Source: Paracoccus aminovorans
GTDB lineage: Bacteria; Pseudomonadota; Alphaproteobacteria; Rhodobacterales; Rhodobacteraceae
Direction: 5' to 3'
Assembly (NCBI RefSeq): GCF_900005615.1
Contig: NZ_LN832559.1
Coordinates: 1,642,837-1,706,836 of the forward strand
Length of the DNA: 64,000 nt
Part shown: piece after piece, positions 1 to 64,000 of the stretch
Position numbering within the stretch: position 1 is the first letter of the stretch
Layout: each line of letters opens with the position of its first letter
Made by a program: the position numbers and the translations under genes
The notes under the pieces: model-generated
Database searches by the model: none
Seen by the model: only the letters and a program-made list of their open reading frames with translations
What the model was told of the DNA's origin: nothing

Positions 1-1400
1 AGGCCCGGCGCGCGGCGCTGATCGAGGCGGTGGGGCAGGCGGGCTCGTACGGGCTGCCGGCGGCACGCTATCGGCAGGCGGCGCTGCGGGGGATGGACGG
101 CACCGGTGCCGATTCCATCGACGAGGAACTGCAATTCGCCCGCGTCTTCGCCGATTGGAGCCACGACATCACCGGCGGCGTCCTGGATCCGCGCAAGGTC
201 GAATCCGGCATCCGGCGCGAGGTGCAGCGCCCGCGCACCGGCGATCTGCTGCGCCGTTTCGCGGCCGCGGCCGATCCGGCGGCGGTGCTGGCGGACCTGC
301 CTTCGCGCGATCCGCGCTATCAGGCGCTGCGCGACGCGCTCGCCCGGCAGGCGCGGTTCGTGGTTCCGGCGGACATGCCGCTGGTGACCGAGGGGCTGTG
401 GCGCGAGGGCGCCAGCGATCCCGCCGTGGCCGCGTTGCGCCTGCGGCTGGCGACCATCGGCTTTGCGGCGGCGCCGACCGGCAGCCCGCTGCTTTTCGAT
501 GCACCCCTGGCGGAAGCGGTCGCGGGTTTCCAGCAGGCGGTGGGCCTGCCGGCCGACGGCGTCGCCGGCCCGCGCACCGTGGCGCGGCTTAACCGCGGCA
601 CCGGCCCCGAGGCCGACGCCATCCTGGTGGCGCTGGAGCGCATGCGCTGGATGAACGGCCACGACCTGAACGCCCGCCATGTCTGGGTCAACCTGCCCGA
701 GTTCAACGCCCGCATCTATGACGGCGGCCGCGAAATCTTCGAGACCCGCGTCGTCATCGGCAAGGCCAACCAGGAATTCGAGACCCCCGAGTTCAGCGAG
801 ACCATGAAATACATGGTGGTGAACCCGCGCTGGAACGTGCCGCGCTCGATCACCGTCAAGGAATACCTGCCGCGGCTGCAGGCCAATCGCAACGCGGTCA
901 GCCATCTGGACGTGGTCGACGGCGCCGGCAACGTGATCGCGCGCGACCGCATCGACTTCCGCAAGTATTCGGCCAAGACCTTCCCTTACCGGATGCGGCA
1001 GAAACCCAGCGACGACAATGCCCTGGGGCAGGTCAAGTTCATGTTCCCGAACCCCTGGAACATCTATCTGCACGACACCCCGACCAAGCACCTGTTCAAC
1101 CAGTCGAGCCGCGCCTATTCGCATGGCTGCATCCGCATCGGCCGGCCCATCGACTTGGCGCATGAACTGCTGCGGCCGCAGGTCGCGAACCCCGATGCGG
1201 TGTTTTCCAAGGCGCTGGCCTCGGGGCGCGAGACCTATCTGAACCTGCGCCCGCCGGTGCCGGTGCATCTGGTCTATTTCACCGCCTTCCCCGACGAGAC
1301 CGGGCAGATCCGGCGTTTCCCCGACATCTATGGCCGCGATGCGCTGGTCCATGCGGCGCTGGTCAAGGCCGGGCTGGATTCTGTCGCTCCGGGTGAATAG
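1..1400 (+). CDS. L,D-transpeptidase with peptidoglycan-binding domain (5' partial)
   Basis: This is a periplasmic L,D-transpeptidase of the YcbB type, expected to make 3-3 cross-links in peptidoglycan or attach proteins to it. The reading frame is open to the window edge, so the N-terminus and any signal peptide are missing. A peptidoglycan-binding domain lies at about 390-600. The YkuD catalytic domain follows at about 700-1250 and ends in the signature SHGCIRIG, with the nucleophilic Cys codon at 1128-1130. The gene stops 29 bases before lpxD on the same strand, so both may serve envelope assembly. The family call is firm; the physiological substrate cannot be read from the sequence. Confidence 0.9.
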
Positions 1401-1429
1401 ATACCTTCCCGAACGATGGGGGAAGCGAC

Positions 1430-2524
1430 ATGACCTTGACCATTGCCGAACTGGCCCGGGCCCTGGATGCCCGTCTGTGGGGCGACGGCAGTCTTGCCGT
1501 TACCGGCGCGGCCGAGGCGGGGCAGGCGGGTCCGGGGCAGATCGCGCTGGCGACCACGCCCGCCTATGCCGAGAAACTGGCGCCGGGCGGCATGGCGCTG
1601 CTGGCGGACGGCGCGGACCCCGAGGCACTGGGGCTGAAGGCCGCCATTCTGGTCGCACGGCCGCGCCTGGCCATGGCGGGGCTGACGCGCAGCTTCGATC
1701 CCGGCCCCGAGATCGCTCCGGGCATCCATCCGACCGCCGTCGTCGATCCCAGCGCCGAGATCGCCGAAGGCGCCGCCATCGGTCCCTTCGTGGTGATCGG
1801 CGCGCGGGTGCGGATCGGGGCGGGGGCGCGCATTGCCGCCCATGTCTCGATCGGGCGCGACACGGTGATCGGCCGGGACGCGCTGTTTCATCCCGGCGTG
1901 CGCATCGCCCATGGCGTGACCATCGGCGACCGGGTGATCCTGAATCCCGGCGTCTCGATCGGCGGCGACGGCTTCTCCTTCGTCACGCCCGAGAAATCCG
2001 GCGTCGAGGAAATCCGCCATACTCTGGGCGAGCGCGCCGAGATCCGCCAGCAGCACTGGACCCGCATCCATTCGCTGGGCGGCGTCGAGATCGGCGACGA
2101 TGTCGAGGTCGGCGCCAATTCGACCATCGACCGCGGCACCATTCGCGCCACCCGCATCGGCCGGGGCACCAAGATCGACAACCTCGTGCAGATCGGCCAC
2201 AATTGCGTCGTGGGCGAGGACAGCCTGCTCTGCGGGCTGGTCGGGGTCGCCGGTTCGGCCCGGATCGGCAACCGGGTGGTGCTGGGCGGGCAGGTCGGCG
2301 TTTCGGACAACATCTTCGTCGGCGACGACGTGATTGCCGGCGGTGCCACCAAGATCTTCACCAACGCGCCCGCCGGCCGGGTGCTGCTGGGCAGCCCGGC
2401 GGTCAAGATGGAGACCCATGTCGAGGCGCAGAAGAACATTCGCCGCCTGCCGCGGCTTTATGCGCAGGTGGCCGAGCTTCGCGAAACTGTTAAGAAACTG
2501 CTCGACAAGGACGGCGGGGCATAG
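1430..2524 (+). CDS. lpxD: UDP-3-O-(3-hydroxyacyl)glucosamine N-acyltransferase LpxD
   Basis: LpxD transfers a 3-hydroxyacyl chain from acyl carrier protein to UDP-3-O-acylglucosamine, the third step of lipid A synthesis, in the cytoplasm. The 364-residue protein has the usual N-terminal uridine-binding domain (about 1-95), then a long left-handed beta-helix of hexapeptide repeats (about 100-300) and a C-terminal helical tail. His257 in QIGHNC matches the catalytic histidine of the family. The start ATG follows a GGGGGAAG-like ribosome site. It is followed by an acyl carrier protein and a ketoacyl synthase. That differs from the common lpxD-fabZ-lpxA order and suggests a block dedicated to lipid A acyl chains. 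Confidence 0.95.
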
Positions 2525-2572
2525 CATTCCCCGCAGCGAGACCGCCCGCGCAAGGGCAGAACGGAGGCCGAG

Positions 2573-2833
2573 ATGACAGAAGTCCGCGACCGCATCATCC
2601 AGATCGTCGCCGAACAGGCGATGCTGGATCCTTCGGAAGTGAAACTCGAGATGACGCCGCAAGAGATCGGCATCGACAGCCTGGGCCTGGTCGAGTCGAT
2701 CTTCGCCATCGAGGAGGCTTTCGACATTTCGGTGCCCTTCAACGCCAACGAGCCGGAGAAGTCGGATTTCGACATCTCCAGCCTGGGCGCCATTGTCTCG
2801 GCCGTCGAGAAGCTGGTCGCTGAAAAGGCATGA
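2573..2833 (+). CDS. Acyl carrier protein, probably lipid A-dedicated (AcpXL-like)
   Basis: This 86-residue acidic protein is an acyl carrier protein. Ser36 in the DSLGLVE motif is the phosphopantetheine attachment site. It lies directly after lpxD and overlaps the following ketoacyl synthase gene by four bases (ATGA), so the three genes are probably co-transcribed and coupled. Rhizobia use a special carrier, AcpXL, with dedicated synthases for the very long acyl chain of lipid A. The gene order suggests a similar role here, but the length and motif alone do not separate it from a second general carrier. A separate housekeeping acpP is expected elsewhere in the genome. Confidence 0.88.
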   Translation: MTEVRDRIIQIVAEQAMLDPSEVKLEMTPQEIGIDSLGLVESIFAIEEAFDISVPFNANEPEKSDFDISSLGAIVSAVEKLVAEKA

Positions 2834-4179
2834 ACGCCAAGAAGCTGAAGGGCGAGAAGCCGCCCAAATCCGAACGCAAGCCCGGCAAGGTCAAGGGCAA
2901 GGTCAAATCCGCCACCAAGGCCGCGCGCACGATGCTGGGCCGGGTCATCATGGGCCGCCACGCCAACGGCATGCGCCGCGTCGCCATCACCGGCATGGGC
3001 ACGATCAACGCGCTGGGGCGCGACGTGCCCGCGACCTTCGCGGCGATGCGCGAGGGGCGCTGCGGCATCGGCCCGTTGGCGTTCCGCGACGTCGAACGCC
3101 TAGCGATCAAGATCGGCGGCCAGGTCCGCGACTGGGAGCCGGAGACCTATTTCAACCGCCAGCAGATCGTCCTTTACGACAAGTTCACCCAGTTCACGCT
3201 GCTGGCCGCGCGCGAGGCGGTGGAACAGTCCGGCCTGGTCTTCGAGGGCGAGCTGGGCCTGCGCTCGGGCGTCGTTCTGGGCACCGCCGCCGGCGGCATG
3301 AACACCTGGGACGAGAATTACCGCACCGTCTATGAAGAGGGCAAGAACCGCGTCCATCCCTTCGTCGTGCCCAGGCTGATGAACAATGCGGCCTGTTCGC
3401 ATCTGAGCATGGAATACGGGCTGCTGGGACCCAGTTTCACCGTGGCGACGGCCTGCGCCAGTTCCAACCATGCCATGGGCATGGCCTTCAACATGGTGCG
3501 CTCGGGCGCGGCCACGGTGATGCTGACCGGCGGGTCCGAGGCGATGCTGTGCTTTGGCGGCGTCAAGGCCTGGGAGGGCCTGCGCGTCATGTCCAAGGAC
3601 GCCTGCCGGCCGTTCTCGGCCAACCGCAACGGCATGGTGCAGGGCGAGGGCGCCGGCGTCTTCGTCTTCGAGGACTGGGAGCACGCGGTCGCGCGCGGCG
3701 CCGACATCCTGGCCGAGGTGGTGGGGTTTTCCATGTCGGCCGATGCCCAGGACATTGTCATGCCCTCGGCTATCGGCGCCGAGCGGGCGATTACGGGGGC
3801 CATGCTGGATGCGCATATGCGGCCGGAAGAGGTCGGCTATATCAATGCCCATGGCACCGGCACGGCCGCGAACGACAAGACCGAATGCGCCGCCGTGGCC
3901 CATGCCTTCGGCCATCATGCCGACCGGCTGATGATCTCATCCACCAAGTCGATGCATGGGCACCTGATCGGGGGCACCGGGGCGGTCGAGCTTTTGGCCT
4001 GCATCATGGCGCTGCGCGAGGGGGTGATCGCGCCGACCATCGGCTATGAGGAGCCGGATCCGGAATGCGCGCTGGACGTGGTTCCGAACGAGGCGCGCGA
4101 GGCGCGGGTCGAGGCGGTGCTGTCGAACGCCTTCGCCTTCGGCGGGCTGAACGCGGTGATCGCGCTGCGCAAGGCCTGA
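2830..4179 (+). CDS. Beta-ketoacyl-ACP synthase (FabF family) with basic N-terminal extension
   Basis: This condensing enzyme elongates acyl-ACP with malonyl-ACP. The 449-residue protein carries the KAS II catalytic triad: Cys209 in TACASS, His341 in NAHGTGT and His378 in MHGHLIGG. The thiolase-fold core begins near residue 48 (MRRVAITGMG). Before it is an unusual extension of about 47 residues rich in Lys and Arg. The start at 2830 is chosen because its ATG overlaps the stop of the carrier protein gene; an internal start at Met48 would remove the extension. With lpxD and the carrier protein upstream it probably builds lipid A acyl chains. Confidence 0.9.
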   Translation: MNAKKLKGEKPPKSERKPGKVKGKVKSATKAARTMLGRVIMGRHANGMRRVAITGMGTINALGRDVPATFAAMREGRCGIGPLAFRDVERLAIKIGGQVRDWEPETYFNRQQIVLYDKFTQFTLLAAREAVEQSGLVFEGELGLRSGVVLGTAAGGMNTWDENYRTVYEEGKNRVHPFVVPRLMNNAACSHLSMEYGLLGPSFTVATACASSNHAMGMAFNMVRSGAATVMLTGGSEAMLCFGGVKAWEGLRVMSKDACRPFSANRNGMVQGEGAGVFVFEDWEHAVARGADILAEVVGFSMSADAQDIVMPSAIGAERAITGAMLDAHMRPEEVGYINAHGTGTAANDKTECAAVAHAFGHHADRLMISSTKSMHGHLIGGTGAVELLACIMALREGVIAPTIGYEEPDPECALDVVPNEAREARVEAVLSNAFAFGGLNAVIALRKA

Positions 4180-4704
<525 letters not shown>

Positions 4705-4717
<13 letters not shown>

Positions 4718-5349
4718 GGCAGTTTCCTGCCCCGCGGCGCGTTGGCGCGGACCATGTTGTCCATGAATTGCGAGAAGATGCTTTTCGCCAGATCGACGGT
4801 CGAGCGGGTCTCGCCGTCGAACCAGGGATCGGTCGAGCGGGTCAGGAAGATCATGTTGCCGCCCTTGACGATGCAATGCAGCATCATGGCGGCGACCTCG
4901 ATGTCGGTGCTTTCGTCCAGGATGCCGAGGCGCTTGGCCTCGAGCAGTTTGCGATGGTAGAGATCGCGCATCGAGCTGGTATAGCGGTGCAGGGCGCTGT
5001 CGGGCTTGATCGGCCCGTTCAGCCCGGTGACCAGCAGCCGGAACAGCGGCGGGTTGCCCTCGGCCCAGGCGAGATAGCTGTCGGCGATGGCATGCAGCTG
5101 CGCGATGGGATCGGCGGCATTGGCCGCGATCGCGCCCTGGCGCAGGGCATCGTTGAGCAGCGTCACGGCGTGATAGATCAGTCCCTCGTGCAATTCCTCG
5201 ACCGAACTGAACAAGGTGCGGATCTCATCCTCGGCCATGCCGATGTCTCTGGCGAATTCGCTCAGGTCCTGGGGCAGGTGCCCGGTCCGGTCCAGATACT
5301 CCTGGGCCGCGAAGATCAGGTTCTGGTACAGATTCCCTTGGATTTCCAT
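4705..5349 (-). CDS. TetR/AcrR-family transcriptional regulator
   Basis: This 214-residue protein has a short N-terminal helix-turn-helix of TetR type (about residues 10-50) and a C-terminal ligand-binding helical domain. The start at 5349 has an AGGAG site six bases upstream. A perfect 26-bp palindrome begins 35 bases upstream of the start and is the obvious candidate operator for autoregulation. The gene lies downstream of typA on the same strand and converges on the ferredoxin gene. The ligand and other targets cannot be inferred. The helix-turn-helix is rather divergent from the classical TetR consensus, so the family call rests on overall architecture. Confidence 0.8.
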
Positions 5350-5383
5350 CAGCCGCTCCTGACAGATCTTCAGGCTAACTTAG

Positions 5384-5409
5384 CAGACTTCCGCAATTGC
5401 GGAAGTCTG
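5384..5409. promoter_or_regulatory. 26-bp perfect palindrome, candidate TetR operator
   Basis: The half-site CAGACTTCCGCAA is followed directly by its exact reverse complement. It lies between the typA stop and the start of the TetR-family gene, in the expected position for an autoregulatory operator. No T-tract follows on the minus strand, so a pure terminator role for typA is less likely. Confidence 0.65.
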
Positions 5410-5430
5410 TAATCGTCGCGTCGCGCATGT

Positions 5431-7251
<1,821 letters not shown>

Positions 7252-7323
7252 AGGGGGCCTTTATCAGAATTTGCGCCCCCGGTAGCGCAGAGGGGCGCAA
7301 AAGGCCAGCGCAATCGCGCAAGG

Positions 7324-7398
7324 TCAGCGCAGGCCCAGCATCCCCAGGATGAAGAGCACGACGACGACGAGGCCGACTAGGTAGATGATCGAGTTCAC
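7324..7398 (-). CDS. 24-residue single-pass membrane peptide
   Basis: A 25-codon frame starts with GTG at 7398, six bases after a strong GGAGGA ribosome site, and ends in TGA at 7324. The product is almost entirely one hydrophobic helix (a run beginning IIYLVGLVVVV), with an Asn-Ser N-terminus and a final Leu-Arg. It looks like the short single-helix proteins found in Rhodobacteraceae, but I do not know a function. The good ribosome site, the hydrophobic composition and the clean fit between neighbouring genes support a real gene; the small size limits certainty. Confidence 0.6.
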   Translation of the reverse strand: MNSIIYLVGLVVVVLFILGMLGLR

Positions 7399-7504
7399 CG
7401 CATTTCCTCCGGTTGGTTTGCCGCTTGGTCTGCCGCCGTCACGCGGCCGGGCGATCTGCGGGTCAACACGGCCGGGCCGCCCGGGGTTCCGCGCGAGTTG
7501 CGCC

Positions 7505-7933
7505 TCAGTCCGCCTGCGCCGCCAGCGATTCGATCAGGGGTCGCACACCCGAAATGTCGTAGCCGGCCTTCGCCGCGGTGCCGATCAGGTCCGCCACTGG
7601 TTCCTTGCCCGCTTGCGCCAGGGCCCAGAGCACGGTCGAGCGGTTGCCCGAGCGGCAATAAGCCAGTTTCGGTCCGCTTGCGGCCAGGGCCTCGGCCTGC
7701 AGTGAGATCATCTCGGGCGTGATCCGGCCCGGGGTAAAGGGGTTGAAGACATAAGTCATGCCGGCGGCCTCGGCGGCGGCGCGCATGGCGGCGTCATCGG
7801 CCTCGGGGCCCACCTCATCGTCGGGACGGTTGTTGATCAGCACGCGAAAACCGGCTTCGGCGAGGGCAGGCAGGTCCTCGGGCAGGATCTGCGGCGCGAC
7901 GGCCAGATCGGGGGTCAGTTGGCGCAGGTTCAT
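7505..7933 (-). CDS. DUF442/TIGR01244 family phosphatase-like protein
   Basis: This 142-residue protein belongs to the DUF442 family, which has a dual-specificity phosphatase fold. The active-site signature CRSGNRS fits the C-x5-R P-loop of cysteine phosphatases. Relatives are fused to or encoded beside Blh-type sulfide-handling hydrolases in some bacteria; no such partner is visible here. The start at 7933 is supported by an AAGGAG site seven bases upstream; a longer frame extends upstream but overlaps the next gene. The enzyme is probably cytoplasmic. The substrate is unknown. Confidence 0.85.
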   Translation of the reverse strand: MNLRQLTPDLAVAPQILPEDLPALAEAGFRVLINNRPDDEVGPEADDAAMRAAAEAAGMTYVFNPFTPGRITPEMISLQAEALAASGPKLAYCRSGNRSTVLWALAQAGKEPVADLIGTAAKAGYDISGVRPLIESLAAQAD

Positions 7934-8025
7934 GCGGATCTCCTTGGGGCTTCGCTGCGCCCGGCGGGCGGCGTGGCGACGATTCCTCCGGTTTCGTACG
8001 GCTGTCAAGCGCGGCTTCGCGGCGC

Positions 8026-8709
8026 TCAGCCCACCGCCGCCGCTTCTTCGACCAGCAGCGGCAGCCGGGCGAAATCGTCGAAGCTGGCGCGATGCAGCAT
8101 CCGGTCGACCGGCAGCTTGCGATAGCCGCGGGTGTAGAGCAGGAAGGGAATGCCGGCATTGCGGGCGCATTCCTCGTCGAATTCGCTGTCGCCGACATAG
8201 AGGCCGCGCGGCGTCTCGGGGTCGGCGCCCAAGGCCAGGAAGGCGGCGCGCAGCGGTGCCGGGTCGGGCTTGCGCTGCGGCAGGGAATCGCCGCCGATCA
8301 CCACGCCGAACAGGCCGGCGATGCCGAAATGCTCCAGTACCGCGCGCGTCGGCGCCATGGGTTTGTTGGTGCAAAGGCCCAGCGGATAGCCGCGGTCGGC
8401 GAGGATGCCCAAGGCCTCGACCGCATTGGGGTAAAGCCGGGTCAGGCCGGTCGCCTCGTGATAGCGGGTCATGAACGAGGCCACTAGGTCGCGATGCGCC
8501 TCGACCGGCAGCGCGGTCGCGCCGATCACGCGCCGCCACAGCAGATCGACGCCGCCGCCGATGAAGCCGCGCACCTGGTCCAGCGTCAGCGGCCGCACGC
8601 CGCGTAGCCGCAGCACCGCATTGACGCTGGCATGGATGTCCGGGGCGCTGTCGATCAGCGTGCCGTCAAGGTCGAAGACCACCGGACAGGGTGCAAAGCA
8701 GACGTTCAT
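8026..8709 (-). CDS. gph: Phosphoglycolate phosphatase (HAD superfamily)
   Basis: Gph removes phosphate from 2-phosphoglycolate, which forms during DNA repair or Rubisco oxygenation. The 227-residue protein starts with the HAD motif I FDLDGTLIDS (nucleophile Asp13, acid-base Asp15). It then has a helical cap, motif II near CTNKP, and motif III/IV around YVGDSEFD. Length and motif layout match Gph. The start codon directly abuts the stop of the thioredoxin-like gene upstream, suggesting one transcript. Other HAD phosphatases share these motifs, so substrate specificity is inferred from overall similarity. Confidence 0.88.
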   Translation of the reverse strand: MNVCFAPCPVVFDLDGTLIDSAPDIHASVNAVLRLRGVRPLTLDQVRGFIGGGVDLLWRRVIGATALPVEAHRDLVASFMTRYHEATGLTRLYPNAVEALGILADRGYPLGLCTNKPMAPTRAVLEHFGIAGLFGVVIGGDSLPQRKPDPAPLRAAFLALGADPETPRGLYVGDSEFDEECARNAGIPFLLYTRGYRKLPVDRMLHRASFDDFARLPLLVEEAAAVG

Positions 8710-9261
8710 TCATGCTCTCCATTTGATCGAGCAGCCCATCGACGGAACCTGATCCCGCGGACCTTGGCCGGTTTCGGCGATCTGCACCATGGCCTCGAAC
8801 AGGTCGCGCCGCGCATCCGGGGCGGCCGGGCTGCGGCCCGAGGCATCCAGCCGGCCGCGATACTGCAGTTCTCCGTCGGCATTGTAGCCGAAGAAATCCG
8901 GCGTGCATTCCGCGCCATAGGCCCGCGCGACCTGCTGGCTTTCGTCATAGAGATAAGGAAAACTGAAGCCGTGCCGCAGTGCCTCGGCCTTCATCTGCTC
9001 GGGCGCGTCCTGCGGATAGTCCTGGACGTCATTGGCCGAAATGGCGACGACTCCGATTCCCAGCGACTGCAGCTCGGCCGCGTCGCGCTGGATGCGATCA
9101 ATCACGGCCTGGACATAGGGACAGTGGTTGCAGATGAACATGACCAGCGTGCCGCGCGGCCCGAGGATATCGGCCAGCCGCACAGGCTTGCCATCAGGAT
9201 CGGGCAGCGTAAAATCCGGCATCTTCGCGCCGAAGTCGCAGACGGGAGGACGGACGGCCAT
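8710..9261 (-). CDS. Thioredoxin-fold protein of the AhpC/TSA-like type
   Basis: This 183-residue protein has a thioredoxin/peroxiredoxin fold with the motif CNHCPYV (Cys44 and Cys47), a C-x2-C pair where thioredoxins have CGPC. The beginning (GAKMPDFTLPDPDG) and the strand after the CxxC region match the AhpC/TSA-like thioredoxin family. There is no signal peptide, so it is probably cytoplasmic. A strong GGAG site lies just before the ATG at 9261. It is the first gene of a probable operon with gph. A role in thiol redox or peroxide handling is likely, but its partner is unknown. Confidence 0.85.
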   Translation of the reverse strand: MAVRPPVCDFGAKMPDFTLPDPDGKPVRLADILGPRGTLVMFICNHCPYVQAVIDRIQRDAAELQSLGIGVVAISANDVQDYPQDAPEQMKAEALRHGFSFPYLYDESQQVARAYGAECTPDFFGYNADGELQYRGRLDASGRSPAAPDARRDLFEAMVQIAETGQGPRDQVPSMGCSIKWRA

Positions 9262-9344
9262 GATATCTCCTTCCTGACGGTGCGCGACAGGTTTAGCATC
9301 CGAGCGGCAGTATGTCCAAAAGAGGCCGTGGTCGATCAGGCTGA

Positions 9345-9520
9345 CAAGGTTTGCTTATTGATTACATAATCTCTATTATCACGAAAATTATCATTTTCGG
9401 TTGGAAGGAGTTGTCGAACAACTGAAATAATGGCCATTCGGGCCCCTTTTTGACCATTCTACAACCATTTAATGGCCACCGCCGGGGTCATTTCAGATTA
9501 TATTGTTAAATTTCAATGAT
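9345..9520. other. AT-rich intergenic patch
   Basis: This stretch is strikingly AT-rich beside neighbours of about 65-70% GC. It contains AATGGCCA twice (near 9430 and 9470), the first within the perfect palindrome AATGGCCATT, and a short inverted repeat GTTGTCGAACAAC. No gene is seen. It may be a promoter region for the flanking minus-strand thioredoxin-like operon, or a remnant of transferred DNA, because remnant genes follow to the right. Confidence 0.5.
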
Positions 9521-10004
9521 TTATGTGAATCCGGCAGGCCGAGGCTTGCGGTCACGAACCGTCGCTGAGGTCCCAAACCGCCCCGTTGACCGTCGTCCCG
9601 CAGCCCGGCATGGTTGCCACCATCCCATCCGGAGCGATGGAACGGCCCGAGGGTCAACGGATCTCCGGAGTTTCCTGACCACCACGTTTCCGCCGGAAAG
9701 CGCCGCTTTTCCGAACCGCGGAGCCGTGTCTCGAAGGCCGACGCGATGTCGCAACATGAAACCAGTCCTGCCCAAGCCGGCTCCGCGCAGAGCGAATTTC
9801 CGGTGCAAGACGCCCTGGCGCAATCACCGCCCTGCCCTGTCCGCATTCACGCCTACGCCCGCTGAGCCGAACGTCGAGGGCGGTGAGGCCGAGTTTCTGC
9901 TGCGCGGCCTGATCTTCCCCGGCGCCTGACCGCCATTCCCCCAACCCATCTTTCCCGGCCGGGTCTCCCTCGGCCGATGGCCCCCTCATGCCCGGAGTCA
10001 TCCC
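9521..10004. other. Stretch without a recognisable gene
   Basis: Several short open frames exist on both strands between 9521 and 10004, but none has a recognisable domain, convincing ribosome site or consistent codon use. It reads as decayed sequence at the left edge of the remnant region. Confidence 0.4.
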
Positions 10005-10382
10005 ATGTCTACCATCCCCTTCATAGAAGTCAGCTTCTTCAACACCGCCGAGGGCCGCATTGAACTCCAAACCTGCTTGATGCGGCATCTGCGCAAGCTG
10101 CGCTGCAAGAGGATCCCCCCGAACCTTCTGGCCCCGCCCGACGAGGCCCCCGACGAGGCCGACACGCCGCACCTCGCAGCTCATCGCGATCAATCCCGAG
10201 GCCGGCTGGCCCGGATGGCATCTCGCTGGTATCGGCTCGGGCAACCCATTGCTGCCCTTGAAGCGGAACTGGCGGAATCCCTGAACGGGAAGAAGGCCGA
10301 AGCCGAAGCCATCCGGTTCACCCTTCCCGGATTCATGAACGTGGACGACCCCGTGCTTCTGGCGCAGCTGCTGCGGCAGGAC
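10005..10382 (+). pseudogene. Truncated hypothetical gene of unknown function
   Basis: A frame with a GGAG site before its ATG runs from 10005 and shows coding-like codon use (mostly G or C in third positions) for about 125 codons. After about 10382 the codons become antisense to the helicase remnant, so the original gene appears to be fused at its 3' end to unrelated DNA. Its start reads MSTIPFIEVSFFN; the middle is rich in Arg, Pro, Asp and Glu. I do not recognise the family. It could also be chance coding potential. Confidence 0.3.
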
Positions 10383-10384
10383 AT

Positions 10385-11040
10385 TGGCAGCCGCCATGAT
10401 CGTTTCGGCCAGTTCGTCATAACCGGCAGGTGTTTTCGTGCGGCTGTTCGAGGCGGTCAAACTGCGCAGCGATTGCCAGAGCGACCAGTCGCGGCCCAGC
10501 AATCCCGGATCGCGTTGCAAGCGCCGAAACGGCGCGAGATTCTTTTCAAGCGCATCGCGTGGCCCCTTGGCGGAAACCGTGGTCATACCGCCTTCGGGAA
10601 ACCGGGCCAGCATTGCCGTCACTGCCTTTTCCAGCGCAAGGCGGGCGGCGGCGGGATCGTGCAGCGGCTTGCCATAGATTCCGCCCAGCCGCGCCAAAGC
10701 ATGTGCGATCAGGCCGGGATCGCACCCTGCATAGCCGAACCGTTCGGGATCGGCCTTGATCGGGTCCAGCGCCTTCGCGTGGGCCAGTGCCTGCCGGATC
10801 AAAAGGTCACGCTCGGCATCGCCCAAATGGCGCGGCTGGGGCGAGGCACCTGCCGCCAGCGCATGTTCGGTCAGCAGCCGCAGCCCCAGTCGAGACATAG
10901 GCACGCCCTACCGCCATGGCCTCGGAGATCTGCCCCTCGGCCAGCAGCCCGGCCCGGATACGCTCGAGCAACTCGCTGGCGGCGGCCTCGGTTAAGGTCA
11001 CGGCAAGGATCCGCTGGGGGCATCCCGTCGCCCTCGACAC
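10385..11040 (-). pseudogene. UvrD/AddA-like helicase remnant
   Basis: The minus strand encodes pieces of a superfamily 1 helicase. RILAVTLTEAAASELLERI (about 11005-10950) corresponds to motif Ia of UvrD/AddA proteins. After a frame change near 10905 the next piece (LGLRLLTEHALAAG onward) matches the 1B region that normally follows. The Walker A segment that should precede motif Ia is missing, and the frame merges into unrelated sequence near 10390, so most of the motor is gone. It was probably paired with the nuclease remnant just upstream. Confidence 0.65.
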
Positions 11041-11283
11041 GGATCGGGCGAGCGATCATGTCGCGATAAAGCCCGGTCTGAAGATCCCATCCTGCCTCCA
11101 TCCGTCTGCGCCGACCCGCGGTGCCGCTTTTCTTGTGATCGACCACAAGCAGGCTGCCGAAGGCCAGTTCCAGGATCGCGTCGGCCTTGCCATGCAGGCG
11201 GATGCCATGCGCCTCTCCGCGCAGCCAGATCTCGTTACCGATGATCTTCGCGCCAGATCCGAGGCCGGTCCGTTCTTCAGGAA
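11020..11283 (-). pseudogene. PD-(D/E)XK (RecB/AddB-type) nuclease remnant
   Basis: An open minus-strand segment without a start encodes GKADAILELAFGSLLVVDHK, which matches the Asp ... Asp-x-Lys core of the PD-(D/E)XK nuclease fold, followed by the Gln-x3-Tyr motif QTGLY. Such domains form the C-terminus of AddB, whose gene normally precedes addA, and that is the order seen here. The nuclease end is joined directly to the helicase motif Ia region, consistent with an internal deletion. The 260 bases to the right (11284-11545) hold no gene I can support. Confidence 0.65.
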
Positions 11284-11545
11284 GGCGGGAGGATCGTCAC
11301 GCCGACGAAACCGTCATGCTCGGCGATGACGCGAAGCTGTCGTCCGTCTTGTTGCGCGGATGCGGCTTCAACCCGGAGGGAAGGCAATGCGAATAGCTGT
11401 CGTGCCAGCGGGGGCCGTTCTCGCCCGCATAGGCCGCAGCCCTGTCAGCGCCACGGCTGGCAACGGGATCGACGGCAATTTTCTCGTAACCAACCAGAGC
11501 GGTATTCAAGCCGCGGCGGTTTCGAACGGGTCATGGATCGTCCTT

Positions 11546-12289
11546 TCAGTGATGCGCCAGTATCTCGCCCAGGAAGGCGCGTGTGCGCTCGTGCCGCGGG
11601 TTGCTGAAGAACGCGTTCGGCTCGGCTTCCTCGATGATCTCGCCCTCGGCCATGAAGATCACCCGGTCCGCGACCTGGCGGGCGAAGCCCATCTCATGCG
11701 TGACGCAGATCATGGTCATGCCGTCCTGGGCCAGCCCGATCATGGTATCCAGCACCTCCTTGACCATCTCGGGGTCCAGTGCCGAGGTCGGCTCGTCGAA
11801 CAGCATCGCCTTCGGCTCCATGCAGAGCGCGCGCGCGATGGCGACCCGCTGCTGCTGGCCGCCGGACAGTTGCGCGGGATACTTGTCCGCCTGGTTGCCG
11901 ATGCGCACCCGGTCCAGGAACTTGCGTGCCGTGGCCTCGGCCGCCTCGCGCGACAGCTTGCGCACCCGCATCGGCGCCAGCATGCAGTTTTCCAGAACGG
12001 TCTTGTGCGGAAACAGGTTGAACTGTTGAAAGCACATCCCGACCTCGCGCCGGACCATGTCGACCGCCTGCTTGCTGTCGGTCAGCGCCGTGCCGTCGAC
12101 CGTAATCCGCCCCGACTTGATGGTCTCAAGATGGTTGATGCAGCGGATCAGCGTCGATTTCCCGGACCCCGACGGTCCGCAAAGCACGATCTTTTCGCCG
12201 CGCCGGACTTTCAGGTTGATGTTCTTCAGCGCATGGAAACCGCCATACCATTTCTCGACGTTCTCCATGCGGATCAGGATGTCGTCCAT
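11546..12289 (-). CDS. Polar amino acid-type ABC transporter ATP-binding protein
   Basis: This 247-residue ATPase energises uptake by the two permeases encoded upstream in the same cluster. It has Walker [10 protein letters not shown], the ABC signature LSGGQQQR and Walker B with switch region LLFDEP-like ([12 protein letters not shown]), as in GlnQ/HisP/ArtP proteins. I place the start at the ATG at 12289, 17 bases after the dehydrogenase stop and preceded by a GGGGGAA site; a GTG at 12328 would overlap that gene. Two enzyme genes separate it from its transporter partners, so transport and metabolism are probably one operon. Confidence 0.9.
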
Positions 12290-12305
12290 CTGGGTTCCCC
12301 CCGGC

Positions 12306-13337
12306 TCAAAGAGTGATACGTCCGCCACCGGCGGCGGAACGCTTGACGGCCTCGATCACGCGCAGGGTCTCCAGCCCGTCCCGGCCCGAGACCAGCGGCG
12401 CCTCCTTGCCCCGGATCACCCGGGCGAACTGGCTGACCTGACGGGCCAACGGGTCCTCGTTCGGGATGCCGGGACGCGTCAGATCGAAGGGCGCATACCA
12501 ACTGCGCTGCCCCTGCGCCGTGCGCAGGTCCAGTTCCGGCAGGGCAAGCGAGCCATGGGTGCCGCCGACCAGATAGCAATGCTCGTCCGCGCGCGGATAG
12601 GCCAGGTTCTCGCCGGTGGTCATCTCCCAGCTCCAGGGCGCGACGGTCGTGTCGCAGACCGAGGCGGTGGCCAGCGCGCCAGAAGCGAATTCCAGCAGGA
12701 TCACGGCGGTCTCCTCGACCGCGTTGCCGCGGACGGCGTTGGATTCCCGCGCGGTGACTGCCGCGACCTCACCCAGAAGATAGCGCAGGTTGTCCACGTC
12801 GTGGATCAGGTTCAGGAAGACCGGACCGGCCCCCTTTTCGCGACGCCAGCCGATGTCGAAGTAATCGTCTGGCTTGAACAGCCAGAACATGGCATTGGCG
12901 ACGACCGGCGTGCCGATGGCGCCCGAGTCGATGATCTCCTTGGCCTTCTGCATCAGCAGATTGTGGCGGCGATGATGCCCGGTCAGCAAGGCAACCCCCG
13001 CCGCATCCGCCGCAGCGACCAGCGTTTCGGCATCGGCGACATTGTCGCACAGCGGCTTTTCGACCAGCGCCGGGATGCCGGCGGCGATGCAATCCAGCCC
13101 GTTCCGCATATGCACCTGGTTCGGAGTCGCCACGATGACCCCCTCGAGACCCATGCCGATGGCCGCATCCAGGCTTTTCGCCCAGACCGTGCCATAATCC
13201 CGCGCGACGGCCTCGCCCGCCGGTGTCGGGTCGATGACGCAGGCCAGTTCGGCATCCGCAGACGCCTTGACATGCATGGCATGGCGCTTGCCGATCAGCC
13301 CCGCGCCCATGACGGCCAGACGGACGGGCCGGGTCAT
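12306..13337 (-). CDS. Gfo/Idh/MocA-family NAD(P)-dependent dehydrogenase
   Basis: The 343-residue protein has an N-terminal Rossmann fold with GAGLIGKRH (about 11-19), the family EKPLC motif with its catalytic lysine, and a C-terminal alpha/beta substrate domain. Members oxidise sugars, inositols and related cyclitols. It overlaps the dehydroquinase gene by four bases (ATGA). That coupling suggests it oxidises a cyclic polyol such as quinate or shikimate to feed the dehydroquinase, but this is an inference from context; the family is not diagnostic of substrate. Confidence 0.85.
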
Positions 13338-13783
13338 TTCGCGCCCCCGCTCAGCCGGCTGGCGACACGGCGCAGGCCCAGGCCGTAGCCTTCGGTGCCG
13401 CAGCCGGCGATGACGCCATCGGCGCGCAGCGAGACATAGGAGTGATGCCGGAAACTCTCGCGCTTATGGACGTTCGAGATATGCACCTCGATGACCGGGC
13501 CCTCGAATGTGTTCAGCGCGTCCAAGATTGCGACCGAAGTATGCGTGAAGGCTGCGGGGTTGATGACGATGCCGGCGCCGTTCTCGCGCGCCTCGTGCAC
13601 CCAGTCGATGATCTGGCCTTCATGGTTGGATTGCAGGAACCGGATCGCGACGCCCAGTTCGGCGCCCAGGGCGGTGCAATCCGCCTCGACATCGGCCAGG
13701 GTGACATGGCCATAGATATGCGGCTGGCGCTTGCCCAGCAGGTTCAGGTTGGGGCCGTTCAGGATATAGACGGTCTTCGTCAT
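13334..13783 (-). CDS. aroQ: Type II 3-dehydroquinate dehydratase
   Basis: This enzyme interconverts 3-dehydroquinate and 3-dehydroshikimate. The 149-residue protein has the type II signatures: GPNLNLLG (10-17), the catalytic Tyr24 in the flexible loop, NPAAFTHTS (about 75-83) and His101 in EVHISNVH. Type II enzymes serve either aromatic amino-acid synthesis or quinate catabolism. Here the gene sits inside a GntR-controlled uptake and catabolic cluster, so a catabolic copy (QuiB/QutE-like) is likely. A separate biosynthetic enzyme elsewhere would support that. Confidence 0.93.
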
Positions 13784-13843
13784 CGCGCGTTTCTTTCGTG
13801 GGATTGTCCGGGCGGGACGGCCATACCGTCCCGCCTGCAGGCT

Positions 13844-14680
13844 TCAGTTCTGGATGGTGTAGGGAATGCCGTCCATTTCGGCCGGATACTGCGGCGGATC
13901 CATGTTCATCCACTTGTTGTAGATGGCCTTGTATTCCGGCGATTGCATGAACGCGTCGAGGAAGCTGTTGACCGTCTGGTTCCAGTCCTGCTCGCCCAGA
14001 CGGGTGCCGACGCCGTTGTAATGTTCGACCAGGGGCAGCTGCACCTTGTAGCGACCCGGTGCCGCGTCTTCGAGCCGGTTGATGTAGAACTGGTTCGCGC
14101 CGACAGCTTCGACCTGGCCCGAAAGCAAGGCCTGGATCGTCGCCGCATCGTCGTCGAAGCGGCGGATCTGGGTCCCCGAGGGAGCCACGGCGGTCAGCGC
14201 CGTATCCTGCGAGGCGGCGCGGGGCACGCCGAAGACATGGCCCGCCAAGGCTTCCGGGGTGGACAGGTCCATATCGACCGGGCCGACCACCGACATCTGG
14301 TTCGCGGCATAGGGCTGCGAATACTGGATCGACTTGGCGCGCTCGGCCGTCATGCCCATGGTGGCAAACAGCACGTCGACCTTGTCGGTGGTCAGGGCCG
14401 GGATGCGGTTCGCCACCGCCAGCGGCACGAACTCGGCCTTGACCCCCAGATAATCCGCAAAGGCCTTGCCCATGTCCGAGTCATAGCCATCGGCCGCGCC
14501 GGACGAGTTGATGCAGCCCCAGGGACAGTTGTCGCCCTGGATGCCGATGCGGATCGTGCCCGAGGCCTTGGTGTCCTCGACCGAGCGGGCCTGGGCGTCC
14601 TGCACGAACAGCGCCGCAAGGGCGATGCCTGCGGCAAGACCCAGGCGGCGGGATATTCCGGATTTCAGATGACTAAACAT
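13844..14680 (-). CDS. ABC transporter substrate-binding protein (amino acid type, family 3)
   Basis: This 278-residue periplasmic protein has a Sec signal peptide (positive start, hydrophobic core AAGIALAALFVQ, cleavage near ARS) and the type 2 binding fold of family 3 solute receptors. Two Cys residues around PWGC could form a disulfide. A GAGGAACGC ribosome site precedes the ATG at 14680. It is followed 60 bases later by aroQ and preceded by two permeases. Family 3 proteins bind polar amino acids but also opines and small organic acids, so the ligand may be the compound degraded by this cluster. Confidence 0.9.
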   Translation of the reverse strand: MFSHLKSGISRRLGLAAGIALAALFVQDAQARSVEDTKASGTIRIGIQGDNCPWGCINSSGAADGYDSDMGKAFADYLGVKAEFVPLAVANRIPALTTDKVDVLFATMGMTAERAKSIQYSQPYAANQMSVVGPVDMDLSTPEALAGHVFGVPRAASQDTALTAVAPSGTQIRRFDDDAATIQALLSGQVEAVGANQFYINRLEDAAPGRYKVQLPLVEHYNGVGTRLGEQDWNQTVNSFLDAFMQSPEYKAIYNKWMNMDPPQYPAEMDGIPYTIQN

Positions 14681-14756
14681 GCGTTCCTCCTCGGTTGGTC
14701 TTTGTTATCCGCCACAGGTGCGCGTCCTCGGGGCACCGTGGCGGGTTTCTTGTGGT

Positions 14757-15407
14757 CTAGCGCGGATCCTGCGCCAGCCGCGCCTCCATCCGCCGGCCCC
14801 AATGCGACAGGGGCCAGCACATCAGGAAATACAGCACGCCAACCAGGCCGAAGACGAACAGCGGCTGGTAGGTCTGGTTCGACACGATCTGCCCGGCCCG
14901 GGTCAGTTCGATGAAGCCGACGATGGCGGCCAGAGAGGTGCCCTTGAGCAGTTGCACCAGAAAGCCGACGGTGGCGGGCAAGGAAATCTTCAATGCCTGC
15001 GGCAGGATGATGTCGAACATCCGCGAGCGGTAGTGCAGGCCAAGCGCGTGCGAGGCCTCGGACTGGCCTTTCGGGATCGCCTGGATCGCGCCGCGCCAGA
15101 TCTCGCCCAGGAAGGCGCTGGCATGGGCGGTCAGGGCGATCGCCACCGCCAGCCAGGCGCTGACATTCACCCCAAGCAGCGGCAGGCCGAAGAACACCAC
15201 GAACAGCTGCATCAGCAGCGGCGTGCCCTGAAAGACGGCGATCCAGCCTGCGGCGGCCATCCGCAGCGCACGGTTTTCGGCCACCCGTCCCAAGGCGATG
15301 ACAAGGCCGAAGACGATGCCGCCGGCAAAGCCGATGGCGGTCAGGAACAGGGTCCATTTCAGCCCCTGCGCCAGAAACGTGATCTCGTTGATCCCCAGAT
15401 GCGGCAT
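14757..15407 (-). CDS. Amino acid-type ABC transporter permease
   Basis: This 216-residue inner membrane protein has five or so transmembrane helices and the HisM/GlnP permease architecture, including the EAA-like loop with LGLHYRSRMFDIILPQALK. It pairs with the second permease encoded 14 bases upstream to form a heterodimeric channel for the family 3 binding protein. The start at 15407 gives the usual family length. Confidence 0.9.
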   Translation of the reverse strand: MPHLGINEITFLAQGLKWTLFLTAIGFAGGIVFGLVIALGRVAENRALRMAAAGWIAVFQGTPLLMQLFVVFFGLPLLGVNVSAWLAVAIALTAHASAFLGEIWRGAIQAIPKGQSEASHALGLHYRSRMFDIILPQALKISLPATVGFLVQLLKGTSLAAIVGFIELTRAGQIVSNQTYQPLFVFGLVGVLYFLMCWPLSHWGRRMEARLAQDPR

Positions 15408-15421
15408 GACGGTTCCCCCTT

Positions 15422-16090
15422 TCAGCGCGTGGGATAGCTGAAGGCACGGCTGCCGATGAAACCCAGCAGAGCCATGATCATCCAGGACACCGCCAGATAG
15501 ATGGCCGTGACGGTGAAATAGACCTCGAAGCTGCGGAAGGTGTCGCCGTCGATGCGTTGCGCGACCTGCGTCAGTTCATAGGCCGAGATCGAGGTGCAGA
15601 TCGACGTGGTCAGCGTCAGCAGGATGAACTGGCTGCAAAGCGAGGGATAGATCGCGCGCAGCGCCGGCCGCAGGATGATCATGCGAAAGATCTCGCCCTG
15701 ATGCAGCCCCAGCGCCAGCCCGGCCTCGGTCTGTCCGCGCGGGATGCTTTCCACGCCGCCGCGGATGATCTCGATGGCATAGGCGCCGCCGTTCAGGCCA
15801 AGCGCGATGATGGCGGTGGTGGTCGGGTTCAGCCGCACGCCGGCCAGCGGCAGCGCGAAGAAGATGAAGAAGATCTGCACCAGAAACGGGGTGTTGCGGA
15901 TGATCTCGACGAAGCCGACCACGACGGCCCGGCCGATGCGGCTGCCCGACCGGCGGATCGCGACCCCGGCCACGCCGATGATCATGGCCAGCGCCATGCC
16001 CGCCAGGGCAAGGCCCAGCGTCGCCATCGTGCCCCGCAACAGCTCGGGCCAGCGCTCAAGGATCACGCTGAAGTCTAGCGCGTTCATCAT
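15422..16090 (-). CDS. Amino acid-type ABC transporter permease
   Basis: This 222-residue permease is a paralogue of its downstream neighbour and has the same membrane topology, with the EAA loop segment ALGLHQGEIFRMIILRPALR. Together they fit the two-permease arrangement of HisQ/HisM systems. It begins at 16090, 123 bases after the isomerase-like gene; that gap shows no gene. Confidence 0.9.
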   Translation of the reverse strand: MMNALDFSVILERWPELLRGTMATLGLALAGMALAMIIGVAGVAIRRSGSRIGRAVVVGFVEIIRNTPFLVQIFFIFFALPLAGVRLNPTTTAIIALGLNGGAYAIEIIRGGVESIPRGQTEAGLALGLHQGEIFRMIILRPALRAIYPSLCSQFILLTLTTSICTSISAYELTQVAQRIDGDTFRSFEVYFTVTAIYLAVSWMIMALLGFIGSRAFSYPTR

Positions 16091-16213
16091 TCCCTCCCTT
16101 TTGCCGTCCGCTTTGATGGCGGCGGTGGCCCTCGTTCGACGGGGCTTTGCCTATCTTGGCCTTCGGCTTTGCGGCGGCCCCCTCCTCGGGACGCGCCTGT
16201 CTTTCCTTGTCCG

Positions 16214-17020
16214 TCAGGCCCCCATGACCCGCCGGACGCCCTGCCTTAGCGCGGCAAGATGCGCGGCCGGATCCTGTCCCGGCCCAAGCGGCACCTCGAC
16301 CGAGATCCGGGCATCGCCGGGCAAGGCGGCAACCAGTCCGGTCAGCGGCAATTCCCCTGCGCCGGGGGCAAAGCGGCCCGCGCGCGCCTCCTGAATCTGG
16401 TCCTCGTCGGTTTCGGGGTCTGGGCCGCTCAGATCGCAAAGCTGGGCGTGCCGCACGAACCCGGCCGGCAAAGCGGAAACCGTCTCCAGGCTGCCGCCAT
16501 TGCGGAACAGATGCAGCGCGTCGATCAAGACCCCCGCATTCGCCGCGCCAGAGGCCTGAACCACATCCAGACTGTCGGCGACGCTGCGCACCGGGCGCCA
16601 GCCCATGTTTTCCAGATCGACCGACATCCCGACCTCTGCAGCCACGGCACAGAGCGCGGCGACATTGTCGGTCAGGCGCGTGCGGTCGCTGTCCTGCCCG
16701 CAGACACTCAATCGCTGCGCCCCGAGGGCTGCGGCATCCTCCAGCACCGGCAAGACCGAGCGCGGCTGGAAATCGGCATCCAGCACCACGAATTCGATGT
16801 CGAAGACTTCCAGGCCGGTGTCGTCCAGACGCAACCGCAGTTCGCGCGCGGCGTCGCTGCCCTGCGGCACGGCGTAGCACGGCGCGCCGAGAAAGGCGGG
16901 AAACAGCCGCAAGCCGACCGCATCGAACCCGGCGCCCGCCGCGGCGGAAACCAGCTCGGCCGGGGGCAGGTCGATGGCCGAGAAATGCGCCAGACCGATG
17001 GGGCGTTTTTCCGGTTTCAT
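16214..17020 (-). CDS. Sugar phosphate isomerase/epimerase-like TIM barrel, possible dehydratase
   Basis: This 268-residue protein belongs to the xylose isomerase-like TIM-barrel superfamily. Metal ligand candidates occur in the expected order: Glu in VDLENM, Asp in VLIDALHL, His in RHAQLCDL and Glu in ISVEVPLG. The ATG at 17020 has a GGGAGGAAAC site and is preferred over one 18 bases upstream. Besides sugar isomerases, this fold includes 3-dehydroshikimate dehydratases (AsbF/QuiC-like), which would convert the aroQ product to protocatechuate. That role fits the cluster but is inference only. Confidence 0.8.
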   Translation of the reverse strand: MKPEKRPIGLAHFSAIDLPPAELVSAAAGAGFDAVGLRLFPAFLGAPCYAVPQGSDAARELRLRLDDTGLEVFDIEFVVLDADFQPRSVLPVLEDAAALGAQRLSVCGQDSDRTRLTDNVAALCAVAAEVGMSVDLENMGWRPVRSVADSLDVVQASGAANAGVLIDALHLFRNGGSLETVSALPAGFVRHAQLCDLSGPDPETDEDQIQEARAGRFAPGAGELPLTGLVAALPGDARISVEVPLGPGQDPAAHLAALRQGVRRVMGA

Positions 17021-17038
17021 GTTTCCTCCCACCGACAC

Positions 17039-17767
17039 CTAGTCGATCCCGTGCTCGGCCAGATAGCGCTGCAGGTTGGAAGCCGTGCGCGACAGGTGCT
17101 CGCGCAGCTTCTCGCAGGCGAAATCTGCGTCGCGCGCCACGGCGGCCTGTGCGATCTCGCTGTGCTCCAGCATGACATTCCGGTCGCCCGACGTCCGCCG
17201 CAGGAAGGTCCGCCGGTAGCGGTCGTGCAGATTGAGCAGCATCGAACAGAAGCGCATCAGCACCGGCATGCCGCAGCCCGAGATCAGCGTCAGATGGAAC
17301 TCGCGGTGCACCGCCTCCCAGGCTTCCAATGTCTCGGGACGGGCCGCATCCCGCTCGGTGCGGTTCACGACATGCAGGGCGCGGATCACGTCGCTTTCCC
17401 AGGCCAGGTCGCCATGGATCATGGCCTCGCGCAGCGCATAGGTCTCGAACTGGTCGCGAAGCCGGGCGATTTCCTGAAAATCGGTGAGCGAAACCGGAGA
17501 AACGCGATAGCCGCGATTGTCCTCGAACAGCACCAGCCCGTCCGCCGTCAGCCGCGCCAAGGCTTCGCGCAAAGGGCTGAGGCTGACCTGAAGCTGGGTT
17601 CTCACCTGGTCCAGGTTGATCTTGGACCCGGCCGGCATCTGGCTCGAGACAATGGCTTCGCGCAGCCGGGCAAGGATCTGGCTCGATATCGTGTTCTTGC
17701 CGTCATCGGCCGAAGCCGGAAGCGCGCCGGGGCGGTCGATCATCGTCAGGCGAGGTTCTTGCGGCAT
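17039..17767 (-). CDS. GntR-family regulator, FadR (FCD) subfamily
   Basis: The 242-residue protein has an N-terminal winged helix (about 25-95, including the recognition segment around LQVSLSPLREALARL) and a C-terminal all-helical FCD ligand domain with Asp/His residues that usually bind a metal. Such regulators respond to acids from catabolic pathways and usually repress. It lies at the head of the minus-strand arm, 18 bases before the isomerase gene, and faces the dioxygenase gene across a 214-base region with two inverted copies of one motif. It very likely controls both arms. Confidence 0.92.
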   Translation of the reverse strand: MPQEPRLTMIDRPGALPASADDGKNTISSQILARLREAIVSSQMPAGSKINLDQVRTQLQVSLSPLREALARLTADGLVLFEDNRGYRVSPVSLTDFQEIARLRDQFETYALREAMIHGDLAWESDVIRALHVVNRTERDAARPETLEAWEAVHREFHLTLISGCGMPVLMRFCSMLLNLHDRYRRTFLRRTSGDRNVMLEHSEIAQAAVARDADFACEKLREHLSRTASNLQRYLAEHGID

Positions 17768-17799
17768 GGCTAACCCGATCTGGTCGTCATCGACAACTT

Positions 17800-17816
17800 A
17801 TCAAATAAACGATGAT
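17800..17816 (-). promoter_or_regulatory. Candidate GntR operator, copy 1
   Basis: On the minus strand this reads ATCATCGTTTATTTGAT. It is nearly identical to a copy on the plus strand at 17934-17949. It lies 33 bases upstream of the GntR start and is suitable for control of the minus-strand arm. Confidence 0.65.
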
Positions 17817-17933
17817 CTATGTCAACGCGCGATCTGTAATCGACGGGTCAATGGGAAATAATCACTATTTTTCATAGGAAATTTGCCCGAATCACCCCTT
17901 CCCTATTGCGGATGGCCGCAGCTTTATTGACTT

Positions 17934-17949
17934 ATCATCGATTATTGAT
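17934..17949 (+). promoter_or_regulatory. Candidate GntR operator, copy 2
   Basis: On the plus strand this reads ATCATCGATTATTGAT, matching copy 1 except for one substitution and one base of spacing. Both have ATCA/TGAT outer half-sites. It lies 33 bases upstream of the dioxygenase ATG, the same distance as copy 1 from the regulator start. Confidence 0.65.
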
Positions 17950-17981
17950 CAGAACATCGTTAGCTTCGAAGGAGGAGAATC

Positions 17982-18875
17982 ATGACCATTCGAACCGAAG
18001 CGGATGTCACCCCTGCGGTCATCGAGGTGATGGAGCAGACCACCGATCCGCGTCTGCGCGAGATCATGGTATCCCTGATCAAGCATCTTCACGGCTTCAT
18101 CCGAGAGACCGGACTAAGCGAGGACGAATTCCGTTCCGCAACCGCGATCCTGAACGAAATCGGCGCGCTGGCCTCCGACAGCCACAACGAATTCGTGCTG
18201 ATGTCGGGTTCGCTTGGCGTTTCGACGCTGGTCTGCCTGCTCAACAACGGCGAGGGCGGACAGACCGAAACCTCGCAATCCTTGCTGGGGCCGTTCTGGC
18301 GCCTGAACAGCCCGCGCGTCGAAAACGGCGGCACGATCATCCGTTCCGATACGCCCGGCACGCCCTTGGTGGTTCATGGCCGCGTGGTCGATCAGACCGG
18401 CCAGCCGGTAGCCGGGGCCGAGGTCGATGTCTGGCATGCCTCGCCCATCGGGCTTTACGAAAATCAGGATCCCGATCAGGCCGAGATGAACCTGCGCGGC
18501 AAGTTCACCACCGATGCGGACGGGCGGTTCTGGTTCACCACCGTCAAGATGGTCGGCTATCCGATCCCGGTCGACGGCGTGGTCGGACAACTGCTGAAGG
18601 CGCAAGGCCGCCACCCTTACCGCCCGGCACATCTGCATGCGCTGATCTTCCGGGAAGGCTACAAGACCTTGATCTCGCAGGTGTTCGACCCGTCATGCCC
18701 TTGGATCGACAGCGACGTGCAGTTCGGCGTGACCCAGGCCCTGACCGGCGATTTCGTCAAGCATGACGAACCGAACCCCGACTATCCCGAACTGGGCACC
18801 CCCTGGTATTCGCTCGACTACACCTATGTCATGGAACCGGGCGAGGCGAAATTGCCGCGCGCGCCGATCAAGTAA
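17982..18875 (+). CDS. Intradiol ring-cleavage dioxygenase (hydroxyquinol/catechol 1,2-dioxygenase type)
   Basis: The 297-residue protein opens a catecholic ring between its two hydroxyls using non-heme Fe(III). Iron ligands are visible with the right spacing: Tyr159 (GLYEN), Tyr193 (VGYPIP), His217 and His219 (PAHLHA). The N-terminal helical linker domain (about 1-100) is that of the catechol/hydroxyquinol branch rather than protocatechuate 3,4-dioxygenase. The overall sequence looks closest to hydroxyquinol 1,2-dioxygenase, which would give maleylacetate. A GGAGGAG site precedes the ATG. The following genes belong to an extradiol-type route, which makes the real substrate uncertain. Confidence 0.9.
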   Translation: MTIRTEADVTPAVIEVMEQTTDPRLREIMVSLIKHLHGFIRETGLSEDEFRSATAILNEIGALASDSHNEFVLMSGSLGVSTLVCLLNNGEGGQTETSQSLLGPFWRLNSPRVENGGTIIRSDTPGTPLVVHGRVVDQTGQPVAGAEVDVWHASPIGLYENQDPDQAEMNLRGKFTTDADGRFWFTTVKMVGYPIPVDGVVGQLLKAQGRHPYRPAHLHALIFREGYKTLISQVFDPSCPWIDSDVQFGVTQALTGDFVKHDEPNPDYPELGTPWYSLDYTYVMEPGEAKLPRAPIK

Positions 18876-18884
18876 GGCCTCCAC

Positions 18885-19667
18885 ATGCTGACCGAAGAAC
18901 AACGCCGCGCCGCCGCCGATGCCATCCTTGCCGCCGAGAAATCGCGCGTGCCAATGATCCAGCCGTCGAAGCAATGGCCGGAGATGGAGCTTGAGGATGC
19001 CTATCGCATCCAGGACCACTGGGCCCAGGCCCGCATCGCCGCCGGCGCCAAGGTGGTGGGCCATAAGATCGGCCTGACCTCGCGCGCGATGCAGCTTGCC
19101 TCGAAGATGACCGAGCCGGATTACGGCCGGATCCTCGACGACGCCCTGTTCAACGACGGCGCGCAAATCCCGGCCGGGACCTTCATCAAGCCACGGCTTG
19201 AGGTCGAACTGGCCTTTGTCATGGGCGAGGATCTGATGGGCACCGGCACGCGCGTCCACGACGTGCTGCGGGCGACGGAATTCGTCGTTCCTGCGCTGGA
19301 AATCATCGATTATCGAACCGAGGTGCCGCGCGCCATCACCGACACCATCGCCGACAATGCCGCCTTCGGCGCCATCGTTCTGGGCGGGCGCCCGGTCCGG
19401 CCCATGGATGTGGACCTGCGCCGGGTCGGGGCCATCCTGTCGCGGAACGGCATCATCGAGGATACCGGTCTTGCCGCCGCGATCATGGGCCATCCCGCGG
19501 CCGGAGTCGCCTGGCTGGTCAACAAGCTTGCGGCCGTGGGGGCCGGGCTGAAGAAGGGACACATCGTGCTGGGCGGCTCGTTCACCCGGCCGGTGGACAT
19601 CAAGCAGGGCGATGTCATCCAGGCCGATTACGGCGATCTGGGCGCCATCGGCGTCAGCTTTGTCTGA
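18885..19667 (+). CDS. hpaH: 2-oxo-hept-4-ene-1,7-dioate hydratase-like protein (HpaH type)
   Basis: This 260-residue protein adds water to 2-oxo-alkenoic diacids in the homoprotocatechuate and related meta pathways. It closely follows the HpaH pattern along its length, including GHKIGLTSRAMQ, PRLEVELAFVMG with the metal-binding glutamates, DTIADNAAFGA and ILGGSFTRPV near the end. It starts nine bases after the dioxygenase stop and is followed by the aldolase gene two bases later, so the three are one operon. The family match is strong, but the natural substrate here may differ because ring cleavage is intradiol. Confidence 0.88.
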   Translation: MLTEEQRRAAADAILAAEKSRVPMIQPSKQWPEMELEDAYRIQDHWAQARIAAGAKVVGHKIGLTSRAMQLASKMTEPDYGRILDDALFNDGAQIPAGTFIKPRLEVELAFVMGEDLMGTGTRVHDVLRATEFVVPALEIIDYRTEVPRAITDTIADNAAFGAIVLGGRPVRPMDVDLRRVGAILSRNGIIEDTGLAAAIMGHPAAGVAWLVNKLAAVGAGLKKGHIVLGGSFTRPVDIKQGDVIQADYGDLGAIGVSFV

Positions 19668-19669
19668 GG

Positions 19670-20443
19670 ATGGGCGCTGTGGAACTTCCGGTTAACCGTT
19701 TCAAGCAGGCGATCGCAGCGGGCCAAAGCCAGATTGGGTTGTGGTGCAGCCTGCCGGGCAGCTATGCGGCGGAATGCGTCGCGGGTTCGGGCTATGACTG
19801 GCTGTTGTTCGATACCGAACACAGTCCTAGCGATCCGCTGACCGTGCTGGCCCAGCTTCAGGCGGTCGCGCCCTATCCGGTCTCGGCCGTGGTGCGGCCG
19901 GCGGCCAATGATCCGGTGCTGATCAAGCGTTTCCTGGACATCGGCGCGCAGACGCTGCTGATCCCGATGGTGAATTCGGCCACCGAGGCGCAAGCCGCCG
20001 TGGCTGCAACCCGCTACCCGCCGCGCGGCATGCGCGGCGTCTCGGGGCTGACACGGGCGACACGCTTTGGCCGGGTCGCGGGTTATGCCGAGCGGGCCGA
20101 GGACGCGCTTTGCCTGCTGGTGCAGATCGAGACCCGCGAGGCCCTGGACCGGATCGAAGAGATCGCCGCCGTGGAAGGCGTGGACGGCATCTTCGTCGGA
20201 CCCGCAGATCTCGCCGCGAGCCTGGGCCATGTCGGGAAAACCGGGCACCCCGAGGTCGTGGCAAAGGTCGAGGATGCCATCGCCCGCATCATCGCCGCCG
20301 GCAAGCCGGCCGGCATCCTGACCCCGGACGCGTCTTTCGCCGCCCGCTGCATCGCACTCGGCACCCTGTTCACCGCGGTCGGCATCGATGCGGGCATTCT
20401 CGCCCGGCAAAGCGAGGCGCTGCTGAAGGGTTTCCGGAAGTGA
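19670..20443 (+). CDS. hpaI: HpcH/HpaI-family class II aldolase
   Basis: HpaI cleaves 4-hydroxy-2-oxo-heptane-1,7-dioate to pyruvate and succinic semialdehyde. The 257-residue protein shows the family marks: FDTEHSP with the catalytic His51, RYPPRGMRGV with the phosphate/carboxylate-binding arginines, and the metal ligands in VQIETREA and FVGPADLA. It directly follows the hydratase that would make its substrate. Members also act on other 2-oxo-4-hydroxy acids such as 2-keto-3-deoxy sugars, so the exact cleavage product should be treated as inferred. Confidence 0.9.
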   Translation: MGAVELPVNRFKQAIAAGQSQIGLWCSLPGSYAAECVAGSGYDWLLFDTEHSPSDPLTVLAQLQAVAPYPVSAVVRPAANDPVLIKRFLDIGAQTLLIPMVNSATEAQAAVAATRYPPRGMRGVSGLTRATRFGRVAGYAERAEDALCLLVQIETREALDRIEEIAAVEGVDGIFVGPADLAASLGHVGKTGHPEVVAKVEDAIARIIAAGKPAGILTPDASFAARCIALGTLFTAVGIDAGILARQSEALLKGFRK

Positions 20444-21072
20444 TCCCGCCGCTGGTTCTGGGACAGATCGCTCCTGGCGGCCATGTTCGGCTGGCGGTCA
20501 ACATGGCAAACGCAAGCATTGTCTGCGAAACCGCACCCGGCCGATTCACGGGACCTGTGGCCGATCTTGCAGCACGGCTTGCCGCGGCGTTGAGGCTGGA
20601 GGCGCGCATTCTGCCCTTTGCCTCCGGCGGCGCCATTCTCGCCGAGGCGGGGGCTTGGGACATCGCGGTGCTGGCCGTGGACGCTGCGCGCACCCAGGTT
20701 CGTTACGTCCATGAGGTGGCGCAAGTCAGTGCCACGCTCGCCGGACGCAGAGGTATGAGTTGCCGCGAGGCCGACCGCCATAGTGTTCGTATCGCCACCG
20801 CCCGCGGCGCCGCATACGAAACCCATCTGCTTGGCAAACTTGCCCAAGCCGAGGTCATCTCCTTCGATACTCCTGCTGCGGCGCGCGACGCGATGCTGGC
20901 AGGCGTCTGCGATTTCGCGGCCGGGATCCGAGCCACATTGCAGAGCAGCTTGGCCGGCCGTGCCGACATTCATCTGATGCAGGATGATTTCTTGACGGTC
21001 TCGCAGGCGCTGGCCGTGCCCGCCGAACACGAGGAAGCAGCCCTATTCCTGGCCAAGCTCCTCGTCCCCTGA
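20440..21072 (+). CDS. Short solute-binding-fold protein lacking a signal peptide
   Basis: A GTG at 20440 overlaps the aldolase stop (GTGA) and opens a 210-residue frame with good codon use. The sequence resembles the core of a type 2 periplasmic binding protein (opening VRLAVNMANASIV, then alternating strands and helices with DIAVLAVD and DFAAGIRATL), but it begins directly with a hydrophobic beta strand and has no export signal. It may be a cytoplasmic ligand-binding or catalytic derivative that has adopted the fold. It ends the plus-strand catabolic operon. I do not know a function. Confidence 0.7.
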   Translation: MIPPLVLGQIAPGGHVRLAVNMANASIVCETAPGRFTGPVADLAARLAAALRLEARILPFASGGAILAEAGAWDIAVLAVDAARTQVRYVHEVAQVSATLAGRRGMSCREADRHSVRIATARGAAYETHLLGKLAQAEVISFDTPAAARDAMLAGVCDFAAGIRATLQSSLAGRADIHLMQDDFLTVSQALAVPAEHEEAALFLAKLLVP

Positions 21073-21164
21073 GTGCATCGGCGCGGCGCGCATTCTATAA
21101 AGCGGACTCACCATCTCTCCGCCTGCTCCTGACCACCAAACATGACCGGGGGTCACCCCCTTCC

Positions 21165-21386
21165 CGACCTGTTCCCTGGAAGCGGCGCTTCTCTGAGAGC
21201 GTGGCTCAGCTCTTGCTTGCCGCGCTCTATCCGACGGTTTCCCGAGCCACGCAACAGCCCGAGATCGATGTCCGGGATCGCCGCCAAGCATTCCCGCGTG
21301 ACCTCATCCACCGCGTTCAGCACCCGCAAGCGCCGCCCGCGATGCGTGATCAGACGGGCCGCGAAGACCAGCCAGGTGAAAGCATC
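21165..21386 (-). pseudogene. IS3-family transposase fragment (rve domain)
   Basis: The minus strand encodes RRLRVLNAVDEVTRECLAAI, which matches the first part of the IS3-family OrfB integrase core around its second catalytic aspartate region. No start, first or last catalytic residues or terminal repeats remain. The fragment marks the right edge of the catabolic locus. The rest of 21073-21711 shows no gene; it includes two imperfect copies of TCTGCCAAAGCTRGT near 21606 and 21638. Confidence 0.6.
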
Positions 21387-21711
21387 GCCATAAAGGCCGG
21401 CGATCGATGCACCGTGCGGGACTTCGTGCCCACTGTCATCGCTGGCCCGGTTGGCTGGTCAGGGGTGTCCGTTGCATGACGTGGGGTCCGATGGCGATGG
21501 AACTTCAGAGCGCAATGAAAAAGTGATTCAAAGCGCATCTGCTGCAAATATTCGTGTCACACAGTGCAAAAGTTCATGTCATTCTGCAGCCGCGGAAAAA
21601 TTTTTCTCTGCCAAAGCTAGTCCAGCATTCTGCCAAAGCTGGTACGCGCGCCTCGCATCCGCGATGCTTTGACACAGCCACGGCTCCTTGCGACATCCAA
21701 CCGCCTATCCC

Positions 21712-23187
21712 TCACTCCGAACCCCCGCCGATCAACGGCTGACCCAGCGGCGCCGGCTGACCCAGCCCGCCCGGCGCGCCAAGCCCGCCCGGCTGGCCCA
21801 GGTCGCCCAGGCCCCCGGAGGGAATCTCGATCCGGACGCTGTCCAGATCGACCGCCGGGCCGTGGTCCAGCAGACCCGTCACCAGCCCCGGCCAGAAGAT
21901 CACGATGACGACCAGCAGAAGCTGCATCACCAGCCACGGAATTGCCCCCATGTAGATGTCGGTCGTCTTGACCTCGCGCGAGGCGATCGAGCGCAGGTAG
22001 AACAGCGCAAAGCCGAAGGGCGGGTGCATGAAGCTGGTCTGCATGTTGATGCACAAAAGCACCCCGAACCACACCAGGTCGATGCCCAGCGACTGCGCCA
22101 CCGGCGCCAGCATCGGCACGACGATGAAGGCGATCTCGAAGAAGTCGAGGAAGAAGGCCAGGAAGAAGATGAAGATGTTGACGAAAATCAGGAAGCCGAC
22201 GGGACCGCCCGGCAGGCCCGACAGCATGTGCTCGATCCACAGCCCGCCGTCCAGGCCCTGGAACACCAGGCTGAACACGGTCGAGCCGATCAGGATGAAC
22301 ACCACCATCACCGTCAGGTCGGCGGTGGAATGCACCGCCTCGACGACGATCCGGCGGCTCAGCCGGCCGTGCAGCAGCGCCAGCACGAAGGCGCCCACCA
22401 CGCCCAGGGCGCCGGCCTCGGTCGGCGTGGCGAAACCGACGAAGATCGTGCCCAGCACCAGAAAGATCAGCACCATCGAGGGCACGATCCCCATCAGCAC
22501 CTTCAGCACCAGCCGCAGGTCCAGGTCGCCGCGCACCTCTTTCGGCAGCGGCGGCATGTCCTGCGGCCGGATCAGCGACAGGACCAGGATGAAGCCCAGG
22601 AAGATCAGCACTTGCAGCGCCGACGGCCCCATCGCCCCCAGATACATGTCCCCGACCGAGCGGCCCAGCTGGTCGGCCAGCACCACCAGCACCAGCGAGG
22701 GCGGGATCAGCTGCGTGATCGTCCCCGAGGCCGCGATCACCCCGGTCGCCAGCCGCGGGTTGTAGCCGTAGCGCAGCATGACGGGCAGCGAGATCACGCC
22801 CATGGTGATGACCGAGGCCGCGACCGTGCCGGTGATGGCGCCCAGCACCGCGCCCACGACGATCACCGCATAGGCCAGCCCGCCGGGGACGGCGCCGAAC
22901 AGCTTGCCGGTGCCCTCCAGCAGGTCCTCGGCCAGGCCGGAGCGTTCCAGCACCGCGCCCATGAAGGTGAAGAAGGGAATCGCCAGCAGCAGGTCGTTCG
23001 AGATGATGCCGAAGAAGCGATGCGGCAGCGCCGACAGGAACGAGGGGTGGAAATGCTCGCCCAGGATGCCGACGGCCCCGAACAGCAGCCCCACCGCCCC
23101 CAGGGTGAAGGCCACCGGAAAGCCGTAGAGCATGAAGGCGATCATGCACAGGAACATGGCCGGCGGCAGGATGCCATATGCAAGCAT
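21712..23187 (-). CDS. TRAP transporter large permease (DctM family)
   Basis: This 491-residue protein is the large membrane subunit of a TRAP transporter, driven by an ion gradient, with about a dozen hydrophobic helices and family motifs such as GRSVGDMYLG and HPPFGFALFYLR. It follows the small subunit by 18 bases. Its last 35 or so residues form an unusual Gly/Pro/Leu-rich tail of repeated GGLGxxG-like units after the final helix, facing outside the membrane. No DctP binding protein gene lies nearby, so the receptor must be elsewhere or absent. The substrate cannot be told. Confidence 0.92.
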   Translation of the reverse strand: MLAYGILPPAMFLCMIAFMLYGFPVAFTLGAVGLLFGAVGILGEHFHPSFLSALPHRFFGIISNDLLLAIPFFTFMGAVLERSGLAEDLLEGTGKLFGAVPGGLAYAVIVVGAVLGAITGTVAASVITMGVISLPVMLRYGYNPRLATGVIAASGTITQLIPPSLVLVVLADQLGRSVGDMYLGAMGPSALQVLIFLGFILVLSLIRPQDMPPLPKEVRGDLDLRLVLKVLMGIVPSMVLIFLVLGTIFVGFATPTEAGALGVVGAFVLALLHGRLSRRIVVEAVHSTADLTVMVVFILIGSTVFSLVFQGLDGGLWIEHMLSGLPGGPVGFLIFVNIFIFFLAFFLDFFEIAFIVVPMLAPVAQSLGIDLVWFGVLLCINMQTSFMHPPFGFALFYLRSIASREVKTTDIYMGAIPWLVMQLLLVVIVIFWPGLVTGLLDHGPAVDLDSVRIEIPSGGLGDLGQPGGLGAPGGLGQPAPLGQPLIGGGSE

Positions 23188-23205
23188 GTCAGGTCTCCGC
23201 CCGGG

Positions 23206-23802
23206 TCATTGCAGGGGTTTGCTGTATTTGGTCGAAAGCGTGATCAGGCCCCGCAAGGCGGCGATGCGCTTGATCAGCTCGGACAGGCCCTGCAGCGCCA
23301 GCAGCGCGAATCCCGCCGGCAACAGCAGCTTGGCCGGCCAGCGCACCAGCCCGCCGGCGTTGGACGAGCCTTCGTTGATCTGCCAGGATTGCAGAAAGAC
23401 CGGCCAGGTCAGCCAGGCGGCATAGGCCGCGAAGGGCAGCAGGAAGAAGATCAGCCCGAAAAGGTCGATCCACAGCCGCGCCCGGTCCGAGACCGCGCCA
23501 TAGATCAGGTCGACCCGGACATGTTCGTTGCGGTTCAGCGCCGCCGCCGCGCCCAGCATCACCAGCGCGCCGAACAGATACCATTGCAGTTCCAGCCAGG
23601 AGTTCGCATGGGTGTTATAGCCGCTGAACAGCCCGCGCAGGGCATCGCCGAAGGCGGTGCCGGGAAAGCCGTTGACCAGCTTGCGGATGGTGGCGTTGCC
23701 GGCGCTGACCAAGACCGCCGCCACCACCAGCCAGGCCGCCCAGCGGCCGATGAGCAGATTGACGCGGTCGATGCCGCGCGCCAGGCCCAGCAAGGCACCC
23801 AT
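23206..23802 (-). CDS. TRAP transporter small permease (DctQ family)
   Basis: The 198-residue DctQ-type subunit has four predicted membrane helices and includes the typical EHVRVDLIYGAVSDRARLWI segment seen in the carboxylate/C4-like subgroup. It starts at 23802 and precedes the large subunit. Together they form the membrane part of the transporter. The spacing of 95 bases to cobS shows no gene and separates this unit from the cobalamin genes. Confidence 0.9.
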   Translation of the reverse strand: MGALLGLARGIDRVNLLIGRWAAWLVVAAVLVSAGNATIRKLVNGFPGTAFGDALRGLFSGYNTHANSWLELQWYLFGALVMLGAAAALNRNEHVRVDLIYGAVSDRARLWIDLFGLIFFLLPFAAYAAWLTWPVFLQSWQINEGSSNAGGLVRWPAKLLLPAGFALLALQGLSELIKRIAALRGLITLSTKYSKPLQ

Positions 23803-23897
23803 GCGTGAAATCCTTCCCTGTTCTCGCGCGCCGGTCGATCCCGGTCAGTTCCCGATTTCTATGCCGGATCGAAAAACCCGGTCAAGCGACCCCCGGC

Positions 23898-24686
23898 TTA
23901 CGTCGCGGCCAGCGCCAGCAGCGCCCCGATCTCGCCCGCCTGCTGCATCGCGCCCAGCACGTCGCCGGTCTGCCCGCCCAGCCGCCGGCGCGCGCTGCGG
24001 GCGACGACAAGCTGCGCCGCCGCGCAGCAGGCCAGGGCCGCAAGCCACGCTCCCGCGCTCTGCCCGTCCCGCGCCGCGGGCCAGGCCAGCACCGCCGCGC
24101 CGATCGCCGCCGCAGCCAGCGCCTGCCCCGCCGAGGCGCGTCCGGCCAGCCGTCCCAGCCCCTCGGGCCGCGCCGGCGGCAGAAAGGCAAGCCCGGCGGC
24201 CATGCCGGCGCGGGACAGCGCCGCCGCACCCACCAGCGCGGCCGCAGCCGCGGCAGGCGCCATGGCCGCCAGCGCCGCGGCGCGCAGGCCGAAGCTCAGC
24301 AGCAGCGCGATCACGCCATAGCTGCCGACCCGGGAATCGCGCATGATCTCCAGCGCGCGGGCGCGGTCGGGACTGCCGCAGCCGTCGGCGAAATCGGCCA
24401 GCCCGTCCTCGTGCAGCGCCCCGGTCAGCCAGGCCGTCGCCGCCAGCGCCAGCAGCGCCCAGGCCAAGGGCGGCAGGCCGAGCGCGGCCGCGACCCAGAT
24501 CAGCCCGCCCGCCGGCAGCGCCACGGCAAGCCCGGCCAGCGGAAAGGCCCAGGCGGCCCGGGCAAGCGCGGGCGCCTGTCGCGGCAGGAAGCGGCCCAGC
24601 GGCAGCCGGGTCAGCCAGACCAGAGCGGTCGCGGCCTCGCCGGCCGGGTCAGGCAATCCCGGCCTCGGCGAAGGTCGCCATGCCAT
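23898..24686 (-). CDS. cobS: Adenosylcobinamide-GDP ribazoletransferase CobS
   Basis: CobS joins alpha-ribazole (phosphate) to adenosylcobinamide-GDP, the last step of the nucleotide loop assembly of vitamin B12, in the membrane. The 262-residue protein is very hydrophobic and carries the catalytic signature HEDGLADFADG near residue 92, followed by RDSRVGSYG. The frame overlaps the end of cobT by 38 bases; a later internal start is possible. cobU-cobT-cobS form one minus-strand operon in the order of use. Confidence 0.93.
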   Translation of the reverse strand: MAWRPSPRPGLPDPAGEAATALVWLTRLPLGRFLPRQAPALARAAWAFPLAGLAVALPAGGLIWVAAALGLPPLAWALLALAATAWLTGALHEDGLADFADGCGSPDRARALEIMRDSRVGSYGVIALLLSFGLRAAALAAMAPAAAAAALVGAAALSRAGMAAGLAFLPPARPEGLGRLAGRASAGQALAAAAIGAAVLAWPAARDGQSAGAWLAALACCAAAQLVVARSARRRLGGQTGDVLGAMQQAGEIGALLALAAT

Positions 24687-25605
24687 TGTGGCATTCCAGC
24701 GCGGCGCGCAGGATCATCAGCGCCACGGCGGCGCCCGAGCCCTCGCCCAGCCGCATGTCCAGCCCGACCACGGGGGTCTTGCGCATGACGGCGATCAGCC
24801 GGCGATGGCCCGGCTCGGCGCTTTCATGGCCGATCAGGCAATGCGCCAGCGCCTCGCGGTCGTTGACCAGCAGCACGCCGGCGGCGGCCGAGCAGATGAA
24901 GCCGTCCAGGATCACCGGAATGCCCAATTCGCGCGCGCGGATCACCGCGCCGCAGATCGCCGCCTGCTCGCGCCCGCCGTAGCTGGCCAGGATCGAGGCC
25001 GCGGTCGCCGCGCCCTTGTGCCGCTTGAGCCCGGCCTCGACGGCCCGCAGCTTGTTGGCCATGATCGCCTCGTCCGCGCCGGTGCCGGGACCGACCCAAT
25101 CCGCGGCCGTGCCGCCGAAGGTCGCGGCGGCCAGCGCGGCGGCGACGGTCGAATTGCCGATCCCCATCTCGCCCAGCAGGATGACGTCGGCCTGCGGGTC
25201 CACGGCGTCCTTGCCGGTCTGGATCGAGGCGACCAGATCCGCGATCTCCAGCGCCATGCCGGTGGTGAAATCGGCGGTGGGGCGCTCCAGGTCCATCGCG
25301 ATCACCTGCAGATCGGCCCCCGCCAGCCGGCACAGCTGGTTGATCGCCGCGCCGCCGTTGCCGAAGTTCTCGACCATGCGGGCGGTGACCTCGACCGGGA
25401 ACGGGTTCACGCCCTGGGCGCAGATGCCGTGGTTGCCGGCAAAGACCAGCGCCTGCGCCCGCTCGATCCGCGGGCGCGGATTGCCCTGCCAGCCGGCCAT
25501 GAACACCGCCAGTTCCTCGAGCCGGCCCAGAGAGCCGGGCGGCTTGGTCAGATGGTCCTGGCGGTCACGGGCGGCGGCGGCGGCGGTTTCGTCGAATTGT
25601 TTCAA
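24649..25605 (-). CDS. cobT: Nicotinate-nucleotide-dimethylbenzimidazole phosphoribosyltransferase CobT
   Basis: CobT makes alpha-ribazole 5'-phosphate from dimethylbenzimidazole and nicotinate mononucleotide. The 318-residue protein shows KPPGSLGRLE near the N-terminus, GEMGIGNSTVAAAL in the middle and the catalytic glutamate in RLGEGSGAA near the end. It is slightly shorter than the usual 340-350 residues, mostly at the N-terminus. It overlaps cobU by four bases and cobS by 38. Confidence 0.95.
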   Translation of the reverse strand: MKQFDETAAAAARDRQDHLTKPPGSLGRLEELAVFMAGWQGNPRPRIERAQALVFAGNHGICAQGVNPFPVEVTARMVENFGNGGAAINQLCRLAGADLQVIAMDLERPTADFTTGMALEIADLVASIQTGKDAVDPQADVILLGEMGIGNSTVAAALAAATFGGTAADWVGPGTGADEAIMANKLRAVEAGLKRHKGAATAASILASYGGREQAAICGAVIRARELGIPVILDGFICSAAAGVLLVNDREALAHCLIGHESAEPGHRRLIAVMRKTPVVGLDMRLGEGSGAAVALMILRAALECHNGMATFAEAGIA

Positions 25606-26135
25606 GGCGTCCCTCTCGTGGGTTTCAGGCGCAGCGGCAGCCCGCTGACGGCCATCCAGACGTCATCCGCGATGGCGGCGACGGCCTGGTTCATCCAGCC
25701 ATGCTCGTCGCGAAAGCGGCGCGCAAGCGCATTTTCGGGCACGATGCCCAGGCCAAGTTCGTTGGTGACCAGCACCACCGGGCTGTGCTGGGCGCCCAGG
25801 ACCTCGCACAGCCGATGGACCTGCGGCGTCGGATCGCCCTCGGCCATCAGGTTCGACAGCCACAGCGTCAGGCAATCGACCAGCCGCACCCCCTGCCCGT
25901 CGCTGGCCGCCAATGCGCCGGCCAGGTCGCGCGGCGCCTCGACCGTGTGCCAGTCGGGTCCGCGCCGGTCGCGGTGCAGTGCGATGCGGCGCGCCATTTC
26001 CTCGTCCCCCGGCTCGGAGGTGGCGATATAGATGCGGGCGCCGGGCCCGCCTCGCGCCGCCAGGCCTTCGGCCAGGGCGGACTTGCCGGAACGGGCGCCG
26101 CCGGTGACCAGGGTGATGCGGAAAACCTTGTCCAT
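25602..26135 (-). CDS. cobU: Adenosylcobinamide kinase/guanylyltransferase CobU (CobP)
   Basis: This bifunctional 177-residue enzyme phosphorylates adenosylcobinamide and transfers GMP to it. It has the P-loop GGARSGKS near the start, the histidine-containing segment ALHRDRRG where GMP is attached, and the VDCLTLWLSN motif. The open frame extends far upstream, but the ATG at 26135 gives the family length and the normal start. No cobalamin riboswitch could be recognised in the 129 bases between it and the divergent peptide-binding protein gene. Confidence 0.94.
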   Translation of the reverse strand: MDKVFRITLVTGGARSGKSALAEGLAARGGPGARIYIATSEPGDEEMARRIALHRDRRGPDWHTVEAPRDLAGALAASDGQGVRLVDCLTLWLSNLMAEGDPTPQVHRLCEVLGAQHSPVVLVTNELGLGIVPENALARRFRDEHGWMNQAVAAIADDVWMAVSGLPLRLKPTRGTP

Positions 26136-26264
26136 GAAAGATGTTGTTTCACATGCCCGGCCGCTGCGAAAGCCGGAAATGGCCCTTGCCGGCCCGCGGC
26201 TTTTCCGGTCAGTTTTCCGCGGGGTGCGGCCGCAGCCGCATCCGAACCGTCGCAAAGGTGCCCG

Positions 26265-27869
26265 ATGACCCGCCTGTTCCTGACCGCCGCGCTGTCCTGC
26301 GCGCTTGCCCTGCCCGCGCTGGCCGCCCAGCCCGCCGAGGGCGAGAAACTGGCCCAGAACCAGGATTACGCCTTCCGGCTTTCCGATGCGATCACGACCC
26401 TCGACCCGCAGAAGACCGGCGATTCCGAGGGCGCCGAGATCACCCGCCAGCTGTTCGAGGGGCTTCTGAACCAGGATGCCGCGGGCGCGCCGGTTCCGGG
26501 CGTCGCCACCGGTTTCGAGCTGTCCGAGGACCGGCGGACCTATACCTTCCACCTGCGCCCCGAGGCGCGCTGGTCGAACGGCGATCCGGTGACCGCGGCG
26601 GATTTCGTCCATGCCTGGCGCCGGCTGGCCGATCCCGCCACCGGTTCGGAATACGCCTGGTTCATCGAGCTGATGCATGTCGAGAACGCCAGCGCCGTGG
26701 TCAAGGGCCGCAAGAAGCCCGAAGAGCTGGGCGTGAAGGCCGTGGACGACCATACCTTGGTGGTCAGGCTGACCGTCCCCACGCCCTATTTCCCCAAGCT
26801 GGTCACCCATGGCGCGACCTTCCCGGTCAACCGCGCCAGCCTTGCGGCCGGGGGCGACGACTGGACCGCGGCCGAGAAGCTGGTCGGAAACGGCGCCTAT
26901 GTGCTGAAAAGCCACGAGCTGGGCGTGCAGATCGGCATGGAGAAGAACCCGCGCTACTGGGACGCCGGGCATGTGGTCATGTCCCATGTCAAGGCCCTGA
27001 CCGTGACCGACGCCGATGCGGCGCTCAGCCGCTACGAGGCGGGCGAGCTCGACCGGGTGCCAATCCCCGCCGGGCAATACGCCAGCCTCCGGCAGCGGTT
27101 TCCCGATCAGGCGGTCTCGATTCCGCGGTCCTGCACCTATGCCTATCTGTTCAACCTGGGCGACAAGGGACCGAAGGCTTTGAAGGACCTGCGGGTGCGC
27201 AAGGCGCTGTCCTATGCCATGCCGCGCGAGACGGTGGTGCGCCAGATCCTGCAGGACGGCCAGAGGCCTGCCTATGGCTGGACCCCCGGCACCATCGAGG
27301 GCTTCCTTGCGCCCGAGCCCGACCAGGCCGGCTGGACCCCGGCCGAGCGGCTGGACAAGGCCCGGGCCCTGCTGGCCGAGGCCGGCTACGGTCCCGGCAA
27401 GCCGCTGAAGCTGACCCTGACCTTCAACAGCGACGAGACCCACGAGAAGATTGCGCTGGCCGCGCAGCAGGCCTATGCGCAACTCGGCGTCGAACTGGCT
27501 CTGGACCAGGTCGCGTGGAAGATCCATGCCGACCGCCTGCTAGCGGGCGATTTCCAGCTGGCCCGCTACGGCTGGTGCTCGGATTATGACGAGGCCTCGA
27601 GCTTTCTCGACTATTTCCGCGCGACGGGGCTGAACTACGGCCGCTATGCCAACCCGGAGTTCGACAGGCTGATGGAACAGTCCAGGACCGCGCCGGACCC
27701 GAACCGGCCCTATGCGGCGGCCGAGCGCATCCTGGCCGAGGACATGCCTCTGATCCCGATCTATCACTATGCCGGGGCCGAACTGATCCGCGACGACATC
27801 CGGGGCCTGCCGACGGCCAAGGCGCCCAACGCCTGGTATGCGAAGGACCTCTATCGCATCCGGAAATGA
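26265..27869 (+). CDS. oppA: Periplasmic peptide-binding protein (OppA type)
   Basis: The 534-residue protein is a family 5 solute receptor for oligopeptide uptake. A Sec signal peptide is clear (LTAALSCALALPALAAQPAE). The mature part contains the OppA features LDPQKTGDSEGAEITRQLFE, WSNGDPVTAADFVHAWRRLA and a conserved C-terminal YHYAGAELI segment. No opp permease or ATPase genes follow, so it is an orphan receptor in this window. The gene is divergent from the cobalamin operon and has only a weak ribosome site. Confidence 0.9.
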   Translation: MTRLFLTAALSCALALPALAAQPAEGEKLAQNQDYAFRLSDAITTLDPQKTGDSEGAEITRQLFEGLLNQDAAGAPVPGVATGFELSEDRRTYTFHLRPEARWSNGDPVTAADFVHAWRRLADPATGSEYAWFIELMHVENASAVVKGRKKPEELGVKAVDDHTLVVRLTVPTPYFPKLVTHGATFPVNRASLAAGGDDWTAAEKLVGNGAYVLKSHELGVQIGMEKNPRYWDAGHVVMSHVKALTVTDADAALSRYEAGELDRVPIPAGQYASLRQRFPDQAVSIPRSCTYAYLFNLGDKGPKALKDLRVRKALSYAMPRETVVRQILQDGQRPAYGWTPGTIEGFLAPEPDQAGWTPAERLDKARALLAEAGYGPGKPLKLTLTFNSDETHEKIALAAQQAYAQLGVELALDQVAWKIHADRLLAGDFQLARYGWCSDYDEASSFLDYFRATGLNYGRYANPEFDRLMEQSRTAPDPNRPYAAAERILAEDMPLIPIYHYAGAELIRDDIRGLPTAKAPNAWYAKDLYRIRK

Positions 27870-27980
27870 CGCGGCCCGACCTTTCCCTCGGGAACCGGCG
27901 CGTGGCCGCGGCATCCGCGCGCAGCAGATCCGGCCGATTCTCCGTTGCCCGCCCCGCCGCCCCCGGCGCAGCATGACGCC

Positions 27981-28466
27981 ATGAAACCGGACCCGATTCG
28001 CGAAACCACCGACGAGGCCCGCGCCCTGGCCCGGCAATTGCTGGACGAGGCGCGCCATGCCAGCCTGGGGACGCTCGACCCGCAGACAGGCGTGCCGCTG
28101 GTCACCCGCATCGCGTTGCAGACCGACGCGGATGGCGCACCGCTCGCCCTGCTCTCGGGGCTGGCGGCGCATAGCCGCGCGCTGGCCGCCGACCCGCGCG
28201 CCGGGCTGCTGATCGCCGCCGAACCGGCCCGCGGCGATGCCATGACCCACGCCCGGCTGTCGATCCTCGGCCGCGCCGTCCCCGCCGCTCCGCACGAGGA
28301 ACGTCGCGCCCGTTGGCTCGCGCGCGATCCCAAGGCCAAGGTCTATCTGGACCTGCCCGATTTCCGCTTCTGGCGCATCGAGCCGATCTCGGGCCTGCTG
28401 AATGCCGGCTTCGGCCAGGCGTTCCGGCTGCAGCCCGCGGACATGCTGAAACCCCCGGCGAAGTGA
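27981..28466 (+). CDS. Pyridoxamine 5'-phosphate oxidase-fold protein (HugZ-like)
   Basis: This protein of about 161 residues has the split-barrel FMN-binding fold of the pyridoxamine phosphate oxidase superfamily, beginning RHASLGTLDPQTGVPLVTRI, and resembles the short HugZ/heme-utilisation members. It lacks the C-terminal residues of true PdxH, so B6 oxidation is unlikely. I prefer the ATG at 27981; a frame extends 12 codons further upstream. Its stop codon lies in the loop of a strong hairpin. Function is uncertain. Confidence 0.8.
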   Translation: MKPDPIRETTDEARALARQLLDEARHASLGTLDPQTGVPLVTRIALQTDADGAPLALLSGLAAHSRALAADPRAGLLIAAEPARGDAMTHARLSILGRAVPAAPHEERRARWLARDPKAKVYLDLPDFRFWRIEPISGLLNAGFGQAFRLQPADMLKPPAK

Positions 28467-28477
28467 TCCGCCGGGGG
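28452..28477. terminator. Hairpin between convergent genes
   Basis: Perfect 9-bp arms CCCCCGGCG (28452-28460) and CGCCGGGGG (28469-28477) enclose an 8-base loop containing the stop codon of the plus-strand gene (28464-28466). On the minus strand the stem is followed by TTTC, which fits a terminator for the beta-helix gene better than for the plus-strand gene. Confidence 0.65.
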
Positions 28478-28502
28478 CCTCGGGAGAAACCTTGGGACAG
28501 GT

Positions 28503-30797
28503 TCAGTCCGGGTTGTCCATCCGCGCCCGGATGCTGACCGAGCCCCGCACCGCCGCGTTCCAGTTCAGCGCGATCTGGCGCTGGTTCGCCGCCAGCTGCG
28601 TCTGCACCCAGGGCATCTCGCTGACCCGGGCGTTGGACGAATTGGTGATGGCGCTGGTCGCGACCACGGATTGCACGTTGCGCACCCAGCCGTTGAAGGG
28701 CAGCGCCCGGTCCACCGAGATCAGCCAGCGGTTCGAGGCCGTGGCCTGGCTGTGGCTGATGTCCACCGGGTTCGCCACATAGACGTTCACGCCGTTGAAC
28801 ATGTTGCCCTGGAACTGGATGTTGCGCATGCGCTGATAGTTCAGGTCGGCGAAGGTGGTGTCGACCTTGTCGATGCGGGTGATCTTGTTGTTCAGCGACT
28901 TGAACACATTGCCCATCACCGCCAGCCCGTGGATGAAATGCCCGGCGCCATAGGGCTTCACCACCAGCCAGTTGAAGCCCAGCGTCGTGTTCGAGGCCAG
29001 GAAGGTGTTGCCGGTGACGGTCAGCCCGCCGAAGGAGTATTCGTCGCCCTCGAAATTCGGCAGCGGGTCGTGCTCGTTGGTCCATTCGATCGAGCAGTTG
29101 TCGATGTAATTGCCGGTGATCGTCGCCTGCACGTTGGTCTGGGTCAGGATCAGCCCGCCGAAGCGCACGCCGTTCTGGGCATTGTCGCCCTGGAACCAGT
29201 GATTGCCCTCGATCATGTGGCCGCCGCCGTTCATCACCGCGAAATGCGCGAAGCGGATGAAGCGGCTGTGGCGGATCTTGGTGTCGTTGTTGTTGACGTT
29301 GAGGGCGATGGTCTTGCGGTTCTGCGCCAGGTCGCTCATCTCGTTCGACAGGAACTCGCAGCGGTCGACCAGCATGCCCTGGCAGCCGGTGCCGATCGAG
29401 GTGATGCCGCGATCCTTGGGCCGGGTGAAATAGCAGTCGCGGATGCAGTTCATGGTGCCGGTCTTGGCCAGCATGATGCCGCTGGCATTGCCCTCCAGCA
29501 GGAATTCGATGTCGTCGAAGTTGAAGCGGCTGAGCTGCTCCATGCCCGAGAAGTCCAGCGCATAGCGATAGCGCTCGAAGGTATAGGACCGGGTGCCCGG
29601 GCCGCCGTAAAGCGGGCTCGACAGCGTCAGCGTGCCCTGCGCCACGTTCTTGTCGCGGACATAGACCTCGCGCCCGACCCCGTTGCCGATGACGCGAGAG
29701 CCGATCTCGATATTGGCGATATTGGCGACATTGGACAGCGTCAGCGACTGGTTCACCGCATAGGTCGCGGCCGAGGTCACCGTGCGCGTGTCCCAGGCCG
29801 AGCCCGCCACGATGGCGATCTGGCCGTTCGCGATCACCCGACGGTTGGCAAAGCTGGTCATGCCCGGCGCGGCATCGGTGATGACCAGCGGCTCGGTCAG
29901 GTGGACGACCCGCCCGCAGAGGTCGAGGCCCGCGTGATCGGTGAAGCCCAGCAGCGCCTGGACCGCCCGCTTCAGCCCCTCGGTCTCGTCGCCGAAGGCC
30001 GAGGCATAGGTGGGGAAGTCGAAGCTGCGCGTCAGCGCCAATCGGGCGGCACGCGGCATCTTCAGCGTGCCAGTGAAGCGGATCGGCGAGGCGACGCTCA
30101 GGTCCGAGCCGATGTAGAACATCCCGGCCGGCACCAGGATGCCGCGCCCGGCCGCGGCCTGGTCGGCGGCGACGAAGGCGGCGCGGTCGTCCGCCGTGCC
30201 ATTGCCGATGGCGCCGAAATCGCGCACGTCGACCCAGTCCAGCATGTCGGGCACAAAGGCCGCCGTCACGTCCTCGATGACGATGCTCTCGATGCGGATC
30301 GAGCCGTTGTTGTCGCCGATCAGGTCCAGGCCGAAATGGCCGAAGACCGCATTGCGCCCCCAGGCCATGTCCACGCCGTCGCGGCGCCCGGTGCCGACTA
30401 TGGCGGAAACCTCGACCACCTGGCCATAGCCCGGCAGCACCGTCGCCGGACCAGTCTGGGTCACGCCGGCGACATTGGTGCCGGCGGCATTGCCGGCAAA
30501 GCCCGCGATCCGCACCTGCGGCAGATTGCCGGCGATGGCCTTGACCCGCGCCGAGACGCGCAGATAGCTGCCGGGGTTGATCGGCGTGCGCTGCATGTAG
30601 CGCAGCGATGTCACCGTCTCCTGCTTCAGGATCTCGAGACAGCTGCCGAAATCCTCGTCCGCCGGGACCAGCGCGGCATTGGCCGCCCCCGCCCAGGTCG
30701 GAGAGCCCGCCCGCCCGTCGGTCTGGGACCACTGATTCAGTCCCAGCCGAAAGGCGCGCGGCATCAGCGACTGGTTCCCGATAATCGCAATGGTCAT
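28503..30797 (-). CDS. Right-handed beta-helix protein, GH28/pectate lyase-like (tailspike-like)
   Basis: The 764-residue protein has no signal peptide. Residues about 1-185 look like a jelly-roll carbohydrate-binding or head domain. From about residue 190 (VDVRDFGAIGNGTADDRAAF) the pectate lyase 3/GH28-related fold starts, with many short beta-helix rungs rich in Asn and Gly (for example TITGNYIDN, LTVTGNTF), and a beta-rich C-terminal domain. It matches a type I have seen in many Rhodobacteraceae. Phage tailspikes, gene transfer agent fibres and polysaccharide-processing proteins share this design. A perfect CtrA-type box lies upstream. The substrate is unknown. Confidence 0.85.
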   Translation of the reverse strand: MTIAIIGNQSLMPRAFRLGLNQWSQTDGRAGSPTWAGAANAALVPADEDFGSCLEILKQETVTSLRYMQRTPINPGSYLRVSARVKAIAGNLPQVRIAGFAGNAAGTNVAGVTQTGPATVLPGYGQVVEVSAIVGTGRRDGVDMAWGRNAVFGHFGLDLIGDNNGSIRIESIVIEDVTAAFVPDMLDWVDVRDFGAIGNGTADDRAAFVAADQAAAGRGILVPAGMFYIGSDLSVASPIRFTGTLKMPRAARLALTRSFDFPTYASAFGDETEGLKRAVQALLGFTDHAGLDLCGRVVHLTEPLVITDAAPGMTSFANRRVIANGQIAIVAGSAWDTRTVTSAATYAVNQSLTLSNVANIANIEIGSRVIGNGVGREVYVRDKNVAQGTLTLSSPLYGGPGTRSYTFERYRYALDFSGMEQLSRFNFDDIEFLLEGNASGIMLAKTGTMNCIRDCYFTRPKDRGITSIGTGCQGMLVDRCEFLSNEMSDLAQNRKTIALNVNNNDTKIRHSRFIRFAHFAVMNGGGHMIEGNHWFQGDNAQNGVRFGGLILTQTNVQATITGNYIDNCSIEWTNEHDPLPNFEGDEYSFGGLTVTGNTFLASNTTLGFNWLVVKPYGAGHFIHGLAVMGNVFKSLNNKITRIDKVDTTFADLNYQRMRNIQFQGNMFNGVNVYVANPVDISHSQATASNRWLISVDRALPFNGWVRNVQSVVATSAITNSSNARVSEMPWVQTQLAANQRQIALNWNAAVRGSVSIRARMDNPD

Positions 30798-30868
30798 GCC
30801 AATTCTCCCTCATCCAGATCATGCGAGGCAGATGCCCGCGCGGTCTGTTCAGAATTTGGCAATCCCGC

Positions 30869-30885
30869 GTTAACCAGTCGTTAAC
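30869..30885. promoter_or_regulatory. Perfect CtrA-type box upstream of the beta-helix gene
   Basis: The sequence GTTAAC-CAGTC-GTTAAC satisfies the alphaproteobacterial CtrA consensus TTAA-N7-TTAAC on both strands. It begins 72 bases upstream of the start of the minus-strand beta-helix gene. The same architecture occurs upstream of the muramidase gene at 61838-61854. Confidence 0.7.
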
Positions 30886-30890
30886 CCGCC

Positions 30891-30914
30891 GCGCGCGGCA
30901 ACGCCACCGCGCGC
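30891..30914 (-). terminator. Possible terminator hairpin after lysS
   Basis: The arms GCGCGCGG (30891-30898) and CCGCGCGC (30907-30914) pair perfectly across an 8-base loop, 22 bases after the lysyl-tRNA synthetase stop. There is no T-tract, so this is only a candidate. Confidence 0.4.
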
Positions 30915-30936
30915 AACGGGCATTTTCGATGCCGGA

Positions 30937-32529
30937 TCAGGCGTTTGCCGGGGCGGCAAGTTCTCCGGCCAGCGCCCGCTCGATCAGGGCGCGGGTTTCC
31001 TCGATGCCGTAAAGCGCGATGAACCCGCCGAAGCGCGGCCCCTGATCGGCGCCCAGCAGCACCTGATAGAGCGCCTGGAACCAATCCTTCATCGGCTCGA
31101 ACCCATGCTCGCGACCGATGGCGAAGACCATGGTCTGCAGCGCCTCGGCATCGGCGGGCTGGTCCCAGGCCGCCAGGCGCCCGGCCAGATCCTCCAGCGC
31201 CCGGCGCTCGACCTCGCTGGGCGCGCGGAACACCCGCGTCGGCGCCACGAAATCGTTGAAGTAACGCACCGCGAACTCCGCCGCCGCATCCAGCGTCGGA
31301 TTGGTCTCGGCGCTGGCCTCCGGCGCATAGCGGCGGATGAAGCCCCACAGCCCCGACTTGTCCTTGGCCCCGGCGACCGAGGCGAGGTTCAAGAGCATCT
31401 GGAACGGCACCACCATGTCGCTGGCCGGCACAGCGCCGCCATGGATATGCCAGACCGGGTTCGCCAGCTGCTGCTCGGGCGTCTGGTCGGGCCAGGCGCG
31501 CAGCTGCTGGTGGTATTCGTCCACCGCCTTGGGGATGACGTCGAAATACATCCGCTTGGCGGTCTTGGGCTTCTGGAACATGAAATAGCTCAGGCTCTCG
31601 GTCGCCGCATAGGTCAGCCATTCGTCGATGGAAAGGCCGTTGCCCTTGGATTTGCTGATCTTCTGGCCGTGCTGGTCCAGGAACAGCTCATAGGTGAAAT
31701 GCTCGGGCGGCCGCCCCCCCAGGATCTTGCAGATGCCGTCATAGATCGGGGTATTGGTGGAATGGTCCTTGCCATACATCTCGAAATCGACATCCAGCGC
31801 CGCCCAGCGGGCGCCGAAATCGGGCTTCCATTGTAGCTTCACATGGCCGCCGGTGACCGGCAGGGTCAGCTCCTGCCCATCCTCGTCGTCGAAGGTGATG
31901 GTGCCGGCCTTGGCATCGACATGCTTGATCGGCACGTAAAGCACCTTGCCGGTCTTGGGGCTGATCGGCAGGAAGCAGGAATAGGTCTGCTGCCGCTCCT
32001 CGCGCAAGGACGCCAGCATGACCTCCATGATGGCGTCGTATTTCTCGGCCGCCTTCAGCAGCGTCGCATCGAACTGGCCCGATTTGTAGAATTCGGTCGC
32101 GCTGATGAATTCATACTCGAAGCCGAAGGTGTCGAGGAACCGGCGCAGCATGGCGTTGTTATGGCCGCCGAAGCTGTCGTATTCGCCGAACGGATCCGGC
32201 ACGGTGGTCAGCGGCTCCTGCAGGTGCTGTTTCAGCATCTCCTGCTGCGGCACGTTCTCGGGCACCTTGCGCATGCCGTCCATGTCGTCCGAGAAACAGA
32301 ACAGCCGCGTCGGAATGTCCGAGATCATCTCGAAGGCCCGGCGGATCATCGTCGTGCGCGCCACCTCGCCGAAGGTGCCGATATGCGGCAGGCCCGAGGG
32401 GCCGTAGCCGGTCTCGAACAGCACAAAGCCCTTTTCCGGGTCCTTCTTCTCATAGCGCTTCAGCACGCGGCGGGCCTCCTCGAAGGGCCAGGCCTTGGAT
32501 TTCATCGCGGCGTCACGCAGGGCGGTCAT
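30937..32529 (-). CDS. lysS: Lysyl-tRNA synthetase, class I
   Basis: This enzyme charges tRNA-Lys. The 530-residue protein is of the archaeal-type class I form, unrelated to the class II LysRS of most bacteria but common in Alphaproteobacteria. The HIGH-like motif is PHIGTFGEV near residue 47 and the KMSKS-like motif is KISKSKGNG. The open frame continues upstream of the real start, but the ATG at 32529 has a GGAGA site and gives the expected length. It is divergent from the TerB-like gene. Confidence 0.96.
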
Positions 32530-32616
32530 GGTCGGTCTCCGTTGGCTAGGCTTTCCCCCGTATTGAAACGGGCCGGAATGGTCAATAATTACGCCGGGCA
32601 GCCACGGAGATTTGCC

Positions 32617-33039
32617 ATGACCGACAATGTTCCCTCGTTCTCGCCCTGCGACGCGCTGGTCGCGGTGATGGTGGGGGTCTCGGCCTCGGACCAGAACCCG
32701 CGCACGGCCGAGCTTCTGGCCATCGAGCGGGCGGTGAACCATACGCCGGTCTTCGCCAATTACGACATCGACCGCATCCGCGCCGTGTCGCAGACCGTGC
32801 TGAGCCTCTTCGAGGAAGAGGACGGGCTGGACGCGCTGTTCGGCCTGGTGCGCGAGGCGCTGCCGCAGAAGATGTTCGACACCGCCTATGTGCTGGCCTG
32901 CGACGTGGCGGCGTCCGACGGGCGGCTGGGCGAGATCGAGGCCGAGATGCTGGCCGAGATCCGCGACCAGCTGGAAATCGACCGGCTGCATGCCGCCGCC
33001 ATCGAACTGGCGGCGCGGGCGCGGCATCGTCTTTTGTGA
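32617..33039 (+). CDS. TerB-family protein
   Basis: This 140-residue, mostly helical and acidic protein matches the TerB/tellurite resistance-like family, with the typical [20 protein letters not shown] segment that resembles a Ca2+-binding DxDG-like loop followed by helices. It is cytoplasmic and lies alone, divergent from lysS. A CACGGAGA site precedes the ATG at 32617. Despite the family name, single TerB proteins like this have no proven tellurite role. Confidence 0.82.
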
Positions 33040-33091
33040 CGCGCCCCGGCCGGTGGCGCAATCGGCATGAGTATTTGAAGAACGAAGAAGA
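33040..33091. other. Short intergenic segment with GAGTATTTGAAGAACGAAG motif
   Basis: Between the convergent terB-like and dacB genes, the sequence GAGTATTTGAAGAACGAAG at about 33069-33087 resembles the GATATTTTT...AAAAGAAG motif near 4230-4250. Its position after gene ends suggests a 3' element. The function is unknown to me. Confidence 0.35.
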
Positions 33092-34486
33092 TCAGGCGTC
33101 GGCGCACCAGGTCTCGATCAGTGCCTGTTGCAATGCCTTGGAGCGCCTGATCCAGCCCGAGACGCCTTCGGGCAGTTCCTGGCCCTGGGTGGCGGCGCGG
33201 CGGGGTTCGTCTGCGGTCAGGATCGCGAAGGCCAGTTCGCGCCCGCCCGCCCGCTGCGCATAGCCGGCGAGGTTCGAGACGAAGTTCAGCGTGCCGGTCT
33301 TGGCCTCGATGGCGATGTCGCCCGGCTTGCGCTTGCCCTTGGCGTCGCGCAGCGGGATGGTCTTCATCATCGCGCGCAGGCCGCGCATCCGGCCGGGGCC
33401 GGCGGCCAGCCGCGCCATGGCCCGCGCCGTCACCCGGTTTTCCGGCGAAAGGCCCGAGTGGTCGCGGAAGGCGAAGCCGTCGGCGATGCCCTGCCCGCGC
33501 AGCCAGTCCGCCATGGCAGCGGCCGAGCCGGCGGTGCCCGAAGCGCCGCTGGCGGCAAGGCCGATGACCTCGGCCGTCAGGTTGGTGGAATATTCCATCA
33601 TGTCGCGGATGATGGCGTCCAGCGCCATGCTGTCGTGGCGGGCGATCTCGGTGCCCTCGGGCAGCACCTCGATGACCTCGGGCGCGGGAAGGACCAGCCC
33701 GCGCGACCGGCACAGCGTCTGGAACACGTCGCCGGCGTAAAGCTCGGGCCGGCGCACGGGCAGCCAGCGGCTGCCGGACTTGCCCAGGCTGCGCCGGGCG
33801 ATGGTCCAGCTTTCCAGCTTGCCGGACTCGTAGGTGAAAAGCGGCAGGCTGCGGTCCACCGCCGCGACCGAGGCGGTATAGGCGCGCGGCGACAGCCGCC
33901 GCCCGCGCGCCTGCAGCGACAGCTGATAGTCCTTGTCGCCGCGCCGCCAGTCCAGGTGCACGCGGTTGAAGTTCAGGATCATGCCCGAGATCGACGGATT
34001 GTAGGGCAGGTATTCGTCCTGCGCAGGATCCAGCCGGGCGATGCGCGGCAGCGCGCCGCCCCAGACGGCGAAGCCCAGGGGCGCGGCGCGGCCGCTGGCC
34101 CGTTCGGCCGCGACGGCGGCGGCGGCCAGTTCGTCCAGCGCATCGGTGTCGAGCACCGGATCGCCGCCGCCGGCCAGGACCAGCATGTCGCCGGCGCGAA
34201 TGACCCGGGTCGCGAAGCGGTGGGCGGGTCCCAGCCGGTCCAGCGCGTAAAGCGCCGTCACCGATTTCAGCGTGCTGGCCGGCGCCATCGGCAGGTCGGC
34301 CTGGCGTTCGGCCAGCAGCGCGCCGGTCGCGGGGTCGATGACCGCAAAGGCGACCGCACCGCCCAGCTTCGCCGCGGCGATCCGCGCCTCGGGGTCGAAG
34401 GGCACGGCCTGGGCCGCGGCCAGCCGCGGGGCCAGGGCCAGGGCGCCCATCCCGGCCAGGAAGGCGCGGCGCGGCATGGGATTCAT
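33092..34486 (-). CDS. dacB: D-alanyl-D-alanine carboxypeptidase/endopeptidase (PBP4, DacB)
   Basis: This low-molecular-weight penicillin-binding protein trims peptide stems and cuts 4-3 cross-links in the periplasm. The 464-residue protein has a Tat/Sec-like signal ([21 protein letters not shown]), the active-site SxxK with Ser71 and Lys74 (ASTLK), the SxN motif (YSTN) and KTGTL. The large insertion between SxxK and SxN is typical of DacB. It overlaps nadD by four bases (ATGA), so translation is coupled to an unrelated NAD synthesis gene. Confidence 0.94.
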
Positions 34487-35088
34487 GTCGGCTCCTTTCG
34501 CCCGTCGGCCCGGATCGCCGAAGAGCTGAGACTATTCAGCGGCAGGTTGATCATCGCCCAGGCCGGGGGCCGCGCCTGGGCCAGCTGGCCGGCCTGGGCC
34601 TCGGGCAGGCGGGCGCGCCACAGCATCCGCGCCGCGCGGGAAAACCGGGCCGGCATCCGCCAGCCGGGCCGGGCGATGACGCCGATGGGCACCCGGGCGG
34701 CGATGTCCTGCCAGCGGTCCCAGTGGTCGAACTGCACCAGGTTGTCGGCCCCCATCAGCCAGACGAAGCGCACGCCGGGGTAAAGCCGCTGCAGCGCCGC
34801 GATGGTGTCGCGGGTCATGCGGGTGCCGAGCGCGGCCTCGATGCCGGTCACCTCGACGCGCGGGTGGTGCATGATCCTGCGCGCGGCCTCGATCCGCTGC
34901 CGAAGCGGGGCCGGGCCATGCGGTTTCAGCGGGTTGCCGGGGCTGACCAGCCACCAGATCCGGTCGAGACCGAAGCGGCGCAGCGCCGCCTCGGTGATAT
35001 GGACATGGCCCCGATGCGCCGGGTCGAAGGAGCCCCCCAGCAGGCCGACCCGGGTGCCGGGCTGCGCGAAGGGAAGCCCTGCCCGCAT
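34483..35088 (-). CDS. nadD: Nicotinate-nucleotide adenylyltransferase
   Basis: NadD makes deamido-NAD from nicotinate mononucleotide and ATP. The 201-residue protein contains the nucleotidyltransferase motif [11 protein letters not shown] near residues 18-28, the segment [16 protein letters not shown] and the C-terminal [10 protein letters not shown], equivalent to ISSTxxR. The ATG at 35088 overlaps the fhs stop by one base (TGATG). The gene is part of the minus-strand run fhs-nadD-dacB. Confidence 0.94.
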
Positions 35089-36755
35089 CAGAACAGGCCC
35101 TGCACCAGCCCGTCCGCGTCCAGCCCGATGCGCAGCGCGGCCGGTTCGCGCGGCAGGCCGGGCATGGTCATGATGTCGCCGCAGATGGCGACGACGAAGC
35201 CCGCCCCGGCCGCCAGCCGCACCTCGCGCACCGGGATGGTGAAGCCGGTGGGCGCGCCAAGCGCCGCCGGATCGGCCGAGAAGGAATATTGCGTCTTGGC
35301 CATGCAGACCGGCATGGAACCGTGGCCGGCCGCCTGCCATTCGGCCAGCCGGTCGGCGACATGGGGCAGGAATTCGACCTCGGCCGCCCGATAGATGCGC
35401 TTGCAGACGGTCTCGATCTTGTCCCGCAGCGGCATGTCGTCGGGATAGAGCGGCGCGAAGTCCGACTCGCCCTCGGCCTGGGCCACCACCGCGCGGGCCA
35501 GCCCCTCGGCGCCGGCGCCGCCTTCGGACCAGTGCCGGCACAGCGCCGCCTGCACGCCGTGGCTGGCGCAATAGTCGCGCAAGGCCTCGGTCTCGGCCTG
35601 GGTGTCGGTGGTGAAATGGTTGATCGCCACCACCACCGGCAGGCCGTAGCCGCGCAGGTTCTCGATATGCCGGCCCAGGTTCGCGCATCCGGCTTGCAGC
35701 GCCGCGACGTTCTCGGCGCCCAAGTCGGCGCGGGCGACGCCGCCGTTCATCTTCAGCGCCCGCACCGTCGCCACCAGCACCACGGCATCGGGCTTGAGCC
35801 CCGCCAGGCGGCACTTGATGTCCAGGAACTTCTCGGCCCCCAGGTCGGCGCCGAAACCGGCCTCGGTCACGACATAGTCCGACAAGGACAGTGCCGTGCG
35901 GGTGGCGATGGCCGAATTGCAGCCATGGGCGATGTTGCCGAAGGGACCGCCATGGACCAGCGCCGGGTTGTTCTCCATCGTCTGGACCAGGTTCGGCTGC
36001 ATCGCGTCCTTCAGCAGCACCGTCATCGCCCCGTCGGCGCCGATATCGCGGGCGGTGATCGGCTGGCGCTCGATGGTGTGGCCGATGACGATACGGCCCA
36101 GGCGCTCTCGCAGGTCGTCCAGGTCCGAGGCCAGGCACAGGATCGCCATCACCTCCGAGGCGACGGTGATGTCGAAGCCGGTCTCGCGCGGATAGCCGTT
36201 CGGCGGCCCGCCGAGCGCGACCACCATCTGCCGCAGCACGCGGTCGTTCATGTCCATGACCCGGCGCCAGGTGATGCGGCGCGGGTCGATGCGCAGCGTG
36301 TTGCCCCAATAGATGTGGTTGTCGACCATCGCCGCCAGCAGGTTGTGGGCGCTGGTGATGGCGTGGAAGTCGCCGGTGAAATGCAGGTTCATGTCCTCCA
36401 TCGGCACGATCTGGGCCATGCCGCCGCCGGCCGCCCCGCCCTTGGTGCCGAAGTTCGGACCCAGGCTGGCCTCGCGGATGCAGATGGTGGCGCGCTTGCC
36501 GATGCGGTTCAGCGCATCGCCCAGCCCGACGGTGGTGGTGGTCTTGCCCTCGCCCGCGGGCGTGGGGTTGATGGCGGTGACCAGCACCAGCTTGCCCTGC
36601 GGCCGGTCGCCCAAGCGCCGGATGCAGTCATGGGTGATCTTGGCCTTGTCATGCCCATAGGGCAGGATGTCGGTCTCGGCCAGCCCGAGGCGGGCGGCAA
36701 TCTGGCCGATGGGCAGCTTCTGCGCCTCGCGGGCGATCTCGATGTCCGATCTCAT
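35088..36755 (-). CDS. fhs: Formate-tetrahydrofolate ligase
   Basis: Fhs forms 10-formyltetrahydrofolate from formate, ATP and tetrahydrofolate, feeding one-carbon metabolism. The 555-residue enzyme shows the P-loop [16 protein letters not shown] near residue 65, [10 protein letters not shown] and the conserved VVAINHF region. I chose the ATG at 36755, which has a GGAGGAC site; the frame extends 13 codons further upstream. Paracoccus species use C1 compounds, so assimilation or formate oxidation linkage is plausible. It is 48 bases after opgC, perhaps in the same transcript. Confidence 0.96.
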
Positions 36756-36803
36756 GTGTCCTCCTCGACTGCCGCACCAGTTGAGCGTCGCCACGGCCGG
36801 GCG

Positions 36804-37940
36804 TCAATCCAACCGAAGTCGCGCACGCAGCTGCGGCACCCAGCCCTCGCGGCGCATCCACAGCGCGGCGATGGCCCAGAAGGCGGTGACGAGCCACAGG
36901 TCGATCAGCAGCCGCAGCCAGAACCAGGCCGCGCCGCCGCGGGGCACGGTCATGTCCAGCGCATCGCCCCAGATCGACAGGATCACGCAGACGATGAAGG
37001 AAAACAGCCCGCCGCGGCCGATTTCGGCCAGGGCCTCGCCGGGGGCGGTCGCGGCCATCCAGGCAAAGGGCCGCGCCAGCGGCACCGCCACGATCCAGCT
37101 TGCCGCAAGGATCGAGATCACGCGCACGAAATCCAGCGACCACTTGTCGATGCCGCCGGTGATCTGGCGCAGGAACAGGCTGAGCGGCTTGGCCGGCGCG
37201 CCGATCTTCCAGCTGAGCACGATGGTCAGGCTGAACAGCAGCACCGCCGCCGAGACCAGGGTCAGCAGCCGGCCGTGGCGAAGCAGCACCGGCATGATGC
37301 GGTCGCGGAACGCGCCCATCGCCACCCCGGCAAAGAACAAGAGCTGCCAGCCGAAGGGGTTGAACAGCAGGCCCGGTCCCGGCCTCTGGTTCGGGATCAT
37401 CGCGTTCAGCGGCTCGGCGAACCACCACACGACGACCGAGACCGCCAGCGCCAGCCAGGGCATGCGCAGCATGAAGGGCACGGTCAGCGGCACGGTGGCG
37501 ATCAGCAGCACGTAAAGCGCCAGCACGTCCAGCAGGTTCGGCTGCATCCACATCAGCGCCACCGTGGCGACATAGCCGATCGGATGCTCGAAGATCCAGC
37601 GCGCGTATTGGAACCAGACCGCCGTGTGGTTCATGTGCAGCTGGAACAGCAGCGCCGAGAACAGCGCCAGCAGGACGGCGCCGGCGATCAGCGCCAGCCA
37701 GACCTGGGCCGCGCGGCGCAGGAAGCGCAGCTGCGCGACGCGCCGGCCCTGCCGGGCCTCGACCTTGACCCAGACCATGCCGACCAGGAAACCCGACAGC
37801 AGCACGAACAGCTCGGCCGCGTCGAAGACGGCAAAATTCGTCAGCGTGACATTGCGCAACAGCCCGATGGGCATGTGGTCCAGCATGATGCAGACCAGCG
37901 CATAGCCGCGCAGCATATCCAAGGCGACGATGCGCTTCAT
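36804..37940 (-). CDS. opgC: OpgC-like glucan succinyltransferase/acyltransferase
   Basis: The 378-residue protein has about ten transmembrane helices and opens with RIVALDMLRGYALVCIMLDH, the OpgC signature, followed by FVLLSGFLVGM. OpgC adds succinyl groups to osmoregulated periplasmic glucans. The gene overlaps opgH by four bases and completes the opgG/D-opgH-opgC operon. The acyl group itself is inferred from the family. Confidence 0.9.
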   Translation of the reverse strand: MKRIVALDMLRGYALVCIMLDHMPIGLLRNVTLTNFAVFDAAELFVLLSGFLVGMVWVKVEARQGRRVAQLRFLRRAAQVWLALIAGAVLLALFSALLFQLHMNHTAVWFQYARWIFEHPIGYVATVALMWMQPNLLDVLALYVLLIATVPLTVPFMLRMPWLALAVSVVVWWFAEPLNAMIPNQRPGPGLLFNPFGWQLLFFAGVAMGAFRDRIMPVLLRHGRLLTLVSAAVLLFSLTIVLSWKIGAPAKPLSLFLRQITGGIDKWSLDFVRVISILAASWIVAVPLARPFAWMAATAPGEALAEIGRGGLFSFIVCVILSIWGDALDMTVPRGGAAWFWLRLLIDLWLVTAFWAIAALWMRREGWVPQLRARLRLD

Positions 37941-40111
37941 TGCGGCAGATTCGCGAAGGCTTGGATCAGGGCGCGGTTCTCGACCAGCGCCAGGGTCTCG
38001 GCCGGGCTGAGAAAGCTCAGCGCCTGGGCCTGGGACGCGGCATGGCCGATCTTGGCCTCGGCCGAGATCGCGTCCAGCCGCTGGGCGGCCGGGCCGTCCG
38101 CCCCCTCGGGCAGCAGCGCCAGCATCCGCGCCCGCAGCGCCGGGTCATGGCCAAGGGCGGCGATGCCCTGCTCGGGCAGGCGCGCGGCGATGCGGAAATC
38201 CAGCGCATTGGCCGCGGTCAGCAGTTCGGGCAGGTCGCGCTCCTCGGGGGTGACCAGCAGGCCCTGGCGGCGGGCCCAGCGGCCGAAGACCGGGCTGGCC
38301 GACCAGCGCGAGGTCATCGGCGACAGGATCAGCCCCGCCAGGATCGGCGACAGCCAGACCAGCTGCCAGGGCGACAGGATCGCCAGCACCACCAGGGTCG
38401 CAATCCCCAGCACCACATGCAGCGCGTGGCGACGCAGCACAACGTGCCAGGGCGGCATCTGGCCGGCGCGGACCTGGGCCTCCCAGCCGGAATCGCGACC
38501 GCGCAGGATCTCGAAGATCTGCCGGGTCTGGATCAGCATCTGCACCGGCGCGATCAGCGCCGACAGCACGATCTCGAACAGCGCCGAGCCCAGCAGCCGG
38601 GCGCTGCCGCCCGAGTTGCGCGCCAGCGGCCGCAGCCAGGCGCGGAAGATGGCGATGAATTTCGGCACCAGCAGAAAGGACATGGCGGCGACGAACAGCC
38701 ACAGCATCCGCACCGGATCGAAGGTCGGCCAGTCCGGGAACAGCTGATAGGTCTGCGGGAAATAATCCGGCCGCGACAGCAGCACATTGGCCGACAGCGC
38801 CAGCCCGACCAGGATCATCGCCAGCCAGATCGGCGACATCAGGAAGCCCAGGATGCCGATGGTGAAATGCGCCCGGCTGATCCAGGCGAACCCGCGCGAG
38901 AAGATGATCCGCGCATGCTGCAGGTTGCCCTGCGCCCAGCGACGCTCGCGCACGGCCATGTCCAGAAGCGTGGGCGGGCTGCCCTCGAAGCTCTGGCGCA
39001 GGTCGTGGTCCAGCCGCACCTTCCAGCCGGCGCGGCGCATCAGCGCCGCCTCGACGAAATCGTGCGACAGGATATGGCCGCCGAAGGGCGGCCGGCCCGG
39101 CAGCTCCGGCAATCCGCAGCATTGCGCAAAGGCGGTCATGCGGATGATGGCGTTGTGGCCCCAGAAATTGCCGCTGTCGCCCGACCAAGCCGAAACGCCG
39201 CGCGCGATGGCGGGCCCATAGATGCGGCCGGCGAACTGGGTCAGCCGGGCAAAGATGGTCTGGCCGCCGACCAGCATCGGCATGGTCTGGATCAGCCCGA
39301 CCGCCGGGTCGGCGTTCATCCGCGCCGACAGTGCCTTGATCGTGGCCGCGCCGACGACGCTGTCGGCGTCCAGCACCACCATCTGGTCGTAGCGTCCGCC
39401 CCAGCGGCGCACGAAATCGCCGACATTGCCGGCCTTGCGGCCCTTGTTGTCGCGCCGGCGCCGGTACCAGACCGGAACCGGGGAAATGTCGCGCAGCCGG
39501 CTGACCGCGGCCATTTCCGCCAGCACCGCATCCGGCTCGCGGCTGTCCGAGATGACGAAGATCTCGGCCCGCTCGCCCAGGCCCACGCGGTAGAGGTCGC
39601 GCGCCAGTGCCGCCAGCAGCCCGGCGGTGGCGGCGGCGTCCTCGTGATAGACCGGCATGACCACGGCGATGCGGGCGTCGTTCGGCCCCTCGGGCGTGCG
39701 CAGCCGCCGGGCAAAGATGCCCGCGACCATCGAGGCGAAGGAAAACCCGACCCAGGTGAAGGTCACCCCGAACAGCACCAGCAGCACCGATTGCAGGAAG
39801 GTCATGCTGGTGCCGAAGGCCAGCACCATCTGCTGCCAGCCGTACCAGCCGATTGCCGCCGCGCCGCCGAAAGCGGTCAGCCGGGCGGCGATGGTGCCCA
39901 GCCCCGGCCAGCGGGCGTCCGGTCCCAGCGGCGGGCGGCCGCGGAAATCCTGCTCGGGCATCTCCATGGGCGCCTCGGGCGGCGCCGCCAGATCCGCGCG
40001 CTGCGGCAGGTCCAGCGCCTCCCAGCTTTCCTCCGCCGCCAGCGGCAGGGTCTCGGTGCGGCTGGCCGGCGCTGCCGCCGGCTGGCTGAGGGTCTCGCTC
40101 ACGTCGCTCAC
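37937..40111 (-). CDS. opgH: Glucan biosynthesis glucosyltransferase OpgH
   Basis: OpgH is an inner membrane GT2 glycosyltransferase that polymerises UDP-glucose into the backbone of periplasmic glucans. The 724-residue protein has an N-terminal cytoplasmic region, membrane helices from about residue 75, the GT2 domain with DADS (DxD) and the QxxRW-like motif RERRWAQGN, then further helices. The start is a GTG at 40111 overlapping the opgG/D stop; other GTG codons lie close by. Length is shorter than the E. coli protein of about 850 residues. Confidence 0.93.
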   Translation of the reverse strand: MSDVSETLSQPAAAPASRTETLPLAAEESWEALDLPQRADLAAPPEAPMEMPEQDFRGRPPLGPDARWPGLGTIAARLTAFGGAAAIGWYGWQQMVLAFGTSMTFLQSVLLVLFGVTFTWVGFSFASMVAGIFARRLRTPEGPNDARIAVVMPVYHEDAAATAGLLAALARDLYRVGLGERAEIFVISDSREPDAVLAEMAAVSRLRDISPVPVWYRRRRDNKGRKAGNVGDFVRRWGGRYDQMVVLDADSVVGAATIKALSARMNADPAVGLIQTMPMLVGGQTIFARLTQFAGRIYGPAIARGVSAWSGDSGNFWGHNAIIRMTAFAQCCGLPELPGRPPFGGHILSHDFVEAALMRRAGWKVRLDHDLRQSFEGSPPTLLDMAVRERRWAQGNLQHARIIFSRGFAWISRAHFTIGILGFLMSPIWLAMILVGLALSANVLLSRPDYFPQTYQLFPDWPTFDPVRMLWLFVAAMSFLLVPKFIAIFRAWLRPLARNSGGSARLLGSALFEIVLSALIAPVQMLIQTRQIFEILRGRDSGWEAQVRAGQMPPWHVVLRRHALHVVLGIATLVVLAILSPWQLVWLSPILAGLILSPMTSRWSASPVFGRWARRQGLLVTPEERDLPELLTAANALDFRIAARLPEQGIAALGHDPALRARMLALLPEGADGPAAQRLDAISAEAKIGHAASQAQALSFLSPAETLALVENRALIQAFANLPQ

Positions 40112-41688
40112 TCACGCGTCCAGCGGGCGATCCAGGTCTCGCTCAGCGGACCTTCGGGACCGTTCAGCACCGCCGAAAGATCGGCCAGCTTGGCGCCTTC
40201 GGGCAGGTATTCGAACGCCAGCCGCATCCGGCGCTGTTCCGGCAGCCGCAGCAGGTAGCTGTGGCCGATCCGCCCGGCCGAGGCGCGCACCGTCGGCACC
40301 GGATCATCCGCCCCGAACAGGCCCAGGTCGAAATCGACGATATAGGTGCGCCCGTTCGGATTGTTGATCGCCTTGCCTGACATGGTCTCGACCACCCGGG
40401 AAATCGGCGCGCTGTCAGGAACTTCCGACGAAAAGCTTAGAATATAGTTGAAGTCGTAGCGATTGCCCGTCGCCAAGGTGTCGGCGGGCTGCCAGAAGGA
40501 GACGATATTGTCGTTGAACTCGTTCTCGACCGGGATCTCGATCAGGGTCACGGTGCCCTTGCCCCAGTCGTCCTGCGGTGCGATCCAGGCCGCGGGCCGG
40601 CGTTCGTAGCGCGCCTCGGCGTCCTTGTAGCTTTCAAAGTCCCGCGCCCGCTGCGCCAGGCCGAATCCCAGCGGATCCTTGTCCATGAAGGCCGAGATCT
40701 GCAGCGTGCTGTGCCCCGACAGCACCCGCCACAGCCGCTGTTCGTCGCCGGTCAGCATCTGCAAGCCGTCGCTGTCATGCACCGCCGGGCGATAGTCGTC
40801 CACGCGCGAGCGGTCGGTCGGCCCGAACCAGTACATCGAGGTCAGGGGCGCGATGCCGATGTTCTTCATGTCGCTGCGGGGGAACAGCGACACCCGGGTG
40901 TCGAACACCGTCTCGGCGCCCGGGGTGATGCGGAATTCGAAGGCGCCCGAGACCGACTTGCTGTCCAGCAGCGCATGGATCAGCACCGAGCGGTCCTTGT
41001 CCCCGGGCTCATGGATCCAGTAGCCGCGGAACAGCGGGAATTCCTCGCCCTCGGCGCTGCCGGTGCCGATGGCAAGGCCACGCGCCGACAGGCCGTAAAG
41101 CGTGCCGCGCGCCACGGCGCGGAAATAGCTCGCGCCCTGAAAGACCACGACCTCGTCCATGACGTCGGGCCGGTTCAGCGGCGTGCGGATGCGAAAGCCC
41201 GACCAGCCCATGTTGCCCAGGGTCTCGTAATCGACGCCGTCGGGGAATTGCCCGGGGTCGAAATCGAACATATGCGGGTCGAACTTGACCGGGATCACCA
41301 CGCCTTCGCGCACCAGGCTGATGTCCACCGGCTCGTGGAAGATCGAGCCGGGCGGCAGCAGGTCCAGCGCGAAATCGCGGCTTCCGACCCAGGGGTCGCG
41401 GTCGCGGCGGAAGCGGATGCCGCGATACTGGTCGTAGGTCAGGTTCGCGAAGGTGCCGATCAGTTCTGCATCGCGATATTCATAAGGTTTCGAGGCCAGC
41501 TCCTTGGCCATCGCCGCCACGTCCTCGAAATCGAAGGGCTTGGGCAGCGCGGCTTCGACCGGCTGCGCTTGCGGTTCGGGCGCGGGCGTCTCGGGGCTTT
41601 CCTGCGCCAGCGCCGCGCCCAGCGAGGACGACAGCGCGCCGACCGCCGTCATGGCCCCGGCAGAGATGACAAAATCGCGACGACGCAT
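40108..41688 (-). CDS. Periplasmic glucan biosynthesis protein OpgG/OpgD
   Basis: This 526-residue periplasmic protein shapes beta-glucan branches and belongs to the MdoG family. It has a twin-arginine signal (MRRRDFVISAGAMTAVGAL), which favours OpgD, since OpgG usually uses Sec; but a single copy in the operon may do the OpgG job. Family segments include RGIRFRRDRDPWVG and NAYWFGPTDRSR-like regions (MYWFGPTDRSR). It is the first gene of the opg operon; the 185 bases upstream (41689-41873) show no gene. Confidence 0.92.
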   Translation of the reverse strand: MRRRDFVISAGAMTAVGALSSSLGAALAQESPETPAPEPQAQPVEAALPKPFDFEDVAAMAKELASKPYEYRDAELIGTFANLTYDQYRGIRFRRDRDPWVGSRDFALDLLPPGSIFHEPVDISLVREGVVIPVKFDPHMFDFDPGQFPDGVDYETLGNMGWSGFRIRTPLNRPDVMDEVVVFQGASYFRAVARGTLYGLSARGLAIGTGSAEGEEFPLFRGYWIHEPGDKDRSVLIHALLDSKSVSGAFEFRITPGAETVFDTRVSLFPRSDMKNIGIAPLTSMYWFGPTDRSRVDDYRPAVHDSDGLQMLTGDEQRLWRVLSGHSTLQISAFMDKDPLGFGLAQRARDFESYKDAEARYERRPAAWIAPQDDWGKGTVTLIEIPVENEFNDNIVSFWQPADTLATGNRYDFNYILSFSSEVPDSAPISRVVETMSGKAINNPNGRTYIVDFDLGLFGADDPVPTVRASAGRIGHSYLLRLPEQRRMRLAFEYLPEGAKLADLSAVLNGPEGPLSETWIARWTRE

Positions 41689-41873
41689 CGACCATCCTCA
41701 TTCTTCGGGCAAGAAGACCCAGAAATTCCGAGCGGATTTCGCATTGCCGCGCCGATCAGGCAAGCCTTTTCACGTCACATGGCAGCGACTTGCCGAGAGT
41801 CGACGGATTTTCGCCGCAGAAAGGGCCGCGCAGGCCGAATGCCCGCGCGGCCGATCCGGTTCCCTTGCCGGGC

Positions 41874-42740
41874 TCAGCGATTGATCTCGCGCAGCACCCT
41901 GCCCTCGGCGTTCATCTCGACCGAGACCGCCTCGCCCTCGGGATTGACCGCCTGCGCGACCGCGCGCGGGCCGTCCTGCACGATCTCGCCGATGCGGCTG
42001 TAGCCGGCCCCGGTCAGCGCCAGCCGCAACGCGCCGCGGTCGATCACCGCCCCCTGGCGCTGCGGAGCGGCCTCGCCCGCAGGCGCGGCATCCGGTGCGG
42101 CGCCCGCGGGCGGCGGTGCGTCCGGGCCGCGGCCCTCGCGCTTGCCGTGGTCGCGGTCCTTGCCGTGATGGCCGTCGCGCCAGCCGTCGCCGCGCTTGCC
42201 GTGACGGTCGTGCTTGCGGTGCTTGCCGTCCTGGAAGCCGGGCCTCTCCTTGTCGCCGCGGCCGAAGCGAAGCAACGTGCCGTCCTCGGCGAAGGCGGCG
42301 CGGATCTTGTTCTTCTCGGCGTCCTGGCCGGCCAGCATGACGGCCCGCTCGCCGGTAAAGACCGCCTGCAGGCTGCCGAGCTCGGCAAAGACGGCGTTGT
42401 CGCGCACCGCCTGCGGGACAAGCTGCGCCACCAGCGCCTGCGGCAGCACCGCCTCGCCCCGCGCGCGCAGCCCGCGCAGCTGGCCCTGTGCGTCCAGCAT
42501 GGCGTCAAGCTCGGTCCCGTCGGGCAGCTTGCCCTGGATGCGGCTGCCGTCGTGGCGGCCGCGCTTGCTGGTCACATCGGTCAGCCCGGCGTCCTTCAGC
42601 GCCTGCGGCAGCGCGACCGGGGCCTGCGCCTCGGCCGCGGGCGGTTGCGGGGCGGGCGCGGTCTCCTGCGCCAGCGCCGGGCCGGCGAGCAGCGCCAGCA
42701 GCGCGGCCAGCGTGACGGGGGTCGATAATCTTCTGCTCAT
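41874..42740 (-). CDS. Secreted protein with PepSY-like repeats and a His/Lys/Asp-rich linker
   Basis: The 288-residue protein has a signal peptide (VTLAALLALLAGPALAQ), then a Pro/Ala stretch, two PepSY-like modules (for example ALKDAGLTDVTSKRGRHDGS and the C-terminal ALRLALTGAGYSRIGEIV) and between them a linker of about 40 residues rich in His, Lys, Asp and Gly. The linker could bind metal ions or polyanions. It is divergent from a two-component operon whose first gene also encodes a PepSY-like protein, so it may be a target or sensor accessory. I do not recognise a named family. Confidence 0.75.
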   Translation of the reverse strand: MSRRLSTPVTLAALLALLAGPALAQETAPAPQPPAAEAQAPVALPQALKDAGLTDVTSKRGRHDGSRIQGKLPDGTELDAMLDAQGQLRGLRARGEAVLPQALVAQLVPQAVRDNAVFAELGSLQAVFTGERAVMLAGQDAEKNKIRAAFAEDGTLLRFGRGDKERPGFQDGKHRKHDRHGKRGDGWRDGHHGKDRDHGKREGRGPDAPPPAGAAPDAAPAGEAAPQRQGAVIDRGALRLALTGAGYSRIGEIVQDGPRAVAQAVNPEGEAVSVEMNAEGRVLREINR

Positions 42741-42825
42741 CTGTGGTTCCTTCCGTGTCGGGACCCAGGCGGCCCCATGCGAATCGGGAAATACCCCCCG
42801 CCCCGCCAATGAAACGCCAACAGCC

Positions 42826-42843
42826 CGTTTTGCTTTCGTTTGG
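42826..42843 (+). promoter_or_regulatory. Direct repeat, candidate response-regulator box
   Basis: CGTTTTG (42826-42832) and CGTTTGG (42837-42843) are spaced 11 bases apart in the 126-base region between the divergent PepSY-containing genes. That is the usual geometry for OmpR/PhoP-type regulators, such as the one encoded downstream. Confidence 0.4.
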
Positions 42844-42866
42844 TTTTGACGCATTACATCGACACC

Positions 42867-43256
42867 ATGATCCGCGCCCGCCTTTTCGCCCTGCCGCTTC
42901 TTGCCGCGCTGGCCCTGCCCGCCCTGGGCGAGGACCATCACCGCGGCCACGACCCGCGGGCCGAGGACTGGGCCTCGGAATTCGACGACCTCGGGCAGCA
43001 GGACTATCGCGTGTTGCCGCTGAAGCGCGCCGCGCAGATCGTGGCAGAGCGCTTTCGCGGCCGGCTGATCGCCGCGCGCCTGGTCCCGCCCCGGCCCGAG
43101 GAGCGCGCGCGCGGCGTGGTGCTGGTGCATCAGCTGCGCCTGCTGACCCCGGCCCGGGACGTGCTGGCGATCCGGCTGGACGCGCGCAGCGGCGCCTTTC
43201 TGGAGGTGGCGGGCGCCGGGCTGACCGAGGCGCGCCGCAAGGGGAACGCGCGATGA
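42867..43256 (+). CDS. Small secreted PepSY-domain protein
   Basis: The 129-residue protein has a Sec signal peptide (LFALPLLAALALPALGE), a His/Asp-rich region (DHHRGHDPR) and one PepSY-like domain ending in DVLAIRLDARSGAFLEV. PepSY proteins often modulate sensor kinases or peptidases in the periplasm. It overlaps the response regulator gene by three bases (ATG within ATGA), so it is translated together with the two-component system and may tune it. The ATG at 42867 is preferred over one nine codons upstream. Confidence 0.82.
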   Translation: MIRARLFALPLLAALALPALGEDHHRGHDPRAEDWASEFDDLGQQDYRVLPLKRAAQIVAERFRGRLIAARLVPPRPEERARGVVLVHQLRLLTPARDVLAIRLDARSGAFLEVAGAGLTEARRKGNAR

Positions 43257-43915
43257 AATGCCTGATCGTCGAGGACGACCCCACCCTTGCGGGCCAGTTG
43301 GCCCAGGCCATGCGCGACGGCGGCTTCGCCTGCGACCTGGCGGCGGACGGCACGCGGGGCGAATTCCTGGGCGCGACCGAGACCTATGACCTGGCCATCC
43401 TCGACCTGGGCCTGCCCGGGCTGCCGGGAATCGAGGTGCTGACCCGCTGGCGCGAGGCCGGCGTGACCATGCCGGTGCTGATCCTGACCGCGCGCGGCGA
43501 CTGGACCGACAAGGTCGCGGGCTTCCGCGCCGGGGCCGACGATTACGCGGTCAAGCCCTTCCGCCTGGAAGAGGTGGTGATCCGCGCCCAGACCCTGGTG
43601 CGCCGCGCCGCCGGCCACGCCCGGGCGGTGATCCCGGCCGGGCCGCTGCGGCTGGACAGCCAGCTGGGCGTCATCACCCGCAACGGGCTGGCGCTGAAGC
43701 TGACCGGATTCGAGACCCGGATCCTGGCCTATCTGATCCATCACCAGAACCGCGTCGTCAGCCGCAGCGAGCTGTCGGATCACCTCTACGATTCCGCCGC
43801 CGACCGCGACTTCAAGTCGATCGAGGTCGTCATCGGCCGGCTGCGTCGCAAGATCGGCGACGGGCTGATCGAGACCCGGCGCGGCGAGGGCTACGTGCTG
43901 CGGAGCGCGCCGTGA
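43253..43915 (+). CDS. OmpR/PhoP-family response regulator
   Basis: The 220-residue protein has a receiver domain (acidic pair EDD near residues 7-9, phospho-acceptor Asp in LAILDLGLPG, Lys in AVKPFRLEE) and a C-terminal winged helix (around LIETRRGEGYVLR). It resembles QseB/PhoP regulators. It overlaps both neighbours by four bases. Together with the kinase it probably controls the divergent secreted protein and its own operon through the direct repeat at 42826-42843. Confidence 0.95.
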   Translation: MKCLIVEDDPTLAGQLAQAMRDGGFACDLAADGTRGEFLGATETYDLAILDLGLPGLPGIEVLTRWREAGVTMPVLILTARGDWTDKVAGFRAGADDYAVKPFRLEEVVIRAQTLVRRAAGHARAVIPAGPLRLDSQLGVITRNGLALKLTGFETRILAYLIHHQNRVVSRSELSDHLYDSAADRDFKSIEVVIGRLRRKIGDGLIETRRGEGYVLRSAP

Positions 43916-45243
43916 TCCTGCCCGGCGATTCGATCCGCGCCCGGCTGATCGGCCTGGGCGCGGCGCTGACGGTGGCGGCGCTGGCGGCGGGCTATCTGGC
44001 CATCGCCGCCATTCTCGAAGATTTCATCACCGGCCGCTTCGATGCCGAGACCGAGGCGGTGGCCGACGCCCTGATCGCGGGCGCCGCCGTCGATGCCGAC
44101 GGGCGCCTGCTGGCCGGCCCCGAACCCGCAGACCCGCGGTTCCAGATCCCGCTGTCGGGCTGGTTCTGGCAGCTGACCCAGGACGGCCGGGTTTCGGCCA
44201 AGTCGCCCTCGCTCTTCGACAATGTGCTGAACCCGCCCGAAGCCGATTTCCAGGGCGGACCCGGTCTTGGCCCCGACGGCGAGTCGCTACGCGTGACCCG
44301 CCATCGCTTCACCCTGCCCGACAGCGATTCGGCGCTGGCGGTGACCGTGACCGCCCCCCGGGCCGAGATCGACGCCAGCCTGTCGCGTCTGCGCCGGCCG
44401 CTGGCGGTCTCGCTGTCGGTGCTGGGGCTGGCGCTGACGCTGGCAAGCTTCCTGCAGGTGGCGGCGGGGCTGCGCAGCCTCGACCGGCTGGGCCGCGACA
44501 TCCGCGGCATCCGCGCCGGCCGGGCCGAGACGCTGCCCCTGCCCGCCGTGGCCGAACTGCGCCCCGTCGCGGCCGAGATCAACGCGCTGCTGGAACAGAA
44601 CCGCAGCGTTCTGGCCCGCGCGCGCGAGCATCTGGGCAACCTCGCGCATTCGCTGAAGACGCCGCTTTCGGCGCTGGACAACACGCTGCCGCCCGATCAT
44701 CCCGGCCACGGGCTGGTCGCGCGCATGGACCGGCAGATCGGATGGCACCTGCGCCGGGCACGCTCCTCGGCCGCGCCGCGGCTTCTGGGCCAGCGCACGC
44801 CGGTCCGGCCGGTGATCGAGGACATCCTGCTGGTCCTGGGCCGGCCGATCCGCGATTCGGCCCTGTCGGTCGAGGTTTCGACCCCCGGCGCCCCCGCCTT
44901 CGCCGGCGAGCGTCAGGACCTCGAAGAGATGATCGGCAATCTGGTCGAGAATGCGGTGAAATGGGCCGACACCCGGCTGCATATCCAGGCCTCTGCGCAG
45001 GACCAGACCCTGGACATCGTGATCGAGGACGACGGCCCCGGTATGTCCGACGCCGATCACGCGCAGGCGCTGGCCCGCGGCAGCCGCCTGGACGAGAACG
45101 GCCCGCCCGGCACCGGCTTGGGCCTTGCCATAGTCGCGGACCTTGCCGCCCTGCACGGCGGCGCGCTGGCGCTGGACCGCTCGGACCTTGGGGGGGGGCT
45201 GCGGGCCACGCTGCGCCTGCCGGCGATCCCGCCGCCGGGCTGA
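43912..45243 (+). CDS. Sensor histidine kinase
   Basis: The 443-residue kinase has two membrane helices (about 10-32 and 163-185) flanking a periplasmic sensor domain of about 130 residues, then a HAMP-like linker. The dimerisation domain has the H-box NLAHSLKTPLSAL, and the ATPase domain shows the N box (NLVENAVKW), G1 (EDDGPGM) and G2 (GTGLGLAI). PhoQ/QseC-like kinases have this design. It starts with GTG overlapping the regulator stop (GTGA). Confidence 0.93.
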   Translation: MILPGDSIRARLIGLGAALTVAALAAGYLAIAAILEDFITGRFDAETEAVADALIAGAAVDADGRLLAGPEPADPRFQIPLSGWFWQLTQDGRVSAKSPSLFDNVLNPPEADFQGGPGLGPDGESLRVTRHRFTLPDSDSALAVTVTAPRAEIDASLSRLRRPLAVSLSVLGLALTLASFLQVAAGLRSLDRLGRDIRGIRAGRAETLPLPAVAELRPVAAEINALLEQNRSVLARAREHLGNLAHSLKTPLSALDNTLPPDHPGHGLVARMDRQIGWHLRRARSSAAPRLLGQRTPVRPVIEDILLVLGRPIRDSALSVEVSTPGAPAFAGERQDLEEMIGNLVENAVKWADTRLHIQASAQDQTLDIVIEDDGPGMSDADHAQALARGSRLDENGPPGTGLGLAIVADLAALHGGALALDRSDLGGGLRATLRLPAIPPPG

Positions 45244-45363
45244 CCCGCATCGGACGCTGGGCGCCGTCCCGACTCTTGTCCCGGTTTCCGCAACCGCCTA
45301 TTGCGGCGCAACCCCTTGGCGGCCTTGACTTGCCCGCGGCCGGCCTGCGAAAGGGGAACGGAC

Positions 45364-45453
45364 GGAAGCGTGGCCGAGTGGTTTAAGGCTCTGGTCTTGA
45401 AAACCAGCGTGGGGGAGACTCCACCGTGGGTTCGAATCCCACCGCTTCCGCCA
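45364..45453 (+). tRNA. tRNA-Ser (UGA anticodon)
   Basis: A 90-base gene folds as a class II tRNA: acceptor GGAAGCG pairs with CGCTTCC, the anticodon stem CTGGT/ACCAG holds the loop CTTGAAA with TGA as anticodon, and a long variable arm (GTGGGGGAGACTCCAC) is typical of serine tRNAs. The T arm contains GGTTCGAATCC, and CCA is encoded at 45451-45453. A TTGACT element at 45325 could be part of its promoter. An integrase remnant starts 138 bases downstream. Confidence 0.97.
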
Positions 45454-45590
45454 ATCACAAGCCTGTGAATTTTGATAACCAATTGAATTTGCTCAATACT
45501 TATCTAGATGTCGATTCTGCTTGGCAGAAATTGCTATACATCTAGCTATACAAAATGCGATACCAGCTCCTAAGGAATTTGGGGGCACAC

Positions 45591-46242
45591 ATGGCAATCA
45601 CCACCCGGAAAGGGTCATCAAAGGGAACGCTCTATCTCTATCGGCGCGTCCCAAAGCGGTATGAGTCGATAGAGCCGCGCCGGTTCGTCTGGGTCAGCCT
45701 CCACACGGATAGCCCATCCATCGCGAAGGCGAAGGAAGCCGCAGCCTGGGAACAGATGGTCGAAGCATGGGAAGCGAAACTAGCTGGCGACAGCGCCGAC
45801 GCGGAACAGAGATTTAATGCGGCGAAGGAATTAGCAGCAGCGCGCGGGTTCCGCTACATGCGCGCCGAACAGGTCGCGAAGCTGCCTCTTGAAGATCTTC
45901 GCGACCGGATGGCGAAAATCCCAGTCAAGGACGACCAGCCGGATATGATCGAAGCGGCGGCGCTCCTTGGAGGGGAGAAAGAGCCGCCGCTGACGGTCAG
46001 CAAGGCGCTAGAGGTATACTGGACGCTCGCGAAGGATAAGACGCTCGGGAAGTCGCCGGATCAGCTTCGCCGATGGGAAAATCCACGAAAGAAAGCCGTG
46101 AAGAATTTCATCGCCGTTGTCGGTGACAAGGCGTTATCCGATGTCACCGGCGACGACATGCTCGATTTCCGTAGCTGGTGGATGGAGCGCCTTGAGGTCG
46201 AGGATATGACGCCGAACAGCGCGAACAAGGTGTTGAACGGCT
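45591..46242 (+). pseudogene. Tyrosine recombinase (phage/island integrase), truncated by IS21
   Basis: The frame begins like a tRNA-site integrase: an N-terminal RLYRRVP-like segment (LYLYRRVPKRYES) and a core-binding SAM-like domain ending in PNSANKVLNGL. The sequence stops abruptly where the IS21-type element starts, so the catalytic domain with Arg-His-Arg-Tyr is missing. The ATG at 45591 has a GGGGG site; an earlier ATG at 45555 is possible. Base composition is clearly lower in GC than the flanks. It probably once integrated an island into tRNA-Ser. Confidence 0.85.
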
Positions 46243-46348
46243 TGCAATAAGGACCCCGCTTCTGGGGTGATCGGCGTCCAAAATGGACCCCACCGACCGG
46301 GGGTTGGGTCCATTGTGCCTTCGATGATTATCGGAGGCCGAGCACGGG

Positions 46349-47848
46349 ATGCTGATCGTGGAGACAATCGCAAAAATCAGGCGGCTACATTTCACCGAGG
46401 GCAAGGGGATCAAGACGATCTGCCGTGACCTGAAGCTGTCGAAGAAGGTGGTGCGGAAGGTGATCCGCACCGGGATTACCGAGTTCACCTATACCCGGAC
46501 GGTGCAGCCGCGCCCGAAGCTGGGTGCCTGGCTGGGGGAACTCAACCGGCTGCTGGAGGTCAACGCCGCGCGGTCCAGCCGGGAACGTCAGTCTCTGATA
46601 CAGATCTACGAAGAACTGAGCGGTCTCGGTTATGAAGGTGGGTATGACGCGGTGCGCCGCTACGCCTCGAACTGGGCACGCACTCAGAGTTCAGGCGCTT
46701 CTGCCGCCTTCGTGCCCCTGAGCTTTGCGCCCGGTGAAGCCTATCAGTTCGACTGGAGCCACGAGGTTGTGGTGATCGATGGGGCGACCACCACCATCAA
46801 AGTGGCCCATGTTCGCCTGTGCCACAGCCGGATGTTCTTTGTGCGGGCCTATCCGCGCGAGACGCAGGAGATGGTGTTCGATGCCCACGACAGGGCTTTC
46901 GCCTTCTTCAAGGGCACCTGCACCCGCGGGATCTACGACAACATGAAGACGGCGGTGGAGACCATCTTCACCGGCAAGGAACGCCTCTACAATCGTCGGT
47001 TCCTGCAGATGGCCAGCCATTATCTGGTCGAACCCGTTGCCTGCACCCCTGCTGCGGGTTGGGAGAAAGGCCAGGTGGAGAGCCAGGTCGGCACTGTCCG
47101 TCAGCGGTTTTTCGCGCCCCGCGTCAGGGTCAAGAGCTACGAGGAACTGAATGCCTGGCTGCTGGACAAGTGCATCGCCTCGGCCAGAACCAGCAAGCAT
47201 CCGGAGCTGACGGACAAAACCGTCTGGCAGGTCTTCCAGGAAGAGCGCCCGCACCTTGTCCCCTATGCCGGGCGCTTCGACGGATTCCATTCACTGCCTG
47301 CGGCGGTGTCAAAGACCTGTCTCGTGCGCTTCGACAACAACAAATACTCCGTCGCGGCAACGGCTGTCGGGCGGCAGGTCGAGATCAGGGCCTATGCTGA
47401 GCGGATCGAGATCCGGCAGGAGGGCCGACTGGTCGGAGACCACCCGCGTCACTTCGGCCGGGACCGAACGGTTTACAATCCCTGGCATTATGTGCCTGTT
47501 CTGCTTCGCAAACCCGGGGCGCTGCGTAACGGCGCACCGTTCAAGGACTGGGTTCTTCCCGGAGCTCTTGAACAGATCCGCCGCAAGCTGCAGGGCTCCT
47601 CAGATGGCGACCGCCAGATGGTGAAGGTCCTCGGCGCTGTGCTGACGGAAGGGATGCCTGTGGTTCAAAAGGCATGTGCCGAAGCTCTCTCGCAAGGCGT
47701 CCATTCTGCCGATGTAATCCTCAATATTCTATCCCGCAGGCGAGATCCGGAACCACCACCGCTTCTGCTGACCTCTCCGGCCTTGCAGTTGACCCATGAG
47801 CCTGTGGCGGACTGCGCCCGTTATGATCTGCTGCGGAGGGCCTGCTGA
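46349..47848 (+). CDS. istA: IS21-family transposase IstA
   Basis: The 499-residue transposase has an N-terminal helix-turn-helix ([20 protein letters not shown]) and an rve DDE core with FDWSH (first Asp), YDNMKTAV (second Asp) and a Glu in [12 protein letters not shown]. The C-terminal domain follows the family pattern. No frameshift is visible, so it is likely active. Its stop overlaps the istB start by one base (TGATG). Confidence 0.95.
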
Positions 47849-48576
47849 TGGATCGTGCTGACATCATGGCTGCAATGGGCGAGTTGAAGCTCTACGGGAT
47901 GCGCGCCGCTTATGACGAACTCATGGCGGTGGCTGTGCGCCGCCAGCACGAACCCCGCCAGATCGTTGGAGATCTTCTGGCCGCCGAGATCAACGAGAAG
48001 AAAGCGCGGTCGGTCAAATACCAGATCACCACCGCCAAGCTGCCCTATGCCCGGGAGATCGAGGAGTTCACCTTCGATGACACCCCAATCAACGAGACCC
48101 TGGTGCGAGATCTGGCCAGCGGGGAGTTCCTCAGCCAACAGCGCAATGTCGTGCTGGTTGGCGGCACCGGGACCGGCAAGACCCATATCTCTGTGGCCAT
48201 AGCGCGCGCGGTCATCCGCAATGGTGCCCGGGGCAGGTTCTTCAATGTCGTCGATCTGGTGAACAGGCTGGAGGCCGAGGCCCGTGCCGGACGGGCAGGC
48301 CGGCTTGCAGAACATCTGATGCGGCTCGACTTCGTCATCCTCGATGAACTCGGATACCTGCCATTCGCGCAGTCCGGCGGCCAGCTGCTGTTCCATCTGA
48401 TCAGCAAGCTCTATGAGCAGACTTCCGTCATCGTCACCACCAACCTCGCATTCGGGGAGTGGCCGACCGTCTTCGGAGACGCAAAGATGACCACCGCGCT
48501 GCTCGACCGGCTCACCCACCACTGCGACATCGTCGAGACCGGCAACGACAGCTGGCGCATCAAAACCCGAGCCTGA
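47848..48576 (+). CDS. istB: IS21-family helper ATPase IstB
   Basis: The 242-residue AAA+ protein assists IstA in target capture. It has Walker [10 protein letters not shown] near residue 106, Walker [11 protein letters not shown] and a sensor region [10 protein letters not shown] typical of IstB/DnaC-like proteins. It overlaps istA by one base. The 120 bases after it up to the element end contain only the right terminal repeats. Confidence 0.95.
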
Positions 48577-48696
48577 ACACCCTCCAAAACGCAGGCCCGC
48601 GTCGGCTGCGCCAGCTGGAAAGCTACGCCGCCACGGGCCTGCTCACCCGCGCGCCAAAGGGGTCACTTTTGGACGCCGATCAGGGGGCCCGTTTGA

Positions 48697-49650
48697 ATGC
48701 CGATTGACATCTATGACGCAAGTTGCAGTATTGCGCATGGTGACGGACTGCGATCCGTGCTACGTCCCCGGGTCGAAGCCTCTTTCCTTCGAGAGCGCGG
48801 CCTCGCGGCTCATCTCAACGATTTGCTCAGCGAAGGCCAATGGCCTGATGCACAGCGAACGATCGCGCAAGATCTTCGTGCAAGATTGGATGAGGCATAC
48901 CGTGCCGGTGTCGGGCCGGGAAAAGCTGGGGAGAATGAGCAATATCCGCTGCTCGCGCGCATTCTCCCCTGCGGCACCTCGACCGAGCAGATTCCCTCCG
49001 ACATGGCGCGATCTATCGAGGCCGGGCTCGCCAGTCATGTAGCGCACAGCAGCGTGCTTGCCAATCCGGTCTTGCAGCGTGTGTTGGTGTCGTTACGTGA
49101 TAAGCTGTCCACTAGCAGCGAATATACAGGCGAGGTCCAGCAGGAGTTCGACGCCGTACTCCAACAGATTTTGATGTTTTGCAGTGACCGGCAGAATGCG
49201 GAGATTCGCGATCTCGGGGCGCGCGGTACGTATCTGCGAGCCCCGGATCCAAGCGAGGCCGATCTCCAGTCAGACCTCCGCGAATTCCTCAAAGGCAATC
49301 TCGTAGGCGCGGAGGTGCTATCCGAAGTGCGTGGTGTCTCGACCGGCCGGACAGATCTCTATGTCAGCCTAGGTGGCCCCGCTTTCGTTATCGAGCTCAA
49401 AAAACACGAGGGCGCGTTTTCACCCGAGACTGCCAAGCGCTACCAGGCGCAGGCAACCAGCTACCAAGCGGCCAACGTCCGGCTCGGATTTCTCGGAGCG
49501 CTCGAGCTCGTCGATCGCCCAGGGCCGGTGCCGAGCATAGAGGAGTGTCTCTGGCACAGCGCTTATGTTCCCGAAGGTAGCGCGCTCGCCCGGCATCTCA
49601 TCGTGTTCAGGGTTCCCGGTCGCTTGAAATCCCCATCTTCGCTCCGTTAG
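48697..49650 (+). CDS. PD-(D/E)XK nuclease-like protein, probably 5'-truncated by IS21
   Basis: The frame of 317 codons begins with an ATG that lies inside the right end of the IS element, so the first four residues come from the IS and the native N-terminus is likely lost. The C-terminal part has GRTDLYVSLGGPAFVIELKK, matching the Asp...Glu-x-Lys core of PD-(D/E)XK nucleases, then a Gln/Tyr-rich helix. The first 190 residues are helical and unrecognised. Base composition is lower in GC than the chromosome. It resembles a restriction or defence effector remnant; function is inferred from the fold motif only. Confidence 0.65.
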   Translation: MPIDIYDASCSIAHGDGLRSVLRPRVEASFLRERGLAAHLNDLLSEGQWPDAQRTIAQDLRARLDEAYRAGVGPGKAGENEQYPLLARILPCGTSTEQIPSDMARSIEAGLASHVAHSSVLANPVLQRVLVSLRDKLSTSSEYTGEVQQEFDAVLQQILMFCSDRQNAEIRDLGARGTYLRAPDPSEADLQSDLREFLKGNLVGAEVLSEVRGVSTGRTDLYVSLGGPAFVIELKKHEGAFSPETAKRYQAQATSYQAANVRLGFLGALELVDRPGPVPSIEECLWHSAYVPEGSALARHLIVFRVPGRLKSPSSLR

Positions 49651-50008
49651 AGCGCCTCTACCGCTGGGGTATCGCGCGTTCACACTGTGTTGGCTCTGCT
49701 GTGGGCAACAGATGTGAAGCGAAGGTCAGCAGTTAGAAAGCGCCGCTCGACGACGGCGACGTTGGGCGCGAAATAGACGTCTGACGGCTCTCGATCAGCT
49801 CTGCCACCGTCTCACCTCCTATTTTGGCGGGGTATAGAGGGCAATGGAGTAGATATAGTTCTCATCGGTATCTCGCATGGCCCGCCAAATTTCACAAATC
49901 GTTACAGGAACTTCCTGTAAATTCCCAGCAACCCGCATCGGGTGCTTTCCTTCGCCGGAAATGACCGTTAGCCTCGACAGCGACACCAGCGAGAACGAGG
50001 ACGCACAG
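49651..50008. other. Intergenic region between island and chromosome
   Basis: No gene is supported here. The sequence is less GC-rich than the chromosome, has the 19-bp palindrome listed separately and ends in the GAGG ribosome site of the lipoprotein gene. A right-hand repeat of the tRNA-Ser 3' end, expected if an island were bounded by att sites, was not found by eye. Confidence 0.5.
49902..49920. promoter_or_regulatory. 19-bp palindrome, candidate operator
   Basis: TTACAGGAA-C-TTCCTGTAA is a perfect inverted repeat with a single central base, 89 bases upstream of the lipoprotein start. The AT-bordered, short-spaced form suits a dimeric repressor. Confidence 0.45.
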
Positions 50009-50410
50009 ATGATGAGAACCGGCACCACCCTTGCGGCCAGCCTGCTGTTGCTGGCGGCCTGTGCGGGAACGGAAGGCGACCGCTACGGCCAGATCATCGC
50101 CGACTCAACCCCGCCCAGCCCCGAATTGCGGGCGCTGTTGGCCCAGGGCGCGACCAGGGTTGCCTATGATCCGGCCTCGATCCGCTATGCCGAGATCTCG
50201 AACGTCGCGACCTTCAAGGACGGGTTGCAGGGCGTCTGCGTCCGCGCCGACAGCAAGAACGTCAAGGGCCTTTACACCGGCGTGCACAATATCGGCATCC
50301 CGCTGCGCGACGGCAAACCCGTCGGCGGAGAGTTGGACCATCCGATCTGCAACCGCGCCGACGTGCCCTGGCACAAGTTCCCCGAGCTGGAGAACCTGGG
50401 CCGCAAATAG
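50009..50410 (+). CDS. Small lipoprotein of unknown function
   Basis: The 133-residue protein has a lipoprotein signal (AASLLLLAACAG) with the lipobox LAAC, so it should be lipidated and anchored in a membrane. The rest (with GLQGVCVRADSKNVKGLYTG and paired Cys residues at a distance) resembles small uncharacterised Rhodobacteraceae lipoproteins. The start at 50009 gives the shortest natural signal; a longer frame extends upstream into the palindrome region and is unlikely. It converges on miaB with 14 bases between. Confidence 0.85.
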   Translation: MMRTGTTLAASLLLLAACAGTEGDRYGQIIADSTPPSPELRALLAQGATRVAYDPASIRYAEISNVATFKDGLQGVCVRADSKNVKGLYTGVHNIGIPLRDGKPVGGELDHPICNRADVPWHKFPELENLGRK

Positions 50411-50424
50411 GCGGCCCCGCCCGC

Positions 50425-51753
50425 TCAGGCGACCAGTTCGCCCGCCAGCGAGTTCGGCGCGCTGGCGGTGATGCGCACCCGCAGCAGGTCGCCCACCTGC
50501 GCAGCGGGCGCCTCGACGAAGACCGCGTGCAGGTAGTCCGACTTGCCGACCATCTGTCCCGGCTTCCGGCCCGGCTTTTCGAACAGCACGCCCAGTTCGC
50601 GCCCGACCATGCCCAGCTGCGCCGCCTTCTGCTGGCTGGTCAGCAGCGCCTGCAACTCTTGCAAACGGGCGTCGGCCCGGTCCGAATCGACCTCGGGCCG
50701 TTCATAGGCCGGGGTGCCGGGGCGTGGCGAATACTTGAAGCTGAAGGCGGTGCCGAAATTCACCCGCGCCACCAGGTCCAGCGTATCCTGGTGGTCCTGG
50801 TCGGTCTCGCCCGGGAAACCAACGATGAAATCGCTGGTCAGCATGATGTCGGGCCGCGCCTCGCGGATGCGATCGATCAGTCGCAGGTATTCTGTGACCG
50901 TATGCTTGCGGTTCATCGCCTTCAGGATGCGGTCGCTGCCCGACTGCACCGGCAGGTGCAGATAGGGCATCAGCTTCGGCTCGTCGCGATGTGCCTCGAT
51001 CAGGTCGTCGGCCATGTCGTTCGGGTGACTGGTGGTATAGCGGATGCGGTCGAGCCCGTCGATTTCCGCCAGGGCCCGGATCAGCCGGCCGAAGCCCCAT
51101 TCGCCGCCTTGCCCCTGACCGTGCCAGCCGTTGACGTTCTGGCCCAGCAGCGTGATCTCGCGCACGCCGCGCGCGACCAGGTCGCGGGCCTCGGCCAGGA
51201 TGCGGCTGACCGGGCGCGAGACCTCGGCGCCGCGGGTATAGGGCACCACGCAGAAGGCGCAGAACTTGTCGCAGCCCTCCTGCACGGTCAGGAAGGCGGC
51301 GGGGGCGCGCCGGGTTGCGGCGGGCTTCGGCAGGTGCTCGAACTTGTCCTCGGCCGGGAATTCGGTGTCGACGCCGCCCCCCGCCCGCGCCATGGCCGGC
51401 AGCCGGTGATAGGCCTGCGGGCCGACCACCAGGTCGACGATGGGCATGCGGCGCTGGATCTCGGCGCCCTCGGCCTGGGCCACGCAGCCGGCGACGCCGA
51501 TCTTCAGGTCGGGGCGCTCGGCCTTCAAGGGCTTCAGCCGGCCGAGGTCGGAATACAGCTTCTCGGCGGCCTTCTCGCGGATGTGGCAGGTGTTCAGAAG
51601 CACCATGTCGGCCTCGGCCTGGTGCTCGGTCAGGACATAGCCCTCGGCGCCCATGGCCTCGGCCATGCGCTGGCTGTCATAGACGTTCATCTGGCAGCCG
51701 TAGGTCTTGATGAAAAGCTTCTTCGCCGCCGGGGTCTTGGCTTGGTCCGTCAT
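50425..51753 (-). CDS. miaB: tRNA-2-methylthio-N6-dimethylallyladenosine synthase MiaB
   Basis: MiaB adds a methylthio group to i6A37 of tRNAs that read U-starting codons. The 442-residue radical SAM protein has the N-terminal UPF0004 domain with its cluster cysteines (YGCQMN, NTCHIR, VAGCVAQ), the radical SAM motif CDKFCAFC (C-x3-C-x2-C) and a C-terminal TRAM domain. Length is typical. It is divergent from the tfoX-like gene. Confidence 0.97.
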
Positions 51754-51821
51754 GCCGTGCTGTCCTTGAGAATGCGGCGCTGATACAGGAATATGCGCGA
51801 CTTGGAAAGTGCGGGCGCAAG

Positions 51822-52157
51822 ATGACGGACCTGACCAGCATCCCGAATATCGGCCCGGCCACGGCGCAGGCGCTGCGCGAGGCCGGCGTGGCGGATGCCG
51901 AGACGCTGCGCGCCATGGGCGCGCATGAGGCCTATGCCGCCATGCTGCGCGCCGGCACGCGGCCGCATTTCATCTGGTATTACGTCTTGCACATGTCGCT
52001 GCAGGGCCGGCCGTGGAACGACTGCCGCGGCGAGGAAAAGACCGCGCTGCGCCGGCGCTTCGACGCGCTGGTCGCCGAATGCCGGGGCGGCGGGCTGACG
52101 CCCATCGAGGCGGCACTGCGCGAGATCGGGCTGATCGCGCCTCAGTCGCGCAGCTGA
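51822..52157 (+). CDS. TfoX C-terminal domain protein
   Basis: The 111-residue protein matches the TfoX/Sxy C-terminal domain, a helix-hairpin-helix-like module beginning [20 protein letters not shown], without the N-terminal domain found in competence regulators. In Rhodobacteraceae such short proteins are common. Its last 16 bases overlap the convergent secreted-protein gene. A role in competence or DNA processing is possible but unproven. Confidence 0.85.
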
Positions 52158-52585
52158 CGGGCCAGGAAGACGCCAGCGCGGCGCCAGGATTCGTCGTTGT
52201 CGCCGCGAAAGTTCAGTTCCTTGTGGGCGATCAGCTTGCCCCCCTTCAGGTCCACCTCGCTGGCAAAGGCCTGAAGGATCAGCGTGCTGGCCTTTTGCAC
52301 CACGATGAACAGGCCGCGGTCTCCGCCCCGGTCGCGCAGCAGCGTGACCAGGCAATCCGTGGTCTCGCGCGGGCAGGCCTCGGCGACCTCGTCGCGGGTC
52401 AGCAGCGTGCCGGGCATTTCTTCGGCCAGCACCTGGGCCAGCAGGTCCTGGCGGTGCAGGTGCTCGGCCTGCTGGTCCCGCGCCTCGTGCGAGGTATCCA
52501 GCAGCTTGACCGGCGCGATCACCAGCCCATCGGCCCAGGCGGGCGATGCCAGGGAGAGCCACAGGGCCGGCAGCAGGTAACGCAT
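52142..52585 (-). CDS. Secreted DUF2380-like protein
   Basis: The 147-residue protein has a signal peptide (YLLPALWLSLASPAWA) and a body that fits DUF2380-type periplasmic proteins: an early LLDTS segment followed by an acidic helix, and a cysteine pair (ACPRETTDC). The start at 52585 has a GGGGAGGGGA site; the open frame extends further upstream without support. The function is unknown. Confidence 0.75.
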   Translation of the reverse strand: MRYLLPALWLSLASPAWADGLVIAPVKLLDTSHEARDQQAEHLHRQDLLAQVLAEEMPGTLLTRDEVAEACPRETTDCLVTLLRDRGGDRGLFIVVQKASTLILQAFASEVDLKGGKLIAHKELNFRGDNDESWRRAGVFLARQLRD

Positions 52586-52722
52586 GGTTCCCCTCCCCTT
52601 CCATTCAAGGGCAGTCTGCATCCGGCCGGCGGGTCCCGCAACCGGGCGGAAGGTCTTGCCCCATTGAACGCCCGCAAGCGCCCGGCTAGCCTGTGCCCGA
52701 CACCGGGACCATGGAGACGGCG

Positions 52723-54084
52723 ATGAACCAACCGCAAAGCTGGGAAGCACGGGCCGAGGAATATTCGCTCTACGGCTTTACCGACATGCCCACGATCCAC
52801 CGCCGCGGAACCGTGGTCGTGACCCATGGCGAGGGCCCCTATGTGGTCGACGTGCATGGCAAGCGCTATCTCGACGCGAACTCGGGCCTGTGGAACATGG
52901 TCGCGGGCTTTGACCATCGCGGGCTGATCGACGCGGCCAAGGCGCAATACGAGCGTTTCCCCGGCTATCACGCGTTCTTCGGCCGCATGTCGGACCAGAC
53001 GGTGATGCTGTCGGAAAAGCTGGTCGAGGTTTCGCCCTTCGACAGCGGCAAGGTGTTCTACACCAACTCCGGCTCCGAGGCGAACGACACCATGGTCAAG
53101 ATGCTGTGGTTCCTGCACCGGGCCGAGGGCAAGCCGCAGCGCCGCAAGATCCTGACGCGCTGGAACGCCTATCACGGGGTGACGGCGGTGTCGGCCAGCA
53201 TGACCGGCAAGCCCTATAACGAGGTGTTCGGCCTGCCCCTGCCCGGCTTCATCCACCTGACCTGCCCGCATTACTGGCGCTATGGCGAGGTCGGCGAAAG
53301 CGAAGAGCAGTTCGTCGCCCGCCTTGCCCGCGAGTTGGAGGAGGTGATCCAACGCGAGGGCGCCGACACCATCGCCGGCTTCTTCGCCGAGCCGGTGATG
53401 GGCGCGGGCGGCGTGATCCCGCCGGCCAAGGGCTATTTCCAGGCGATCCAGCCGATCCTGAAAAAGCACGGCATCCCGCTGGTCTCGGACGAGGTGATCT
53501 GCGGCTTCGGCCGCACCGGCAACACCTGGGGCTGCCAGACCTACGGCTTCACCCCGGACGCGATCATTTCGTCCAAGAACCTGACGGCCGGCTTCTTCCC
53601 GATGGGGGCGGTGATCCTGGGGCCGGACCTGGCCGGCCGCGTGCAGGCCGCGGTCGAGGCGATCGAGGAATTTCCGCACGGCTTCACCGCATCGGGCCAT
53701 CCGGTCGGCTGCGCCGTCGCGCTGAAGGCCATCGACGTGGTGATGAACGAGGGCCTGGCCGAGAACGTCATCCGCCTGGCGCCGCGCCTGGAAGAGAACC
53801 TGCGCCGGCTGGCGCAGAAGCCGAACATCGGCGAATACCGCGGCGTGGGCTTCATGTGGGCGCTGGAGGCCGTGCGCGACAAGGCGACCAAGACGCCCTT
53901 CGAGGCCACTCTTTCGGTCAGCGAGCGCATCGCCAACACCTGCACCGACCTCGGCCTGATCTGCCGGCCGCTGGGGCAGTCGGTGGTGCTGTGCCCGCCC
54001 TTCATCCTGACCGATGGGCAGATGGACGAGATGTTCCAGAAGCTGGAACAGGCGCTCGACGAGGTCTTTGCCGAGGTCGCCTGA
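52723..54084 (+). CDS. Class III omega-aminotransferase
   Basis: This PLP enzyme of 453 residues transfers amino groups from amines or beta/omega-amino acids, usually to pyruvate. Lys285 in SSKNLTAG is the Schiff base lysine and Asp256 in VSDEVI contacts the PLP ring nitrogen. From memory its sequence closely matches the structurally characterised omega-transaminase of Paracoccus denitrificans, which is why I place the window in that genus. The ATG at 52723 follows a GGAGACGGCG site. A strong terminator follows the stop. Natural substrates such as putrescine or taurine are not decided by sequence. Confidence 0.93.
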   Translation: MNQPQSWEARAEEYSLYGFTDMPTIHRRGTVVVTHGEGPYVVDVHGKRYLDANSGLWNMVAGFDHRGLIDAAKAQYERFPGYHAFFGRMSDQTVMLSEKLVEVSPFDSGKVFYTNSGSEANDTMVKMLWFLHRAEGKPQRRKILTRWNAYHGVTAVSASMTGKPYNEVFGLPLPGFIHLTCPHYWRYGEVGESEEQFVARLARELEEVIQREGADTIAGFFAEPVMGAGGVIPPAKGYFQAIQPILKKHGIPLVSDEVICGFGRTGNTWGCQTYGFTPDAIISSKNLTAGFFPMGAVILGPDLAGRVQAAVEAIEEFPHGFTASGHPVGCAVALKAIDVVMNEGLAENVIRLAPRLEENLRRLAQKPNIGEYRGVGFMWALEAVRDKATKTPFEATLSVSERIANTCTDLGLICRPLGQSVVLCPPFILTDGQMDEMFQKLEQALDEVFAEVA

Positions 54085-54099
54085 TCCGGGAAGGCAGCA

Positions 54100-54125
54100 C
54101 CCCCGGAGCGGTCCGGGGGGCTTTT
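54100..54125 (+). terminator. Intrinsic terminator after the aminotransferase gene
   Basis: The arms CCCCCGGA (54100-54107) and TCCGGGGG (54112-54119) pair perfectly with a 4-base loop and are followed by GCTTTTCC, a good intrinsic terminator 15 bases after the stop codon. Confidence 0.8.
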
Positions 54126-54180
54126 CCCATGGATAGCCCCCTTGGGGGGCCTCCGCTTGCGGTTCGGTGACCCGCTTTAG

Positions 54181-54338
54181 CAGGCTGCTAAGAAGAGTTC
54201 CGGGAGGGCGTCGGGATGGAAAATCGTTCTGCGGCCGACCGAGATCTGGCTGGAAAACACGCACTTGCGGGCGATTGGGGGCGAATTTCCTGCTTTCTGT
54301 CCAGTGCGCCGCGTCGCGAGGACTTTTTCAGCAGCCTG
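54181..54338. mobile_element. Small inverted-repeat-bounded element (MITE-like or IS remnant)
   Basis: CAGGCTGCTAAGAAGAG at 54181-54197 is mirrored by an inverted copy ending at 54338 (CAGGCTGCTGAAAAAGT on the minus strand); the outer nine bases are identical. The 124 bases between code for nothing recognisable. CAGGCTGCTGAAAAA-type ends occur in several IS groups, so it may be a non-autonomous copy. No target duplication is evident. Confidence 0.4.
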
Positions 54339-54346
54339 TCAAGGCC

Positions 54347-54616
54347 CTACCAGGGATCGCCGCCGCCCAACACCGCCCGTGCCATCTGCACCCGCTCGGG
54401 ACGCAGCCCGGCGGCGGCGGCGAAATCCAGGACCCGCTGATCCTGCTCCAGCAGGAAATCCAGCACGAACACGGCGAATTCCGGCCGCGCCGCCATCGCG
54501 CGCAGCCCTGCGGGGTCGCAGCCCGACTGCGCCAGCAGCGCCGCCACCAGTTCGGCATCGCCGGCAATATGGGCAAAGCCCCGATCCGCGATGTCGCGCG
54601 CCTCGCCTGCTGTCAT
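54347..54616 (-). CDS. DUF3572 family protein
   Basis: This 89-residue helical, acidic protein matches DUF3572, a family limited to Alphaproteobacteria, with features such as ALRAMAARPEFAVFVLDFLL-like helices (FAVFVLDFLLEQDQRVLDFA) and an end RAVLGGGDPW. It is divergent from the diguanylate cyclase gene, a neighbour arrangement I associate with pleD-like genes in this group. The function is unknown. Confidence 0.8.
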   Translation of the reverse strand: MTAGEARDIADRGFAHIAGDAELVAALLAQSGCDPAGLRAMAARPEFAVFVLDFLLEQDQRVLDFAAAAGLRPERVQMARAVLGGGDPW

Positions 54617-54734
54617 CCCGCTTTCCCGCTTTCGTGAAGGTTTCCACCGTTTTTGCTGCGGCTGGAAAGGATTTGTTAACCATTTTCGGCGCAAGATGCC
54701 GGCCAGCGCAGCAAGAGTAAAGCAGGCGAGGAGC

Positions 54735-56120
54735 ATGGCAGGGCGAATTCTTGTCGTCGACGGCGCGCCGACCAACCGCATCACCATGAAGGTGCGGCTC
54801 AGTTCGGCCTGCTACGAGGTGGCGACCGCCGCCTCGGGACAAGAGGCGCTGCGCATGGCGCGGCTGATCCACCCCCAGATCGTGCTGATCGGCGCCAACC
54901 TGCCCGACATCGGCGGCCCGGCGCTTTGCGCGGCGCTGCGGGCGCTGCCGCAGGGCGGCGACATGCCGGTTCTGGTGCTGGCCCGGGGCGACGACCGCGT
55001 GGCCGCGCTCAGCGCCGGCGCCTCGGCGCTGATCGATCCGAACGGGGACGAGCTGACGCTGCTGGCCCGCATCCGCGGCCTGATGCGGCACGAGGCGCTG
55101 GCGCTGCCCGACTCGGCCCCCGGCCTGGCCGAGCCGGGCGCGGCTTTCCAGCACGACTGCCGGCCGCGCGCGGTCTTCGTCGCCGACCAGCCCGCGACCG
55201 CGCTCGGCTGGCGCCACGCCCTGCAGAACCGGGTCGATTTCGCCATCGCCGTCAGCGAGCCCGAGCGCACGCTTGCCGACGCCGCCGCCGGCCGGGTAGC
55301 CGAGCTTTACCTGATCGCCGCCGACATCCGGCAGCCCGGCGACGGGCTGCGGCTGCTTTCGGAACTGCGCTCGCGCCCGCATTCGCGCGACGCGGGTTTC
55401 GTCGTCGCCCTGCGCCCGGAACGGGCCGAGATGATGCCGGTGGCGCTGGACCTGGGCGCGGGCGACGTGTTGCCCTGGGACCTGGCCGGCGCCGGTTTCG
55501 CAGCCGAGGCCGGCTTGCGCCTGCAGGCCCAGCTTGCGCGCAAGCACGAGGCCGACCGCCGCCGCAACGAGACCCGACGGAACATGCATTGGGCGATGAC
55601 CGATCCGCTGACCGGGCTGCACAACCGCCGCTTCGCCCTGCCGCGGCTGTCGGAACTGGCCTTCGCCGCGCAGGATAGCCATCGCGACCTTGCGGTGCTG
55701 CTGCTGGACCTCGACCGTTTCAAGCAGGTGAACGACAGCCATGGCCATCCGGCGGGGGACGCGGTGCTGGCCGAGGTGGCCTCGCGCCTGGCCTCGGCCC
55801 TGCCCGAGGACGGGCTTCTGGCCCGCATCGGTGGCGAGGAGTTCCTGGCCGTGCTGCCCGACTGCCCGGCCCGCGCCGCCCGCCGCGTGGCCGAGGACAT
55901 GCGCCGCGCGGTCATGGCCGCGCCGGTGCGCCTGCCGCCGGGCGGCGCCGCCGAGGAACTGGGCATCACCGTCTCGGTCGGGGTGGCGGTCGGCCATGCC
56001 GGCGGCGGACAGGCCCCGGACCCTGAGGCGCTGCTGGCCAGCGCCGACCGCGCGTTGCTGGCCGCGAAATCCGCAGGCCGCAACCGCATCGTGATCGCCC
56101 CGCAGATGATCGCCGCCTGA
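54735..56120 (+). CDS. PleD-like diguanylate cyclase with degenerate receiver domain
   Basis: The 461-residue protein is built like PleD: receiver 1 (about 3-120), a second receiver-like domain (about 145-270) and a GGDEF domain (about 285-455) with GGEEF at 366-370, expected to make c-di-GMP. Receiver 1 lacks the phospho-acceptor: Gly53 (LIGANLP) replaces the usual Asp, the second acidic residue is Gly10, and the conserved Lys of LTKP is changed to ALIDPN. The RxxD inhibitory site before GGEEF is also absent. It may be active without phosphorylation. The AGGCGAGGAGC site supports the start; a CtrA-like TTAAC half-site lies about 60 bases upstream. Confidence 0.9.
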   Translation: MAGRILVVDGAPTNRITMKVRLSSACYEVATAASGQEALRMARLIHPQIVLIGANLPDIGGPALCAALRALPQGGDMPVLVLARGDDRVAALSAGASALIDPNGDELTLLARIRGLMRHEALALPDSAPGLAEPGAAFQHDCRPRAVFVADQPATALGWRHALQNRVDFAIAVSEPERTLADAAAGRVAELYLIAADIRQPGDGLRLLSELRSRPHSRDAGFVVALRPERAEMMPVALDLGAGDVLPWDLAGAGFAAEAGLRLQAQLARKHEADRRRNETRRNMHWAMTDPLTGLHNRRFALPRLSELAFAAQDSHRDLAVLLLDLDRFKQVNDSHGHPAGDAVLAEVASRLASALPEDGLLARIGGEEFLAVLPDCPARAARRVAEDMRRAVMAAPVRLPPGGAAEELGITVSVGVAVGHAGGGQAPDPEALLASADRALLAAKSAGRNRIVIAPQMIAA

Positions 56121-56205
56121 CCTGCGCCGCCCTGCGACCCACGGCCGACTTTTCTTTGGCCCTGCCATGACCTAAATATGTCGGGAACAGGAAAGGAACG
56201 CGCCC

Positions 56206-56619
56206 ATGTCCCCAGTCCGTGCCGAAGATTCCGAACGGTCCATCAAGCAATCCATGATCCGCGGCGCCCTTGGACGCTGTCCGGCCTGCGGTCAGGGCCG
56301 GCTGTTCCAGGGCTATCTGAAGGTGAACGCGTCCTGCGCCCATTGCGGCGAGGAATTGCACCACCAGCGGGCCGACGACGGGCCGGCCTATCTGACCATC
56401 CTGCTGGTCTCGCACCTGGGGGCGCCGCTGCTTCTGGCGATCTACATGATGTATCGCCCCTCGGCCATGTCGATGCTGATCGGCTTCGGCCTGGGCGCGG
56501 TGGTGCTGTCGCTGCTGCTGCTGCCCCGCATCAAGGGCGGCTTCATCGGCTTCCAATGGGCGCGCCGGATGCATGGCTTCGGCCACGAAACGCCGGCCCT
56601 GGGGGCCTCGATCCCGTGA
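56206..56619 (+). CDS. DUF983 family membrane protein
   Basis: The 137-residue protein has an N-terminal zinc-ribbon-like pair of CxxC motifs (CPAC and CAHC) and two transmembrane helices (about 65-85 and 88-108), the DUF983 layout. In Rhodobacteraceae it is often found beside Nudix genes, as here, where it overlaps the Nudix gene by four bases (GTGA). The function is unknown. Confidence 0.87.
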   Translation: MSPVRAEDSERSIKQSMIRGALGRCPACGQGRLFQGYLKVNASCAHCGEELHHQRADDGPAYLTILLVSHLGAPLLLAIYMMYRPSAMSMLIGFGLGAVVLSLLLLPRIKGGFIGFQWARRMHGFGHETPALGASIP

Positions 56620-57338
56620 GCGCGGCGCCCGCCCCGGCCCGCGAAGCGCCTGCCGAGGTGCCGATCCGCGATGCGGCGACCGTGGTCGTCCTGGACCGCC
56701 GTGCGCCCGCGGGACCGTCGGTGCTGATGGGCCAGCGCGGCGCCGCGGCCGTGTTCATGCCGTCGAAATACGTCTTTCCGGGCGGGGCGGTCGATGCCGA
56801 CGACGCGGATGCCCGACTGGCCGCCGATCTGGCGCCCGACACCGCCGCCCGGCTTCTGGCCGAGCCGCGCCCCGACGCCGTCCCCGCCTCTCCGTTGGCG
56901 CTGGCCGCCGCCGCGCTGCGGGAACTGGCCGAAGAGACCGGCCTTCTGACCGGCCGCCCCGGCCCCGCGCCCGCGGGCTGGGATCATTACGCCGGCGCCG
57001 GGCTGGCGCCCGATCCCTCGACGCTGATCTATCTGTTCCGCGCCATCACCCCGCCCGGCCGGCCGCGCCGATTCGACGCCCGCTTCCTGCTGCTCGATGC
57101 CGAGCGGCTGCACGGGGACCGCCACGACTTCGGCAATGCCTGCGATGAATTGTCGCACCTACATTGGGTGCCGCTGGCCGAGGCGCAGGCGCTCGACCTG
57201 CCCTTCGTCACCGAGGTGGTGCTGGCCGAACTGGCCGAGATGGTGGCGCTGGCCGGCAGCGGCCCGCTGACCCCGCCGGCATCGGTGCCCTTCTTCGACA
57301 ATCGCGGCCCGCAGCCGCGCTTCATCCGCATCGGCTGA
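56616..57338 (+). CDS. Nudix hydrolase
   Basis: The 240-residue protein has the Nudix catalytic helix (ALRELAEETGL, R-E-x2-E-E-x-G) preceded by VFPGGAVDADD, with an insertion of about 45 residues between the Gly pair and the helix. This long-insertion layout is typical of a subgroup that may act on CoA or larger diphosphates. It starts with GTG at 56616 overlapping the DUF983 stop. The substrate is not clear. Confidence 0.88.
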   Translation: MSAAPAPAREAPAEVPIRDAATVVVLDRRAPAGPSVLMGQRGAAAVFMPSKYVFPGGAVDADDADARLAADLAPDTAARLLAEPRPDAVPASPLALAAAALRELAEETGLLTGRPGPAPAGWDHYAGAGLAPDPSTLIYLFRAITPPGRPRRFDARFLLLDAERLHGDRHDFGNACDELSHLHWVPLAEAQALDLPFVTEVVLAELAEMVALAGSGPLTPPASVPFFDNRGPQPRFIRIG

Positions 57339-57346
57339 CCTGCCCG

Positions 57347-58117
57347 TCAGCGGCCCTGGAACCGGGGCGCGCGCTTTTCCAGGAAGGCGGTGACGCCTTC
57401 GGCGAAATCCCGGGTCCGCGCCATCTCGCCCTGAAGCCGCGCCTCGACGCGCAATTGCGCCGCCATGTCGTTGCCGTCCGAGGCGCGCAGCGCGGCGCGG
57501 ATCGCCATGAAGGCGGCGGTCGGCCCTTTGGCCAGCGCCCGCGCCCGCGCCGCGACCGCCGATGCGAATTCGGCATCGGGCACGGCTTCCCAGATCAGGC
57601 CCCATTCGGCGGCGCGGCGGGCCGAAAGCCCTTCGGCGAACAGCATCATGCCCATGGCGCGGGCCTGGCCCACCGCGCGAGGGATGATGAAGGTGCCGCC
57701 GGCATCCGGGATCAGCCCGATGCGGCTGAAGGCCTGCACGAAGCTGGCGCTTTCAGCCGCGATAACCACATCCGCGGCCAATGCCAGATTCGCCCCCGCC
57801 CCCGCCGCCGTGCCATTGACCGCCGCGATCACCGGCACCGGCGCCTCGCGGATCGCGGCCAGCATGGGCTCGTATTCCTCGCGCAGGATGCGTTCGACAT
57901 CGAGGCCGGCCGCCGCATCGGTCAGGTCCTGCCCCGAGCAGAAGGCGCGCCCGGTCCCGGTCAGCACCACGCAGCGCGTGCCCGCCGGCAGATCGGTCAG
58001 CGCCGCCATGATCTCGGCCCGCATGGTCCGGTTCAGCGCGTTCATCACCTCGGGCCGGTTCAGCGCCAACTGGGCGATGCCGTCCTCATGCGTGCATGCG
58101 ATGGTCTGAAAGCTCAT
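57347..58117 (-). CDS. Enoyl-CoA hydratase/isomerase, PaaG-like
   Basis: The 256-residue crotonase-fold enzyme shows the oxyanion loops (FCSGQDL and GTAAGAGANLALA) and the C-terminal trimer helix. Its sequence is closest in style to PaaG, the isomerase of the ring-epoxide in phenylacetate degradation, but no paa genes are nearby. The ATG at 58117 has a GGGGGA site. It follows ccmH by 65 bases and may read from the same strand's operon. Substrate assignment is tentative. Confidence 0.85.
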   Translation of the reverse strand: MSFQTIACTHEDGIAQLALNRPEVMNALNRTMRAEIMAALTDLPAGTRCVVLTGTGRAFCSGQDLTDAAAGLDVERILREEYEPMLAAIREAPVPVIAAVNGTAAGAGANLALAADVVIAAESASFVQAFSRIGLIPDAGGTFIIPRAVGQARAMGMMLFAEGLSARRAAEWGLIWEAVPDAEFASAVAARARALAKGPTAAFMAIRAALRASDGNDMAAQLRVEARLQGEMARTRDFAEGVTAFLEKRAPRFQGR

Positions 58118-58182
58118 GCGGTCCCCCCTGCTTGCGGCCATCCTGCCGGAGGCCGGCGGGACCGGGAAGCCCGGACCTCGCG

Positions 58183-58635
58183 TCAGTCGCGCATGATCTG
58201 GTCCAGCCGCGCCTTCTCGGCCTCGCTGAGCGTCTCGGCGCGCTCCTCGGCCGGGCGGCGCGAGCGGACAAAGCGCCAGCCCAGGGCCAAGGCCAGCAGC
58301 GCCATCACCGGCCCGGCCAGGTAGAGCAGCCAGTTCGCCCCGCGCGCGGGCGGCTGGAACAGCACATATTCCCCGAAACGGTCGGTCACCGCCTGCACGG
58401 CCTGGGCGTCGCTGTCGCCCGCGACCAGCCGCTCGCGCAGATAAAGCCGCAGGTCGCGGCTGATCGGCGCATTCGATTCGTCGATGGTCTCGCCCTGGCA
58501 GACCGGGCAGCGCAGCACCTTCGAGATCTCGCGGGCGCGGGCCTCCAGAGCGGGGTCCGAGAGGACCTCGTCGGGCTGCACGGCCAGCGCCGGCAGGGCG
58601 ATCAGCAGCGACAGGGCCAGGATCAGCGCGCGCAT
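58183..58635 (-). CDS. ccmH: Cytochrome c maturation protein CcmH
   Basis: CcmH is a membrane thiol oxidoreductase that prepares apocytochrome c for heme attachment. The 150-residue protein has a signal peptide, the motif LRCPVCQ with the redox CxxC, and one C-terminal membrane helix. It lies four bases after ccmF. The ATG at 58635 gives the normal length; a longer frame starts within ccmF. Confidence 0.95.
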   Translation of the reverse strand: MRALILALSLLIALPALAVQPDEVLSDPALEARAREISKVLRCPVCQGETIDESNAPISRDLRLYLRERLVAGDSDAQAVQAVTDRFGEYVLFQPPARGANWLLYLAGPVMALLALALGWRFVRSRRPAEERAETLSEAEKARLDQIMRD

Positions 58636-58639
58636 CGGA

Positions 58640-60598
58640 CTACTCCGCCGGCTGCGGCACGATGCCGCGGCGGGCCCCAGCGGCAACGCGATAGCGCCGG
58701 TCCGACAGGCTGACGAAACCGCCGAGCGCCATCAGCCCGCAGCCCAGCCAGATCCAGTTGGCGAAGGGTTTGACATAGCTGCGCACCGCCCAGCCGCCGC
58801 CCTGCTGCGGATCGCCGATCACTAGGTAGAGGTCGCGGAACAGCCCGTTCTGGATCGCCGCCTCGGTCGTGGGCATCGCCTGCACCGGATAGACCCGCTT
58901 TTCGGGATGCAGCAGCGCCACCTGCCGGCCGTCTTTCGCGACGCGCATGGTGGCGACGGTGGCCTCGTAATTGGGGCCGGGCTGCTGCTCGACCTTTTCC
59001 AAGGTGATCTCGTAGCCGGCGACGGTGAAGGATTGGCCGATCCGGGCGACGCGGATGTCCTCGACCTGCCAGGCCATCAGCAGGCTGATGCCGATGAAGG
59101 TGACGCCCAGGCCGCCATGGGCCAGCGCCTTGCCCCAATCCGCGCGCGGCAGCCGCGCCAGTCGCGACAGCCCAGAATTGCCGGTGCGCAGCCACAGATC
59201 GACCGCCGCACCGCCAAGCAGCCAGGCGCCCAGGCCGGCGCCGATCACTGCCAGCGCCGAATGGCCGGTCGAGACGGCATAGACCAGCGCCGCAACCGCC
59301 GCCGCGAAGGCCAGCGCGCCGCGCAGGGGCATCAGTGCCCGCTTCAGCTTGCCGCGTTTCCAGGGCAGGATCGCGCCCAGGGGCAGGACGATGGCCAGCA
59401 CCACCATGAACGGAGTGAAGGCCTTTTCAAAGAAGGGCGCGCCGACCGACAGCTTCTTGTCCCAGGCCATCTCGGCGACCAAGGGCCAGACCGTGCCGAT
59501 GAAGACCACGAAGGCCGAGACCGCCAGCAGGATGTTGTTGAGCACCAGCGCGCCTTCGCGCGACACCGGGGCGAATACGCCCTTGGCCTGCATCGACGGG
59601 GCCCGGAAGGCATAGAGCGTCAGCGCGCCGCCGACAAAGACAGCCAGGATCGCCAGGATGAACACCCCGCGCTCGGGGTCGCTGGCAAAGCTGTGGACGG
59701 ATGTGATCACGCCCGAGCGCACGATGAAGGTGCCGATCAGCGAAAAGCCGAAGGCCAGGATCGCCAGCAGGATGGTCCAGCTTTTCAGCACTTCGCGCTT
59801 TTCGACGACGATGGCGGAATGCAGCAGCGCGGCCGCGATCAGCCAGGGCATGAAGCTGGCGTTCTCGACCGGGTCCCAGAACCAGAAGCCGCCCCAGCCG
59901 AGCTCGTAATAGGCCCACCAGGACCCCAGCGCGATGCCGATGGTCAGGAACACCCAGGCGGCCAGCGTCCAGGGCCGCACCCAGCGCGCCCAGGCGGCAT
60001 CGACCCTTCCCTCGATCAGGGCGGCGACGGCAAAGCTGAAGGCCATCGAAAGCCCGACATAGCCCAGGTAGAGGAACGGCGGATGGAAGGCCAGGCCGGG
60101 ATCCTGCAGCAGCGGGTTCAGGTCGCGGCCGTCGAAAGGCGGGCTCGCCAGGCGCGTGAACGGGTTCGAGGTGAACAGGATGAAGCCCAGGAAGGCCGCG
60201 CCGATCGCGGCCTGCACCGACAGCACCCGGGCCCGCAGCCGCGGCGGCAGGTTGGCGTCGAAGCTGGCCGCAGCCGCGCCGAACAGCGACAGGATCAGCA
60301 CCCACAGCAGCATCGAGCCCTCGTGATTGCCCCAGACGCCGCTGATCTTGTAGAGCATGGGCTTGGCGGTATGGGAATTTTCATAGACCAGCAGGACCGA
60401 GAAATCCGAGGTCACGAAGGCCACCGTCAGCGCCGCGAAGGCGATGCCGATCAGCCCGAATTGCGCCAGGGCGGCGGGCCGCGCGCTGTCGATCCAGCCG
60501 CTCCAGCCCTTGGCGGCGCCGATCTGCGGCACGATCATCTGGAAGATCGCCACGGCGAAGGCAAGGATCAGGGCGAAATGGCCGATTTCGGCGATCAT
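58640..60598 (-). CDS. ccmF: Heme lyase CcmF
   Basis: CcmF is the large membrane component of the System I cytochrome c synthetase. The 652-residue protein has about 14 helices, the tryptophan-rich WWD-type motif (GWGGFWFWDPVENASFMPW) that binds heme and conserved periplasmic histidines. It precedes ccmH, as usual. ccmE normally lies next to it, but here a lysis cassette separates the two. Confidence 0.97.
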   Translation of the reverse strand: MIAEIGHFALILAFAVAIFQMIVPQIGAAKGWSGWIDSARPAALAQFGLIGIAFAALTVAFVTSDFSVLLVYENSHTAKPMLYKISGVWGNHEGSMLLWVLILSLFGAAAASFDANLPPRLRARVLSVQAAIGAAFLGFILFTSNPFTRLASPPFDGRDLNPLLQDPGLAFHPPFLYLGYVGLSMAFSFAVAALIEGRVDAAWARWVRPWTLAAWVFLTIGIALGSWWAYYELGWGGFWFWDPVENASFMPWLIAAALLHSAIVVEKREVLKSWTILLAILAFGFSLIGTFIVRSGVITSVHSFASDPERGVFILAILAVFVGGALTLYAFRAPSMQAKGVFAPVSREGALVLNNILLAVSAFVVFIGTVWPLVAEMAWDKKLSVGAPFFEKAFTPFMVVLAIVLPLGAILPWKRGKLKRALMPLRGALAFAAAVAALVYAVSTGHSALAVIGAGLGAWLLGGAAVDLWLRTGNSGLSRLARLPRADWGKALAHGGLGVTFIGISLLMAWQVEDIRVARIGQSFTVAGYEITLEKVEQQPGPNYEATVATMRVAKDGRQVALLHPEKRVYPVQAMPTTEAAIQNGLFRDLYLVIGDPQQGGGWAVRSYVKPFANWIWLGCGLMALGGFVSLSDRRYRVAAGARRGIVPQPAE

Positions 60599-60685
60599 GG
60601 GCTTCCTCCGGGTGGCTGACCGCAGAATAGCCGCGGCGCGGGCGGCAAGCCAGCCCCCCGCGCCTGTCAGATTGTCACAGAAGCG

Positions 60686-61192
60686 CTAATGCTCGGCCTG
60701 GGCGCTGGCCCAGTCGCGCAGGGCGGCGTTGTCCTCGAAGCCGTCGCCCTCCAGCGCGGCCAGCGTCGCCGCCGCCGCATTGGCCCGGATCACCGGCCGG
60801 GTGCGGAAGTAATGCGCCTCGCGCGCGCCGAAATAGAAGCTGATGATCGCGCCCAGAAGCCACCACAGCGGTTCCGGCACCAGATTCAGGTTCTGCATCC
60901 GCAGCCCGAAACCCACCGGCTCGGCCATGGCATAGACGAACAGGCCCACCGTGCCCATGGTCAGCATCGGGCGCGGCAGGCGGTTCAGCCCGTTCATCAG
61001 CCCGTCGAACCAGCCGCGCGGCTGGGCCGCGAACTCGCCCGAAAGCTGGGTGATGGCGCGGGCATAGGCTTCCTCGTCCAGCTCCATGCGGCGGGTCGCG
61101 TTCTCGCGGAAAACCTCGGCCATGCCGGTCGCGGCATTCGCGACCGTGGTGACGGCGGTGCCGGCGCCCAAGAAACGGTCCATCACCCCCAT
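60686..61192 (-). CDS. Holin family protein (3TM type)
   Basis: The 168-residue protein has an N-terminal soluble region, two strong membrane helices (about 75-95 and 107-125) and an amphipathic third, the plan of 3TM holins that pair with GH108 muramidases. It would let the muramidase cross the inner membrane. The start at 61192 overlaps the muramidase gene by ten bases; Met4 at 61183 is a second option. It is followed by ccmF 87 bases later. Confidence 0.85.
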   Translation of the reverse strand: MGVMDRFLGAGTAVTTVANAATGMAEVFRENATRRMELDEEAYARAITQLSGEFAAQPRGWFDGLMNGLNRLPRPMLTMGTVGLFVYAMAEPVGFGLRMQNLNLVPEPLWWLLGAIISFYFGAREAHYFRTRPVIRANAAAATLAALEGDGFEDNAALRDWASAQAEH

Positions 61193-61794
61193 TTCGCCAC
61201 CCGCGCCCGATGTTCCGCCGCCGTCAGGTGATACTTGGCCGAGATGAATTCCTCGGCCCGGGTGATCCAGCCGCCCTTGCCGCCCGCCTTGGTGCGGGCG
61301 TATTTGCGGCTGGCCGGGCGGGCGTCGCCCAACGCGTAATAGTAGTTGCGCCGCGCGATGCCATAGGCGTCGGCGAAATAGCCCGGCGCCGCCATGTCGG
61401 CCTGGGCCGCGGCGCGGATCGTCCCCGGCCCGACCAGCCCGTCGTCCGTCGCCGGAAAGCCCATCCGAGTCACCAGCCGCTGCAGGATCTTGACCGCATT
61501 GGTGCCGGCATTGACATACATGTCGAAGACCGAGGCCTGCACCGAGCCCGGCAGTTCCGCCAGCCGCGGCCGGCGGAAGTAATGCTCGACATAGATGCGC
61601 GACGCATCCGCCCGAGTCAGCGCCTTGACGTCGGCCACGTCCACCCTGCCGTCGCCGGTCTTGTCGATCCCCAGCCGTTGCAGCGTGGCCAGCGTGACGC
61701 CGTAATTGGTCGCCCCGCCCGGGTCGTCGGGGTCGTTGACGTAACCCCCTTCACGCGCGACGATTTCCGCCGCGATCTGTTCCACTGTCTTCAT
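61183..61794 (-). CDS. Holin-associated N-acetylmuramidase (GH108)
   Basis: The 203-residue enzyme cuts the glycan backbone of peptidoglycan. It shows the GH108 signature with catalytic Glu15 (REGGYVNDPDDPGGATNYGV) and a C-terminal PG_binding_3-like region (GLVGPGTIRAA). There is no signal peptide, so export depends on the holin encoded next. This pair resembles the lysis genes that gene transfer agents of Rhodobacter use for release, and secretion-associated pairs elsewhere. A CtrA-type box lies 44 bases upstream. Confidence 0.9.
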   Translation of the reverse strand: MKTVEQIAAEIVAREGGYVNDPDDPGGATNYGVTLATLQRLGIDKTGDGRVDVADVKALTRADASRIYVEHYFRRPRLAELPGSVQASVFDMYVNAGTNAVKILQRLVTRMGFPATDDGLVGPGTIRAAAQADMAAPGYFADAYGIARRNYYYALGDARPASRKYARTKAGGKGGWITRAEEFISAKYHLTAAEHRARVAKWG

Positions 61795-61837
61795 TCCAGC
61801 CCCCACACATGAAGCGGGCCAAGGCTGGGGTTTCGCG

Positions 61838-61854
61838 GTTAACCTTTCGTTAAC
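61838..61854. promoter_or_regulatory. Perfect CtrA-type box upstream of the lysis cassette
   Basis: GTTAAC-CTTTC-GTTAAC fits TTAA-N7-TTAAC on both strands. It begins 44 bases upstream of the muramidase start and 31 bases after the ccmE stop, so the cassette probably has its own promoter controlled by CtrA. Confidence 0.75.
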
Positions 61855-61884
61855 CGGGCGCGCGTTGCGCCGGCGGCGCGGCCG

Positions 61885-62328
61885 TCAGCTGTTCGGGTCC
61901 TCGTAGACGCCCTGCTCCTTGAGCGAGTCGATGACCTCGCGCGGCATGTAGTTCTCATCGTGCTTGGCAAGGATTTCGCTGGCGACGAAGGTCTCGCCCT
62001 CCATCCTGCCGGTGCCGATCATGCCCTGCCCCTCGGCGAAAAGGTCGGGCAGCACGCCGGTGAAGCGCACGGGGATGGAGGCGCCGCCATCGGTGACGCG
62101 GAAGCTGACGGTCTCGCCGGCGCCGCGCAGCAAAGAGCCGTCCTCGACCAGCCCCCCCAGGCGAAAGACCTCGCCGGCAGCGGGCGGGTTCTCGGCCATC
62201 TGGCTGGGCGAGCGATAGAGGTTGATGCCGTCGCGAAAGCCGTAACCGATCAGCCCGACCGCCAGGATCAGCGCGATGGCCGCGGCGGCAAGGATCTGGA
62301 TTCTACGCTTTTTCTTCAGCGATTTCAT
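61885..62328 (-). CDS. ccmE: Heme chaperone CcmE
   Basis: CcmE binds heme covalently in the periplasm and passes it to CcmF. The 147-residue protein has one N-terminal membrane anchor (about 10-30), an OB-fold and the heme-binding His123 in KHDENYMP. It starts 18 bases after murI and could be in one transcript with it. Confidence 0.96.
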   Translation of the reverse strand: MKSLKKKRRIQILAAAAIALILAVGLIGYGFRDGINLYRSPSQMAENPPAAGEVFRLGGLVEDGSLLRGAGETVSFRVTDGGASIPVRFTGVLPDLFAEGQGMIGTGRMEGETFVASEILAKHDENYMPREVIDSLKEQGVYEDPNS

Positions 62329-62346
62329 GGATGTGGCTTTCGATTC

Positions 62347-63159
62347 TCAGGCGCTTTCAAACCTGATCGCATGGCGAAGGAACTGCGTGGCCTTTCCCGA
62401 GACGCGCACCGGATCGCCGGTGGTCAGGAAGCGCGACTGCGTGCCCGGCCCCCGCATCCGGGGGTGGCGATCAAGATAGTCCTCAAGGCTTTCGGCCACC
62501 AGGTCGGGCTGGGAATAGACCCGGACATTCGGTCCCAACGCGTTCTGGAACGCCGCCTGCACCAGCGGATAATGGGTGCAGCCCAGGATCGCGGCCTCGG
62601 GGTGCGGCATCCGGCGCAGCAGCGCCTCGACATGGCTGGCGACCAGCGCCTCGGCCAGGATCTCGTCGCCCATCTCGATGGCGTCCACGACGCCGCCGCA
62701 GGGCTGGGCCTCGACATCGACGCCGATGGCGCGGAAGGCCAGTTCGCGCTGGAAGGCCCGGCTGGCGACGGTGGCCGGGGTGGCGAACAGCGCCACATGC
62801 TTGACCTCGACCTCGCGCGGCGGCGAATTGTCGCCCCAGCGGCGCTCGGTCAGCGCCTCGATCATCGGCACGAAGACACCCAGCACCCGCTTGTCCGCCG
62901 GCAGCCATTTTTCCTGCATGCGCTTCAGCGCCGCGGCCGAGGCGGTGTTGCAGGCCAGGAGCACCAGATCGCAGCCCTCGTCCCACAGCCGCTCGACGCC
63001 GGCGCAGGTCAGGTTGAAGATGTCGTCGGCGTCGCGCACGCCGTAAGGGGCGTGTCTGTTGTCGCCCAGATAGACCAGCGGCAGGTCCGGCATGCGCGCG
63101 GCGACGGCGCCCAGCACGGTCAGCCCGCCCAAGCCCGAATCGAAAACGCCCACCGCCAT
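62347..63159 (-). CDS. murI: Glutamate racemase MurI
   Basis: MurI makes D-glutamate for peptidoglycan. The 270-residue protein contains both catalytic cysteines, in LACNTAS and LGCTHYPL, and the start [20 protein letters not shown] site precedes the ATG at 63159. Family length and motif order are normal. It lies upstream of ccmE on the same strand. Confidence 0.95.
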
Positions 63160-63411
63160 GACTAGCCTCCTGCTCGCGACGCGCCTTGTTTAGGACGCGC
63201 GGCGCGGGATTGCCATGATTTATGTCATGCCCCGAACCGCGTGGACGGGACGCGGGCCGGGGCTTGCGGTGGAATGTCGCATCCGCTGTCGAAGCCGGGG
63301 GTTCCGCTCAAGACAAAGTGACCTTTGGCGCTGCGAATCAGTCGCGATCAGAGGATTTCTGCGCGTGTCCTGACCCTTGTCCGGCGGGCTGATCGCGGGG
63401 TGGGTAGTTTC

Positions 63412-63473
63412 GGTCAACAAGGCTGCCGGATAAACGGTTTTGTTGACCTTTTGCAGGGTTGTTCGCCTAACCT
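63412..63473 (+). promoter_or_regulatory. Inverted repeat overlapping a promoter upstream of the LysR gene
   Basis: GGTCAACAA (63412-63420) and TTGTTGACC (63440-63448) form perfect 9-bp arms 19 bases apart. The right arm contains TTGACC, a plausible -35, with CCTAAC or TAACCT near 63466-63473 as a -10. The rest of 63160-63527 shows nothing else I can name. The repeat could be the operator for the LysR regulator. Confidence 0.5.
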
Positions 63474-63527
63474 TCTGTGATAAGGGTTGCACGGATTGCA
63501 TGGCTGATGCCGCAAGAAAGCACTGTT

Positions 63528-64000
63528 ATGGATTGGGATAAGTTAAGAATATTTCACGCCGTTGCCGACGCGGGGAGTTTGACCCACGCGGGCGACGTTT
63601 TGCATCTGTCGCAATCGGCCGTCAGCCGCCAGATCCGCGCGCTGGAGGATTCCCTGGCGACCACGCTGTTTCACCGCCACGCCCGCGGGTTGATCCTGAC
63701 CGAGCAGGGCGAACTGCTGTTCGAGGCCACCTCCTCGATGGTGCGCAAGCTCGACACCACCGCCGCCCGCATCCGCGACAGCGAGGAAAACGTCTTCGGC
63801 GAACTCAAGGTGACCACCACCACCGGCTTCGGCACCATGTGGCTGGTGCCGCGCCTGGCCAAGCTCTATGAGCGGTACCCCGACCTGAAGATCGACCTGA
63901 TGCTCGAGGAACGGGTGCTGGACCTGCCTATGCGCGAGGCCGACGTGGCCATCCGCATGAAAGAGCCGAACCAGCAGGATCTGATCCGGCGCCGGCTGCT
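63528..64000 (+). CDS. LysR-family transcriptional regulator (3' partial)
   Basis: The first 157 residues of a LysR regulator are present: the winged helix-turn-helix (about 4-62, with LSQSAVSRQIRALED) and the start of the ligand-binding domain. The sequence is of the type common in Rhodobacteraceae (MDWDKLRIFHAV). The ATG at 63528 is preferred; an in-frame ATG seven codons upstream (63507) is possible. The gene runs off the window. It is divergent from murI. Confidence 0.9.
   Translation, partial: MDWDKLRIFHAVADAGSLTHAGDVLHLSQSAVSRQIRALEDSLATTLFHRHARGLILTEQGELLFEATSSMVRKLDTTAARIRDSEENVFGELKVTTTTGFGTMWLVPRLAKLYERYPDLKIDLMLEERVLDLPMREADVAIRMKEPNQQDLIRRRL

Follow-up and report, generated by a model that had tools for sequence, protein, structure and literature searches.

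A muramidase-holin gene pair behind a conserved CtrA-type box in the ccm locus of Paracoccus as the probable lysis module of an RcGTA-type gene transfer agent

The window analyzed here is a stretch of 64,000 nucleotides from the chromosome of Paracoccus aminovorans, whose genome (G000) comprises 4.04 Mb in four contigs. On the minus strand, one region of the window presents the order murI, ccmE, a CtrA-type box, muramidase, holin, ccmF and ccmH. The murI gene (62347-63159) lies upstream of ccmE (61885..62328; PF03100 and NF009731), which is the upstream neighbor of the box and of the gene for a GH108 muramidase (endolysin) of 203 amino acids (61183..61794; PF05838, PF09374 and NF040573, above cut-off). 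The gene for a holin of 168 amino acids follows (60686..61192; PF11351, GTA_holin_3TM), then its downstream neighbor ccmF (58640..60598; PF16327, TIGR00353) and ccmH (58183..58686; PF03918), all on the minus strand. The box (GTTAACGAAAGGTTAAC) occupies positions 61838-61854, also on the minus strand, 43 bases 5' of the muramidase ATG and 30 bases past the ccmE stop codon, and is a perfect copy of GTTAAC-N5-GTTAAC (TTAA-N7-TTAA). The Pfam and NCBIfam matches and the coordinates thus bear out the first-pass annotation of this DNA, which had placed a GH108 muramidase and a holin between ccmE and ccmF, preceded by such a site. An alternative GTG start of the muramidase is possible at 61806. The muramidase and holin genes overlap by 10 bases and are therefore probably co-translated. 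Two further scans of 60550-62400 carry little weight: no terminator-like site was found versus 1.4 expected in shuffled sequences, and the single promoter-like site lies at the ccmE start, with none before the muramidase.

The muramidase matches the Pfam family Glyco_hydro_108 with 98.9 bits, in addition to PG_binding_3, and the NCBIfam equivalog NF040573 ("holin-associated N-acetylmuramidase") with 343.5 bits (cut-off 240). GH108 chains in the PDB align with it across the N-terminal motif REGGY...DP.D.GGAT..GVT, in which E15, which we take to be the catalytic residue of the family, is kept in >97% of 150 aligned relatives. Hydropathy analysis revealed no hydrophobic export or membrane segment in the muramidase (the 19-residue maximum is 0.6). 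Residues 44-56 form a DKTGDGRVDVADV stretch, which in our reading resembles a calcium-binding EF-hand loop; a similar stretch is present in PDB 2nr7. The holin matches PF11351 with 99.4 bits (cut-off 24.8) and has no match in NCBIfam or PHROGs. Its initial description as a 3TM protein agrees with the name of the family but only in part with hydropathy, which gives two near-threshold segments, in windows that start at residues 79 and 104, plus a fainter one towards the N terminus. The structural model of the holin (mean pLDDT 78.9, pTM 0.33), which has low global confidence and from which only the helix layout is taken, has a long helix at the N terminus and then several shorter ones. In profile searches of the whole genome, GH108 and the GTA holin family were each matched once.

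TTAA-N7-TTAA is, we assume, the consensus of CtrA, an orthologue of which is present in the genome (74% to Caulobacter CtrA, with the next best match at 38%). The window holds only two perfect copies of GTTAAC-N5-GTTAAC, at 61838-61854 and at 30869-30885, and 11 matches with up to three mismatches versus 2.3 expected in shuffled sequences. Across the genome, the pattern TTAA-N7-TTAAC gives 11 rows (8 distinct places) versus 6 rows for a reversed-pattern control; since this count is only modestly above the control, the case for the box rests on its conservation and not on its rarity. We examined conservation in a set of named loci, the best 80 of at least 567 confirmed relatives of the muramidase (37 from Paracoccus and 43 others). 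Among these, a full box is present within 250 bases 5' of the muramidase in 36 of the 37 Paracoccus loci (the exception being L027), and the 461,575 bp across the 37 loci contain 36 TTAA-N7-TTAA sites, all of them 5' of the muramidase, one per locus. Upstream of the neighboring genes in these Paracoccus loci no full site was found (ccmF 0/35, ccmE 0/33, murI 0/33, holin 0/37, ccmH 0/35). In further Paracoccus genomes, the full box is present in 28 of 30 muramidase loci examined (from 41 genomes), a sample that may overlap with the 37 loci. The other family members among the best 80 present a full site in one of 43 cases and a half-site within 110 bases in 23, and the 30 best-scoring family loci have no full site and a loose five-base half-site within 250 bases in 26. 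Upstream of the phage relatives of the muramidase neither a full site (0/39) nor a half-site (0/39) was found.

The distribution of the pair is wide. NF040573 is matched above cut-off in all 41 Paracoccus genomes sampled and in 359 of 394 family genomes of at least 99% completeness (some match exists in 367), with no match in 14 control genomes. An above-cut-off muramidase is absent from 35 family genomes (27 give no match at all and 8 a weak match), and the holin is missing from 30 of these. Among the best 80 of at least 567 relatives, the holin gene directly follows that of the muramidase in 79 loci, ccmE ends at most 300 bases 5' of the muramidase in 70, and ccmF starts at most 400 bases past the holin in 38. 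All four genes occur together in 31 of 37 Paracoccus loci and in 3 of 43 others; outside the genus, ccmE still adjoins the pair in 37 of 43 loci, and ccmF in 3. The expectation that ccmE and ccmF are normally adjacent is therefore not the rule, as the pair lies between them in 31 of the 37 Paracoccus loci of this set, and of the proposed synteny the ccmE-muramidase-holin part proved widespread and the ccmF part rare outside Paracoccus. An ArgS-like frame (assigned by sequence reading) lies after or near the holin in 7 of 11 loci inspected, six of which have no ccmF.

Median dN/dS values, calculated from 40 random pairs per gene with omission of pairs that contain stops or have dS outside 0.05-2.5, are 0.169 for the muramidase, 0.237 for the holin, 0.239 for ccmE, 0.199 for ccmF and 0.123 for murI. 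The muramidase and the holin are under purifying selection, with dN/dS like that of ccmE and ccmF. The nearest named muramidases among the matches listed, from P. binzhouensis and P. versutus (91%), are chromosomal and ccm-linked genes, not phage genes. Viral relatives are more remote: in IMG/VR we found 41 viral contigs with muramidase relatives of 55-66% identity, followed by a holin match in 35 of them, but with no ccm gene beside the muramidase in any of the 41, and a phage collection yielded 543 records that match the muramidase, all below 60% identity, and none that match the holin. In one viral contig (L205), GTA-like g13, g14, g15 and DUF2793 genes are followed directly by the same muramidase-holin pair, an order that is possibly a picture of the ancestral arrangement.

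The muramidase tree has 150 rows, of which 110 are genomic loci, 39 stem from viral contigs (out of 41) and one is the window; its bootstrap had not settled. A ccm link is present in 108 of the 111 chromosomal rows, and in two of the three exceptions the flanks are short; the ccm label takes 10 changes on the tree versus a mean of 37 for shuffled labels. The window falls within a set of 39 Paracoccus and Amaricoccus rows (support 100/92) that contains none of the 39 phage rows. The chromosomal copies group mostly by host. They do not form a single clade, and some phage and ccm rows are intermingled on weakly supported branches.

The first-pass annotation had proposed a search for the main GTA capsid cluster, and such a cluster is present. 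At C1:1.03 Mb we found an RcGTA-type head-tail cluster (L091); some 684 kb separate its capsid gene from the muramidase. Against RcGTA proteins, the capsid reaches 502 bits (Rcc01687) and the g15 protein 1661 bits (the corresponding RcGTA chain), and the tape measure matches the NCBIfam equivalog RcGTA_tape with 333 bits (cut-off 220). Ten frames of the cluster match Pfam or NCBIfam models. The head frames are those of the large terminase, portal, prohead protease, capsid and head-tail connector, and the tail frames those of the tail tube, tape measure, distal tail protein of the Rcc01695 family, baseplate hub and NlpC/P60 peptidase, after which come g15 and a DUF2793 protein; these assignments leave out small intervening frames and the small terminase. 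PF13547 gives 6 rows in the genome, which we read as four g15-type genes, the other three of which sit in prophage-like regions. Prophage-like regions with GTA-like tail genes were noted at G000:C1:88000-107900 (L088), 134500-154400 (L089) and 252500-272400 (L090), the first two of which have three tail-region proteins in common at 96-100%. The lysins of the three regions (two phage lysozymes and one M15 peptidase) are unrelated to the GH108 muramidase.

A test for close coupling between muramidase and GTA capsid across the phylogeny gave no significant result. A GTA-type capsid (at least 52% identity) is present in 38 (one of them partial) of 45 family genomes with the muramidase, sampled from the 359 (about every sixth), versus 25 of the 35 without an above-cut-off muramidase (p = 0.18). 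Some of the GTAs must therefore be inactive or depend on different lysis genes, and the muramidase is retained in some genomes that have no GTA capsid. All 41 Paracoccus genomes have the muramidase and 38 have the GTA capsid; the other three have either a fragment of the capsid gene (G395) or none (G409, G424).

Judged by family models, the pair resembles rcc00555 (endolysin) and rcc00556 (holin) of Rhodobacter capsulatus, which are proteins of the same kinds, likewise encoded apart from the head-tail cluster and linked to CtrA (PMC3423380, PMC6854486, PMC9638019, PMC6363796). Disruption of rcc00555 (Hynes et al. 2012) lowered gene transfer and left particles trapped, and according to PMC3423380 that study gave no direct evidence of lytic activity. 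Phosphorylated CtrA and GafA are reported to trigger rcc00555/6 jointly, both being needed for expression of the endolysin, and the promoter contains putative CtrA half-sites (PMC9638019, PMC6363796), in contrast to the full two-arm box of the present locus and of almost every Paracoccus locus examined. Homologues of rcc00555 have also been described beside GTA-like clusters in prophage segments of Methylobacterium nodulans (PMC11409702). The reverse of an EMSA primer published for rcc00555 had no match in 193 loci; for the forward primer, with mismatches allowed, the best 14 matches lie about 1.03-1.25 kb upstream of the muramidase, and a match at the ccmE 3' end was obtained in 2 of 110 loci. 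Among the papers listed by literature searches, no title or abstract opening pointed to a study of CtrA or GTA lysis in Paracoccus, which is not proof of absence.

We consider it likely that the pair is the lysis module of the RcGTA-type GTA of this strain, encoded at a distance from the head-tail cluster and under host control, a reading that the first-pass annotation had suggested and that is now supported by the RcGTA-type cluster, the identity of the protein families, the ccm-linked relatives and the synteny. The data support the pair as a probable Paracoccus counterpart of rcc00555/rcc00556, a phage lysis cassette under the putative control of host CtrA. Promoter activity, timing, lysis and particle release by the pair are inferred. 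In GTA-making cells CtrA, probably in its phosphorylated form, would bind the full box and switch on transcription of the muramidase and holin genes. The muramidase, which has no visible export segment and should for this reason stay in the cytoplasm, would gain access to peptidoglycan once the inner membrane has been opened by the holin and cut it by means of the conserved Glu15, so that the cell bursts and the particles are released.

The second perfect box of the window (30869-30885, minus strand) lies 71 bases upstream of the start of a gene for a tailspike-like or pectate-lyase-like protein of 764 amino acids (28503..30797, minus strand). This protein, referred to below as the spike, has weak matches to phage tail proteins (phrog_18522, 1e-5) and to PF12708 (pectate-lyase-like; 19.3 bits, below the cut-off of 27), and in the PDB only a weak match to an epimerase (E 0.008); the phage collection, and the viral contigs in a pattern scan, gave no match. 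The spike gene is present in 38 of 41 Paracoccus genomes. Among 30 spike loci, 12 have a full CtrA site in the 5' region, and 15 of the remaining 18 have a half-site. The distance between spike and muramidase is at most 40 kb in 7 of 38 genomes, including that of the window (19 have both on one contig); for spike and GTA capsid this is so in 5 of 35 (18 with both on one contig), and for muramidase and capsid in none (0 of 38 genomes, 17 with both on one contig). The protein is a candidate spike or fiber of the GTA, and its box a candidate member of the regulon of the lysis pair; since it is absent from three Paracoccus genomes with a GTA capsid (G403, G420 and G429), a role in the GTA is only a lead. 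As a candidate, the spike gene with its perfect box is a more novel lead than the lysis pair.

The 8 full-site places in the genome lie 5' of the muramidase, the spike and six other genes. These encode a HemJ-like protein (UPF0093; TIGR00701 with 128.3 bits, below the cut-off of 138), a PAS-domain protein (G000:C1:345178, L093), an MshEN-glycosyltransferase (G000), a comM-like protein of the YifB family with a divergent coaBC-like gene (C1:1718893, L099), a CckA-like histidine kinase (C1:2547939, L100; 284 bits versus a cut-off of 1000, the frame being cut by the end of the locus), and an RTX-repeat protein (G000:C1:3050771, L102). Four other Paracoccus genomes contain 36 distinct full sites, half of which (18) lie 5' of relatives of these 8-place genes, with 8 of the 18 contributed by a very close relative of the strain (G430) and one site 3' of a spike gene not counted. 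The site recurs in three of the four genomes for the CckA-like kinase, the muramidase, the glycosyltransferase and the RTX protein (whose relatives reach down to 39% identity, perhaps through similarity of repeats), in two for the comM-like gene and the spike, and in one each for the PAS and HemJ-like proteins. In three genomes (L257 in G405, L238 in G411 and L240 in G430) a full CtrA-type site is followed by a frame of 172-175 amino acids (NYHYMAD...LEWDLH...TRVT). Judged by sequence, the Paracoccus gene set with CtrA sites (RTX, PAS, CckA-like and comM-like) looks related to GTA and DNA uptake, and CtrA control of cckA and divL has been proposed for some Rhodobacterales (PMC2877005). A more far-reaching idea, which we regard as possible and rather doubtful, is that CtrA is the main late-GTA switch of Paracoccus and that full boxes, not half-sites, drive lysis together with a genus-wide spike, which would be an undescribed receptor-binding part of the GTA, in one regulon with the CckA-like kinase and the comM-like gene.

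The module might instead be a host lysis system under CtrA that serves mainly programmed lysis, such as explosive lysis for the formation of vesicles, release of DNA or sharing of nutrients. Such a role would suit the 7 of 45 sampled family genomes that have the muramidase without a GTA-type capsid and the 3 of 41 Paracoccus genomes without an intact one. It also has a precedent in the same genus, as vesicles of P. denitrificans Pd1222 form upon DNA damage through the action of an amidase-holin pair encoded by a prophage; deletion of the holin causes only a partial loss, and the authors infer further holins (PMC8958291). That pair (Pden_0381/Pden_0382) is similar in that lysis depends on a holin, but it differs in its amidase-type endolysin, its single-TM holin and its location in a RecA-controlled prophage (PMC8958291). 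Against a general lysis role stand the relation, at the level of protein families, to rcc00555/rcc00556, the RcGTA-type cluster in the genome, and the box shared with the tailspike-like and comM-like genes; we judge it unlikely.

Far less credible is a prophage remnant that sits by chance between ccm genes. The pair is indeed of a phage kind, with relatives in 41 viral contigs and, in L205, a position directly after GTA-like genes, but neither an integrase nor phage structural genes are found among its flanks, which consist of murI, ccmE, ccmF and ccmH, and it occupies the same place in most of the best 80 of at least 567 relatives. Synteny, the mostly host-like phylogeny and the low dN/dS lead us to reject a remnant, which this conservation contradicts. 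Equally improbable, and also rejected, is the holin-dependent protein secretion system that had been offered as an alternative: a holin and a peptidoglycan hydrolase are its basic parts, and "secretion activator protein" is the name given to two of the GH108 structures in the PDB, but among the flanking genes in the window, murI and those of cytochrome c maturation, there is no secreted cargo gene adjoining the pair.

The rather doubtful idea of CtrA as the main late-GTA switch extends to the ccm locus: fixation of the lysis genes there could couple the release of GTA particles to the maturation of cytochrome c and, if true, would give a reason why ccmE is reported among the 14 of 3,477 families whose trend in translational efficiency follows that of GTA genes (PMC9765227). 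The R. capsulatus kind of GTA lysis module was known; what we infer to be new from the sequences is a Paracoccus member with a fuller, conserved CtrA site. The series from phage relatives without a site, through half-sites in about half of the other named family loci, to full sites in almost every Paracoccus locus examined suggests how a phage cassette came under the control of host CtrA. The pair may also be among the further holins inferred, without a location, in the P. denitrificans vesicle study (PMC8958291). Paracoccus, a laboratory genus, gains a concrete candidate route for the exit of GTA particles from the cell.
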